The notes under the pieces: generated by a model
The model's input: only the letters and a program-made list of their open reading frames with translations
Database searches by the model: none
What the model was told of the DNA's origin: nothing
Program-made: the position numbers and the translations under genes
Shown here: piece after piece, positions 1 to 64,000 of the stretch
Numbering within the stretch: position 1 is the first letter of the stretch
Layout of the letters: each line of letters begins with the position of its first letter
DNA from: Physcia stellaris
Lineage: Eukaryota; Ascomycota; Lecanoromycetes; Caliciales; Physciaceae
Length of the DNA stretch: 64,000 nucleotides
Assembly: GCA_018902385.1 (NCBI GenBank)
Contig: JABSSW010000002.1
Span: 744,001 to 808,000, forward strand
Reading direction: 5' to 3'

Positions 1-1434
1 TCCGAATGGCTCATGGAAGCAAGTGAGGAGATCCCGGCGTGTCATAAAAACCTATGATAAGCAAATCAGTTTCTACCACGCTCATTACTCCTTGAAGGAT
101 CTCACTCTTTCAAATGCCGTCGAACACGATCTCGTGTGAGTCGCCACGAATATAGGCTTTCTACTGTATTCATCCTTGTCCATTCCTACCCGTCCGCTAG
201 TTCCTTGAGCTTTCACTGAAGTTCCCATCACAAAGCGCAATATAAGCTTCCGGGTTTGTCATGCTCTCCCAGGAAGGTTGCGCAAGTCGTTACCCGCTGA
301 TAACGTGGTATCGAGGCTGAAATCGACGCTGTTTCATGCAAAGCTGGGGGAAGCACGATGACGTTCACACCATGCGAGGGCATGTGCTGCTGAAAGCTGA
401 AGCGTGGCACGGGCATGCAGGAGGATGACGATCGTCAGTCAGCTCTGCGTCTAGACTCCCGTGCCAATTCCCCATCCTGATCGTGAGTATCTCCGTACCT
501 GGAATTCCGTCCAAGATGGGCGCCTCCAGGGACTCTTTTTACTGTCTTATTACCTACATAGTACTGAGCTTCGTTCCAGGCTGCCAGCTGTGGTGAGGGA
601 GATCATTATGATTAGAGAGCGGCCCGAGGCTTCTTCGGCGGCCTTTCTCGGCGAGCTTGGCAACAATTCAGGCGTCCTGTTGCGCCTTAAAATTTCCCCC
701 AGCCACTATTCCATCTGGGCCTCTTCGTCGAACCTCGCACCCAGTCCAGACAATGCCCACATTTTCTTAAAGACCAAGATACTGCTGAGACTACGTATCG
801 AGCCTCGCTCAATTTGTACAAGACTGAGAAGCGCAAGCAAGTGGGTATACGTGAAAATACAATGGTGGAGAAGCCTTGATCTGAGCGTAGAAATGGGATT
901 TGAACTCCCTTAGGCAGTAGGATCTTTCCTTTTGCTCGTTTCTCCACACCACTCTTGCTTTCTCTTTAATTTGTTGTATCCTCTTCGTACGGCGGAGTAG
1001 ACTTCCGATCAAACTCGAGATGGGATTGCAGAGTTCGCGGACCAACCATATGGGAAAACAAGCCCACACCACACCACCATGGAGTCCTCCTCCTGCAGGG
1101 TCTCAGCCCCTTTGCTGCAGGACCTATCATTTCTCAGCATCAAGCACAGAACTATCTTAAGGTAGGACAAAGTACTCACAGCCGTGCATGCACAGTTGCA
1201 TACCTCGCCGCGTGCCATTGCTTCCCAGTCCTGCTGCAGGCTCAGATCTGCACCTCTCTATCTGACGCCATGCCTATCACAAGGACGAAGGATTCTTCAG
1301 CTTACCCACCATTCCCTTACACTTTAATAGGACATCCCCAGTGTCAAACGTCCAAATTTTGAGACGTCCGGTTACCCTACCTTGAACTTTTCGAAAGCTT
1401 TCTTGACCTTCAGCCCAACGACGAGAACTCGAAC
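1..1434. other. No gene recognised
   Basis: Only short overlapping frames on both strands, with no recognisable protein family and no convincing splice structure. The part just before 1435 is the likely promoter and 5' leader of the rhodopsin-like gene. The start of the window may hold the tail of a gene lying outside it. Confidence 0.5.
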
Positions 1435-2710
1435 ATGGAAACAATTCGTGGCCTTAACACGAACGGCGGTGCCATCATAGCTACAGGTGTTGTATTCACT
1501 GTATTGGCTGTCGTGGCTGTTGGACTGCGATTCGCGTCCAAACGTATGACAAGTGCAGCCGTTGGAGTCGATGATTGGTTGCTCCTGGCAGCGTTGCTCG
1601 TCTACTTTGTCGCTGAAGTCCTGGTCATACAATGTATGTGTTGACTGAATACTCGGTGCCGTTTTCAGTGAATGACCATAATCGGCTTCCCAAAATTTGG
1701 CAGAACCACGTATACACCGTGGTGGTCGTTCACTAGAACTGCGCCGAGTAACGATCCTCAATCTACGACCTTTCTGCTAACCCCAGCATGTAGCCGACGT
1801 TGTTGGCCGGAAAGCCACTTCGACAGAAGACGATAACTATGTAAATTATGTAAAGGTATGGTGAACCCCTGTGCTCTGAACGTGCTAGCTAATTGTACCG
1901 TAGTATCTATACGTCTACAGCATATTCTATTTTCCCGTGGTCGCCCTTGTACAAATCTCCCTCCTCCTCTTCTACCGTCATGTTTTCTACCCATCTCATT
2001 TACGCTACACCACTCTTGTCCTCATTGCTGTTTCTGTAGCATATCTTATAATCGCCCTCGTTATTGAGATTGGATACCCGGGTCATCCTATCGCCTACTT
2101 CTTCCCTGGCAGCGCCACAACGACCATGGATATAGTTTATCTTCCATGGTGGCTTGCCATGGGTCTCATTGAAACTCTCGTCGACATAGCTATCTTGGTT
2201 CTCCCAATCCGCGAACTTCAGCGGTTGAGGCTCTCGATGCAAAAGAAGTTACTTCTCTCTCTAGTCTTTTCTCTCGGCGGCTTCGTCATAATCACGAGCA
2301 TAATTCGAATGGCAATACTGTATCGCCCTGGCGTGGAGGACTTCGATCTTACAAAAGGCGATATCTGGCTGAACGTACATCTTGGCACGGCAATCATCTC
2401 GGCCTGTCTACCGACCTATCGTCCACTCGTTTCACGCAGCTCACAGATATTCCGAAGTCTTCACACCGGCCAAGGTTCATACCATTCGGACGATACCCAC
2501 ACCTTGACAGCAGAGAAGAGGCGAACGCGAGGGCCACGCTCCCGCCAACTGGTGGAACAGATACCCATGGATCAGCAACAGCACCAGGGAAGTTTCGTAA
2601 ACGCAAGGCGCAGCGAGAGTAATGAAACGACGAGTAGAGAGTGGTGTCACGATGGAGCGATTAAGGCAGGGGAAGCAATCCGCGTCAAGAAGACAATTGA
2701 AGTCGTTTGA
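1435..2710 (+). CDS. Rhodopsin-like 7-TM integral membrane protein (Pth11/SAT4 type)
   Basis: Three exons: 1435-1633, 1794-1855 and 1904-2710, giving 355 residues. Donors are GTATGT and GTATGG; acceptors are the TAGs at 1793 and 1903. The phase of each junction is fixed because the alternative acceptors (1786, 1920) break the frame. The family is the fungal rhodopsin-like domain of Pth11-like receptors: the first helix is followed by the hallmark DDWLLLAA. Later come YSIFYF...ISLLLFYR, PWWLAMGLIETLVDIAILV, and the conserved LGGFVIITSIIRM and CLPTYRPL before the last cytoplasmic tail. About seven hydrophobic segments are visible. The C-terminal roughly 90 residues are hydrophilic and Ser/Arg/Gln-rich, as in related proteins. 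No CFEM domain is seen at the N terminus. Family members are plasma-membrane proteins, some tied to surface sensing; the ligand cannot be inferred. Exon phases and motifs make the model firm; function stays at family level. Confidence 0.85.
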
Positions 2711-3475
2711 GAAGGTTGCCAACACAGACTAAGTCTGTCAGACAATTGCGCCATCTCAACTCACTAATAGTCGTGCTGTCAATGCGACCATCTCGTTCCA
2801 GCTTGAAGGGCCCTTCTCCAGCCATACATCAAATATTTCGGGTTTCAAACCTACTCGCCCGGGACATACTGAGTGCCGAGATAATCTCGAACCCTTGTCA
2901 AAGCAATGTCGCTAGCGCTGAGAATGTCACTTTATGATTTGGGACCGGATATTGCATTCGACGGTTTTTCTCCGTCCACTCGACCCCAATTGAGTGCCGA
3001 TCTCGCTCTCACAGCCACTGCTCGTAGCCTCACAAGAGTTTACCGAAAGAAGATTTGACAAGCGATACCCCGACTTAGGAGGAACATCAAGACTAAAGCT
3101 CCTTTCATATCACTCTTTATTTTTATTCTCAAGATGATTTGTCCTCTTTACATACTCGTCTCCTTCGGAGGCGAGTGATCCTATCTCCATCTGTTCAGTC
3201 TCTGCTACACCAGGAATTCGTCACCATGAGCTTATCTCCGCCGCTTCTACCTTTGGACGATTGGACAGGCCTCCACTTCACCACCACTCCCGATCTTACC
3301 AAAAGTCTACCCACGCCAAGATGGAGATAACCGTTTTTAAATCCGTCAGCTCCAGGATGACCTCTATAAAACCGTATTCCCATACTAGTCTACTTCATCC
3401 AGAAGAGGTCGTCGACTAGGACTTACATGTAAAGAGCCCTTTAGAGTGGAAACTCAGCGCCTCACCCTGCCCACA
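2711..3475. other. Intergenic, no gene seen
   Basis: Short frames only. A copy of a short dispersed motif related to ATTGAGTGCCGATCTC lies at 2989-3006 (see findings). The rest is presumed 3' UTR of the receptor gene and promoter of the SDR gene. Confidence 0.5.
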
Positions 3476-4266
3476 ATGGCCGACGCCCAAAAATACACCA
3501 ATAAGCTCGCCAACGCCCGCGTCCTCATCATCGGCGGCACCTCTGGGATCGGATTCTGCGTCGCAGAAGCCTGCCTCGAAGCCGGCTGCCACGTAACTAT
3601 CTCCTCCTCCCAACCGACCCGCATAAACTCCAGCATCTCCCGCCTCCTAACGAGCTACCCCTCCGCGAAATCGCGCCTCACAGGGCACGCCTGCGACCTC
3701 GCCTCCCCAGACGTGGAAGCGAACATCGAAGCCCTCTTCTCCAAGCTCGGAACCCTGGACCACATCGTCTTCACCGCAGGCGACAAGCTCTCCACCACCC
3801 CGCTCTCGGACGTAACACTGCAGAACATCCACCAATTCAACCAAGTACGCCATTTCGCGCCCCTCCTCGTCGCCAAACACGCCCTCGCGCACTTCGCGCC
3901 TGGCCCTTCCTCGTCATTCACGCTCACCACCGGCACCGCGAGCGAGCGACCTGTGCCCGGGTGGATCAACCCCGCCGCCTTCACCGCGGCGACGCACAGC
4001 ACCACGCGCGCACTAGCACTAAACATGAAACCCGTGCGCGTGAATCTGATTAGTCCTGGCGCCGTGGAGACGGAGCTGTGGGACGCTATGCCGAGGAGGC
4101 GCTGCAGGCGTTTACATCTGAGGAAGGATTAAAGAAGAGGACTACGACGGGCGTGCTGGGGAGGCCGCAGGATGTGGCTGAGGCGTATTTGTTTTGTATG
4201 CGGGATTGGAATGTTACGGGGACGGTGATTGGGTCGAATTCGGGGGCGCTTTTGTTGGGGGCTTGA
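3476..4266 (+). CDS. Short-chain dehydrogenase/reductase-like protein with a frame break
   Basis: The ATG at 3476 begins MADAQKYTNKLANARVL. The same frame is open upstream but only with non-ATG codons, so 3476 is chosen. The Rossmann signature VLIIGGTSGIGF lies near residues 20-30 and NLISPGAVETELW near 190. The usual YxxxK catalytic pair is not evident: the position that should hold it reads PAAFTAATHS. This matches a class of fungal SDR-fold proteins without the classical active site, so catalysis is doubtful. The frame breaks near 4080: the first frame runs into an Arg-rich nonsense tail ending at 4132, while the family C terminus (TTTGVLGRPQDVAEAYLF ... GTVIGSNSGALLL) continues one frame over to 4266. 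A base missing from the GGG at 4080-4082 would join them into 263 residues. No intron of workable size fits. Substrate unknown. Confidence 0.75.
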
Positions 4267-4785
4267 GGGGGAGGGGTGGTGGGGGTAGGGAGTAGGGAGT
4301 AGGGAGCAGGAGGTAGGGGGTGTGGATTGGGGGTGGAGGGAGTGGGTTAAGAGGTTTGGGTTATTATTGTGAATGTATCAAGGGGAATGAGAATTAAAAT
4401 ACTGATGATTTGAGATGAACAACGATTCCCACATGGCAACTCGAATGATGTCTTCGAAAAAAAACGTTACCAACCTAAGCTTTCGTAGCGGATCTAGACA
4501 TTCATTCCATCGCGTCACTCATTCGTACTCAGGACTAGGCAGTCTGAGTTATTAAGTCATTAAGTCTCGTTCGTTCATAGCGACGGGTATCTAGAACCCC
4601 GAATTCCATGTTAAACAGCAATAAATACAATTGCAAAACCCTCCTTCTACCATAAGCACTTACAGCCATACCCACAATCCTACAAACCATACATTGCTTT
4701 CCCACAATAACAATACAACCACACACCCGAACCCCCCCTAGCCAAAAGCCAGATACCATAAAAACAATCCACAACTTCCGCCACC
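4267..4785. other. Convergent intergenic region with a G-rich tract
   Basis: Lies between two converging genes. The first 80 bases (about 4264-4345) are almost pure G/A/T with many GGG and GGGG runs, including repeats of the unit GGGAGTA. The rest is A/C-rich and unremarkable. No gene seen. Confidence 0.6.
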
Positions 4786-6203
4786 TCAAGCACCCCCCAC
4801 ATCCCCCGTCCCAAAAACCTCCATCCTGATCCTCTGACTCTCAACCCCCAGCCGCACCAACGCCTCCCTCACATCACTCATGAACCGCTCAGGCCCACAG
4901 ATAAAATACACCGCCTCCCCATTCCCAAGAAACAGATCCTGCTCCGGATCCAACGCGCCCAGCTTCATCCTCCCCGCAAACTGATAATCTTTATCGTTCG
5001 CAGAGGGCTGGCTCATGAACACCCGGGTCCGCACATTGGGGTGCTGCTCCGCTATATGTCGGATATCGGCGCTGAAAGCGTGCGTGCGCGAGTTGCGCGT
5101 GGCGTGGATCCAGCTTATCGGCTGCGTGGATACTTTCTGCGTCCGGGTGCGGAGGATGGATAGCATCGGCGTCAGCCCGACGCCCGCGGAGATCAAGGCG
5201 ATGGGTTTGCTATCGTCGTCTGAAGAGGTGTAGTAGAACTCGCCTGCCGGGTGCGAGACTTGCAGTGTGTCCCCCACGTGCTTGGAGTCGTGGAGGACGT
5301 TGGAGACGTAGCCCGGATGCGCTAGAGCGGCGGGGTCGGAGAGGGAGAGGCCGGCTTCTTTTTTGACGCTGATGCGGTAGTGGGTGGGTGATGGGGCGTC
5401 GCTGAGGGAGTATTGCCTCGATTGGAGGTGGTTGAGTTGGGGGACGGTGGTGCGGATGGAGATGTATTGGCCCGGATGGTAGGAGGGGAGGGGTTTGTCG
5501 TCTACGGGCTTTAGGTAGAAGGAGGTGATGTCTGAGGATTCGGTGACTTTGGAGACGATGGTGAAGTCGCGCCAGTTGGTCCATTCGAGGCGCTCTTTGT
5601 AGAGTTGCTGTTCGCGGCCCATCATCAGGTTGGCGAGTTGTTGGTAGGCGATGGCCCACTGTTTGTAGAGTTAGATTAACATCACTCCAGAGGACGACCG
5701 TACTTGGGAAACATATCAAAAGCAAGATACCAGAAATGGGTACACGCCTTTCTACATTGAAGTTGTAATGGACAAAAGATTTGGTGTTTCAATGGCACGC
5801 AGGCGTGAAGGGGGTATTGGAAAAGGGGAATACGCACTGCAGACTGAATATCCTCCGTGAGAGCATCTCCAAGGACAATTTTCATAGCTTTCAGGAGGTA
5901 GTACCCGACGACATCGTACTGTTCGGGCTGTATATAGAGTGATGCATGCTTCTGGACAATCTTCTCTACAGCAGGGGCCAAGACGCCGAGATCGTCGATG
6001 TTGGAGGCATAAGCATACAGCGAGCCGGCCAATGCTGAGGCCTGATGGCCATTGACCTGGTTGGTCCGATTGAAGATATGGTTGAGCTCTGGATGATCCG
6101 AGAGCATGTTATCGTAGAATGTGGTTGTGATAATCTTGCCATATTGGCGGAGGATTGGGACGGTTGACTTGATTAATGAGACTTGGTCTGATGTTAATCC
6201 CAT
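4786..6203 (-). CDS. YHB1: Flavohemoglobin (nitric oxide dioxygenase)
   Basis: Two exons, 6203-5838 and 5658-4786, give 412 residues, the usual family length. The intron (5837-5659, 179 nt, GTGCGT...AACAG) joins ...EDIQSA directly to WAIAYQQLANLMMGRE, the conserved end of the globin domain. It is long for this window, and frames read inside it (for example WYLAFDMFPKY) are not coding. Residues 1-145 are the globin: B10 Tyr in TTTFYDNM, distal Gln in GHQASALAG, proximal His in QKHASLYIQPEQY. The FAD domain carries RQYSLSDAP and the NAD domain GVGLTPMLSIL and YFICGPERFM. The family oxidises NO to nitrate with O2 and NAD(P)H and protects cytosol or mitochondria from nitrosative stress. No targeting signal is obvious. 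The model is firm. Confidence 0.93.
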
Positions 6204-6942
6204 TCTGATGCTTTGATCTAGGATATGTATGCTTGAGAAATGGTGAAATGTACTGACCGTTCGTCAAAAGATTTTATGCTGCTATTTATCTCCACCTCGA
6301 TGAGCGATTTGTGTAACCGTCGTGCCAGACCCATGCAGCAGCTCCAAAGAGAGGTGACAGTACCATCATTGTGGAGACGTTGCAATGCATGTATTTAGTC
6401 AATGCATGTTATTAGAAATACACAGGAACAGATGACCCTTTCTGCAGTTACTTGCGAACCAACCCGTAAGATTTTCGAGATTGTTGTAGGTCTCCGCGGC
6501 CTGATGGTGGAGATGCAGACTGCAGCTCCTAAGTTAGAGGATTTTCGGGGCGGCCAAAGCCAGTGAATGGTCAGCAATACCATGACGATGTGCAAAAGAA
6601 GAGCTTGCACAGCGATAACCTTTTACGGTTAGTTTGAACATGAGTACTCGCGAGTTTCATATTGTCCCATGGAGAATCCTGATGGTACTCGACTGCACTG
6701 TTTTGGCAATCTCGATAAACCCGGCCTCGATAAACGATAGAGTAATAAGATGCTCCGTATCTAAAAGCCGTTATGTCCGAACACCTCGGCACCGAGGGAT
6801 CCCAAATATTGATCACTACCTACCTCGAGCTCTTGCTCTCAATTCAATCCTTTCTTCGTAACAATATTGATCAAACCTTGATTCATAGTCTAGCTTCTCC
6901 CTTGTCTTTAACCAAATCATCAATACTAGCGAAGCCAACATC
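6204..6942. other. Divergent intergenic region
   Basis: Holds the presumed promoters of YHB1 (leftward) and of the MaoC gene (rightward). Short frames only; no conserved coding sequence seen. Confidence 0.55.
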
Positions 6943-8039
6943 ATGAGCAGCCCAGGAGCAGGCTTCGAGTACCCGACCCAGGAAGTATCGTGGCTCAAGC
7001 GGGACGTTCTCCTCTTCGCGCACAGCATCGGCTGCACCGCCGATGAGCTTCATTTCCTCTACGTCAGTTCCTCTCCCTCAAAGTCCCATCTCCCCATTCT
7101 AAACCCACGAAGGAGCTCCACCCCAACTTCCAAGTCTTCCCCACCTACCCCATCATCCTGCGTACGCCCCCTTCCCCATCTTACCGCTATAAAATATCCG
7201 GGGAAAGCCTCATCTGACACCCCTCAAGCATTCAAACGCACCGACCAAGAAGTAACCAACTTCCTCGCCCGCAATTCCCCCGCGCCCATCCCCAATGTCC
7301 CAAAATTCGACCCCAAACGCGTCGTCGACGGCCAGCGCTCCATCACCTTCCTCAAACCCCTCCCACCCACCAGCGCGGGCAAGACCTTTGAAGTCCGCTC
7401 CAAGGTCCTCGGCGTCTACGACAAAGGCAAAGCCGGGAGCGTGGTCGATACCGAGACTATACTGGCGGAGAGGGGAGGCGAGGAGTACGCGAAGATGGTA
7501 GGGAGTGCGTTTTTCGTGGGGCAAGGCAATTGGGGGGGACCCAAGGGGCCGAGTACGGTGAATTATCCACCGCCCGAGGGGAGGGCGCCGGATGTGAGAC
7601 ATGAGCTGCGGACAAATGGGGAGACGGCGCATTTATACCGGTATGCTATCCTGTCATGGTTTGGTGGTTTGAAGGGGAGAGGCTGATGGTGGCAAGGTTG
7701 AACGGCGATTACAACCCCCTCCATGCGACCCCTGAACCCGGTCGGGCGATGGGCTTCGGCGGCGCGATTATGCATGGGCTCTTTTCGTGGAATGTTGCCT
7801 GCCATGCTCTGCTGCAGACGCTGGGCGCAAGTAATCCGGGGAATATGAAGGAGTATCAGGCGAGGTTTGCGGCGCCGGTGAAGCCGGGGGATAAGTTGGT
7901 GACTGAGGCGTGGCGAACCGGAGAGAACAAAGATGGGTGGGAAGAGATCAGATTCGTGACGAGGGTGGAGGGAGGGAAGGTCGTGTTGAGCAATGGGAGG
8001 GCGCTGATGAAGTGCAGTGGAGTCAAGAGTCGACTTTAG
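6943..8039 (+). CDS. MaoC-like (R)-hydratase/dehydratase, hot-dog fold
   Basis: Four exons: 6943-7062, 7113-7161, 7229-7640 and 7697-8039, giving 307 residues. Junction phases are consistent: FLY|ELHPNFQVFPTYPIIL, then a split Pro codon before FKRTDQ, then a split Arg codon before LNGDYNPLH. The C-terminal half carries the hydratase-2 motif GDYNPLHATPE...GFGGAIMHGL, whose Asp/Asn and His residues are the catalytic dyad of R-specific enoyl-CoA hydratases and of the Fox2/MFE-2 dehydratase domain. The N-terminal half looks like the degenerate partner hot-dog, so this is a stand-alone two-domain enoyl-CoA hydratase 2-like enzyme. The natural substrate is probably an acyl-CoA. The C terminus (...GVKSRL) ends in SRL, a peroxisomal PTS1-type tripeptide, which suggests a peroxisomal beta-oxidation role. 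Confidence 0.88.
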
Positions 8040-8527
8040 CTGTGGAAACGGACGCCCTTGGCACAATTGAGTGCGGATCTCATGCGTCAGGATCTCAATT
8101 GTCCACACGAACATTTTCGCACATGTGATCAGCTACCCTTTCTCATGGTTAGCACTATCAGTCACCGATGTCTTGCCTTTGTCATGGTTCGAATTTTAAT
8201 TGCACTAACACGCAGACGTGGTATCTTTAGAAAATGCTATGCACACTATGAGCCAGCGCCATCATCTCGCCGTAGTTGAATATCCCGAGATTCACAGATG
8301 CCTATGCTGTTGCTTTCCTTTATGCTCGCTGGGGAAATGGTTTTCGAAAATGGTGGTTTTGTAGGAAGTTGGCGGATGTATTCCTGGTGAGGTGGTCATC
8401 TGGGGAGTTGGAGAATCCGGAATCAATGCGGGAAAAGGATAATTTGCAGCAAGTGCAAAGGCAGGTCCCAATTAGCACCTATAACTGTCAGCGTTGTCCT
8501 TTCTCCTTGGGTATAGACTAATTAAGC
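8040..8527. other. Convergent intergenic region
   Basis: No gene. A small inverted repeat (ACAATTGAG near 8063 against CTCAATTGT near 8093) flanks a copy of the dispersed motif also found near 2989 and 11022. Confidence 0.5.
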
Positions 8528-9903
<1,376 letters not shown>

Positions 9904-11234
9904 CTAGTATAGAAGTCCAGTAACGAGTAACGTTGATTCAGTAAAGGTTCGAATCGAGGACTTTAAACTTTTAGGTTCAACTTTTATTGGTACCGAGTCT
10001 CAGTTGGACCCTGATTTTAGGATCTCACTTCTCGTTAGTCTTCCCGCGTTCCCGCTTGAAGGGTCTTAAGGGTCTCAGGGTCTGAGTGAGGGGTCATTCT
10101 TCCCCACTCGAATGATTGAACAAAGGTGATTCGAACTCGATAAAATATTGGCACTTAATCGGGCGAATTCATATGCCCACATAAGTGACATAAACGGAAT
10201 CCTAGAGTTAGTAATGTAGTAGTCTCCCAAACTCGGCCTACGAGTAGCGACAGGTGATGACGAGAGGTTCTAGACGTTGGGGTTCCGAATGTAAGGGTTT
10301 GCTCGCACAGGTGTCGAGAACAATTAGAGAGCAACGAAATATAGCTATTGATGTTTGCATTTGCATTCAGATATTGTGGAGTCTCTTACGTATCCTTAGT
10401 CTAAGGGAAGATCAGACTCATTATCCCAACTTTGACTTTGAGGCATGACCTAATTCATACGGAGTACAGATCCAAATTCGAAGATGACCGATGATAATAT
10501 TAACAAAGCAATATATTGAACAATAAGTACGTTTAAATTAATCGGTCGACACGTTGGGGGGTAAATTCAGCCAAAACCCCGTCACACACACTTTATACTG
10601 ACTTAAACCTATAGTGTAGCTCAGTGGTAGAGCGTCCGCTTTGCATTCATTCAATGTCTGCGGAAGGCCCGGGTTTCGATCACCCGCACCTCCACAGCTT
10701 TTTTTCTACTTTTCATTCTTCTTTTCCCAAAAGGGTTCTTTTCTTTGGTATACGAAAATGGCATAATTTAGCTACACTGAGCGCCAGCCTATTAATATAT
10801 AGAGATTTCCGGAAAGATTGCCGGTTTGCCGAGGTGGGAAGAGTATCTGATGCATCTTCCCTAATACTCCGAGCCTACGGTTCATCCGGGGATTGAGGGT
10901 GGATAACGTAAAGTTGCTTCATTCCGCTGCAGGTAGATTTGCAAAAGGTGCGTCGGCCGTCGTTCCTCCGAGAAGCGTCTTGCCGCGATCCTACGAGTAC
11001 AACCCACTTGCCCCTGGCGAGATTGGGTGCGAATCTCATCCCACAGGATCATCAAGTCAAAAACTCCATTCATGTACCGGTTCACGCTCTAAATTCCAAA
11101 CACGGGTAAACTTGATTTGGCGAGTGGATTATCTTTCCCGGGAGTGATCTTGGCGTGGTGAACCCGCCCTGAGGGTCCAAGCTCCTTCGAATGCAAAGCT
11201 CAAAAAATCTGCACTTTTCGCGTGCAACACCGCG
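9904..11234. other. Intergenic, no protein gene seen
   Basis: Only short frames. Contains the tRNA-Ala-like relic at 10610-10694 and a dispersed-motif copy at 11022-11050. The last part is the promoter of PER1. Confidence 0.5.
10610..10694 (+). pseudogene. Degenerate tRNA-Ala (anticodon TGC) with a 13-nt intron-like insert
   Basis: The D-arm and flanks read GTGTAGCTCAGTGGTAGAGC, as in eukaryotic tRNA-Ala. An anticodon stem TCCGC/GCGGA encloses TT-TGC-A, then 13 extra bases at the normal intron position, then T. The 3' side ends GCACCTCCA and is followed by a T7 tract (pol III terminator-like). However, the first four bases of the 5' acceptor strand do not pair with CACCTCC, and the T-arm has extra bases (GGGTTTCGATCACCC), so the T-loop is enlarged. 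I therefore call it a decayed copy. A sequencing error could explain the T-arm but not the acceptor stem. Confidence 0.55.
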
Positions 11235-12396
11235 ATGATCATCAGGCAATACGGGCATCGAATGAGCTTCTGGATAGTATTTCTGTATATCTCGTTGAAC
11301 TTGATTGGATCCGCACATGGCTCACTGGGCGATCGCTTGCCCGACTTTCGCCAGTGTGTCTCTGTAAGTCTCGCGTGCCTGTGCATTAGTTCCAGCTTAC
11401 TCGAGGTAGGTATGTGTAGAAGAGAACTGCAACGGACAGCACGCAGTCATCCGTAAGTCCGACTTTTCTCTATGGAGTGCATATCTAATGGTATCGGGCT
11501 CTAGCCCTCCACCTCCGCCTCCTCTTTTGGACCTGCCCGGCCAACTGCGACTATGTATGCCAACATATCATCACTGACCGCCGTCTCGCCCGATATCCTC
11601 CTATGCTGGAGCCAATCGTTCAATACCATGGGAAATGGCCTTTCTACCGCTTCCTTGGCATACAGGAGCCTTTTTCGGTGTTGTTCTCCCTCTTCAACTT
11701 CCTAGCACACCAGAACGGCCTGGCCAAGATCCAAGAGAGTATACCGGCGGACTACCCTCTGCGGAAGTACTATGTCGCATTCAGCTATATGGGGCTTGCG
11801 AGCTGGGTCTTTAGTATGATATTCCACACCAGGGATTTCAACCTAACCGAGAAGCTGGACTATTTTGCCGCCGGTGCGAGTGTGCTCTTTGGCCTCTATT
11901 ACACACCGATTCGGATCTTTCGCCTCGATCAGAAAAGACCTCCGATCAAGCAGACGCTACTCCGCCTTTGGAGCCTGACCTGCATATTCTTGTATATCGC
12001 GCATGTCTCGTACCTGACGCTGTGGAGCTGGGACTACACGTACAACATGGCTGCCAACGTCGCAGCCGGGGTGGTACAGAACGTAATGTGGAGTGCATTC
12101 AGCGTGCGGAGTTACCAGAGACTCAAGAAGCCGTGGGCGGCATGGCCTGGCCTGATTGTTGCATGGATCGTGCTTGCGATGAGTTTGGAGCTGCTGGATT
12201 TTCCTCCGTTCTGGGGAGCCATTGATGCACATAGCCTGTGGCACCTGGGAACAGTCGGACCGACTATTTGGTGGTACAAGTGAGTGGCGCGAGTCCCTTG
12301 CGCAGGTATTTGATTGCTCATGCTGACTTTGCGGCGTGTAGTTTTCTTGTAAAGGACGCGCAACAAGACTTGGCCGGAGAGAGGCTCAAGGCTTGA
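11235..12396 (+). CDS. PER1: Per1/PGAP3-like GPI-anchor lipid-remodelling protein
   Basis: Four exons: 11235-11363, 11410-11452, 11505-12279 and 12342-12396, giving 333 residues, or 324 from the in-frame ATG at 11262, which starts directly at the signal peptide MSFWIVFLYISLNLIGSAHG. The mature part begins SLGDRLPDFRQC, the family start (S-x-GD). A short Cys-rich lumenal region follows (CVSVCVEENC...FWTCPANCDYVCQH), then QYHGKWPFYRFLGIQEPFS and about seven membrane spans. FHTRDFNLTEKLDYF and DAHSLWHLGT carry the conserved His and Asp of the CREST hydrolase superfamily. Per1/PGAP3 acts in the ER/Golgi and removes the sn-2 fatty acid of GPI anchors during remodelling. The exon 2 acceptor (TAG at 11409) was chosen because it alone yields the Cys-rich spacing. 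The model is firm; which ATG is used is open. Confidence 0.92.
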
Positions 12397-12760
12397 GGAT
12401 GGTGAGTGTTGCACACCAGTACCACTACTGTACTTAGAGTTCAGGTACCGTACATAATTCGGAGGCATTTCAATCGGATGATGCAAGTGAGGCTGCATAT
12501 GCCACCAGCGAATGCGTCAAACTGTGGGGAATTAAGCTGCTTGGGGCAAGGCGCCGTGGGGGTACGCCGTTCTATGCCATTTCGTGCTTTAGTCTGCGCT
12601 CGGACTATGCGCCCAATTCGATCTCATACGTGACCGTCAAGGCATCATTGAATCATTTTCCCTATTCCTTATCTGTCCTTCGTATTCTCCTTTTGTTCTT
12701 TTTAGCCACACCTCCTCCTCCTCGCCATCCTTCCCAAAACCACCTTTTTACTGTTCAAAC
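12397..12760. other. Intergenic between PER1 and PCM1
   Basis: About 360 bases with no gene. The last 100 bases are pyrimidine-rich (CTCCTCCTCCTCGCC-like), typical of fungal promoters just upstream of a start codon. Confidence 0.5.
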
Positions 12761-14632
12761 ATGGCTTCAGCCGACGCAATCGCTGCCGGCTCTGCAAAGT
12801 TTCCCAAACCTGCTGATCGGAAATTTCAATATGGCACCGCTGGAGTAAGTACTGGGTCACCAGATATCACTAACATCTTTGGCTTATCTCCCCTATCTCT
12901 AGTTTCGTATGAAAGCGTGAGTGTTTTCCGGCCAGCTTTACCAGTCTGAAAGCCGCCCATCAAGCACGAGCAGAGGTTAACCACCACATCGGTGATTCAG
13001 AACGCTTCTTGACTCGGTCGTTTATCGCGTGGGGTTGCTGGCAGCCTTACGCTCGAGAAAACTCAATGGACAGACTATTGGCGTGATGATCACTGCAAGT
13101 CACAATCCTCCCAATGATAACGGCGTCAAGCTCGTCGATCCCATGGTGAGTCAGCAGCATCAGTAGGAAAGATCAATTGCTAAATTGAGGACAGGGAGAA
13201 ATGCTCGAGGTAGAGGCGACTCGACCACAAAATCTCCGAATCTAACCATCTAACCAAACATTTAGGCGTCTTGGGAGACACATGCCACCACTCTCGCTAA
13301 TGCTATAGACGATCAAGCTCTGGTCAAGGCTTACCAGACTCTCACCGACGAATTGAGGATCAAGCCCGAGGCGAAATCTCGGGTCGTCTACGCTCGGGAT
13401 ACTCGAGCTTCTGGACCACATCTCGTTGCGGCGCTCGTCGAAGCGTTGAATGCAACTGGTACAGATTCTACCGACTACAAGATTTTGACTACGCCTCAGC
13501 TGCACTACCTTACCCGATGCATTAACACCAAAGGGAGCCTTTACGAGTACGGCGAACCCACTGAGCAAGGTTATTGTGAGAAGCTGGCAGCAGCCTTCAA
13601 GACCGCCATACAGGGAGGCAAATTTCAAGGGCCTGTGACGGTCGACTGTGCAAACGGTGTTGGTGGCCCTAAACTCCGCGAACTCATCAAACATCTTCCC
13701 TCCCCGTCTGAAGGTGGTGTTGAGATTAGAGTTGTCAATGATGATGTCGTTGACCCTGAGAAACTCAATTACCTCTGCGGCGCGGATTTTGTCAAGACCG
13801 GTCAGAGAGCTCCTCCCTCCTCACAAGCAGCGCCTCTTGCACGCTGTGCTTCCCTCGACGGCGACGCGGATCGTATAGTCTACTACTTCGTCGACTCAGA
13901 CTCGACTTTCCGCCTTCTTGATGGAGATCGAATTGCTACTCTTGCAGCTCTTTTCATCGGCGATCTTGCACGCTCCGCCGGCCTTGGTGAAAAACTTAAA
14001 GTTGGCGTCGTACAAACCGCTTACGCCAATGGCGCTTCAACAGCTTACATCGAAAATGACCTCAAGCTACCTGTCGTCTGTACACCCACTGGAGTCAAAC
14101 ATCTGCACCACGCGGCCACTCACTTCGATGTCGGCGTCTACTTTGAAGCGAATGGTCACGGCACCGTCGTATTTTCGGACTTGGCCCTAAAGCGCCTTGG
14201 GAAATACGAACCCAAATCTCCGCCCAGAGCTCTGCCCTCAACACTTTGCGCGCTCTTACTCAACTGATAAATCAAACCGTTGGTGATGCCCTCTCGGATC
14301 TGCTCCTTGTCGAAATCATTCTTGCGCACAAAGGTTGGGGTCCTAAAGAATGGGATCAGACCTACACCGATCTCCCCAACCGTCTCGTCCGAGTCGAAGT
14401 GGCAGACCGAAATATTTTCAAAGCCGTCGATGCGGAACGGAAGCTGGAAAAGCCAGAGGGCGTACAGGCGATTATCGATGGTTTGGTGGGCAAGTACAAG
14501 CAGGGAAGATCGTTTGCGAGGGCGAGTGGGACGGAGGATGCCGTCAGAGTGTATGCGGAGGCGAGTACCAGAGGCGAAGCCGATGATTTGGCAGCGAAGG
14601 TTTCGGGCGTGGTCAAGAGTGCGGGAATCTAA
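12761..14632 (+). CDS. PCM1: Phosphoacetylglucosamine mutase, with a frame break
   Basis: Five exons: 12761-12844, 12903-12916 (14 nt), 13001-13145, 13195-13209 (15 nt) and 13266-14632. The microexons encode FRMKA and GEMLE. The protein is the AGM1/PCM1 type of alpha-D-phosphohexomutase, converting GlcNAc-6-P to GlcNAc-1-P for UDP-GlcNAc, and so for chitin, N-glycans and GPI. Seen: N-terminal YGTAGFRMKA, the active-site phosphoserine loop [15 protein letters not shown], the metal loop [11 protein letters not shown], the sugar-binding loop [12 protein letters not shown], and the C-terminal phosphate-binding [17 protein letters not shown]. In the last exon the frame breaks at about 14218-14224 (CTCCGCCC): the first frame ends at 14267, while the conserved continuation [16 protein letters not shown] lies one frame over. 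One added base restores 541 residues. The enzyme is essential in yeast, so a true loss is unlikely. Confidence 0.9.
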
Positions 14633-14868
14633 ACGGGGATAAAAATCACCATATCGCCATTGGAAAGTGTGTAGGAAAAAGAGGCGAAATAGGAAAAGGG
14701 TTGGCGTGGCTTTCTGCGAGTCTCAAGTGTATATTATGAGTAATGACCAAAAGTTTGGACATCTTCGATCGTTTGTTTTGTATAGCACGCTGCATCGTTT
14801 GGGGTTTGCTGACTTGTGCTGTCGAGTACTTTTGCTATGAGGATCCTTCCGTGGCCTGTACGGGGATA
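14633..14868. other. PCM1 3' flank up to the transposon
   Basis: Normal GC composition, no gene. It ends at the target duplication of the copia element. Confidence 0.5.
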
Positions 14869-14873
14869 GGTAC
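14869..14873. repeat. Target-site duplication, left copy (copia)
   Basis: GGTAC directly before the left copia LTR, matched exactly by GGTAC at 26075-26079. Confidence 0.85.
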
Positions 14874-15017
14874 TGTAGAACTAGGTGGCCAATCAGGGGC
14901 CGCCAAGAGCTTAGTAACTAGTGCGCATTTCAATGACATTAGATGCTAAAAATCATGTAAATTAGCACCTCATAGAACAACATGCAATCAATGATTTATC
15001 TATTCAGAAGTCTTACA
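14874..15017 (+). repeat. Left LTR of the copia element (144 bp)
   Basis: TGTAGAA...TCTTACA. It differs from the right LTR by 12 transitions and by lacking nine bases (TTGAATGAC) after TGTAGAA. Unlike the element body it keeps CC and GG dinucleotides. Confidence 0.9.
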
Positions 15018-16397
15018 ATTATGAGTTCGAATCACGCTTAATTGTTGCATTCAATACGTGATTTATTTGACTATCAATACTTTCAGCATTCGATTGCTTC
15101 GACAAACTAACACGAGAAATCAGAACATCGCGAAAACATTTTCTTGTTTACATTCTTTTACAATCAAGAATTTCTTTCTACTTATTCGCTCGTTCAGCAC
15201 GATGACGAATACGAAGCGAGAATTCAAATTGAATTTTTTCAAAAACTGAAACGCGTGACTTTCGATCGTACGAGTCAAAATCACAAAATACTCGATTTGA
15301 AATTTCATCGATTCATTCAAAAATATTCGATCAACGAGCAAATTTGAATTCGTAAAATTCAATTTTGATGCACAACAAAATGTGAATTTCAACGAAAAAC
15401 ATGTTCGATACAAGATAACGACATCGAAATACAAAAAAAATTTCAAAATTGAAAGAAGCAAAAGAATTTCATGACAAAAATAATCGATCACATTTACGAT
15501 ACAACAACGATTACAAATTTCAATTTTATTCAAATCGTTGAAATTTATTCATGAATCGTTTTTCGCGTTTTCAAAACACGTTTTGCATTCATCGATTCGA
15601 TTAGAAATTTGAAATTGAAACAAAAATACAATCGTATGATCAAAAATTCATTCAATCGTCAAAACATCGATGTTTGACTAAACGATTATTTAAAGATGTT
15701 GATTTTCGTTAAGCAAACGAAAATTGCTGAAATTATCGATAGCAAACGAACGTATCGTGATTTTTTACACGCAATCGACAAAATCGCATTTATTTTCGTT
15801 GAAATACAACTATTTCAATTAAACATCGTAACGAATCACGAAACAACGTTTTTCATTTTCATCGAAATTTTTCGTCATCACATGCGCATGAAGAAAATTC
15901 GAAAAAAAAAAAACGATATTCAACTCGACATTCGCAATTGACGAATGCGAACACACAAATCATCGAAATTTTTTTGACATTTCGTCATTTCGAAATCAAA
16001 ATTAGTTTCGAAATCTTTGCATTTGCGAAAAAAAGCATTTTTACGACGATTGTTTTTATTTCAACGAGAAAATACGTTCAGATGATTTCAAATTGAAATC
16101 AGAAATCGTGACTAAAATAAACGAAACGAAAAAGAATTCAAAGAAAAGAAAACAAATAGAACAGAACATCAAACGAATTGACGAAAAACGTCAAAAAAAA
16201 AACGATAACAAAAGCACAAAAGTCGAAGTAAAATTTTTCGTCGTCATTCACGTCAATGTCATAAAATCGTTTACAAGCGACTCGTTTTCGTCAAGTTATT
16301 TTTTTCGTTCGTCGTGAATTATGAATCACGATTTCGACATTCACGTGATCAACAACACAATGAAACATCGCTTTCAAAAGAAACGAAATTGCACAGA
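15018..16397 (+). pseudogene. Copia gag and 5' pol remnant
   Basis: AT-rich stretch with weakly coding frames on the plus strand (for example 15144-15347, 15696-15941, 16093-16317), each ending in TGA. The Lys/Asn/Gln-rich character fits a mutated gag and protease-side region; no catalytic motif is legible. It continues after the gypsy element at 22950. Confidence 0.6.
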
Positions 16398-16402
16398 CGA
16401 AT
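16398..16402. repeat. Target-site duplication, left copy (gypsy)
   Basis: CGAAT before the left gypsy LTR, matched exactly by CGAAT at 22945-22949. Confidence 0.85.
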
Positions 16403-16722
16403 TGTAAGAAATAAGAATTCAGAATTTCCGAGAGTGCGATTCGCATCTCGTCAAGCAATTCGATTATCGAAATTCGAATGACTTCGAAAAAAATCAGTTT
16501 CAATCATTTTACAACTCGATCAACGATAAACTCAACAAGTTCATATTGTCAGTCGAAATCGTCCGAATTCGTACGATTGAATAAATAAAATGCAAATAAA
16601 AAACAATTGCAAAACGTAATTTGTTTTGTAACGATTAATAAATCAATATATTACATTTCAAACTATACATTTCTGATGTCAATAATTCATTAAATTATAC
16701 TATTTCTAATACGAGTTTTACA
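16403..16722 (+). repeat. Left LTR of the gypsy element (320 bp)
   Basis: Begins TGTAAGAAATAAG and ends TTTTACA. Same length as the right LTR, no indels. It aligns without gaps and was used to read the mutation context. Confidence 0.92.
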
Positions 16723-16799
16723 TTCTAATCGTTATCATATTTCAGAATGATGTCATTCGTGTATACTTAACAAAATACAGTTTTGTTGTTTCGCATACA

Positions 16800-17870
16800 T
16801 CATGTCGAATTCTGATAATGATTTGCTTTTTGAATTTGTCGAAAATGCTGACGTATTTTTCTGATTGATTTATTACAAGCAACAGATCGAAAAAAATTAT
16901 AAAAAAAAAATCAAACTGCAAACTCGAAATACTGAACGTTCGAAATCTGTAATTTCTACTTCATCTGTTTTTATTTCATCTATTTCTGTTTCTGATTCTG
17001 TTTGAAAATTTTTCGTCATGAAAATTATCGAAACGATATCGAATCAATATGAAGAAAAAAATTACAAAAAATGAAAAAAATATTGCAAACAAATGAAAAG
17101 TCAATTCACGCAAAACAACGTGAATCACATGATTCAATTTTCGAATTTAGTCAAAATCGCATACGTTGATATTTATTTTAAGTCAAATAGCAATGCGAAC
17201 AAGTTTTGAAACGCAAAAATCGATTTTCATTCAAACAAACAATACATCTGAAACGAATTCAAAATTTTTTTGAAAAACGACATCGAACGAACAATCACGT
17301 TGCAACAAAATTTTTTGAGAAAATATCGCAAACACAAACAAAATCACAATCAATCGATTAAAAATTACAATGTCGAACGAATAAATATGTTTGCTGAATT
17401 AAAATTCGAATTCAAATTCACGAAAACAATGAAATTCAACGATTTTCGTGACGAATTACGTTTGAAATTTCGCTGCATGTTTTTCAAAAAAAAGAAAATT
17501 CTTACAAAAACGAAATTGTTTGAACGACTCAAACGTATGAAAAACGCTCAAATCTTGAAAAAAAAATTCAAGAATTTCAAGAAACGTAAAATCTCGTTCG
17601 ATATTGACAACTTTGAAAACGAAAACGAAAAATTCAAAATTGCGAAATTCAAAAATAAAAAAATCAAAAATATTAACAAGATCAATTCGAATCACGAGTC
17701 AATCAAATCGAAAAATATTCGAATGTATCGCTGATTCGTCAGTGAATTCAAGAAAATTCAAAACAAAAATAATTGTATAAATTGTGACAAATCAAATCAT
17801 CAAATCGAAATTTGCACAAACAAAAAAAACAAAATCATTTTCGCTGATCAAATTTTTGAGCAATCAAAAA
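16800..17870 (+). pseudogene. Gypsy gag remnant with an intact CCHC zinc-knuckle pattern
   Basis: A Lys/Asn/Phe-rich plus-strand frame, longest piece 17270-17734. Downstream, at 17773-17815, one frame reads C-I-N-C-D-K-S-N-H-Q-I-E-I-C, an unbroken C-x2-C-x4-H-x4-C nucleic-acid-binding knuckle, as expected at the end of a gypsy gag. Trp codons are absent and TGA stops punctuate the frame. Confidence 0.7.
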
Positions 17871-18059
17871 ATTAATCGATTTGATGATTTTCGTTCAAGT
17901 CGTTAAAAAAAAAAAATTTTCGAATTTCGATTTCGATACGTCGTTTTTCTCAGACATGAGCAAAAATCATGTTAACAAAAAAAGAAAACGACGCAAAAAA
18001 TTTAAAAAACTCGTGATTCGTAAGTGCGTCAAAATCAAAATTAACATACAGAACGAAAA

Positions 18060-21000
18060 CAAGATTTGAAACGAATCGAAAGCAATACTCGATACAAAAA
18101 CGAAAATTAATTTGATAAATCATGTCTATGCGAAAAAACTAAATTTTCGTCGCTTTGAAATTTTAAACTGTGATGCAATAACAATTGACAATCATCGTTT
18201 GAAAACGTATAACGTCTATTTCGTACAATTCGAAATGTCAAACGTCAAAAAAACTAATCGCTTTTTCGAGAAATCGTTTCTGATCGTGAATTTGAACTGA
18301 AATTTAACGTTAAACATGTTTTGAATACAACTTTCGAAAATCAAAATGAATTGAAACGACGACAATATCAAAACTTGACGTTGCAAAAAAAAGCATTTCA
18401 TTTTCATCACATGTCGTATCGAAAACATCGAATCAAAACAATTGATCATAAACGTCATCGATAACGAAATCGAAACGTATTTCATGTTCGTACGAATGTA
18501 TATTGACAAACAATTCGACATGCATGAAATGCATGTTTCAAAACGAATTCAAATAGAATTTGTCTTGATTGAAATGAAAAGAAAATTCGATGTCAAAATT
18601 ATTTTTTTCGATATTTTGAAAACGTATGAAAAACTCGATAACGAAAATAAAATTTACGAATTATCGAATCATGATTCAAACGATCATGCTATTGATTTAA
18701 AAAAAAACAAAAAATCGTCGCATGAATCAATCTACTTTCTATTTGAAAATAAATTTCGAATATTACGTACTTACATCGAGAAACATTTAACTAACGATTT
18801 TATTCGATTTTCACAATTTTTTGCAAAAGCGTTCATCTTGTTCGTCAAAAAAAAAACGATAATTTACGTCTATGTGTGAATTACAAAAATCTTAATGTTT
18901 TCACGATAAAAAATAGATATTCTTTATCGTTAATCGATGAAAATTTAAATAAACTCAGCAAAGTCGTCAAGTATATCAACATCGACTTGATTGTTGTTTA
19001 TCATCGATTGCGTATCAAGCATGAAAACGAATGAAAAACAATTTTTCGTATTCGATATGATCATTTCGAATATAACGTATTTTTTTTCGATCTCATTAAC
19101 GTTTCGACGACGTTTCAAAATTTTATCAATCGAATTTTGACGATTCGTTTCGATATTAACGTCATAATATATCTGAACGATATAGTAATTTACTCGATGA
19201 ACGTCGAAATTCATGTCGACGATGTCAAATGAGTTTTTGATCGTTTTAAAAAAAATAAATTATACATTGTTTTTGAAAAATGCAAATGATTCGTTGACGA
19301 AATAAACTTTTTTGAATTCGTCGTTTTTTTTCAAAAAATGAAAATGCAAAACAAAAAAATCGAAATTATTCAACAATGATCAATATTTCGCAACGTTTTC
19401 GACATCATACAATTTTTCGACATCGCTAATTTTTATCGACGATTCATTAAACATTTCAATAAAATTGCTGAATTTCTGATCGTTATGCTAAAGAAATCAC
19501 AAAAATTCCGAAAAAATATTCGTAAACGCAAACGAAATCAAAATCGAAATCGCAACAAATTATCGAATATTCACATTTTTTTGATCAACGAAACATTGAA
19601 AATCTTCAAACAATTTCGCAAAACATTTATCGAAATATCAATTTTACGTCATTTCGATTTCGAACGTGTTATTCGAATCGAAATCGACGCATTCGACAAA
19701 ATTTTTGAAATCATTTTATGTCAACAAGACGACGAAAATCACTGACATTTTGTTGCGTACTTTTCGCGCAAATTGATTTCGATCGAATGTCATTACGAAA
19801 TTCATGACAAAAAATTGCTGATTATTGTGATTTCGTTCAAGCAATGAAAACACTATTTCGAAAACGCAAAAAAACAAATTCTTATTTTTATTGATCATCG
19901 CAATCTGAAACAATTTATGATCACAATTAAATTGTCGTCACGTCAGATTCGATGAACTCAAAAATTGAATCGATATAATTTTTTAATCGATTATCGTTTC
20001 GATAACAAAAATCTTGCTGACGAATTTTCAAGACGATTTGATCACATGATGATTATTGAAAAAAACGTCGAAAACAATCGTCAAATCTTGAAACAATTGC
20101 AAAAATCATTGATCGCAAATTCGAAACGTTTCGAAAAAATACGAATAAATGCGATCAAAATCATGAATGCGATGCATGTCATGAAACGACTCATGAATGC
20201 AATGCATAACATGAAACGTCGATCGCATTTAAATGATTCAACAATCGAATCAATCAGCGTTGTTTCGAAAACATTTGATTCAAAAAATTCAAAACGAAAT
20301 CGAATTTCAATCAACGTTGTTTCGAAAACATTCGATTCAAAAAACTCAAAAAATTCGAAACATTCGATTGAACAAAAATCAAACGTGACATTCATAGAAT
20401 GAAAAATTTTTGTGTTAAAATCAGCGATTGTATCTGAATGCGCAATGCATAAAATTCGAATACAAATTGCTTTACGAAAAAAAACGACATATAACGACGA
20501 GTCAACATTTTCATTGTTGAATTTCGTTCGTGATTTGATCGTTAAAAATCAATTCGTTTCTGAAATATGCCGAAAATTAACTATTTCGAAAGCAAAAACA
20601 GACAGTTGACAACACAAAAATGAACTTTTGTATTACGACGATGTCGTTTACATTTCAAAAAATTTGCGTGAAAACGTTATTCGTGCACATCACGATAATT
20701 CGTTCGTTGATCACTTCGACATCGAACGAACGTTAAAATTGATACGTCGAAAATACTATTGATCGAATCAAAATTTTATCGAAATTCTTGAAATGCGACA
20801 ACAAATTAAAAAACATTGTGAAACATGCGTCGTCTGTAAACGAAACAAGATTGCACGACACAAATCATACGACGAACTTTTTTTTTTTTCGATTTCTGAA
20901 TTTAAGTGAATTGATCTTTTCATGAATTTCGTGACAGGACTTTTTTCAAATAAAGCATGAAATGAAACGATTTACGATTCGATTTTAGTGATTGTAAATC

Positions 21001-21600
21001 GTCTAACGAAAATGATTCATTACATATCAATAATTAAAACGATTTTCGCAAAAAATCTGATCGAAATTTTATTTCGCGAAATCATTCGATTTCACGATTT
21101 TTTTTCGTCAATCGTCATCGACAGAAATTTCATTTTCACGTTCAAGTACAACGATACACTGTGTTACGTTTTGAAAATCAAACGTAAATTGTCAATCGTT
21201 TTTCATTTTCAAATTGATGAACAGATCGAGCGAATAAACAGCGTCATGAAACAATTTTTTCGTGTTTTCGTCAATTTCGAGCAAAATGATTGAATAAAAC
21301 TGTTGTTCATGATCGAGTTCGTTTACAACAACAACAAACATGCATTTACAGACATTTTTTCGTTCGAAATTATGTTTGAATATTCATTTCGCATGTTTTT
21401 CGAGAAAACATGAAACAAAAAAATTAAATTCAAATTCGCAAAGAAACACGCTGAACATTTAACTGAATTATTTCGAATACTGAAAAACAATTTATTCGTA
21501 ACACAACAACAGCAAACGATGTATAAAAACGAACGCACGAAATCAATGTCATACAACGTCGAAAATTACGTGAATTTGAACGATAAAAATATCAAAATTA
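18060..21600 (+). pseudogene. Gypsy pol remnant (protease, RT, RNase H, integrase)
   Basis: Protease: KINLINHVYAKKLNF near 18100-18145, with the catalytic Asp region reading ILDTKTK. RT: LTNDFIRFSQ near 18790 and the catalytic box at 19170-19181 read as YLND, where gypsy has YLDD. This Asp-to-Asn change is a G-to-A after G, the same context as the other mutations. RNase H: ENAKKQILIFIDHRNLKQF near 19860-19915 and NRYNFLIDYRFDNKNLADE near 19967. Integrase: zinc-binding CETCVVCKRNK near 20820, core MIVNRLTKMIHYI near 20988, IVIDRNFIFTF near 21110, and FQIDEQIERINSVMKQFF, the counterpart of the family DGQTER region. All domains are in order but interrupted by TGA codons at former Trp positions. 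Confidence 0.88.
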
Positions 21601-22624
21601 AACGAAACAAGAAACTGAAATGAAAATTCTTTGAATCATTTCAAATTCTAAAAACTATAAAAAATCAAATTTATCGTTTAAATTTATTCAAACGTTGACG
21701 CATTCACGACGTCTTTCACGTTTTTTTTCTGAAAAAGTTCAATTCTAAAAAGAAAAAAAACGCGCATACGTCACATTTTTCTGAATTTTTTTATCAAATT
21801 GAAAATATTGAACTCGACGAAAACATGAAAATGAAAATCACGAAAAAATTTTATGAAATCGAAGTCATCAAAAACAGCAAAATTTTCAAAACAAATGAAA
21901 TTTCAGACAAATTTTACAACGAATTCGATCTTTACTATCTCGTGAAATGAAAAAACTATGAAAACGCGACTTGAAAATTTGCATCGTTTGTCAAGCATTT
22001 TCGAGAAACTTTGCGACAATTTCACAACGAAAATTCAAAGAAATCTGATGTCAATAAGAAAACAAATCATCGAAAATCACGAAAAAAAAACATTTTCAGA
22101 AATTGCTGTTCGATCTGATCGAGCGATGAGTCGTTGAATAAAAGATATGAAATGAAATAAAAAAAAATTTCGAAAATCTGAATATCAATGCGATCGCGAT
22201 TAATGAGCGTCTATCGCGTTACACATTTTTCATGATATCGATGTTGATATTCGAAATAAAAAAATGAAAAAATGAAAAAATGTTCGAATTCAGAATTTTC
22301 TGTCAACAAATCAGTTGTCAGTCATCATATCGAAAATTGTGAATGATACGAAATCAAACATTCGATCATGAAAGCAACAAACAATTGATTCATCAAATTA
22401 TGCTTTTTTTAAATCATTCAAGAAAATGTTTTTTCAAATTTTTAACGCAGATTGACTATTGAATTCGAACAAAAATATTTCGAGATGCGAAAATCACGAT
22501 CATAGTGATTTTTCAAGTCAATGCAAAATCAAGGCAAGCAAAACACGTCAAAGCAAACAAAATACGTCAAAATTTCTATTAACATGTTGATCTCAAAAGA
22601 TTTCGATGTTTAAAAAAAAACGTA

Positions 22625-22944
22625 TGTAAAAAATAAAAATTCAGAATTTTCGAGAATGCGATTCGCATTTCGTCAAGCAATTCGATTATCGAAATTCGAA
22701 TGATTTCGAAAAAAATCAGTCTCAATCATTTTACAATTCGATCAACGATAAACTCAACAAACTCATATTGTCAGTCGAAGTCGTTCGAATTCGTACGATT
22801 GAATAGATAAAATGCAAATAAAAAGCAACTGCAAAACGTAATCTGTTCTGTAACGATTAGTAAATCAATATATTACATCTCAAGCTATACATTTCTGATG
22901 TCAATAATTCATTAGATTATATTATTTCTAGTACGAATCTTACA
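22625..22944 (+). repeat. Right LTR of the gypsy element (320 bp)
   Basis: Begins TGTAAAAAATAAA and ends TCTTACA. Gap-free match to 16403-16722 with 25 transitions. Confidence 0.92.
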
Positions 22945-22949
22945 CGAAT
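22945..22949. repeat. Target-site duplication, right copy (gypsy)
   Basis: CGAAT, identical to 16398-16402. Confidence 0.85.
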
Positions 22950-25921
22950 CGAAAATTATGTTCGACATGAAATCATTTTCTATTTTGACATATGATCGAA
23001 TGCGTATCAACGTCGATACGTTCACAGAAAAAAAGTCAATGAAGTTTTTAAACGTCAGTTACGTATCAAATTTCATGATCAATATCGTCGCGAAAAGCAT
23101 TTTCGCAAACAAAAAATTGCATTTTGATACAGTTCATGAACATTTGCACAGAAACGATGCATCGATCGTTTTTGTGTCACGAATGAAAACACATTACGTT
23201 TTCGAAAATAATAAATTTGAAAAAATGAGCATTTTCGCAATCATCGTGCGACAAAAATTTATTTTAGAATGACATCAGTTTTTCGTTCATGCGAATAATG
23301 ACGTCATACAGCATTTACAAGAAGCAATTGAAAAAATGAAATTCATCAACAAAAATAAAATGTCATTAATTAACAAATGCGAAAAGTGTGTTTTTTTCAA
23401 AACACATCGAATTGTATTCAAATTCTTTGTAAAGTCAAAAATTTCGAACAAATCGTTTTATCGTATTACATACGATTTCATCGATATGACAACGATTTTG
23501 AACAAGCACAAATGAATATCACACGTAACATGTTTCGAAACAGATTTTCACATGATATACACGCACGAGAGCAAAAAACAAATCACGAAAATGTTTATTC
23601 GAATCATTCATACAATCGAAATCAAATACAACGACAAAATCGTATTTGTACGTTTTGACGACGAACGTGCGTTAAACATTCAATGAAATAATTATTGCGC
23701 ATTCAAAAACATTACATTTGAGTTTTCGATCGTTGATATTTCAGCACAAAACGATCACAGCGAACGATTAGATGACATATTGTTGATCAAGTCACGAACA
23801 ATGAAATTCAAAGCAAATTTATTTGTTTATTTATGATCGTGAATCAATGAAATCGCTGATTACATAATGAATCGTACATTTTTCAAAAAGCATGAATGAA
23901 AAACATCGTTCGAAATGATTATCGACAAAAAGTCGAATTTTGTTCACATCGTTCAATATGAAACAAAAACATATTTTCTGAATAAGAATATTTCGAAAAA
24001 GAAAAAAATGAGAATCAAAGCACACATCGACTTTTTTGTAAAATATGACAACATCAACATTTTTTTTATTTGAATTTCTAGTCAACGAAAAATTATACGT
24101 ACACGTGATGTCATATTCAACGAAAATTCACGTTATCGTTTTAATGAAATAAATTTAATTCAACTCGTCAACGAGCTTTTTCTGATTAACGATACGCTTG
24201 ACATATCGCAAAGCGATTTCACGAAAATAATGAACATCGAATCAGACAACGACGAAAATGTATGAAAATTAACATTTACAGAATTTATTATCGATCGCGA
24301 TGCAAAGAAATTTCACAAACAAACGATTGAAAACGATTTTGAATCAAAATATTTATTTTCATTTGTTTCATTTTCGTCAAGAGATGAGAACACGTCAAAT
24401 ACGTTTGATTTTTCGTATTTTTCGTCATTTGTCGTTACAGAAAATTTTTCGTCATTTGTCGTTGCAGAAACAATAGAGAAACTATTTTCGCTTGCATCGT
24501 CGTTGAAAGAAAAAAAATCGAAACATTGAGCGAAAACAACGATTGACGAAATCAATATTCAATCTGAAAAATTCATTCGCATTCGCAAATCAAATTCGTT
24601 TCGAAATTTCAATCATTACATCGTTTTAGAAAATGCATTCGCAAAAGAAATGCGTTCATTTTATGAAACATTTATGATTTCACTTACGAAAGAAAAGAAA
24701 TCGCATCGTGACAATTTTTTCGTCGAATTACGTTTTTATCATCAAATGTTCAAACATTTTGAAATCGTCGATTTTTTACGAATCATTGACGTGAAAATCA
24801 AGACATTATAGTCAAAGCAGATTTGAAAAAAAATTTCATGAAATCATGTTAAGCAAACAGAAAAGATTTCTATATTTATTACATGAATATTCAAATACAA
24901 ATTCGACAACGAAAAATATTTGATAAAGCACAAAATTCGATTGTGTGTTCGAAAAAATTTTCAACAAATCGAGCAAAATGTTTACGCAATTACATTAACT
25001 ATTAAAATTTTTCGAGCATTAATGATCATAATTACAGTTTTCGATTTGAATATTCGTCAATATGACGCAGTCAACGCATTCGCAAATAACGATATCGACG
25101 AATTCATTTATTGCAAATCGTTTGACGACTGAAAAAAAACAAACAATGTGTTACTTTTTCTATTGAAAGCGCTTTATGATTTGAAACAATTTTCAACATT
25201 GTGATATCGTCATTTATCGATCATTCTCAACAATCTAGATTTGAAGCAAATGTTCGATATCGAATGTTTATTCATCAACGATTACATGATTCTATTTTTC
25301 TTCGTGAACGACATAACAATCATGTATTATTTTCAGTATTTCAAACAAGTCGACGTTTTCGAAAAGAAACTTTTCGAAGCATACGAGATGAGAAACATCG
25401 ATGAAATCGAATGATTTCTCAATATTCGCATTACACGCGATAAAGAGCAACAAACAACGTCGTTTTGTCAAAACAATTATATCGACAAACTCATCAACAA
25501 ATTCAACATTGACATGACTAAAAAAAAATCAGAATCATCTATATTCATTCACATTCAATGCGATAATCGTCAGATTATACGAGTTTTCACTACTTTTGCG
25601 ATCAAGCTCATCATTAAATTACGTCATGTCGATATACATCGACATTGATTTCGTCAGAAAATGCAAAAAAGCACGATCAACATTCAATGAATTTTTACAG
25701 CGAGCATTTTGATCGACGATTTCATCAAAACTTTATCATTTCAGAAGCAGAAGACATTCGTGAAACTGATTGATTTAGAGTTTATTTCGATATCAGAATC
25801 GAAAAAGAGCAACGAATTCGATCAATCAAAAATCGAATAGATCGCATCATGAATCACATCGAAGAATGAATAAAACATCAAAAATAGAACGAAATATCAA
25901 ATATTTTTTTCTAAAGAGATG
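22950..25921 (+). pseudogene. Copia pol remnant (pre-integrase, integrase, RT, RNase H side)
   Basis: From 22958: LNVSYVSNFMINIVAKS, then HFDTVHEHLHRNDA (pre-integrase zinc region) and an integrase stretch with C-E-K-C at about 23377-23395. From 24920 the RT shows FDLNIRQYDAVNAFAN and LKALYDLKQF near 25165-25200, where the family has ALYGLR/K. A later frame holds FFFVNDIIIMYY (family FVDDI; one Asp is now Asn). Frames end in TGA at 23272, 23658, 25132 and 25404. Non-functional. Confidence 0.85.
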
Positions 25922-26074
25922 TGTAGAATTGAATGACCTAGGTGGCCAATCAGAGATCGTCAAAAGTTTAGTAACTAGTGCGCACTTCAATGACATTAGA
26001 TGCTAGAAATCATGTAAATTAGCATCTCATAGAACAACATGCAATCAATGACTTACCTATCCAGAAGTCTTACA
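25922..26074 (+). repeat. Right LTR of the copia element (153 bp)
   Basis: TGTAGAATTGAATGACCTAGG...TCTTACA. Pairs with 14874-15017. Confidence 0.9.
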
Positions 26075-26079
26075 GGTAC
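26075..26079. repeat. Target-site duplication, right copy (copia)
   Basis: GGTAC, identical to 14869-14873. Confidence 0.85.
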
Positions 26080-26683
26080 CATATCCACAGTCCAATTTCT
26101 AACTACTGCACCTCAAGCTATACGTCGCGTCCAGTTTGGTACAGGGTACTCGGTAAATGCCGACTCGATTGTCACCCGTGTGTCAGGCTGTAGGCTTAGG
26201 GTTGAAGGCGGGGACGACTACGGCAATTTCCGGTTATGACTCTTCCGATGACTCGCACGCTATTTCTCTAGCCGTCGTGGAGCTCTTCAAAACTCAGCAT
26301 GAACCTTTTGAATTCCCTGTCCTGATGCTATCTTGTTGAATCTGTGTTGTTTTGGTGATCGAGTAAATGTGAGTAGTTGAGTTTTGTAGAATTATCGCAT
26401 CGTAGATCTCATAAGATTTCTTTGCTTTGTTGGGCTATGAGAAACTGCTTGACTTATATCTTGTCCGTGCATCGTGTATCTCTCCTCTTCTCCTAAGCAG
26501 AGCTTTATGCCCACCTCCTTAATCTCTTCCTCGTCACTTACCTCTTCCCCTGCTAATCACCGCATTCACAGCGCATCCGCAGATTAAAACTGCGTGCTGC
26601 CAAACTCCGCTGAACGTAATTCCATTCCACCATCTCACCTTGCACGACTCCCACTCCTCACCAACGAACAAAAGTCCAAAGCC
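26080..26683. other. Intergenic, NADAR-gene upstream region
   Basis: GC composition returns to normal immediately after the LTR. No gene seen. The stretch near 26490-26560 is pyrimidine-rich, as in a fungal promoter. Confidence 0.5.
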
Positions 26684-27520
26684 ATGGCAACCTCCACCGC
26701 CCAAACCCCAACCCTCTCACCCTCACCCTCAACCAGCCCCATCTACTTCTGGCGCGAATACAACTCCCCCTACGATTTCCTGAGCCAATGGTACCACTCG
26801 CCCTTCACCGCGCCCACGACTCCGTGCTTCAGTCCCCGGCCCCCTAGCTCCCAGCCCGAGAAGAAGACGACGTTCCAGACCACGGAGCAGTACATGATGT
26901 ACCGCAAAGCGACGCTGTTTGGCGACGAGGAGATCGCGGTGCAGATCCTCCGGGAGCCGGAGCCGAAGAGGCAGAAGGCGCTCGGGAGGAAGGTGAGGGG
27001 GTTTGAGGAGGGGAGGTGGGATGAGTGGAGGGAGGGCATTGTTGAGGAGGTTTGTTGGTTTGGCTTTTATTATTCATGTTTTGGTCTTCTTGTTTTTCGT
27101 TTATGGATTTGTAGATGGGATGGGGGAGGAAAGCTAAAAAGGGCGACGCTAACAGACTGGACATGATAGGGCAACTGGTATAAATTCACCGCCGCCAAAG
27201 AAGCCACCATCGGCGGCGAGGGCAAAGCCGGGAGAACGTTCACGGAGAAACCATCATCCTTAGGAAAGAAACTATTACAGACAGGGGAGAGGGAGTTGGT
27301 CGAGGTATGTTTCTCCATAAACCCCCCTTTCCACTCTAAGCATCCACTATTACCTTACTCACTCGCACACCAGGCATCCCCCTACGACCGCATCTGGGGC
27401 ATCGGCTACGGCGCCGCAAAAGCGGACGCGAACCGAGAGAGTTGGGGCGAGAATCTGCTTGGGAAGGCGCTTATGAGGGTGAGGGAGCGGCTGAGGAGGG
27501 AAATTGAAAATGAGGATTGA
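26684..27520 (+). CDS. NADAR-domain (YbiA/DUF1768) protein
   Basis: Three exons: 26684-27049, 27170-27304 and 27374-27520, giving 215 residues. The upstream in-frame GTG is not a credible start. The ATG opens a Ser/Thr/Pro-rich leader of about 20 residues, then the NADAR domain: YNSPYDFLSQWYHSPF, FQTTEQYMMYRKATLFGD, VRGFEEGRWDEWREGIV, GNWYKFT, and C-terminal ASPYDRIWGIGYGAA...WGENLLGKALMRVRERL. The family is a riboflavin-pathway N-glycosidase (clears reactive 5-amino-6-ribosylamino intermediates) and, in other contexts, acts on ADP-ribose. In fungi such proteins are common and mostly uncharacterised. The riboflavin link is interesting because RIB5 lies 15 kb away, but the distance argues against a cluster. 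Confidence 0.88.
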
Positions 27521-28180
27521 GTGGGTGGAGTTTTGGGGCTGGTTTGTTTTGGGATTTGGGGCGGTGCGGGCATTGGGTTGGGGATGGGGGAGATCCTTGG
27601 GAGGAGGTGTATTCGTTTTTCAAAGCTCAGAGGGTGTATCACTCATTATTCTCCTTCGAGCCAAAAAGATTTACCGCTGTTGAGGAGAGAGAATTGCTAC
27701 AATCAGCCAAATAACGGGGGTTTCATAGGCTTCTAAGTACCAAACCCAACGCTGCAAAATTCCTGGAAAAGAGGCCCATGGTGCATATCTTTCTATGCCT
27801 CATGGGTTCTGGAGTCAGGATCGAGAGAGATGGGGATGGGATGAGATGTTTTTTTTGAAGCGAAAAACGAAGAACAGAGGCTGCAATTTGATATCTCTTG
27901 ACTGCTTCGTGGCCCTACTATCATCCGATCCTATCTCTTTGTCTGATTTTTCGAAGACTTCCCTGATCACAACGGTATGTCTCCTATGGGCTGGCTGAAG
28001 ACGGAAATTGAGATGATGAAGGTACCTCCCTTAGCTGAAAGGAAAGATATGTTGTTATTTCTTAAGGTAGGTATGAAACGTGCTTCCGGTCTCCGGAATA
28101 TGTTGGGGAAATGGGCACAGAAAAAGGCTGGAAGATGAGTTGTTGACAAATGTGCATGAACGTACCAATTCTAGGGACTT
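27521..28180. other. Convergent intergenic region
   Basis: 660 bases between the tails of the NADAR gene and RRP3. Short frames only. Confidence 0.55.
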
Positions 28181-29700
28181 TCACCCCTCTTCACGATCCA
28201 TCTCATCCCTCCCTCGTTTCCCACCACCACCACCACCACCACCACCCCTCCCCCCTCTCCTCCCCCTTAGCACCGCCCCCCGCCCGCCTCTCTTCTCATG
28301 CAGATCCTTCATCTCCTTAATCGCAACGCGCTGCGCCTCTCCCACCCGCTCCCCAAGCACCAACACCTCCTCCCTCTCAGCGTCCCACTCCCCCAGCTTC
28401 TTCCCCAGCGCAGTCTCAATCCTTTGCCAGATCTCGATATCATACTGGGTCACCAAACTGATTGCGTATCCCGCCTTGCCTGCCCTCGCCGTGCGGCCTA
28501 CGCGGTGGATGTACGTCTTGCTGTCGGGCGGGAGGTCGAAGTTCACGATCAGGTCCACGGAGGGGATATCCAGGCCACGAGCAGCGACGTCCGTAGCGAC
28601 GAGGATATCCCTACTTCGAGCGCGGAATTTCCCCAGCGCGCCCAGGCGGGCGGACTGCGAGAGTTGGCCGTGGAGAGGGATGGCGCCGAGGCCGAGGGCG
28701 CGGAGCAGGATGGATAGCCGCTGGGTCTCGTTCACAGTGCGGGTGAAGACGATGGCGGGGTGGCCTGCGAAGTCCGGGCTGGAGAGCAGGTGCACGAGGT
28801 AGAGGTCTTTGTCTTTGTGCGGGAAGAAGAGGTAGTGCTGCAGCAATGTGTGCACGGTCTGGTATTTGCTCTCCGAGACGCTGACGCGGAGGGGGTTTTG
28901 TAAGCTTGCGCGCTGTAGGGATTCTACTTTTGAGGTCATGGTTGCGGAGAAGAGATACGTCCGCCTTTGCTCGCGGGGGAGGACTTTGAGGATTTTGTCG
29001 ATTATGGGCCCGAAGTCGAGGTCCAGGAGGCGGTCCGCTTCATCCATTACTAGGTATTTGAGATGTCGCAAGGAGAAGCCTTTGGTGTTCTCGAGGTGGT
29101 CGAGAAGGCGGCCAGGGGTCGCGACTACGATGTGAGGTTTCTTGCCTAGGGCGATAGATTGAGGGACCATATCCATGCCGCCAACTATAACTGCTGTACG
29201 CACGGAGATGAGGGAGCCCAGGGCGTCGAAGGCTTGGGCGATTTGGTAGGCTAATTCGCGAGTTGGAGCCATTATAAGGCCGAAGAGGGGTTGAGGTTTG
29301 TCCATTAGAGCTGAAGGGTATCAGCGAAGAGACCTTACACAGGTAAAGAAGACATGCCTTGCAGTATTGGAAGCGCAAAGGCTGCTGTTTTCCCGCTCCC
29401 CGTTTCCGCGAGTCCGATGAGATCTCTACCCTCAAGGGCAAGTGGGATTGATTTGCGTTGTATAGGCGTGGGATACTTGTAGCCCAGAGCCGTGCAGGCG
29501 TCGCATAATGAATCTATTATTCCTAGATCTTGAAACGATTGTGGTGTCTCTTCGTTCGGTTCATTACTTGTCGCTGGGGGCTCAGACGTCGTCTCATTGT
29601 CAGACTGAAGTTCCTTGCCAGACTCGGGAACTCGGTCTTTTTTTGAGGCTACTGAAACCTGAGCGACACTATCGAGCTTTCGACGTTTCGGTGCCGACAT
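28181..29700 (-). CDS. RRP3: DEAD-box ATP-dependent RNA helicase Rrp3 (DDX47 class)
   Basis: Two exons, 29700-29358 and 29310-28181, give 490 residues. The start is the ATG at 29700 (MSAPKRRK); the frame is open upstream only through a TTG. The intron (29357-29311, 47 nt) begins GCATGT and ends TTCAG, a GC-AG intron joining LPILQ to ALMDKPQPL. The alternative GT donors further in would leave only 27 nt. All DEAD motifs are visible: Q motif FQDLGI...[15 protein letters not shown], Ia PTRELA, Ib [44 protein letters not shown]. The C-terminal tail is RGRRGGRG followed by a poly-Gly run encoded by CCACC repeats at 28208-28255. Rrp3 acts in the nucleolus on early 18S pre-rRNA cleavage. It shares a 263-bp promoter with SSF1. 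Confidence 0.94.
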
Positions 29701-29963
29701 CTTGACTGAATGGATACAGAGCTCCTCGACCAAACTTTTAAGATCTGCCGTAATTAATTTATTGCACTCGCTTATCGATAAGATCTTCGATTTCGAAACT
29801 CGAACTAAGTTATCGATAAAGAAGCGGCAAGACTCCGATTGGCCGTATTCGAGCCGTGCTCTACTGTACGATTGAATACTAGAGAATTCAATGCTGCAAT
29901 TTTCACCCGGATGCTCTCTGGACTATAGAGTCACCAATCCTTTCGAAAAACCGGGTCATAGAT
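29701..29963. promoter_or_regulatory. Divergent promoter of RRP3 and SSF1 with twin palindromes
   Basis: The region holds CTTATCGATAAG at 29771-29782 and TTATCGATAA at 29810-29819, two copies of one palindrome about 38 bp apart, with TTTCGAAA (also a palindrome) at 29791-29798 between them. Both flanking genes serve ribosome biogenesis, so a shared regulatory element is a reasonable inference. I cannot name the factor. Confidence 0.55.
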
Positions 29964-31357
29964 ATGGCACGACATCGTAAGAAAAAACGAACGCACGCTG
30001 GCGCTCAGAATGGGCGGCAAAATACCGTCAAAGCTAACAGCTCAGCGAACCGAGCACCTAAGAGCATGGTGATACGAATTGGTGCTGGGGACGTGGGACC
30101 AAGTGTCAGTCAGCTTGTTCAGGATGTAAGAGCTATGATGGAGCCGGATACAGCCAGTCGTCTGAAGGTGTGCAATTTGTGTGATAAACGTGTCTCAGCC
30201 TTTCTCACCCAAAGTAGGAGCGGAAATCAAACAGACTGCGAGATTACACTACCATGGCTGGTCCTCTTGGAGTCTCGCATTTGCTACTCTTCTCGCGATC
30301 GAACACTGGGAATACGAACCTGCGACTAGCTCTTACACCTCGTGGACCCACGTTGCATTTCCGCGTGGAAAAGTATTCGTTGAGTAAAGATGTTCAGAAA
30401 GTGCTTAGACATCCGAAAACGAGCAAAAAGGATTACCTTTCTCCGCCATTACTTGTGATGAACAACTTCACAACTCCTACATCAACGAAGGACTCGGAGC
30501 TAACCGTTCCCCGCCATCTCGAATCACTCAGTACGACTGTCTTTCAGTCCCTATTTCCACCCATTTCTCCGCAATCCACTCCACTTTCATCCATTCGTAG
30601 GGTGCTTTTACTCAACCGGGAGCTGCCGACATCATCTTCCGCGCCCACGTCTGCTGGTAGCGGAGTCTACACCATCAATCTCCGACACTACGCAATTAGC
30701 ACTAAGCGAACTGGTCTGTCCCGCGGTATAAGAAAGCTCAACGCTGTCGAGCGTTTGAGCCGGGATCGCAAGAAAAAGGGAGCAATCCCAAATCTGGGAA
30801 AGTTGGATGACGTTGCCGACTACCTACTAAATCCCGCGGCTGCTGGCGGATTTACGTCTGGCAGTGAAAGTGAGTTTGAAACTGATGCGGAGGTTGAAGT
30901 GTTGGAAACCAAGGCCAGGAAAGTTTTGAGCAAGGAGCAAATGAATGCTTTGCGAAGCAATAATGAGAAGTCACAAAAGCCGGATAATCCAGCGACCGAG
31001 AAGAAGGCTATTAAGCTTGTAGAGATAGGGCCGAGAATGAAGCTACGAATGACAAAGGTCGAAGATGGTGTCTGCGGTGGAAAAGTCATGTGGCACGAGT
31101 ATATCAACAAAAGCAAGGAAGAACTGAAAGCAATGGAGGCGGTCTGGCAAAGAAGACGACGAGAGAAAGAGGAGAGAAGACGGGTTCAGAAAGAAAACGT
31201 AGAGCGAAAAAGGAAAGAAGCGGGTAGCAAGCACAAGGACGCGGAAGCTGAGGGAGACGGTGATCAATTAGACGATGAAGACTGGGATGATGACGAGTTC
31301 GACAACGAAGATGAAATGGAAGTCGACGAGCAACAAGGAGAGGCTGTTGTCGGCTGA
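29964..31357 (+). CDS. SSF1: Ssf1/Peter Pan-type Brix-domain ribosome biogenesis factor
   Basis: Two exons, 29964-30167 and 30218-31357, give 447 residues. The acceptor TAG at 30217 joins RLK to ERKSNRLRDYTTMAGPLGVSH, the expected family sequence. The N terminus (MARHRKKKRTHAG) is a basic nuclear/nucleolar signal. The Brix domain starts near residue 30 (KSMVIRIG) and includes the conserved TMAGPLGVSHLLLFSRS, LRLALTPRGPTLHFRV, and EIGPRMKLRMTKVEDG near residue 340 (here VEIGPRMKLRMTKVEDG). The tail is Lys/Arg/Glu-rich, then strongly acidic (DDEDWDDDEFDNEDEM). Ssf1 works in the nucleolus on 27S pre-rRNA and 60S assembly. It is paired head-to-head with RRP3, which serves the 40S branch. Confidence 0.93.
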
Positions 31358-32102
31358 AACGGCTCTTCTTCTGATCGATGTCCCCAATGTGGACTCGGTA
31401 GTCATGAGTGATGACTTTGTGACTACGATCTCGCTTCTTGCACCTTAAGGCAGGTAATTTCTCTTTCTGTGTTGCGTAAGACATTGTCCTGAAGGAGATA
31501 CCCTACCTACTGTCCTAAGGGTTGCTGGTCTGATACTGGCATACTAACTCTACGTTAACAATTCATTCTACAATTTGTATCTCAGTCTGTTCATTGCTAC
31601 AGTTGCTCTGGATTAGACCAGACGGACAGGTTCAGCTTTGCACGCTTTTCAAAAACGGGAACCCACTTGATAGCCATTAGGCTTCCACTATGTATCCACG
31701 GCTCAAGACTGATGACCAATCTGGGTCGTCTTCCAGTATGCACAGTGTCACCCAGCACACCACGCTGACTAACTCCAAAATAAGGAAATCACTTGATGAG
31801 CTGCAAAGGGTGAGTCGCCGAATGATCTCAGTAATTATCGTCAATACTGTCTTGATTCTGAGTTGTGATACGGTATCTACCAGTTTTTGGGGTTTCCATA
31901 CGACCATCGTACTTGCCTCCCACAGCCCAACGTACGTGGCAGACTCATGGCAGGTTCAGGTCCTGGTTTAATCGAACCCTTCAATCGCTCTGACCCTGCA
32001 AGAAGAGAAGTATCAGGGTATCTGACTTCGCAGAGCATCACTATATGTCGGTCTCTTGGCTGCAGTAATCTCTTCTTGGAGCATCTTCATCTGGAATTCA
32101 GC
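31358..32102. other. Intergenic; possible upstream exons of the next gene
   Basis: A 40-codon ATG frame at 31690-31809 ends in a GTGAGT donor and would join in phase to 31884 (after CTACCAG), running in frame into the next gene at 32103. The joined middle part does not look protein-like, so I leave it out of the model. The same 31690 frame unspliced gives a 93-residue peptide. No other gene seen. Confidence 0.35.
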
Positions 32103-35002
32103 ATGCTATCTCGCGGCAACAGTGACGCGGCTACTAAGCTTAGACGAGCAAAATCAACATCCTCCGTTCAAACGTACAGGCCGACCACCGCTGATACCAA
32201 CTCAATTGATCCTGCGGTTGCCCACCAGCAAGCTGTTGTAGCAGCATCTCGTGCTTACGAAGACGCCCATGGACGTGGATCGCCTCAAAAGCAGGTTCTC
32301 AACGGGAAGAATGCAACTTCAACTGATGACGCTGGTCAGCGGCTTGGGCGACGCCAGAGCGTAAGATTCACCGGACCATCCGCAGTCTCCATCAAGCAGC
32401 GCTCCATCACAAGGCGTCAGGCACCTAAGTCTACCACTCCTCGTCCGAAACTACACGGTGCTGCCTCGTTCGATGGTGGACCAGACATCCTGGCTAAGGA
32501 CTCTGATGGCTTTATCACAGCACTTGATCCGCGCGAATATGTCGAGCGCAGGGTTTCCTCGACGCCTTCTTCTTACAAGAAGATACGGAAGACCAAATCC
32601 ATGTTCTATCCGGCTAAACCCCCTCCCTTTCCTTCATGACTGGGTCGTCGAAGAAACGAGGTCAACGTCAAAGCCAATTCATTGAACACTTGGATACGGA
32701 TCACACTCGGCCCGAACTTCGTAAAGACATTTCTTTGTCTACTTCGCGACCCGATGCTACTCATGATCTCTTTCCAAACACAACCAATCAAGACGCGGCT
32801 GTTCAACTTGCTAGAGACACTTACGTTCAACAACTGGAGCAGCAACGACTCAAGGAGAAGTCGTCTTTCATGGACTTCGCCAAGCCTCGGAAATCAGCGA
32901 AGGTCTTTCGCCGCACTGTCCGTACAAGTAGTACCAATAGCTACGGTAGCGCAGTTGGTTCGGCAAATTCGCAGTCGCAAGAGCCTTCAACACCCACCGG
33001 CCTTGGACAAAGGGCAAGGAGTGTCTCGCTGGTCCTTAAAACCCGATTGAAAAAGGTCTTTCAGCGGCCAACGGAGACTAAAGACAGTGTACCGAAGCAG
33101 CAGCTGGATGCAACTCGGCCCTATTTTGGCGGATACATGTTCGCTTCAAACGGCGTTCAGCAACAGTATGAGCATCACATACCACCTCCGGATGGCGAAA
33201 CACTGCGCAGAGTAGATTCTCGTGGTTCGACAGTTCGAGATGCTTCTACCTTCGTCGAGAGAACTTCAAACCCTGCCAGCATTCGCAGCGTTCGCAGCGA
33301 AGCTAGCTTGGCCGAGGAAACCTCCCGCGTCAGTAGCTGGGCTAATTCGACTACAGCAGGTTCACTCGCGCCCAACCAGGCCAGGGAACAAAAGCGGCTC
33401 TCTGTTATTCACGAGAATGGTGGCCCTTACCAACCATCATCTACCAAGCGATCTTATGGAGACCTTAGTCGTCGCTATGCTGCCTTCAATGACCCTATTC
33501 GCGACTATAGTGCAGGTAGTCTTTATTCAAAGCTCAAGAAAGAAATCGAGGAAAACGAACGCGTGGCAAGGCTAGGGAAGGAGAGTGCAAAACATCAGAT
33601 AGCAGACCTTACCCCAAGAGGATCTTCTTATAAAGCACGTAATCTCTCATCTGGTACAATCAGCGAGGAATCGGAAATCAGCAATGACCCTTTTGGCGGC
33701 GTCCGCGCGTCAAAGTCAACACTTTGCAAGGCTGTTGGAAAGGGCGGTGCCGGACATGACAAGGTGGATGCAAAACCAATCTCAGGACACCCAGACCCTG
33801 CTGAAGATGGTGATTCAACCCCTAAAAGACCACTGCGAGAAGTCAAGTCGACCTTTTTCCCTCCTTCAACCCGCATCGAGCGTAGAAGTACAAGTCCCTT
33901 TCGACGAGCAAAGACTAGCAGCAGTGGGGAAGGAACGGTGATCCAAAGAGTCAAAACACCTGAAATAGCTACGACAAGAGCTACAGGAGAGGCCCGCAAT
34001 GGTTATTTGCATGTTCGAAGTATCAGTAGATCTGATAGCATCTATTCGCGAACGACAAGCGGTAATACTCCCGCTCCAAGCCCCAGTCCTCCCTCACTTT
34101 CAGACTCCGAAAGCGTCCGAGGAGCAGGCACTGCTGTTGTCAGTAACAGAGTATTGAAGTACGAGAAGCCACTACCTCCTACATCTCAACAAAGAAGTTC
34201 CTCAGCAAGATCGAGTGGGGATTGGCAAAGATGGATGTCCTATGAGGTAGCAAAATTAGAATCAAGGACACTTAAACCATCTGATGATCAGGAGATTTCA
34301 CCAGCCTCTACGATAGGCCATAAGAGGGAAAGTGCGCAATTCGACGACGAAGAGGTTGAAGTTGGCAAGCCCCCGCCCACCAATGGTGTATCCAAGCATC
34401 TACTACCAGCCTTTCGTGAAAGTACTACACCAAAGCCAACACTGAAAAGCCAAAGTACTGAAAGTCTAGGCCAACGGACTCCTCTAGCTGAGATCGGAGG
34501 CTCAAGTCATTGTCCAAGAAAAGAGCAATCCTTATTGAAAGCCTCGCAATCAAACGATCTACGTAGCAGGCCATCCCATGCGTCTCTTACCAACACCAGC
34601 AGCAATGTCAGCCTGAACAAGCGCTATGGTATGAGTCTTAAGCCATCACACAGTGGATCGTCCGAGACGCTCCGCACAGCCAGCTCTATCGGACAGCTTC
34701 GAAATCAATCAAGTACCAATCTGAGTAATCGTCACAGCCCTGAACGCGAGGCTCGACTCCGTCGCATGCAGAGCAGCAACTCGGTCGAAACAAGGCGTCA
34801 ACAAGAAAACCATCCATTTGGAAAAAGCACAAGCACCCCGGCAGGAGCAGGACGAGAAAATATAAGACCTAGCTTGATCTCGTCTTCATCTGCAGATGGC
34901 CACTCGCCGGGAAGCCAATTGATGATTGAACGCTTCTTGAATGAGCGCCGAAGGGACATGAGGATCACCGAAGAGAGCAGCCCAGATGCGGTATTCTTGT
35001 GA
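32103..35002 (+). CDS. Conserved fungal Ser/Arg-rich protein of unknown function, with a frame break
   Basis: From ATG 32103 (MLSRGNSDAATKLRRAKS) an open frame runs to the TGA at 32637-32639. A second frame starts upstream of 32636 and runs to 35002. The two halves join if one base is added near the C-rich run at 32619-32627, giving 966 residues. The N-terminal part has RRAKSTSSV, QAVVAASRAYEDA, LGRRQSVRFTGPSAVS and DPREYVERRVSSTPSSYKKIRKTKSMF. The second part has QDAAVQLARDTYVQQLEQQRLKEKSSFM, RARSVSLVLKTRLKKVFQRP, then long low-complexity Ser/Thr/Pro regions with many RSxS-like sites and PPP motifs. I know no named domain here. The composition suggests a disordered, phosphorylated scaffold. 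The tail MIERFLNERRRDMRI may be a short helix. Function not assigned. Confidence 0.7.
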
Positions 35003-35513
35003 TTGTATAGCCCTTCAAGCGTCCGAAGCCTGCTGATGGGTTATTGTGGCGGCTTTTTTAATCAACGTTCTCGGGATAGGACCAACTCTAGGCTGTATGA
35101 GCAACACAACGCTGATGCATGGGTGGCATATAGAGCAGCTAAATCTTAGGAAGCATCCTTATTATTCGCTATTGGATTCTCTCATAATTGTGTCCGTTAC
35201 TGTCTGAATGGATGCTGACTAGGCCGATGAGATGTCTGGTAGCATTGGCTACTAAAGGGGGATAGACACCAATCAGGCGCATACATTAGATAATTTGCCA
35301 ATATCCTCCTCAAAGATGCAGAAGTGAGTAACATATAAAAGCGTGTTTACACGTGAGTTCCCCCTCACCCGCAAATCTTTAACGGTGGCTTACTCGTAAC
35401 CCTGCCCGAAGTGAAGCCCAACCCTAGCCTCGTCTCATGCTTGGAGTTCGACAATTCTTTGCTCTGGCTGCTTCCGAAATGAATGCTCCGATATCAGGAC
35501 AGATCGTTTGATC
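35003..35513. other. Intergenic before EMC1
   Basis: Tandem spacing between two plus-strand genes; no gene seen. Confidence 0.5.
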
Positions 35514-38500
35514 ATGCGCCTCTGTGCGCCGTTATTGGCACTGTCTGCTTTCCTGCTCACTCCGACCTTCGTCTCCGGGATCTACGAGGACGAAGCCTGC
35601 AAAACCGACTACCACCACGCACTCCTCGGATCTCCACAAGCACATACGACCTTCTTTCACCGCCCTTCAGCTGCGTCGAAAGCTTCTCTGCTATATACAA
35701 TCTCCGAGAAGTTTGTTCTTGGTGCCGTAAACCCTAAAGATGGATCGATAGTATGGCGGCAGCAGCTCGCTACTGGTAACAAACCAGGGGGCGGCTACCT
35801 GAGAGCAGAAGAAGGAGGGGGGGCGATTGCTAGTGCGATCAATGGCGAAGTACAAGCTTGGAACGCGGCAGATGGACGACTAGATTGGGGCTGGACAGGT
35901 CCTGGGTCTGTCAAGGGGCTCGAGCTTCTGTCTAGAAAGGGCTATACCGACGTAATAGTCCTTACTGAAGAGGAGGGGTCTAAGGGCGTCGTACGGAAGC
36001 TCGCTTCAGGGAGTGGTGATGTTGTATGGGAGCACAAGGACGAAAGGTATTTGCTTCCAGCTCAGTACTTCAAGGCATCATGCTAACAAATGGTAGCGGA
36101 GACCCGCCCTTTGGCCTCTCAATATCAGGCAACCACATTCATCAACTCTCTTTCCATTCAGCTCTCTTGAAAGGACTCAAGATCAAAGTTACGGCTCTAG
36201 ATATATCAAGTGGGCAACAAGTTAGCCAGCAGACATTGAGCTCGGAAAACGAAGTCACCAATAAGGAATCTATTTTATTTGTAGGCTCTGGCTCGGCTAC
36301 GCCACTTCTCATCTGGACAGACAGCTCGCTCAAGGCCATAAAAGTAAATGTCATTGGAACCAAGCATGTTGCGAGTATCAGTATTGTCAATAGCAATAAG
36401 GAAGCGATCAAGCAAATCAAAGTCCATGCACCTCAGGCCACCGGAAGCCCACCGCACTTCTTGGTTCACTATCAATCTTTATCGTCTCACTGGGCAGAAG
36501 TGTACCATGTGGATGGGGCATCGGGAGCCGTAACGAGAGCCTACGACCTGCCAAAGCTTGGTGGCCTCGGTGGGTTCTCGTCCAGCACCGAAAATGGAAA
36601 GATCTATTTCACCCGGCATACCGAATTTGAGACCATTTTACTGTCTTCAAGTTCCGAATCCGTAATACAGTCATGGGCTGTTCGTCCTAAAAGCCATGGT
36701 GGCCTAGCAGATCCTCAAGGTATCATACATGCCGCTTCAGAGGTCGTGGCCAAGGGAGCGTCAAGCTTTGCGGTCAGGTCAGCGCTCACATTGCGGTCTG
36801 GTGATTGGGAATTAATCAGAAATGGCGACCCATTGTGGCTGAGGTCTGAGTCTATTGCAGGAATTATCGCTGCGTCATGGGTCGAGCTGAATCAAGCAGA
36901 AAGCCTAGCTCAAGAGCTTGCTGCTGAAAGTCATAGTGGCCCCCTTGGAGCATATTTCCATCGCTTTAGGCGACACACCAGGGATTTTGTGACCTATTTC
37001 CCTGGCTTTGTCGAGAACCTACCCAAACGGATCATGGGAATCTTCACGGGATCCAAAGTAGATGAACAGCGTCAGTCGCCAGATAAAGACACTTTTGGGT
37101 TTAAGAAGATGGTAATTGTTGCAACAGAGCAGGGTAGACTTGCGCTTCTGGATACAGGTAATCAAGGTCAGTTGAAATGGAACATTAAAGCCGTGGATCT
37201 TGAGCCTGGTGAAAAGTGGCAGGTACTTGGCATTACTGTCAGAAGTGGTGTCGCAACAATTTACGGAAGCGGAGGAGAGAGCTTCGCTGTTGGAGTAGTC
37301 AATGGCAACATTTTACACCATCAGCCTGGCAGCTCATCATCTTCATTGAAAACATTTTTACCCGTCTTGGATGCGATGGGAAATGAAGCGGAGATAACAA
37401 TCAATAAGGACGGCTCTATCGAGAACAAACACCAGAGACCATTCAAGAGCGGGACGACGCTGACAACTCAAGGCAAGGATAACATCGCCAGAGGCTGGTC
37501 CTTGGGACAAGACGGCAAGCCGCGTTTGACTTGGGAATTCGTACCCGCTCCTGGAGAGCAGATCATAAATTTGACCAGTCGACCAGCTCTGGATCCTGTG
37601 GCCTCCATCGGTAAAGCTCTTGGTGATCGCAACGTTATGTACAAATACCTCAATCCGAACCTGATGCTCATCACAACCCTCGAGACGGCAGCTTCTAAGG
37701 CTGCAGTCTATCTCCTCCACTCGACGTCCGGTGAAATTCTACACACTGCCAGACATCATGGCGTTGATACAGCCCGTCCAATAGTCGCCACCATGACCGA
37801 AAATTGGTTCGCATATACAATCTTCATCGATCCTAGAGCTACTGAAACAGGGCCGGCAGTAGGCGCAACTCCCTTACCCAAAGGTCATCAACTCATTGTC
37901 TCCGAACTCTTCGAGGCTCCCTTCCCCAACGACCGTGGTCCTCTCGGCTCCTCCTCCAATTTCTCCAATGTCCACTCCACTACATCCGAAAGCGACGCCA
38001 CCATCTCTCCTCCCCACGTCATCTCCCAAGCCTACCTCCTCCCAGGCCCGATCTCGCACCTCGCTACAACATCAACCCTCCAATCCATCACCCCTCGCTC
38101 ACTGCTCTGTATTCTCCCCGCCATGAACGGCATCATCTCCATCCCCCGCACCATCATCGATCCCCGCCGCCCCGTCGGCCGAGATCCCACCCCCGCAGAA
38201 ATGGAAGAAGGCCTCTTCCGACACAACCACATGCTGGACTTCGAGCCCAAATGGATGATCACGCATCAAAGGGAGGTCATGGGCCTGCAAAAACTGATAA
38301 CAAGCCCCAGTCTGCTCGAAAGCACGAGCCTGGTGTTTGCGTTCGGGGAGCTGGATCTGTTTGGCACGAGGGTTGCGCCGATTGGCGGGTTTGATTTGTT
38401 GGGGAAGGGGTTTAGTCGGTTTCAGTTGGTGGCTACGGTGCTGGGGTTGGCGGTTGGGACGGGGGCGCTGGCGCCGATGGTAGGCTTTTCTCTTTCTCCT

Positions 38501-38605
38501 TCTCCTTATTCTTCTCTGCGATCGTGTTGGCGGGGAGTTAGGGGTGAGAGGCTAATGTTGTTGCAGGTCCGGAAAAAGCAGATTGATGCGATTTGGAAGG
38601 CTTGA
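35514..38605 (+). CDS. EMC1: ER membrane protein complex subunit 1
   Basis: Three exons, 35514-36046, 36097-38479 and 38567-38605, give 984 residues. The ATG at 35514 opens a signal peptide (MRLCAPLLALSAFLLTPTFVSG) followed by IYEDEACKTDYHHALLGSP, the usual mature start. A PQQ-like beta-propeller follows (FVLGAVNPKDGSIVWRQQL, GEVQAWNAADGRLDW). The C-terminal EMC1 domain has DPRRPVGRDPTPAEMEEGL, YEPKW-like FEPKWMI and FGELDLFGTRVAPIGGFDLL, then one membrane span (FQLVATVLGLAVGTGALAP) and a short basic cytosolic tail RKKQIDAIWKA. EMC1 is the large lumenal subunit of the EMC insertase. Intron 2 (38480-38566, 87 nt) is a multiple of three with no stop, so its retention would insert 29 residues between the span and the tail. 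Confidence 0.93.
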
Positions 38606-41600
38606 TGAGGGAGTACTGCGTAGACATATCGGGCTTTTTGTGCCAGCCGACACCCTGACCTTGGGATAGAGCGATTCCTGAAGAGGTTCAGGGGTTGACT
38701 TTCTTGATCGTGACTGTCACTTACTGAGAGACGCTTCTAAATCATGTGAAGGGTAGCGGATGAACTAATAGGGAAGGCTACCTATGCTCTCGTGGGTATC
38801 ATGAAGGTGGTTTCTTAGGCCTTACAGCTTGAGCGAATTGCCAATATCCCGAACTGTGTCTAGTATTCCCAATCTTAAATTCTTCAATCCTCCATTTTTA
38901 TCGAAGTTACGGTAACCAACATCTTTCTAAACCAGACTAATACGAGTAGCAATTTTACAATATTCAATCTATATTTCAGACTCTGTCTTCTCTCATGTTT
39001 CCCTGTCACGGAGGTCATCCAAAGGCAGTCCAACTGTAACGCCTGGACATGTCAAATCTCCAATTAATCTTTTGCTCTTGCTTTTATGTCTGTCTATTAC
39101 TCTTGAGCTAACCAAATAGTGAGCCATCATGACAATAGACCCTGGTACAAGCTGGCACTACACAACATGACGGATGGTAGAACGGTGTATATTCCGCCAG
39201 AAGAATCCACTCAGCTTTCCATATTATCATGTCTGACTTCAGAAGGAACCTCATTGGTCCTTCGAAAGTTCTATGCAGCCTTGCAACTAGTAACGCGGCT
39301 AGAAATCAAGGCCGCGTGGCATTTTGGTCTTTATTGGTTTGCGTCGATCCGAACCGAACCCCTTGTGTTCCAGTATTGACTTCAAGCTACTCGCTTAAGC
39401 TATCTGTATTCACACTTTCACAGACCTACCGGAGGCGAGATTTAACGAATGAGCCTGCAGAATCCGTCAGGTCAAAGCTCCATGCATGAACACGTCTGTT
39501 TAAGGTCTTGGAGATCCCGCATTTGACAGCGATCTCGTGTGCATCGGGATAAGTACCGACTCGGTGTAATTCTCGGTGTAATTCTAGCTGCGTTAAAGGC
39601 TGCAATTTCCAGCCCACTAGTCAAGACCAGACATGTGCATGCAGACTACCGCCAAGAGAGACAATCGAAAAGCCAGTCATGGACTTTGACCTCTAAGTAG
39701 CCATCGCATGGGTAGACCTCAGGGCTACCCGGTTACGTGCCTTCTCCAGCTGAAATGCATCTGATGCCAGATGCCTTCTTCCCAAGTACCGGGCAGGCGG
39801 GAGCAACGATCTCGACCCCGCCGATGATACATAGCATCCTTCGGGTCCAATGAGACTTCACGTCCACCATAAGCTCGTGTACCATAGCGAATAGGGATGT
39901 CTTGACAAAATTTCTGCTCATGCCGTCTCAGCAAGTCGCTTCTGGCGTGCATACCCTGCGGCAGTAATTCTTGGGGCCGGCGTGGTCCGAGGCATCCGGC
40001 TCAGCAAAATCCCCTTTGCATCTCGATCTCGGTAGAAGCGTCGATGTGAAACCAGATGTCAGCATCGTCACGACAAAGGCCTCATAGGATGTATAAGAAC
40101 CTCGCGACTTGCTCAACAGAACCCCGAGCAACCAGGTCTACTTCTGGATTTCCTGTCTGTTCGTGAACCCACATAAGTCCCCACAATGTCCCCGAAGGAT
40201 GAAACCCACCCCAATGACCAGCAAGCGAAGTCGGCCACCACAACAGTTGACCATACATCAACAAGCACAGAGAAAGCTAAGCCATCCACAAGCAATCAGT
40301 CCTCTACCAGGAGATGCTTGTATGCCGACCGAGCTGGAGGACAAGAAGGCATCTACAGCTTGCAACGTTGGCTGCAGCAGAGCGATAAGGACGATCCGTG
40401 GACTGCTACTCCTCGATCGGGTGGGCGGCGCGATGAGGGAAGTGTGTACCAGCAGAATGGTGCGGACAAAGCTCCTGATAGAGTTGCTAACAAAGTAGAT
40501 TGAAAGATTGGTAAGTCATGACGCCCCCAACTCGGTGTGCAATAGGACTTATTTGACAACAGTCTTCAGTTCGACAAAATCGGTTACGCAGCATCGAAAA
40601 TGGACAGCGACTGATCTAGATGATGTTGAGGAAATCCGAAGGGAAGATGTTCGGGCGTCTCCATGCTCCTGGGAATACATACTACCCAGTACCTATCAAT
40701 TAACACTTGATCTTTGAACTGTAGTTTTCTTCTCTCACTATGTCCTGGAACTCCGTTCTTCATCACAGATAAGTAGAGTCCCTCGTGCATCATTTCGTTA
40801 AATAGTATGCCAACGCCGTTCAAAAGGTGGCATACCCTGGATTTTGGGTTTCGCTATCAATCTCTTTGCAGTGCTTACACCTCTTGATGTCACCCTTGTA
40901 GCTTCGGAAGTAGATCCGCGGGGAGAGAGGGGGAGACGGAGGCGGAGGTGTGGGCCGTTTGAAGAATTTGTGCTGTTGAAATCGTCCTGCGACTTCCTGT
41001 ATACTAAGAATGATCCCGATAATTATGATGAAGCCTCTTGAAGTGACTTCTCACAAGGATCGAAAATCTAACCGAGACCTCAGCTTCGTAGAATATATAC
41101 GGATCAAAAGTTATGATCTTCTTTTGAACCACAACCGGAAATGATATCTTCTCAATTAACAATGAGTAAGGTTCCATGAAAGCGTGAGCTTGTCTATCAG
41201 CCCCGAATTGACGACCTTGACTGAAAGTATGGTGGGAGATTTATTCGAGGGTTAACAAGGAGGTCACACCGCAGATTCTGGTCCGATGCATTCAACCATT
41301 ATTCCACACTCTATCACGTATTGGAAAATACACATCGGACCAGTCGACAGAACTCTTCTTTATGTTATTTGAACAGTCAGCACGAGGTTCCAATGATGTC
41401 GTCGCCCGGTCTTTTCTTGCTAATGCAAGGGACGGACCCGGCAGCTACTGAGACTCGTCCGATTGGTTCGGTAGCACGATAGGGGCGATCTTCAGCCTTG
41501 ATTTTGCTGCATCGCTCGGATCCCCCAACTTTCTTGCAGCTCCAGCTCCGAGCTCCCTCTTAACTTCATCCCATCCACTCACCCATTGAAGCCTTCTCAC

Positions 41601-41620
41601 TCCTTCTCACAAACGCTACC
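38606..41620. other. Gene-poor intergenic stretch of about 3 kb
   Basis: Longest non-transposon gap in the window. Base composition is ordinary, so it is not part of the mutated island. No family is recognisable on either strand. One candidate small gene at 40186 is listed separately. Confidence 0.5.
40186..40503 (+). CDS. Possible small orphan protein (105 residues)
   Basis: ATG frame starting MSPKDETHPNDQQAKS. It is hydrophilic, Ser/Thr/Lys/Asp-rich, without membrane segments, a signal peptide or a known domain. A GTAAGTC-like donor lies just after the stop (about 40511), so it could also be part of a spliced gene. I keep it only because it is the longest plausible frame in a 3-kb gap; it may be chance. 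Confidence 0.22.
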   Translation: MSPKDETHPNDQQAKSATTTVDHTSTSTEKAKPSTSNQSSTRRCLYADRAGGQEGIYSLQRWLQQSDKDDPWTATPRSGGRRDEGSVYQQNGADKAPDRVANKVD

Positions 41621-42359
41621 ATGTCCACCCGAAAGAGGAAGCAAGATGCCGAGGAAGAGCTACAGGCACTGCCCAGCGACGAAAGCGACGAGGAAGAAGA
41701 GTAAGCAGCTATCTTGACGTCATCCCCTCCAGTACCGCGCGGCCCTTTCCTCTTCATGGCTGTCCTGTCGCCTTGGACTCGCGATCCATAGGGTGGTATT
41801 TTTATGAGATGCGCCCTGTTCCCTCGTCTATGAGGTTGAATGCGCCTCAATCCACGACAATGGCCTTGTGGTCCGTCGTCTTGGAGCAAGCCGTCGAGGA
41901 TTTATTTTTGCAACCACGTTTTCTTTAATCATTTCTTGCTAAAACATGTTTAGATATGAGGAATCCGATGCTTCCGACGTAGATGAGGAAGCTTCATCAG
42001 ACGAAGACGCCACCGAAGGTACTTTGCGCCCCATCCTGAAGTTCCAGCCTTGCAACTCTCGAGACTAACACCTTCAACCAGCGCCTCCCGCAACCAAAAA
42101 GCGCAAGACCGCGACCAAAGCCGCTGCTCCTGAGGAAGTAGACGACGAGGATGAGCCAGAGGAAGAAGCCTCAGATGAAGAAGATCCTGCCGCTGCTCCG
42201 GGCGAAGACGATGAGGATGACGCCGAGGAAGCCAGTGGAGACGACGAAGAGGCCGAAGCCACAGCAAAAACCAGTGGTCCAGCTGCAAGCGCGAAGAGTG
42301 CCAAAGGCAAAGTTGTGCCTAAGGAGGACGACTTGGGCGAAGCCGAAGTCTCCGACTGA
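41621..42359 (+). CDS. Small acidic Lys/Glu-rich nuclear-type protein
   Basis: Three exons, 41621-41700, 41954-42018 and 42082-42359, give 140 residues. The introns (GTAAGC...TTTAG and GTACTT...ACCAG) keep a continuous acidic frame: MSTRKRKQDAEEELQALP, then DESDEEEEYEESDASDVDEE, then a basic patch KKRKTATK (bipartite NLS-like with the N-terminal RKRK), then long runs of D/E with Ala/Pro, ending GEAEVSD. The composition resembles histone-chaperone or nucleolar acidic proteins, but I see no specific domain. The consistent acidic frame across two junctions is the main support. Confidence 0.65.
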
Positions 42360-42697
42360 GGGAAATGACGGCTCCAAGCTGGGCATTCCACGACTTCACA
42401 GTTCCTAGCTTTTCGCCATGTTTAATAAAAGGGTATCAAAAGCGCTGGATAGGGTTATTCGGGCAAGACAGGACTATGCAATAATATAACCGCAGAGATC
42501 TTCTACGCCTCTTACTATCTCGCTCTATCCTCTCATCGAATACTACTGCCCTGCGCGAGCATCCAACTTTCTTGCTCTTCGAATCCCTGTATCGAGTCAA
42601 AGGTCGTTCAAACATTTCACCCTGTTGGCGAGACGAGACTGTGCGCCTGACCGAGCCTGAGCAGCAAAAGCCACATATCTAAGTCTATTTTGCTACA
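42360..42697. other. Convergent intergenic region
   Basis: 338 bases between the small acidic gene and RIB5; nothing recognisable. Confidence 0.5.
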
Positions 42698-43541
42698 CTA
42701 TCCTGCATTCCATATCCCTATCCCAAGGCCCGCAACACCCCCTATCCCTTCCCATTCCCCATTTCCTCCATCTTCTCTTCCACAATCCTCCCCACCATCT
42801 TCTCCAACACCCCCATCCCCCCACCCTCCACCTTCCCCCTCCAACCCCTCCAAATACCCCCTCACGCTCTTCTCCACATACTTCCCCACCATATCCACCT
42901 CAACATTAACCTCCTCCCCCTCCCTCTTCCCGGCCATCACAACCTTCTCCTGCGTATACGCAATAAGCATAACCTCCCACCACCCCTCCCTCCCATCCTG
43001 CACTCTCGTAACCGTCAAACTCGCCCCATCGAGCGTAACATAGCCCTTCTCAACCACATACCTCAACACCCCCGCATCCCTCGGCCGCAGTCGAAACACC
43101 AACGCGTTCCCATCGGGCACCACCTTCTCGATCGTCGCGACCGTGTCCACATGGCCCTGCACGAAGTGCCCGCCCATGCGCGTGCTCGCGCTCACCGCGC
43201 GCTCCAGGTTCACGGGGCTGGAAGTGGCCAAGGAGCCGAGGTTCGTGCGCCGTAGCGTTTCGGGCGATATCCCCACCGTGAAGGTGGTTGGGGGTGATGG
43301 AGGTTAGGGTTAGGCAGGTGCCGTTGATGGAGATGCTGTCGCCGAGGTGTGCGTCTGAGAGCATGGCGCTGCTGCAGGTGATTGTGAGGGAGGTGCCGCC
43401 GCCGCCGGCGGAGGTGTCATCTTGGGGTGAGAGGGTGGTGACGGCTGAAGTGGGCTGGGGAGTTAGGTTATCAGGGGCCTTGGGGAGGCTCGGATCGGGG
43501 AGAGACGTACTTCCGATTGCTTCGACGATGCCGGTGAACAT
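42698..43541 (-). CDS. RIB5: Riboflavin synthase, with a frame break
   Basis: Two exons: 43541-43511 and 43444-42698. The ATG is fixed by the invariant N terminus MFTGIVEAIG. The intron (43510-43445, GTACGT...TTCAG) joins IG to TVTTLSPQDD. Two lumazine-binding repeats are present: repeat 1 with LGDSISINGTCLTLTSI, PETLRRTNLGSL and VNLERA, then GGHFVQGHVDTVATI at the start of repeat 2 with GYVTLDGASLTVTRV. Between PNH and TVGISPETL the frame slips at about 43277-43292; one surplus C there accounts for it. Corrected length is 258 residues. The C terminus has an unusual Gly/Glu-rich tail (EGLEGEGGGWGDGG). The enzyme dismutates two 6,7-dimethyl-8-ribityllumazines to riboflavin. Only 162 bp separate it from the divergent CoA-transferase gene. 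Confidence 0.9.
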
Positions 43542-43703
43542 GGTGTGGGAAGGTTGCTTCGTGGTGTGGGGTGATGAGTCCTGACTTTTTCTGCTGAAGG
43601 CGGGGCAAAGCGGGCCTCGGTTGCGGGGAGATTTCGAGGTCACGTCGGGGCTTTCTTCCTTTCATTTCATTGAGATCTGGCACGCAAACTTGCGACTGGT
43701 ACT
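43542..43703. promoter_or_regulatory. Short divergent promoter of RIB5 and the CoA-transferase gene
   Basis: 162 bases separate the two start codons, so the 5' leaders and promoters must overlap. No specific site recognised. Confidence 0.45.
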
Positions 43704-45336
43704 ATGAGCGTCTCAAGGCCTCTGGCTCGCTTGTCTCGACGGGCGGGAGCTCATTCACAACTCAATGGATCCATACGCTCTAGATACCGCTCTATGGCGA
43801 CGGCGACAGAGTCGCCAACATTGCCATTGGCCGGCATCAGAGTACTTGATATGACGAGGGTTCTGGCAGGAGTATGTTCATTATGTTCCGAAGATACCGA
43901 GCCTTTTCAGCTGATCAGGGTTTAGCCATACTGCACGCAGATACTGGGAGACCTTGGGTAGGCAAGATTCTAGTATGGGTCTTCCGAATGTTCATTCGAG
44001 TTTGGAGGGGCTGACACGAAGACTTGACGGATAGTGCGGAGGTTATTAAGATCGAACATCCTATCCGAGGAGACGATACACGAGCCTGGGGTCCCCCGTA
44101 CGCGAAACATATCCGGGGCGACAAAACGGACAGTGCCGGCGAAAGCGCCTACTTCTTGTCGGTGAGATGATTGACAAGCGAGTGATCCTAGGCTACTGAA
44201 AGCCGTTATACAGGTAAACCGCAATAAGAAATCTCTAGGCCTATCATTTGCTCAAGATTCAGGGGTGGAGATTCTGCATAAGCTAGCAAAAAACTGCGAT
44301 GTGCTTGTCGAAAACTATCTACCAGATACACTCAAGAAATACCGCATGGACTATGAATCCATTAGCAAAGTCAACCCAAGCCTTATATACGCAAGCATCA
44401 CCGGATACGGGCAGACGGGGCCGTATCGGAAACGAGCAGGATATGATGTTATGGTCGAAGCTGAGATGGGTTTGATGCACATTACCGGATCTAGAGACGG
44501 ACCCCCTGTCAAGGTCGGAGTCGCGGTAACGGATCTGACAACGGGACTTTATACATCGAATTCAATACTGGCAGCTTTGCTCGGGAGAGCTAGGACTGGA
44601 AAGGGGCAACACATTGATGTGGCTCTTAGCGATTGCCAGGTTGCGACGTTGGCGAATATGGCGAGTTCGGCTTTGATAAGTGGGCAGCCGGACTCTGGAC
44701 GATGGGGAACTGCGCATCGTGTGTTGTCCCATAGAACAGGAACTTGCCAGACGCTGACAGAAACATAGCATCTATTGTCCCATATAAGAGTTTCAAGACA
44801 CGAGATGGAGACGTCCTTCTTGGAGGCGGCAACGACAGACTGTTCGGCGTACTCTGCGAGAAGCTAGGAAAGCCTGAGTGGACAAGTGATAAGAAATTCG
44901 CCACGAACAGTGCAAGGGTCAAAAATCGAGTGGAGCTTGAAGCTTTAATCGAGGCCGAGACGCGAGCAAGAACAACAAAAGAGTGGCTAGAAATCTTGGA
45001 CGGCAGCGGTATGCCATATGCAGCTGTGAACGATATTCAGGGAACGCTGAACCATGAACACGGTGAGAATTTCCTCCAAAGATATCGTAAGCTTGTGGGT
45101 CTTGACTGAACATGCCGTTGGCAGTACTCGCTCGCGGTATGGTCAAGGAAGTGGAACATCCAGCTTGTGGACCGATGAAACTGGTGAACACGCCAGTGAA
45201 ATTCTCCCATTCTGAGCCAAGTATACGAACACCGCCACCGCTTTTAGGACAGCATACGGATGAAGTCTTACGCGAGATCGTTGGGATGAGCGACCTGGAC
45301 ATAAGAAATTTAAAGAACGAAGGTGCCGTGGCATGA
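43704..45336 (+). CDS. Class III CoA-transferase (CaiB/SUGCT-like), probably mitochondrial
   Basis: Exons: 43704-43871, 43926-43957, 44035-44161, 44214-44718, about 44761-45062, and 45125-45336. The N terminus ([19 protein letters not shown]...[10 protein letters not shown]) is an Arg/Ser-rich mitochondrial-type presequence. Family III motifs: [37 protein letters not shown] with the conserved [68 protein letters not shown], and a tail with [13 protein letters not shown]. Closest in layout to mammalian SUGCT (succinyl-CoA:glutarate CoA-transferase), so dicarboxylate CoA exchange is likely but not proven. The junction after WGTAH is not clean: the strong donor GTGTGT at 44719 is out of phase with the CAG acceptor at 44760 by one base. 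Either the CCAG at 44750 is used (32-nt intron) or a base is missing. Confidence 0.86.
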
Positions 45337-45971
45337 GGAAAACACCGCGCCCTGTAATCTTACATTATTATGTCTGACTATTTAGAGACACGGATACCAA
45401 TGGCTATCTCTTGATTATATTCTTCAACTTTTGCCAGGGCAGGACATTGATTGTGAGTGGTCGAGGTCGATGAGTATTGCTCTTCTGAATTCGTCTGAGG
45501 TCGAGCACACGTCTGACGGCTCGTGCCAGCGATGGAGGGTTGTCTACAATACAGGAGGAAAAGGATGTCACAAGGGTTCAGAGTTCTTACCATTAAAGGC
45601 GTCCCATATAGCTTCCGTATAATCTTTTGAGACCAATACCCTTCAAGCAGCCATGCGAATGTTCGAGAGCCCCTGCTCCGTTTTGCCTTCGTAATCAAGA
45701 GGCAGCACTGCTAAATGCTGATCTGCCAATAGAGTGATTTACCGTTCAAAAAAATGTTGCCTCTACCTATAGAAGTCTCCAGTGGGAAGTGCTTCGCTGT
45801 CAGGAATTTAGATACGATACAAGAAGCCTCGATTGGGACTAGCTTCACTCTCTTTTTGCCGACATTGATTGACCGTGAGTTCAATTGCAGCCCCCCATGC
45901 ACTTCACAGAACCCCTTCAATGGGTTGGGCAGCTGTTCCACCGCCCTGAAACAGCCAATGCACCCACAGCT
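45337..45971. other. Intergenic, no gene seen
   Basis: Short frames on both strands without family features. Upstream region of the PHD gene. Confidence 0.5.
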
Positions 45972-47671
45972 ATGTCCTCCTCGACTTTGTCCAGCGTACC
46001 GACCGAATCTCCAGAGTATCCTGCGAAGAAAGCTCGCTTATCCCTACCACACAGCTCCGCGAGCTCCAACCACACCCAATCCGCCCAAACCTCGACTGCT
46101 CCAAGAAGAGGCTCTCCTCCTCGCCGTGGGTTCTTCAGCTCCACGCCTCGAACACGCATTTCACCCCAACAAAGTGTTACCCCCACCTTGGCCATCCCCT
46201 CGTTTTCTCCGCCCACCAATTCGCTACTCACCCGGGTAGCTAATACTGGGAATGCCAATTCTGCCCCGAATACACCAGCATGGCAGGCAGCGAGGGAGTC
46301 TGTACTCAGCCAAATGGTCACATCCGAAGATCTTGAAATCCCGGCTACAGTACCAAAGGTAAAAGCAAAACCTAAGCCCAAGACTGGGGGAGAAGGGGCA
46401 GAGGCGGAGGCGGTAGAACAGCCAGAGTGAAAGCAGAGCCAGTCGAGAATCCTGCCGGAGTTGTCGATACAGTTCCCACAGCTACACCCACCTCAACAAG
46501 AGGCAAGGGAACAGGACGAGGGCGAGGCGGAACCAGAGGTAATCGGGGCGGCAGACCCAGAGGGCGAGGAGGCACCACACGAGCCAGCGCCGCAAAACGA
46601 AAACGAAACCAGAGTGACGACGAAGACGAAGCCAATGACACTGATGCCTCTGAGAACTACGCACCCCTCACCCAATCCCGCTCCGGGCGGCGAATAACCC
46701 AAGCCACGACCTTCAACCCCTCCGCAATAATCGACCTCGACCCACCCACGGACATGAAACCCCCTCCACCCCCCAAAACGCCTGCAAGCAACACCAAAAA
46801 AGCCCCCGCCAAAGAAAAAGAAAAAGAAACGCACAAGCCCACCCGCCGCAAACCCGGCGAAGCCGCCGTCTGCAAAAACTGCGGGCGGGGCCACAGTCCG
46901 CTGAGCAACATGATCGTCTTCTGCGACGGCTGCAACTCGCCGTGGCACCAACACTGCCACAACCCCCCCATCTCGCAAGAGGTGATCCGGATCCAAGAGC
47001 GCGAATGGCACTGCGACACGTGCAGCATCCTGCGCTCCTCCAAGACGGCCTGGACGGCGCACATCAGCGCGGAGCGCATGACGCTGGCCGAGAAGCGCCG
47101 CTACCTGCTCTCCCTGCCCGCGGACAACCTGGTGTCTTTGCTGCTGCACGCGACCACGCTGCACCCCTCGCTACCCATCTTCAGCGCCGCGAAACCGCCC
47201 ACCGCCGAGGCCGTGCAGCTTACGCAGCAGACGCCGCAGTTGCAGACCGTCGAGCAGGCCGCGGCCGAGGAGGAGCTGTATGATTATTTCGCCGAGCGCG
47301 AGCTGTTACCGTATCCCAAGGCCGGCCATGGCGTGGCGGCGAAGCTGCCGTGTGAGAGTGTCGATTTGGGGATCTTGCTTGATGAGGATGTGGTTAGTTT
47401 TAGTCACTCTTGGGGGTGGACCGGGGAGGATTTGTTTGGAGGGCAGGCCGGGGGCGGGGCGGTGGATGGGTGGGAGGGAAGAAAGGGCAGGACTTCGAAT
47501 GGGTGGGAGAATGGAAACAGAGGCGGGGCTTCGAATGGATGGGACAGCGGAAAGGGCCGAGCGTTGAATGGGTGGGAGAATGGGAGCGGAAGCGGCTTGA
47601 ATGAATGGGGCAATGGCGGAAATGTGAACGGTGGAGTCAGTGTAAGCAGGGGCGTTGGGGTGGGTGCTTGA
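45972..47671 (+). CDS. PHD-finger protein with GW/WG-rich C-terminal tail, with a frame break
   Basis: From ATG 45972 (MSSSTLSSVPTESPEY) a Ser/Pro-rich region leads to KVKAKPKPKTGG. Here the frame breaks at the G5 run near 46384-46388; one more G would continue into RRGRGGGGRTARVKAEP and on to 47671, total 566 residues. No intron fits the gap. The middle is Gly/Arg-rich (TRGKGTGRGRGGTRGN, AT-hook-like RGRP), followed by SRSGRRITQATTFNP. The PHD finger sits near residues 300-350: C-x2-C in CKNCGRG, FCDGCNSPWHQHC, and WHCDTC as the last zinc pair. A helical segment follows (ERMTLAEKRRYLLSLP...LVSLLLHATTLHPSLPIF). The tail has repeated NGWENG-like units (47460-47625). PHD fingers usually read H3K4 methylation state; the target is not inferable. 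Confidence 0.85.
47460..47625 (+). repeat. Degenerate tandem repeat coding GW/WG units
   Basis: Units of roughly 39-42 bp around AATGGGTGGGAGAATGG encode DGWEG, NGWENG, NGWDSG, NGWENG, NEWGNG in the PHD-gene tail. A WGW upstream adds to the cluster. Confidence 0.7.
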
Positions 47672-47943
47672 CATGGAAGTCGTGTACGAGTACCTTAGTG
47701 ACTGGTGTGTATGGGGTTCGTCAAAGAACGGGCTCGTTTGGTATTTTGTAGAGGGTAATTCGAAGTTACGTAGACCCTCTCCAAGCTGAAGAGATTAAGG
47801 GCTCCACCAAAAGTTTTCTTGCTATTTAATTTCTATCCCAAACGATTATTAATTAGAGGGTGGATCTTCCTCCAGACCGAAGAGCGCTAATAATGCTTAG
47901 ATGAGGTATTTATACACGGGATATCCCACACCAGCTCCCTACA

Positions 47944-50900
47944 TTACTCAATGAGCATAACATCCCCATCCCCCTCCCGCAGCCGAGTAACGACATACCC
48001 CCCCTCCCCTTCCTCATCCTCATTATCATCTTTCTGCTCTCCCTCTCCGCCCTCCTCATCCCCATCCCCCTCACCATCCTGCCCGCCCTCCCCCTCGCCC
48101 TCAACATCCTCAAACTCCAACCCCACCATCTCCTCATCTCCATCCCCCTCCTCCTCCCCCGGCACAACCCCATCTCTCGCATCCGGCGTCCCTCCCACCG
48201 CCTCCTCAGGCGCATCGACGAACTCCTCCACCTCAGAGAGCTCGCTCTCGTCGTCCGCGCTATCGTGCACGCTGCCAGGGACGCTACTCCCCCTTCCTTG
48301 GCATCGTCTGCACGGGGCGAGAGGCCGGTTGAGGGGCCCTCTTCCGCCTCGGCTTCGGGGGCGTGCTCGGCCTCGCGCGCCTTGGCGGCGTAGGCGGCCA
48401 AGGTCGCTGCCGGCGATCGGGCGACCAGCGCCTCGGCTCGCTTCTGCACTTCGCGCCTCGTGACGCCTTTCGTGCGCGTCTTGGTCGGGGGCACGTCCCC
48501 TGCTCTGCCGACTTGTTCCGGGGGCGGAGTGTCTGCGGGGCCGGTGAGGACATGGTCGACGCGCATGCGGACTCGGTTTTCTTCCTCGTTGGAGCGGGCT
48601 ATGATCTCGGGCATTATAGTTTCGTAGAGAGTGGCGTACGCGTCGCCGATGAGGTCGTCGATCGAGCTCGCTTTCATGAGGTTGCTGTTCAGCTTCCTCA
48701 GCTCGATGGTTTCGCGGAGGAGTTCGATGAGCGGGGAGTCGAAGTCGGGCTGGTGGGCATAGGTGTCGAGGCGATCGGCGTTGAGCATGAAGACTTCGAG
48801 CGGGACGGCCTTGAACATGCGGTCGAAGTGGCCTTGTTGGATGTCGCCTCTGGAACGCAGAAGGCTCAGGTATTGTCCGCAGATGCTGTCCCAGAGATCG
48901 GCGTGGCCGATGAAGTCTCCTGCTTTCTTGCGTATCTTCTTGGCTAAAGCTTCCAGGCTGGTGGTGTCGCCGATCTGTATGAGCAATCGAACGAAGAAAT
49001 TGACGTAGCGTGTTGTGTAGACGAAATGTCGGCCTGCACGCTCGTGTTCGGGCCTCCAGACTTGGATGTTCATGGTTTTTGTGAAGATCTGCTGTGTAAG
49101 CTCCTCCTTGGCTGCTTTCGCACATTCGGTGTTGTCAGACGAAGTATCGTAAGCAATGTGTGCAGCTCGAACTGCCATTCGGTGATGCCAATTTTGCTTG
49201 TCGGCGGAGCGTAACATCCTCAGCACCTCTATTTCGTACTGTCGCCATCTGCCAGGCTCATTCGCAAATGGTACCTTCCGCGCGTAAGGCGTGATCCTGA
49301 GGTAGTCGTAAGCCGTCGGTATATCGAGTCGGTTTCTCCGCACGAGCTTGTGTACGGTCGATAGTAGTTTGTAGTGTGGCTCCAAGATAGGGTCTTTGTC
49401 TCGACGTTCAGGGACTACTTCGACAGCGCGTTTGAAGGCGTCCAGTGCCCCAGTGTGGTCGATTCTTTTCGCGTCGCCACGGATTTGATCGCCACAGTCA
49501 TGCATCTTCCACAGACATTTTCCAAGTAGGTACCAGCTTGCCCAGGCCTGAGGCTTACGGGCCACAGCTCGCTCCAACAGCACCTTCGCAAACTTCCAAG
49601 CAGCATACAATTGCAGTCCCTTAAAAGGCCTGCCTTTGTACATGCCCGTCTGCGAATTGTTGAAATGCCGTTCGAAGTCTTCCAAACCAAATGCTTTCAT
49701 TGAGTACGGTTCTCGTGAAGACGCATACACGCGCGTGGCAAAATCGTAGTAAAGATCGGGCATCTTCCCTACATCTTCCAACGACGCATTGGCACGGGAA
49801 GCAGTAGCTATAGCCATAGTGTAGCAGTGAATAGCATTTCTTTGGAGGGTTTTGAGCTCTTCCATAGCAGTGTTTAGTTTGTTGGCATTCCACTTCGTAT
49901 ACTCCTCGATCTTCACGTCGTAGACTTGTGCGAGTCTGTACCAGGCTTCCCATTTCTCTATACCCAGCTCTAGATCCTGCCTGAAATATATTGTCGCATT
50001 GTCTAGATCATCTAGTGGGCCTGGTATCGTCCTATTTTGTGCCCGGAATTTTGCTAAAGACAAATGGCCTAGTAAGTAGTACCATCCCTTGGCCGCGATC
50101 ATAGCAGTCTCCGAATTAATCTCGATAGATGGTAGGTCGACCACGCCTCTGAAAGAACGGTAGAGATCTAATGGATTAATGGCTGTCTTCAGATATGCAG
50201 TGATGGAGCGCTTGTTGAACGTTGTGTCGGTTGTTGCTGTGGGTAATTTAATGGCTGCTTGAATCTTCTCAATGGCTCCCTTCAGTTCATTCTTGGCTAA
50301 GTCTTTAATATTCATCCTGTTCGCATAGACAATGACGAAGTCCATGAGCTCTAGAGCAGCGTCACGGTCAAGAATCTCTGGGGTGCAACCATGGAATCTC
50401 AGCCCCCACCAGCTTGGAAGCACCTTGATTCCATGCAGATCGAATATAATCTGGGCAAAATCTCGATCCCAATTTGAGGTTCCGTCCTTTAATATTCCCG
50501 TATACACCCCCGAGGTTGCCTTGTGTTTCAACATTTCTGACCTGATCAGTTTCAGAAGCCGCTTTGACTGAAGCCCACATAGATCTCTCAGTCCAAGCGA
50601 GTCGTGCAGGAGATTTAGGTGTTCCAGAAGATACTGGCCAGGCAGCTCAAAAATTTGAGGATCTTGGACGATTGCTTCTTTGACAAGCATGTACTGCAGC
50701 ATCCAAGTCTTGACCTGCAGATTTTCGAATTTCGCCATCGACGCTGTATGACCAGTGAGTGCTGACCCACGCGGCGGTTGGAATGTAGGGGTTTGGCCCA
50801 CACGGACAGAGTCTTTCCATAAGAGGTAGACATGAATAATTCGCTGAAGAGCCGATAAAATTGACAAAGAGGAACGCAGGCGAGAATCATCCATGAAGTC

Positions 50901-53900
50901 GAATGCATTCGTTTCGTTCATTGCACAAGACAGAATCGAAGTCACAAGTACATCTAACTCTCGCAGCCACCCAAGCAGATCTAGTTGGCGCGTCTCTCTT
51001 GTGGTGGTCAAATATTCTTGCGAATGTAAGTAATTTAGGATCAGCTCCATTCGTTGGAAGTCGATTGACAAGACTCTAGGTGGATAGTGAATAGCTTCAT
51101 ACGCACTCCCTAGCTTTTGCCAGAGATACAAGCGAAGGGGCAGGCTCGCCTTTCGTATATACTCGACCATACTATCGACTTTCGGGTCTGCCACGCTTTG
51201 ATGGTCTAAAGCAATGAAATCAATTTCTAGACTTGTTTGCGCACCATTTTTAATGTTGTGGTCGGCTAGTTGAGGGTTGTGGCCCTCATTAGGAGTAATC
51301 TTTGTCAATTTTTCAAGCATAGGTTCCAGACTTTCTATGATTGTGATAGGCTCACTGTTGTCAGAGTTGAAAATACTCAAGAAAAAGTCCATCGTCGTCA
51401 AGCTAGAGATTTCTCTTTCGGCGGCTTCAATCGATACTTCTGGCATTGCTGCGTTATTCTGCAGCTGTATGATCGGACTGCCAGCGTTCCGAAGGACAAT
51501 TTTTAGGTCTTGAAAGCACAGAACAACGTGGTCTCGAGCCGAGGGATCTGTGAGGCTGACATAGACTACTGAAGACCAGAGGAAGCGTATTTCTAGTTGA
51601 TCTAAGTCATGGTGCCCTACACTTGGGGATCGAAGGCTCATGGCATTAGATGCAAGTGAATTCCACCGACCAAGGCGATCCAATTGTGTGGCGCGCGTCT
51701 CCTGGTCCACTTCAGAGCTAGGATTCGTGATTCGTTCATATATGTCCAGATGTATTTCAAACATGTTTTGCACTTGCTTCACGAATGATTCCTCACGATC
51801 GTCGAATCCGACTGGGTTACGTTGAGGCATAATATGTAATAGCTGCTCGTCTCGTACATTCAGACGATCTTTGAAGGAGTTGTAAATATACCCATCTCTT
51901 TGCACAAGGATCTGCACGACAATCTTTTTGAGAGACTCTGGCCATTTATTCATCTCATACCTGGATATCGGCTGCCAATCTGTACCACCGGACCGTACGG
52001 TAGGACTTAGTAGTCTCTCAATCCAGGCCAGTGCTAGCTGATCCAGGCTTGTCCAGCCTTGGTTAATTTCATCGGCAAACTCGTCCAGTCCATCGTCCGG
52101 TGCCGAAGTGGTCGATATTACAGGTTTTTGAGACACGCGTTTAGAATTCTCAAGAAACACTGTGAAATTACGAGTTCCGTTGGCACCACTGAATTCGTCG
52201 TCTCCTTTTGACTTCCGCAAGAAGATATTGCTTTTCTCAAGATTCCAGGATGCCAAAAGGTTCTTAACGTCTTGTGCTGCAATGTCGCCTGGGTCAACCG
52301 GAGATTGGTCAACGTGAGCGATGGAAGCCCTCAGTGTATCAAGGGTTCCCAAACGATCAGCATCGAGTTTCGACAACAAAGTGCAAGCAGACTCGAAAAG
52401 TGAGGAGTCTGCCGTCACAAATTCTCGCAGCTGCTGCTCGTAATGATTCGCAACATCTTCGGATATACCATCTGCAGTTGAGACTCTAGCTTTGATTCTC
52501 TTACTCTTGGAGCGTCCCGTGTCGGGAGACTCTGGCAATCCAGCGACCTCCAGAGATCTTTTTCGGGTTGGAAGTGACATTGTTCTTTGAGATTCGAGGA
52601 TTTGCGACTGCAATGGTTCGGCATCTGTGTGTTTAGAGTCTAACAGCTCTTTCCTTTGCTCTTCTACTGGTGAGGCTAAGTCGCTTCCGACTTTGTCAAG
52701 ACTATGTTCGTCATATTCCGCTTGTAGACCTGTAGCCACGTGAAGGATCTTTTCTTGCTCTATAGATGGTGAGTCCTTCGTTGCTTGTTTCACTCGCGGC
52801 GACACTTCCCCGTGATCGACGTCTTCTTCTTTCGAAGTCCCAAAGACTACCGAGTTATCTTCAATAAGATGTGTCGGTAGTGCACTTGATGTAGAACCGC
52901 CTTCTCTCAAAAAGCTAGCTGATTTTGGACCTGATCCCACTACAGAGGGTAGCACCAGGCGATATGCAGTGCCAAAATCGTTATCTAGGCCCTGCGCTAC
53001 CTTGGTGATTTGCAACAAGATTGACTTTCCGACGCTTTCCCATGTTCGCAAAGGTACAATGATATCATGCTTCTCCGCTTGGGTTTCCAATAAAGCAGAG
53101 AGAGACTGTCCCCCAGGCGTTTCATGGGATGTAGGTAGATAAGGGTAAGGATCCACAAGTTTCTTGAGCGATTTGACTAGACCTGTTTTCCTACCTGGCC
53201 AAGACTTTATCTCTGATTCTGCGATTTTGTCGTCCAAGGTTTCTAGCAGAAGCTGTAACTGCTCTGCAGCCAGGCTCTCATCAAGTCCTTGGGGTTCTGG
53301 CCAGAGATCGTAATTGCCATCGTCAGTCTCAAGTGCAGCTTCAAGACAATATCTTGCCAAACGTTTACTGCCAAGAAAAACACACAGTCTTGAGATTAAT
53401 CGCCACAACTGTAAGTCTGTGTCGTCTCGATCGGTTGCTTCAATGAGAAGACGGAGGCTGGCTAAAACAGTGCTGCGAACTTCCCTGTTATCCAGAGTGG
53501 CTGCATTATCGCCATTCGATGACAAAGTCTGGGAACGGGAGATCTTGCTCTTTAGCTGATCAAGGAGAAACTGACCGTAATTCTTGTAGGCAAGATATAG
53601 GATTTGAGGCAGGGCGTTTGGCGTTTCGTTCGCATTATTCGACGGCTCGCCGTCATTGGCTTGAATCGAGTTGTCCAGAAAGTCTTCCTCGTCCTCGACC
53701 TCAGCATAAGTATCTGCCTGCTGGAACGATGCAACGGATTCAGGATAGGTAAAGATCTCGGAATTGAACAGGGTCTTATACGCCGCTGCTGCATCCTCGA
53801 AGTATTCAGGTCCCTGACTATGAAGTTTTAAAGCATTCTGATAATGTCTTAGGGCTTCTTCAATCTGGGCTAATCAGTATTCCCAGTTGACCATGGGACG

Positions 53901-54039
53901 AAGGTCACGTGCCTGAATTTCCTTGGTATCATCGATCTCATCATCACTGCATTCTTCTGGCTCTAAGTTAAGTGCAACGAATGAAGTCTGAGGCTTGTAT
54001 CAGTCTGTATTCGATCAGTAAGATCTAGTAACATACCAT
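47944..54039 (-). CDS. HIR3: Histone transcription regulator Hir3 (CABIN1 class), with a frame break
   Basis: Three coding exons on the minus strand: 54039-54037, which is only the ATG; 53987-53913, starting TSFVALNLEPEECSDDEIDDTKEIQ; and 53864 to 47944. Intron 1 is GTATGT...CCTCAG. Intron 2 (53912-53865, 48 nt) is GC-AG (CAG|GCACGT) with branch site CTGAT, joining KEIQ to IEEALRHYQNALKLHSQGPEYFEDAAAAYKTLF, the conserved Hir3 N terminus. Helical TPR-like repeats fill most of the protein (for example LQLWRLISRLCVFLGSKRLARYCLEAAL; ARKPQAWASWYLLGKCLWKM). Near 48289-48293 a C5 run (G5 in the gene) breaks the frame; one added base leads into the acidic tail SVHDSADDESELSEVEE ... LREGDGDVMLIE ending at 47944, total 1,999 residues. 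Hir3 is the large scaffold of the HIR histone H3/H4 chaperone, acting in replication-independent nucleosome assembly and histone gene repression. Confidence 0.92.
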
Positions 54040-54726
54040 CGCGATAAAGGAAATTGATGTCTTGGCCTATCAAGAACAAATGACATCTCACGATATCTGA
54101 CTCGTCTAATTAGAGTCTATAACTAGCAAGCGTTGGGTCTGCCATTGGTACGACAATTTTATCGGCAGCTCAACACAGTAATACAAAGGCAAAAGTTCAA
54201 AGCGATGGTTTTGAGAAGGTTTTGGAGCAACGACTATAGTTGCCAAGATTTCTCGATTTCGAAACGCTTGCCAATGCTTGGCGTTTTTTCCCCTCTGCCC
54301 ATTCCTCATATCTCTTCTCAGAATTTTAGCATAGAAATCAGCTTGACCGACTTCGGGATCATTGGTAGGATGATGTACATACTTAGCACCACTTGATTCC
54401 ATCAAAATCGCGGGGGAATGTGCAAGAACAGAGAGCGCCAAGTAGTCGCAAGCGTTTCGAAATCGAGAAATTACCTTGATAAGTTACCGTAAATCTCCAT
54501 GCCAGGGCAAGCGCGTCCCGGCGGCTGCCAGCCACACGTGCTAGCTAAAGGGTCGTGAGGCTGACAGGTTCAAGCTTCAAGATATGAGACAGATATTACC
54601 AAGTCATGTCCTGTGTGAACCTGAAGAATTGAAACTGAGATCAATCACCATGTGGAGGTTGGAGATGACCTAGTGCGACTCTACCGATCCAAGAGTGGTG
54701 GTGTTCTCGTATCCATTCTGTTGACA
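54040..54726. promoter_or_regulatory. Divergent intergenic region of HIR3 and BUD7 with a long inverted repeat
   Basis: 687 bases between opposite start codons. It contains the inverted repeat listed next; no coding sequence is credible. Confidence 0.5.
54248..54471. repeat. Inverted repeat with perfect 23-bp arms
   Basis: Arms 54248-54270 (ATTTCTCGATTTCGAAACGC then TTG) and 54449-54471 (its exact reverse complement) enclose about 178 bp. Homology goes on imperfectly inward (CTTGGCG on both sides). No clear target duplication lies outside the arms, so a MITE is possible but not shown. Confidence 0.7.
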
Positions 54727-57212
54727 ATGACTGTCGCACCCGCCGTTCCTGAGTAGGTCTATTCCTGGATCTCTCTGTTCAATAGGCTCTCTCTCAGTTT
54801 ATGAAACAAGCTAACGGTCTTATTTCCAGGATAGTCGAGGAAGAAATCGAATCTGCAATCGAAAGCCGAAATGAGAGTCTACCCTCCCTGAGGGAATTGG
54901 GGCCCCCGGATCTTGTACACCTGGTCAAGCGGTCTGTTAAGTCAGGCGGCCAGCAAGTACGTACGCAAATCATGAACAGTTGTCCCGGTTCCTGTGTTGA
55001 TGAGGCTGCAGAATGGAGTATACCACCATGTCACTGGCACCGACGCCTCGTCCTCAGCTAGTCTCGCAGCTTATGTCAATACGCTCATCTATGCTCCGAA
55101 CGACAAGACCCAGAAGGTTGCTTCGGGCTTATATTGGTTGGGTCTTTATTGAGAAAGATCTGGTATATCGACTGATGGTTTAACAGCTGCTACAATGCCT
55201 TCTCTCGGCTGGATATGCGCGTAGAGGTCAAGATCCCTGGCGGGGTTGAAAGCTACTGCATTGATGAACGTGGCGATAAGCGAGTTGCTTCGGATGCGCT
55301 CTGGCTAGAGACTTTCCTCTGTGGTGTTCTCAGGGCATATTCATACGCAGATGACGGCAGCGGGGATAGTATCAGAAAGATAATCGGTGTCAGAAGATTT
55401 GATCCGATTATGAACACTGAAGTAGAGCACAAATTCCTGGAAGCTGCCGAAAGGCTTTTCTTCAAAGGTACGTACACCCAGGAGCACGCATACAGATCCT
55501 TGTTTGACTCCTCCTTAGGATGGCAGCTCGGTTCGGATCCTGAGATTCAAGTACCTAACCTGGTTTCTAACCATCTCACCACCGGTCTTATGAATTACAT
55601 CCATACAACAGGAAGATACACTTCTGGTATCAATCTTTTCGAGAAACTTCGAACACGAGATATAGAAGTCTCTTCACTACTTGCACGCGTGCTGATATCT
55701 GCCGATGAAGAGGTACAAGCTATCAAACTTCTACACGACGCAGTCAGTGAACTTCCTATGGACTACTCTCTTCTCACCTGTCAAGCTGCATTCTGTCAGA
55801 GCAAGGGTCGTCTTGATTGGGCGCTCGAGTGCGCCAAGCGAAGCGTGACGGCTGCACCCAGTGAGTTTGGGACTTGGGCACAGCTGGCTGAAATTTACGT
55901 TGGATTGGAGGAATGGGACCTGGCGCTCTTAACCTTGAACTCCTGTCCGATGTTTACCTACCAAGATAAGGACGCGCCTCGCATGCCGGAACCAGCTCGT
56001 GTACTGCTTCCTATATTACCAGATACCATGCTCGATGAATTGGATGAACCGTCGCAAGCTGATGATATTGAGCTCGTGCACCCTTCTCTCCGCAAACTTC
56101 ACGCTGCGGGTTACAGAGGGACTTTCCTGAAGGCATACAGTCTCCTCACAGAAATAACTTCCAAGATTGGTTGGGACCAATTGCTGAAAATTAGGAGTCA
56201 AGTATTTGTCATGGAAGAAGAGTATCGAAGTGAGAAGCAGACCGGTGCTCCGCAACAAACATCACCGAACAAGAACGCAAGTACCACAGCCCTCCGGGCC
56301 CAGAGTCCTAGTCCAGGTATCAACGGGAAAGCCATAAATCATCAAGGCGGCAAAAGCGAAGACGAGCAAGACGAAGAAGCACCCTCAGATCCTGGGACTC
56401 TTGTGGGGGAAGGGTCGCTCAACGGTGGACCAGACAGCGCTATTATTGACGCAGACAGGTCCATCGAGAGGCCTGAACATATTGTTACTTCCGAGGAAGC
56501 TAAAGCTGGCAACGAGGATGTGAGAAATCTACCCACCCACTTGCTGATTGTTTGTTTCGGGCTAACACTCTTAGCCTGATCCATCACACAGCACGTATAC
56601 ACATTTTCACAACAAGCGGCTCTGCGAGCGTTGGCTTGATAATCTGTTCATGGTTCTGTATGAGGACCTACGGATATACACTATCTGGAGAACGGACATG
56701 GCTCGCTCAGCTGCAGACACGTCATCTCCAAGCTCTCCCAACAATACATATCACAAATCTGCCGAAGAGTGGGAGATCCTTGGAGAGTTGGCTGATCGAC
56801 TGCATCACAATCAAGAAGCAGTCGAGGCTTACCAGCACTGCTTGAGGGTCAGGTTTAGTGCGAAGGCGATGCGAGGTGTAATGGGCTGGTACGAGAAGCA
56901 AGGGAGAAATGGTGATGTACTGCAAGCGATGATAAGATTGATCGCGTGGCAGTACAGATGGTACTCTGAGGTAAGTGTTGTCTCCAGGACGCATAAGTGG
57001 CAAGTAGTGCCATGATCGGCCAGCTGACTTCAATATGCTTCCAGTTCTCGCCTGACCTTCTCCGGACTGTGCGCAAGCTCATCGAGAACGAAGGAGCGGT
57101 CAAAGTGCGAAGTATTGTACAAGCGACCAGTCTACCACAGTCAGTACTTGATCTGACCCATCGCTATGTGGAGCTTTGTGCTACATTCCGAAGTAGCGGT
57201 AGCGATGGTTGA
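54727..57212 (+). CDS. BUD7: ChAPs-family exomer protein (Bud7/Bch1/Chs6 class)
   Basis: Six exons: 54727-54752, 54830-54956, 55012-55136, 55187-56549, 56617-56970 and 57045-57212, giving 720 residues with consistent phases. N-terminal ELGPPDLVHLVKRSV and YHHVTGTDASSSASLAAYVNTL are typical of Chs5-Arf1-binding proteins, followed by CYNAFSRLDMRVEVKIPG. TPR-like repeats follow (AIKLLHDAVSELPMDYSLL, AKRSVTAAPSEFGTWAQLAEIYV). A variable acidic/Ser insert at about residues 430-530 precedes RLCERWLDNLFMVLYEDLRIYTIWR and AEEWEILGELADRLHHNQEAVEAYQHCL. ChAPs bind Chs5 and Arf1 at the trans-Golgi and sort cargo such as chitin synthase to the surface. The intron 4 acceptor is AACAAG at 56616, the only one in phase. 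Filamentous fungi often carry a single ChAPs gene; paralogue choice is therefore nominal. Confidence 0.9.
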
Positions 57213-57931
57213 GCTCGATATATGCATTAGACGCAGCGAATGTTACTTCATCACCATTTTTCATTTTAGCGGCTGTAGCTTGAATATTGAATGGTATCTG
57301 CAGAGCACATTGCGGATGCAGGCCAAAGTGTACCCTAGTCGTACCAAATGATCGAGGTGAAAGACCATCTGATTTCGACTTAATTTCCCGATTCTCAAAT
57401 TCCGAACGTCCAATAAGACCGGTGAACAATGCGATAAGGACGCACATGACAAAGTCTCTCGTATCCATATCTCCAATCTAACTATCAGCGAGGGGCTAAC
57501 ATTCTATCTGTCTTGAGGAGAGGAGCTTTAGAAGAGAAATCCAAATATGATTTGCTCGCAAGGAGTTTCGAACACGGAGCCTGCTCTTAGCGCAAGATTA
57601 AGCGAAATCCCACTTCGCCTTGTGAGTCAAGCGCGCAGACCCCGCCAACTTTCTCCTTCCGCCTTGACCATCACACCATTTGCAGCAACAGCTTTTCCCC
57701 AATTTCCCCATCACCCCTTCCCACCAACCTGTTCTTTTCAGCTATACAGTTGCCAGTATACCCCATGGTTAAGCGAGCTGTTAGGGCTTCTCTGCATGTT
57801 GTCGTCGCTCAAGGCTCTATTCGCACCATCAACACCTCCAGGACCCTGGCTGTTGCAGAGAACGTTAGCTTTCTGCTGGAACGATGACGGATTGACCGTT
57901 AAATTGAGTAAATAACGAGATATAACTCATC
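57213..57931. other. Intergenic between BUD7 and BRF1
   Basis: About 720 bases, no gene. The part near 57700-57760 is C/T-rich and probably belongs to the BRF1 promoter or leader. Confidence 0.5.
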
Positions 57932-60500
57932 ATGTCTGCTACACCGGACCCTGTCCATCGGCCACGGCCGCCCAAAAGGCAAAGATTGGATAGCTTCAAA
58001 TATCCTCAGCCTAGGTCTTCACCGGCAGTATCCCAGACCCAGCACGTCGAAAAGGCATCAGCTAAGAGATGTCAAAATCCATCCTGTCAATCGTTAGACA
58101 TTGGCGAAGAAGATGGGATTGTCATCTGTCAGCAGTGTGGCACCGTCGTCAATGAAATCAACATCGTCTCCGAGATGCAATTTGCTGAAACCGCCGCTGG
58201 CGGCCATATTGCATTGGGTTCATACGTCGGAAATGACCAAGCCCATGCTTCCAGTGGGATTACGGGCTTAAGACATGGTGGTAGCACTAGTCGTGAAATG
58301 ACTGAGTCGAATGGTAAGTCTTCCCTTGGTTTGATTGCTTTGGGTTGCTGCTCAGTCTTGGGCAGGAAGACGCTATATCCATCAAATAGGGGCCGCCTTG
58401 ATCATGCCTCCGAGCCTCACAGATTCCGGATTTAATGTCTACAAGCTCGCAGTTGCAAACAACTTCATCCAAGGTCGGACAACAAGGAGTGTGGCAGCCT
58501 GTTCTCTTTATATTGCTTGTCGTTTGAGGGAACATGAGAACTCGTACATGCTCATTGATTTTGCAGATATATTGCAGGTAAGGAACGTGACGTTTTCCTT
58601 GACGAGCCGTTCCAATTGACCGTTGTAGTTAAATGTCTTCAAGCTCGGCAATTTGTATAAGAGCTTACTCGAAGACCTTCGCATCAATGGGACCGGCTAT
58701 CTAGTCCATCCACTAAACCCCGAGACACTCATCTGGCGATTTGCTTCGAAGATTGAGCTTGGCTCCCATACTACGCAAGTCGCTAATGACGCCGTCCGAA
58801 TCGTCCAGCGTATGAGGCGAGACTGGATGACACCTGGACGAAGACCTGCTGGTATCTGTGGGGCGGCACTTATCATGGCAGCACGGATGAACAACTTCCG
58901 TCGTACCGTTCGTGAGATGGTATACACTGTCAAAGTAACCGAAATTACCTTGATGAAACGGCTGGCGGAGTTCGCAAAGACCGGTAGTGGTGGGCTCACT
59001 GTAGAAGAGTTTCGCAGAATAGATTTAGAGCGCTTTGAAGATCCTCCAGCTTTTCAAGCAGAGAAGAAAAAGAAGCCCGGTCGAAAACGAAAAGTAATCG
59101 AGCTCGATGATGACGGAGACACCAACTCTGACTCTGAGCGAGCGATGTCAGCTGTGCCTTCCACTGTTGGCAACGAACCATCGAAGTCGTCAAAAAAGAC
59201 ACAACAGCAAACCCAGAGTAGCCGTCAGAGCATGCCGCCACCACCTACGCCAATCGATCCTCAACTCCTGGCACATGACTCCCAAACCACAGCTTCCGGC
59301 CCTCAACCCACAAGCTCCGAACCACCCGCAAAGAAAAGACGAGGTCGTCCCCCTTCAAAAGCCAAACAGCCTACCTCCAAGGCTCAAGCTCCAGACTCAC
59401 TTCCAGCCACCCAACCTCTCAACGACGAAGGCCTTGACGTACTCATGAACCCAACAACAACCCTGACCCAAGCTTCCGCCGCTTCATTCACACAAATCCT
59501 CGATTCGACCACAGACCCAGACAATGAAGGAGAAGCGGTCGATATTGCCTCCATCTCGACCCGCCCCCCAATTCGAATGACAGAGGAGATCTCAGATTCT
59601 GAATTTGCCCCCAACGACCCCGAAATTCACAACTGCAAGCTCACGGAGGAAGAGAGCGCGATCAAGACTCTCATTTGGACGCATGAGAACCGAGAATGGA
59701 TCCGCGCGCAGCATGCCAAGGAACTCAAACAACGCCTCATGGAGGAAAATGGCACAGTCCCACAGATCAAGAAACGAATCCGAAGGCGGACGCGCATGGG
59801 CGATATGCGCGCTTATCGCCGCGGGCAGGTAGATGAGAACGGTGAGGCGCTGGATGAGGAGGAGGATAGTATGCCAGCAGCGGGAGCGGCGGATGCCGTG
59901 GGCAAGATGCTGATGAAGAGAGGGTACAGTCGGAAGATCAACTATGAGGCTGTCAATAAGGTGTATGAGCGTAGTGCCAGTAGTAAGGGAAGTACGAGTA
60001 CGAGTAGGAGAGCGAGCGTGAGTGTCGCAGGGAGTCCTGGTGCTGGCGACTTGGGTACTAGAAGTCCTGGCGCTGCGAGTCCTCCTGCCCCCAGCTCTGG
60101 TGTGGGCAGCCCGAACGCAAGGACGCCATTCTCGATGTTGGCATCTTCAAAATCTCGCAGGGGAAGCGTTACGGTCCGTGTGACCACGCCTGGCGGGACG
60201 AATAGGCTCACTCGTCCTTCAACTCCTGCAGCGACGCTCACGCCTCAGCCTCGACCCCTTTCTCCTCCTGCTCCAAATGTAGCACTGGAAGAAGAGGAGG
60301 TTGACGAGAACGCTATCGCAAATGACAACATCCCCATCCCCATTCCGGATGATATCGCAGATGACGACGATGAGGAGGGGAACCCAGATGATTACTATGA
60401 TGAAGTTGAAGATGAGGCTGAAGATGAGGGGGATGAGGATATTGAGGCTATGCTTGAGGCGATACGAAAGCAGGGAGAAGAGGGCGGCGACGAAGGATGA
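57932..60500 (+). CDS. BRF1: TFIIIB subunit Brf1
   Basis: Three exons, 57932-58313, 58366-58577 and 58629-60500, give 821 residues. An N-terminal extension (PRPPKRQRLDSFKYP) precedes the zinc ribbon CQNPSCQSLDIGEEDGIVICQQCGTVV at about residues 48-76. Two cyclin-type repeats follow: RRYIHQIGAALIMPPSLTDSGFNVYKLAVANNF...RSVAACSLYIACR with DFADILQLNVFKLGNLYKSL, then HPLNPETLIWRFASKIELG...RPAGICGAALIMAARMNNFRRTVREMVYTVKVTEITL. The Brf1 homology block is DSEFAPNDPEIHNCKLTEEESAIKTLIWTHENREWI, and RKINYEAVNKVYERS lies further on. The tail is Ser/Pro-rich, then highly acidic. It carries the TBP and Bdp1 contacts that place RNA polymerase III on tRNA and 5S genes. Confidence 0.94.
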
Positions 60501-61300
60501 AATGCAGGTAATGATCTAATACGGAGGACCTGGAAACAGGAAAGGGAGAGCACTCAGCACAGACATCTTGCATGGTTATATAGCGAGGCGTCCACAGTAG
60601 GAGAAGAATTCTTTGCACGTTGGAAGTGCCAATTGGCAGGAAGAAGTCTACATGGCGCTAGATACCCCTCGTTGTTGAAGCAGATTCTAGATATGTTCAG
60701 ACTTTTTGAACATGAGTTTCACTCGATAGTGGCGAAAAGAAGTCGACGGTGGAGCTCGTGTCCTCACCTCCATCGACTTGAACACGCAGCGAATTGTTAG
60801 CCTTTGAGTTCAATTCGTACAGATGTGTGTCTTTCCTCGCTGATGCTTTCCTCTCTCCACCACGGCCGCCAAATGCTGGTGGCGGCTTACACTCCTTACT
60901 CAGGACTGAATTTAGGGCTCCAGGACCTTCGCACCGTTTAAATCGTAGCACTGCGAGGTCCCAATCTTGTCATAGGTTCATGGGGCGAAAGTGACCTCAG
61001 GCTCTCAGGTTGAAGAAGCACTGAAGCAGAGATCTTCCAGGCTCGTGCTTCCGTGTCTTTGTTACTAGCGCGTTTCCTAAGCGACGCGATTGACGCTTGT
61101 CCTGAATGAGCTTTATGGGATTCTCCGGCCCTTCTAGTATTTTGCTCTTAAGAGCTTCTCTTTTCACTGTCGTTATCGTACTGATCTGATAGGGCTTTTC
61201 AGTAAGCGTTCAGTATGGCGTTCCCATAATATTCTGAGAATCCCAACGATTTCCCTCCCCAGTGACCGAATCCCAGATCTTGAATAAGACGTTAAAGGGA
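60501..61300. other. Intergenic between BRF1 and MUS81
   Basis: 800 bases with short frames only. Confidence 0.5.
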
Positions 61301-63840
61301 ATGGCCACAGCAGCAGAATGCGCCAACCCATTGCTCGCGCAGTTCTTGAAGGAATGGTGGGATATTGCGAAAGAAAGGAACTCTAAGGGGGCTACAACGT
61401 TAGTATAAAGAGTCTCCCAGAATAGAAACCGATGCTAATGCTTCCAAGGTACAAGCGAGCGTACGAGTCGATGATAGCCTGCCCTTTGACGTTCACGCAT
61501 CCTTCAGAAGCTTCAGTACTGCACGGCTTGGGAGCGACGCTTTGCGAACGTCTGACAAATGAGCTGAAGAAGCATTGCGAAAGAAATGGCTTACCCCTAC
61601 CAAAGAAGTGTACCTAAGCCAGTGACGAACGATTCACGCTTATAGTTGCTGATAAGAAGCAGCGCGCAAACGTCAAAGCCTTGAGGGTCTCGAAGCTCCG
61701 TTGCAAGACACATCGCCTCCCAAGAAGCCTCGTAAAAGCAAACCCTATGTACCCAAACTAAGGACGGGGGCGTATGCCATACTTATGGCACTGTCAGCCC
61801 TTGACGAGGACTCTGACCCAAGACTTACAAAACAAGAGATATGTCTACTGGCCCAGGAACACTGTGAAGCTTCATTCACGGCTAGTGAGCCTGGGAAGTT
61901 CTACACGGCTTGGAACTCTATGAAAACGTTGGAAGACAAAGATCTTGTATATGCCAAGGGTCGACCACAACGGAAATATCAGCTGACTGAAGAAGGCTGG
62001 GAGGTTGCAAGACGTATTCGGAATGTCGGTAGTGCAATTAGTCAAGCTGGTCCTGGGGATGCCAGTAGCAGGGAAAGGGAGTTGCCATCACAAGTACAAG
62101 CAAAAGCAAAGGTCCCTAAAGCGCCCAGATCGAAAGTTAGAACGCTTCAGTCATTAACTGACTTCCTCGACCTAGAGGATGATTTCGATGGCCTAGATTC
62201 CCTTTCAGTACCCAAGCCACCCCCAATTCACGATGCACCCCATCCAAGTTCATCAATAGGTACTGGTGAAGCAGGACAAAGGCTTGGTGGTGCGCCAGTG
62301 GACAAATTTGGCACGTATAATCCGAGAAAAGAACGTCAAAAAGGGATAGGGCGAGAAATCGTCGACCTCAGTTCTAGTCCGGAGAGCACCCCAAAACCTG
62401 CGAAAGCCCTTTGGTCATTCGAGGAGGGTTTTGCGGAGAATACATCTAACAATAAAGCAAGCGCAGCTCCTACACGCAAAATCTCAGCACGTGTACCAGA
62501 ACCTGCTAAAGCCTTGTGGTCTTATGAAGAAGGCTTTGCAGAAAATACATCCAGAAAGGAGGCAAGAAAAGCACCTGCGAGCCATCCTTTACCACCAGCC
62601 CTCAACCCTGCAAAAGCCTCATGGTCCTTCGACGAAGGCCTCACAGACAAACACCCTAGAAAAGCTTCAAATAAAGCTACCTTGAGCAAATCCTCAACAC
62701 TCGCTCAAGAACCAGAGGAAGCCTTGTGGTCATATAAAGACGGTTTCACGGAAAACACCTCCAGAAGCAAGGCCAGTGTAGCCCCTCGAGTCCCTGCACC
62801 GAACCTATCAGTAACCGCCGGACCTATACGTCCATCGAATGACACCAATGTCTTTAATAGCAAAGCAGACAACGCAGCCGCAAATAATTCCTTAGAAATC
62901 AGGGACAATTCACGCTCATCTAAAGAACCCTTTCCAACCTTCCAACCCATCACCCTCCAACCCGGCACGTTCACCATCCAACTCCTCCTCGATTCCCGCG
63001 AAGTCCGCGCCAAAGACGACAGAGACTACATCGCCCGCGAACTCACAAAAAAGGGCCTCAACCCCATCACACGCGCCCTCGACCTCGGCGACTTCTTCTG
63101 GGTCGCCCGCACCAACGACCCCACCCTACTCACGCGCTACGGCGAAGAAGGCTGTGAAATCGCACTGGACTACATCGTAGAGCGCAAACGGCTCGACGAC
63201 CTCATCGCCAGCGTCAAAGACCGGCGCTTCCACGAGCAGAAATTCCGCCTCCGGCGCTCGGGCGTCAAGCACGTCGTCTACCTGATCGAAGACATCAGCC
63301 TCAGCGCAGAGCACAAAGCGCGCTACCACGACATGGTGCAGACCGCGATCGGGGAGACGCAGGTCCTGGACGGGTATTTCGTCAAGCGCACCCTCAAGCT
63401 GGACGACTCGATCCGCTACCTCGCGCGCATGACGCGCCTGCTGCAATCCCTCTATGAAAACAAACCGCTGCTCGTCATCCCGACGCGCCATCTCGATGCG
63501 CGCACTTATTTACCCTTCGTCACGCACCTCCGCGCTACCCAGCCGGGGACTAGCTATAACGTCACCTACCCCGCGTTCAAGAGCCTGGCTAGTAAATCCG
63601 ACACCACGACGCTGAGGGACGTGTACCTGAAGATGCTGATGTGTACGCGGGGTTTGAGCGGGGAGAAGGCGATTGAGGTGCAGAAATGTTGGGGGACGCC
63701 GAGGGCGCTGATTGAGGCGCTGGAGGGGGAGGGGGGAGGGGTTGTTGGAGGGGAGGCTGGGGAGGAATGCTGTTGCGAGGAGGCGGGTGGGGAGGGTGCT
63801 TGGTGCTAAGGTTGCGGGGATTTGGGGGTCGGAGGGTTGA
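61301..63840 (+). CDS. MUS81: Structure-specific endonuclease subunit Mus81, with a frame break near the end
   Basis: Exons 61301-61398, 61449 to about 61609, and about 61660-63840; the second intron's ends are uncertain (GTACCT donor, GATAAGAAG acceptor is the pairing that keeps phase). N-terminal HhH: NPLLAQFLKEWWDIAKERNSK...TYKRAYESMIACPLTFTHPSEASVLHGLGATLCERLTNEL. Winged helix: KPYVPKLRTGAYAILMALSAL...LTKQEICLLAQEHC. A linker carries a fourfold repeat (62397-62762). The ERCC4 nuclease domain begins LLLDSREVRAKDDRDYIARELTKKG and holds the catalytic IVERKRLDDL and RFHEQKFRLRRSGVKHVVYLIED. C-terminal HhH2: YLKMLMCTRGLSGEKAIEVQKCWGTPRALIEAL. After this a G-rich stretch (63727-63745) breaks the frame; one base removed leads to RNAVARRRVGRVLGAKVAGIW, the expected Mus81 end, stopping at 63840 (about 812 residues). 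With Eme1/Mms4 it cuts joint molecules in recombination repair. Confidence 0.92.
62397..62762 (+). repeat. Four-copy protein repeat in the Mus81 linker
   Basis: Copies at about 62397-62448, 62502-62552, 62604-62656 and 62710-62762 encode PAKALWSFEEGFAENTS, PAKALWSYEEGFAENTS, PAKASWSFDEGLTDKHP and PEEALWSYKDGFTENTS, spaced about 100 bp apart. Confidence 0.85.
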
Positions 63841-64000
63841 AGTGACTTCTTTTGCTTCGAAAAAGTAAGGTGTATGCAATAGAGTTGAATGCGACGTGGA
63901 TGTTTGATGTGCACTGACAATTCCCCTCCCCCTACCCCCTATATATTGGCTATTTCCACATCTGAGAGGTTTGCGGTTCCGGACATATCTACTCTTCTGA

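Follow-up and report, generated by a model that had tools for sequence, protein, structure and literature searches.

RIP in Neurospora and in most ascomycetes prefers CpA, as set out in PMC12543289, PMC5555474 and PMC4352252, and a 2025 survey of 1,239 fungi describes this preference as common to RIP-like defences (PMC12543289). CpT is also on record, as the sole target in some families or together with CpA, in accounts of Botrytis, Sclerotinia, Magnaporthe, Colletotrichum truncatum and Anisogramma (PMC4352252, PMC6180176, PMC10998396). A literature search among open-licence papers found no report of a process that strikes CpC foremost and leaves CpA untouched. The initial annotation of the DNA described here knew of no described process with a C-before-pyrimidine (CpY) context; this was too sweeping with regard to CpT, which was already in print, and stands, among the open-licence papers searched, for a CpC-first pattern that spares CpA. 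Repeats of the kinds tested in the genome examined here (gypsy, copia, DNA transposon fragments and one rDNA unit) carry directional C-to-T mutation in which CpC is hit more than CpT, and CpA and CpG are nearly spared, almost the opposite of the fungal norm. The measured copies are thus a clean exception to the CpA preference of the survey, and they make it testable how RIP picks its base.

The window, that is the whole stretch of 64,000 nucleotides analysed from Physcia stellaris contig JABSSW010000002.1, contains a gypsy element nested within a copia element. The features are as follows:

14869..14873, no strand: target-site duplication GGTAC on the 5′ side of copia
14874..15017, plus strand: copia 5′ LTR with light mutation (none of the 19 CpY in its outer 75 bp hit, compared with a GC-normal relative)
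15018..16402, plus strand: copia internal part 1, CpY hypermutated (CC observed/expected 0.00)
16398-16402 and 22945-22949: target-site duplication CGAAT on both sides of gypsy
16403..16722, plus strand: gypsy 5′ LTR, hypermutated
16723..22624, plus strand: gypsy internal region, hypermutated (CC+GG 4 seen, 242 expected)
18795..22157, plus strand: gypsy pol frame, broken by 19 TGA, 0 TAA and 0 TAG (reverse transcriptase, RNase H and integrase H2C2 matches)
22625..22944, plus strand: gypsy 3′ LTR, hypermutated
22945..25921, plus strand: copia internal part 2, hypermutated
24812-25837, plus strand: frame with 8 TGA and an RVT_2 match, in copia internal part 2
25922..26074, plus strand: copia 3′ LTR, mutation light towards the outer edge
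26075..26079, no strand: target-site duplication GGTAC on the 3′ side of copia

Recounting of both LTR pairs reproduced the annotated coordinates and counts exactly, with C/T differences before a pyrimidine at 25/25 sites in gypsy and 12/12 in copia. The gypsy pair spans 320 columns without gaps (11 CpT, 12 ApG and 2 CpC), and the copia pair 153 columns, nine of them gaps (3 CpT, 2 ApG, 5 CpC and 2 GpG). All 37 of 37 changes therefore lie at CpY with no other substitution, for which p is ~5e-16 under a model where all C are equally mutable and sites are independent. Positions 17281-17340, annotated as free of CC and CT, do lack both and hold a single AG. The further claim that C inside the elements is nearly always followed by A or G holds for CpC; CpT is reduced rather than absent, the observed/expected ratios of the gypsy interior being 0.02 for CpC, 0.36 for CpT, 1.22 for CpA and 3.03 for CpG (CT+AG 218 seen, 595 expected). 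Likewise, hypermutation of both elements is borne out for the interiors, while the copia LTRs are only lightly hit (CpC observed/expected 0.86 and 0.59), which is explained by an edge effect measured in copia elements. The borders between mutated and normal DNA in the window are sharp, and the window flanks have ratios of 0.88-1.10 for CpC, CpT, CpA and CpG.

The 44 Mb genome was searched, and 24 mutated copies from three repeat families were compared on both strands with GC-normal relatives. In the pooled copies C was changed to T at 7764/8021 CpC (~97%), 7718/9139 CpT, 717/10024 CpA (~7%, or 93% spared) and 273/8576 CpG sites, and C-to-T changes totalled 16472 against 495 T-to-C. Per copy, the hit rate ranged over 0.91-1.00 for CpC and 0.60-0.98 for CpT. 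It is mainly the 3′ neighbour of C that decides, as the -1 and +2 bases have little influence at CpC, CpT and CpG. Both strands are mutated in every pair of this comparison, and in one tested pair the strand rates are alike (372/377 and 516/524). Of 60 reverse transcriptase loci fetched, 49 are mutated and spread over many contigs, and the remaining 11 are unmutated or slightly mutated. CpA observed/expected is at least 0.99 across 72 loci. The signal is thus no local matter: in the fetched part of the genome changes at CpA do not predominate, and other families share the bias.

Copies outside the pool were counted separately. Two members of the L044 family, L063 and L070, agree with the 24 copies, with hits at CpC of 158/161 and 129/135, CpT 170/205 and 122/162, CpA 19/259 and 10/218, and CpG 8/216 and 5/174; L044, their reference, carries slight mutation of its own (CpC observed/expected 0.79, 4 TGA). 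Excluded from the pool were L045 of the L043 family (59% identity; CpC 120/206, CpG 65/200), L014 with L029 and L032 (~60% identity, too distant for polarising) and L017 with three copies, where the reference itself is mutated. The GC-normal controls were L014 with L015, and L046 with L047 and L058. Compared with one another, three GC-normal copia copies at 96-97% identity (CpY 35/1429, CpR 36/1622) and a GC-normal gypsy pair at 95% identity (CpY 35/910, CpR 23/898, p = 0.14) lack a clear CpY bias. The persistence of such copies implies that not every repeat is hit in every generation, or that they spread during asexual growth or arrived recently. The C/T differences of one transposon pair, L082-L083, which is not polarisable, include 15/68 CpG, 8/18 CpT and 6/70 CpA sites, and are taken as, not proved to be, the divergence of two families.

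The mutation follows the borders of the repeats. In nine copia elements it tapers over ~150 bp at the outer edges, with 10/81 sites hit within 25 bp of the end and 44/54 hit 151-175 bp inward, and identical LTR bases are hit at 23/171 sites at the outer edge versus 16/43 when internal (p = 0.00075). The 150-bp outer flanks of these elements carry no mark, with a GC content of 0.41-0.53 and plentiful CpY (27-44 each). Eight solo-LTR candidates were fetched, of which seven are element ends; the eighth, L087, has no match to an element interior and was excluded from the edge-taper count. Composition is normal in the window flanks, at the methyltransferase loci and in two 10-kb stretches. The change from C:G to T:A is therefore found in repeats and not in single-copy DNA, is confined to the region of homology and affects both strands. 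These observations, with the near sparing of CpA and CpG, support the RIP-like process with a 3′-pyrimidine target that the initial annotation had proposed.

Other substrates are also marked. DNA transposon fragments carry the CpY signature, as does one non-transposon duplicate, an rDNA relic, which against the Rfam consensus (capital-letter positions) is changed at 27/30 CpC, 17/33 CpT, 0/27 CpA and 0/34 CpG. RIP of Neurospora crassa is likewise known in rDNA copies. In coding domains the stops number 250 TGA, 33 TAA and 3 TAG in RVT_1 (150 matches), 224, 37 and 2 in RVT_2 (top 60 of 140 matches), and 48, 3 and 0 in DDE_1 (11 matches). This TGA excess is predicted by CpY mutation of TGG to TGA, and with that as the main stop gain the damage to proteins is unlike that of CpA RIP.

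The usual detection thresholds are TpA/ApT above 0.89 and (CpA+TpG)/(ApC+GpT) below 1.03, as given in PMC6180176 and PMC10998396. None of the 49 mutated loci is positive by these indices, and their TpA/ApT (0.34-0.53) is even lower than that of the 11 other loci (0.63-0.96). The ratio CpY/CpR does separate them, at no more than 0.45 in mutated loci versus 0.76-1.07 in the 11 others. Because the established indices rely on CpA, kingdom-wide surveys may have listed a clade of fungi with CpY RIP as lacking RIP.

We conclude, with a probability of roughly 0.7, that a RIP-like defence with a CpY target operates in the genome of this filamentous fungus, the enzyme and the sexual timing being inferred. 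Among the alternatives, slow decay is unlikely but fares best: vegetative CpY methylation, for example by a DIM-2-like enzyme, followed by long-term deamination of 5-methylcytosine, with no repeat-induced step. A DIM-2-like gene is present, PMC13297926 describes Neurospora DIM-2 as an enzyme that methylates every CpN and prefers CpT, and a Dim2-dependent mitotic mutator is reported from Zymoseptoria (PMC8016269). However, the cleanest pair, L013 to L030, shows 910 C-to-T changes, one T-to-C and one transversion over 3477 bp, which is too fast for clock-like decay and indicates that saturation is quickly reached, and the LTR pairs add 37 changes at CpY alone. A division of work between a CpC enzyme and a CpT enzyme is slightly less probable again; the steadiness of CpC beside a variable CpT and the three methyltransferase genes of the genome would suit it, yet a single enzyme preferring C over T as the next base fits equally. 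More doubtful than either is deamination in all contexts with context-biased repair restoring C before purines, which would account for the low but non-zero rates at CpG and CpA and would need to rescue 93-97% of CpR against ~3% of CpC, with other neighbours of little influence.

AID/APOBEC-type deaminases read the 5′ side of C. Editing of retrotransposon cDNA or single-stranded DNA by such an enzyme or another free cytosine deaminase is very improbable here and was rejected on context, strand and rDNA evidence: the -1 base has almost no effect, the strand bias of cDNA editing is absent from the tested pair, and cDNA editing cannot explain a mark that DNA transposon fragments and rDNA also bear. 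The genome does have 11 PF00383 cytidine-deaminase-fold matches, and same-strand concordance of adjacent CpT sites is nominally a little above opposite-strand concordance in four of six pairs (by 0.02-0.09) and falls below it in two. Ordinary CpA RIP, compositional chance or sequencing artefact has a negligible chance, CpA RIP and chance being rejected by the directional counts and LTR-pair statistics, and all three opposed by the undepleted CpA of the 72 loci, the many contigs affected and the sharp borders in the window.

Since the target is set by the base 3′ of C and not by the one 5′ of it, a methyltransferase route is favoured over a free deaminase, between which the initial annotation had left the choice. 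The RID and DIM-2 homologues it had suggested looking for appear to be present: one DIM-2-like gene, and two genes (C5, about 498,800-501,700, and C6, about 790,900-792,560) that match PF00145 but not BAH, which we take to be putative RID-class genes from the missing BAH match and from motif wording. A contig search for relatives of the DIM-2-like protein returned none; a mating-type (MAT) alpha match is present in the genome. Under the CpY defence preferred here, repeat copies would be recognised by homology in the haploid nuclei of the sexual phase, and an enzyme of the C5-methyltransferase class would act on C according to whether a purine or a pyrimidine follows. The enzyme would most likely be one of the two RID-class proteins, possibly together with the DIM-2-like one. 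Because C-to-T leaves a pyrimidine and G-to-A a purine, such a rule would sustain itself, as mutation of a neighbour would never abolish a target, and a copy could be driven to near saturation. On balance, it seems slightly more likely than not that a RID-class methyltransferase, one of the two, switched from reading a 3′ A to reading any 3′ pyrimidine, turning the RIP target round.

Among the known systems, Microbotryum shares RIP-like C-to-T change at a non-CpA target; its TpCpG bias is described as depending on a T before the C and a G after it (PMC4352252), whereas in the present genome the base 5′ of C has no influence and CpG is spared. The Dim2-dependent mutator of Zymoseptoria tritici is similar in its context-strict C-to-T change in repeats and its tie to a methyltransferase, but is reported as CpA-specific, with CpA making up >98% of its C-to-T changes (PMC8016269), a specificity absent here. 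In Colletotrichum truncatum, where according to PMC6180176 a RID homologue was not found, a CpT bias is given for several LTR families; their substrate index of 0.08-0.12 points to depletion of CpA too (PMC6180176), unlike the CpA excess seen here (gypsy observed/expected 1.2). Botrytis, Sclerotinia and Magnaporthe share CpT targeting and a RID-class gene, but in them CpA is also hit and the main text of PMC4352252 does not name CpC, while here CpC leads and CpA is spared. RID-dependent RIP of Neurospora crassa resembles the present case in its C-to-T change in repeats, its confinement to the repeat and the presence of a RID-class gene, the last here a putative assignment; it differs in its reported CpA preference, which is usual for RIP though not strictly defining, and in place of which CpC is hit at 97% and CpA at 7% in these copies.

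C-to-T mutation in Physcia stellaris is bound to repeats, acts on both strands, tapers at repeat edges and follows a rule of one 3′ base, whereby cytosine before a pyrimidine (CpY) is changed, CpC ahead of CpT. The window contains two nested LTR elements, organized as follows:

14874-26074, Ty1/copia element, target-site duplication GGTAC
16403-22944, Ty3/gypsy element inside the copia element, target-site duplication CGAAT
18795-22157, gypsy frame with matches to reverse transcriptase, RNase H and integrase H2C2
24812-25837, copia frame with an RVT_2 match

The initial annotation had proposed a RIP-like process that spares CpA and CpG, and its hand counts proved exact: every difference between paired LTRs, 25 of 25 in the gypsy and 12 of 12 in the copia element, is a C/T change that precedes a pyrimidine on one of the strands (p about 5e-16 if every C is equally mutable and sites are independent). 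The nested block has a GC content of 0.29, and within the element interiors observed/expected ratios are 0.00-0.02 for CpC, 0.36-0.42 for CpT, 1.15-1.30 for CpA and 2.7-3.0 for CpG; across the same dinucleotides the flanks of the block give 0.88-1.10. Among the twelve longest runs listed as free of CC and GG, those in the block reach 3403 and 2944 bp and the longest outside is 77 bp. The copia element lies ~600 bp downstream of an AMG1-like open frame (phosphoacetylglucosamine mutase match, 13353-14267), and the intervening stretch is not depleted in CpY. A 1871-aa open frame at 47910-53525 on the minus strand has no Pfam match at 1e-4.

The window (G000:C2:744001-808000) belongs to a 44.0 Mb assembly of 147 contigs, in which the gypsy LTR has at least 40 matches among 200 candidates (identity 93-100%, the query itself counted) and the copia LTR at least 40 among 74 (85-100%). 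Searches with RVT_1, RVT_2 and DDE_1 returned at least 150 matches among 527 candidates, 140 matches and 11 matches, respectively. In a sample of 60 reverse transcriptase loci (the best 30 RVT_1 and best 30 RVT_2), CpC observed/expected is about 0.5 or less in 49 and higher in 11. CpA is at or above 0.99 in all 72 loci listed, and therefore no CpA-type RIP is seen among them. Among DNA transposon fragments, two (L082, L083) lack any CC or GG, one (L081) is intermediate and one (L080) is normal.

The polarity of the change is known because some families retain GC-normal copies, of which L013 (GC 0.51), L043 (0.52) and L044 (0.45; itself slightly mutated) served as references for 11, 3 and 10 mutated copies. 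In these 24 copies C-to-T changes affect 7764/8021 CpC, 7718/9139 CpT, 717/10024 CpA and 273/8576 CpG sites, counts that are not independent events since copies of the same family have a common history; totals are 16472 C-to-T, 495 T-to-C and 399 transversions. Two further mutated copies outside the pooled count have the same pattern. The cleanest pair, L013-L030, differs by 910 C-to-T changes, 1 T-to-C and 1 transversion over 3477 bp (CpC 437/439, CpT 447/458, CpA 26/444, CpG 0/410), so damage preceded nearly all other divergence. The CpC rate is 0.98, 0.91, 0.99 and 0.98 with A, C, G and T following, the CpT rate is 0.84-0.86 irrespective of the following base, and the 5′ base alters rates by 0.05 at most. 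Residual CpA changes in the 24 copies favour CpApY (CpApC 207/1707, CpApT 256/2589; 0.10-0.12) over CpApR (CpApA 149/3455, CpApG 101/2144; 0.04-0.05).

GC-normal repeats persist in the genome. Among three copia copies (L046, L047, L058; 96-97% identity) there are 71 C-to-T and 67 T-to-C changes with no context bias (CpY 35/1429 vs CpR, cytosine before a purine, 36/1622, p = 0.72), and the gypsy pair L014-L015 (95%) gives 58 and 75 (CpY 35/910 vs CpR 23/898, p = 0.14). These copies and copia L074, ~95-97% alike and with no clear CpY bias, coexist with saturated relatives; they look as if they spread asexually, arrived late or escape the mutation process.

Rates on the two strands were equal in the one pair tested (372/377 vs 516/524). 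At neighbouring CpT sites concordance is higher within a strand than between strands in four of six pairs, the excess being 0.02-0.09, and the reverse holds in two; strand clustering is therefore weak at most. In copia, none of 17 sites in the outer 50 bp is mutated in either L075 or the window copy; the rate rises inward to about 0.5-0.9 by 150-400 bp, stays near 0.8-0.9 and drops again at the 3′ edge. Counted over nine copia elements, each on a different contig, the mutated fraction increases with distance from the edge: 10/81 sites are changed within bp 1-25, and 44/54 within bp 151-175. The 150-bp outer flanks of these elements have GC 0.41-0.53 with 27-44 CpY sites apiece. Identical LTR bases are mutated at 23/171 sites at the outer edge vs 16/43 when internal (p = 0.00075); thus distance to the repeat edge counts, not LTR sequence alone. 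The nine elements are not all independent: L088-L091 share almost the same counts at their edges, and the outer flanks of L089 (contig C10) and L091 (C138) are 91% alike over 150 bp, which points to either duplication of the stretch or insertion into repeated DNA. Leaving out L088-L091 gives 3/95 at the outer edge (p = 4e-7).

The one non-transposon repeat seen with the CpY mark is an rDNA unit, which holds the sole 5.8S match in the assembly (39 candidates scored; L073, G000:C41:45899-46052 and surroundings); a working rDNA array seems to be absent from the assembly. Because rRNA is conserved across eukaryotes, the direction of change is fixed here without a transposon reference. Against the capitals of the Rfam consensus in 11 alignment blocks, low-quality and A+U-rich variable blocks being left out, changes fall at 27/30 CpC, 17/33 CpT, 0/27 CpA and 0/34 CpG sites; against all consensus letters in these blocks the counts are 113/168, 62/100, 12/96 and 26/134.

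CpY mutation can turn TGG into the stop TGA and cannot make stops of CAA, CAG or CGA. Stops number 250 TGA, 33 TAA and 3 TAG in 150 RVT_1 matches (10 stop-free), 224, 37 and 2 in the best 60 of 140 RVT_2 matches, and 48, 3 and 0 in 11 DDE_1 matches; the window gypsy frame (1121 codons) has 19 TGA, no TAA and no TAG.

A PF00145 search of the genome found four places, representing three genes; among PDB entries, bacterial methyltransferases and DNMT1 match best. The gene on contig C3, a 1001-aa open frame with DNA_methylase and DUF7893 and a BAH match under its cut-off, is DIM-2-like. Those on C5 and C6 match PF00145 with no BAH match and carry PPCQ, E-Q-T or E-E-T in place of the ENV of most methyltransferases, and a C-terminal GNAVPP motif (the C5 gene being read without full splicing); they are putatively RID, a class assigned partly on the E-x-T motif, taken here as a RID marker. 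They differ greatly in length: the C6 gene (L009) has 513 aa, and the C5 gene (L011/L012/L076) has an open frame of 816 aa as well as another exon. There are 11 deaminase-fold matches in the genome, and the best cytidine-deaminase-fold match (G000:C64:178666-179121) has four in-frame TGA, either introns or mutation.

A MAT alpha match makes a sexual phase plausible. During such a phase repeat copies would be recognised by homology, and a putative RID-class enzyme would sense purine versus pyrimidine 3′ of C. CpN-type C5-methyltransferases read DNA by the single base 3′ of the C, the 5′ base having no influence; AID/APOBEC deaminases take context from the 5′ side. The rule is closed: C-to-T keeps a pyrimidine and G-to-A a purine, so a neighbour's mutation never converts a target into a non-target.

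None of the 49 mutated loci passes either RIP-index threshold quoted in PMC6180176 and PMC10998396, their TpA/ApT lying at 0.34-0.53 and their (CpA+TpG)/(ApC+GpT) at 1.22-1.65; among the 11 others a single locus, at 0.96, exceeds the TpA/ApT threshold and none passes the second. CpY/CpR is 0.001-0.45 in the mutated loci vs 0.76-1.07 in the others. Surveys using the usual RIP indices may overlook CpY-type mutation.

No published report of CpC-led mutation sparing CpA was found in a search of open-licence papers, which is weak evidence of absence; a CpC-first spectrum does not appear in the accessible parts of reviews and Neurospora papers (PMC7862722, PMC11969663, PMC7296669), nor do the sought terms in that of PMC4858203. 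CpA is the RIP preference in most fungi and is common to RIP-like defences in a survey of 1,239 genomes (PMC12543289), and rDNA copies are also RIP targets, chiefly at CpA (PMC5555474). Neurospora DIM-2 methylation prefers CpT (PMC13297926), Zymoseptoria tritici Dim2 promotes CpA mutations (PMC8016269), and methylation of MAGGY in P. oryzae prefers CpA over CpC and CpT (PMC7979813). CpT signatures accompany CpA in B. cinerea, S. sclerotiorum and M. oryzae (PMC4352252) and in A. anomala (PMC10998396), and C. truncatum has CpT or CpA depending on the family (PMC6180176). In the RIP-capable control fungi of a further survey the dominant forms are CpT to TpT and ApG to ApA (PMC7882544), and therefore the CpT target is not new.
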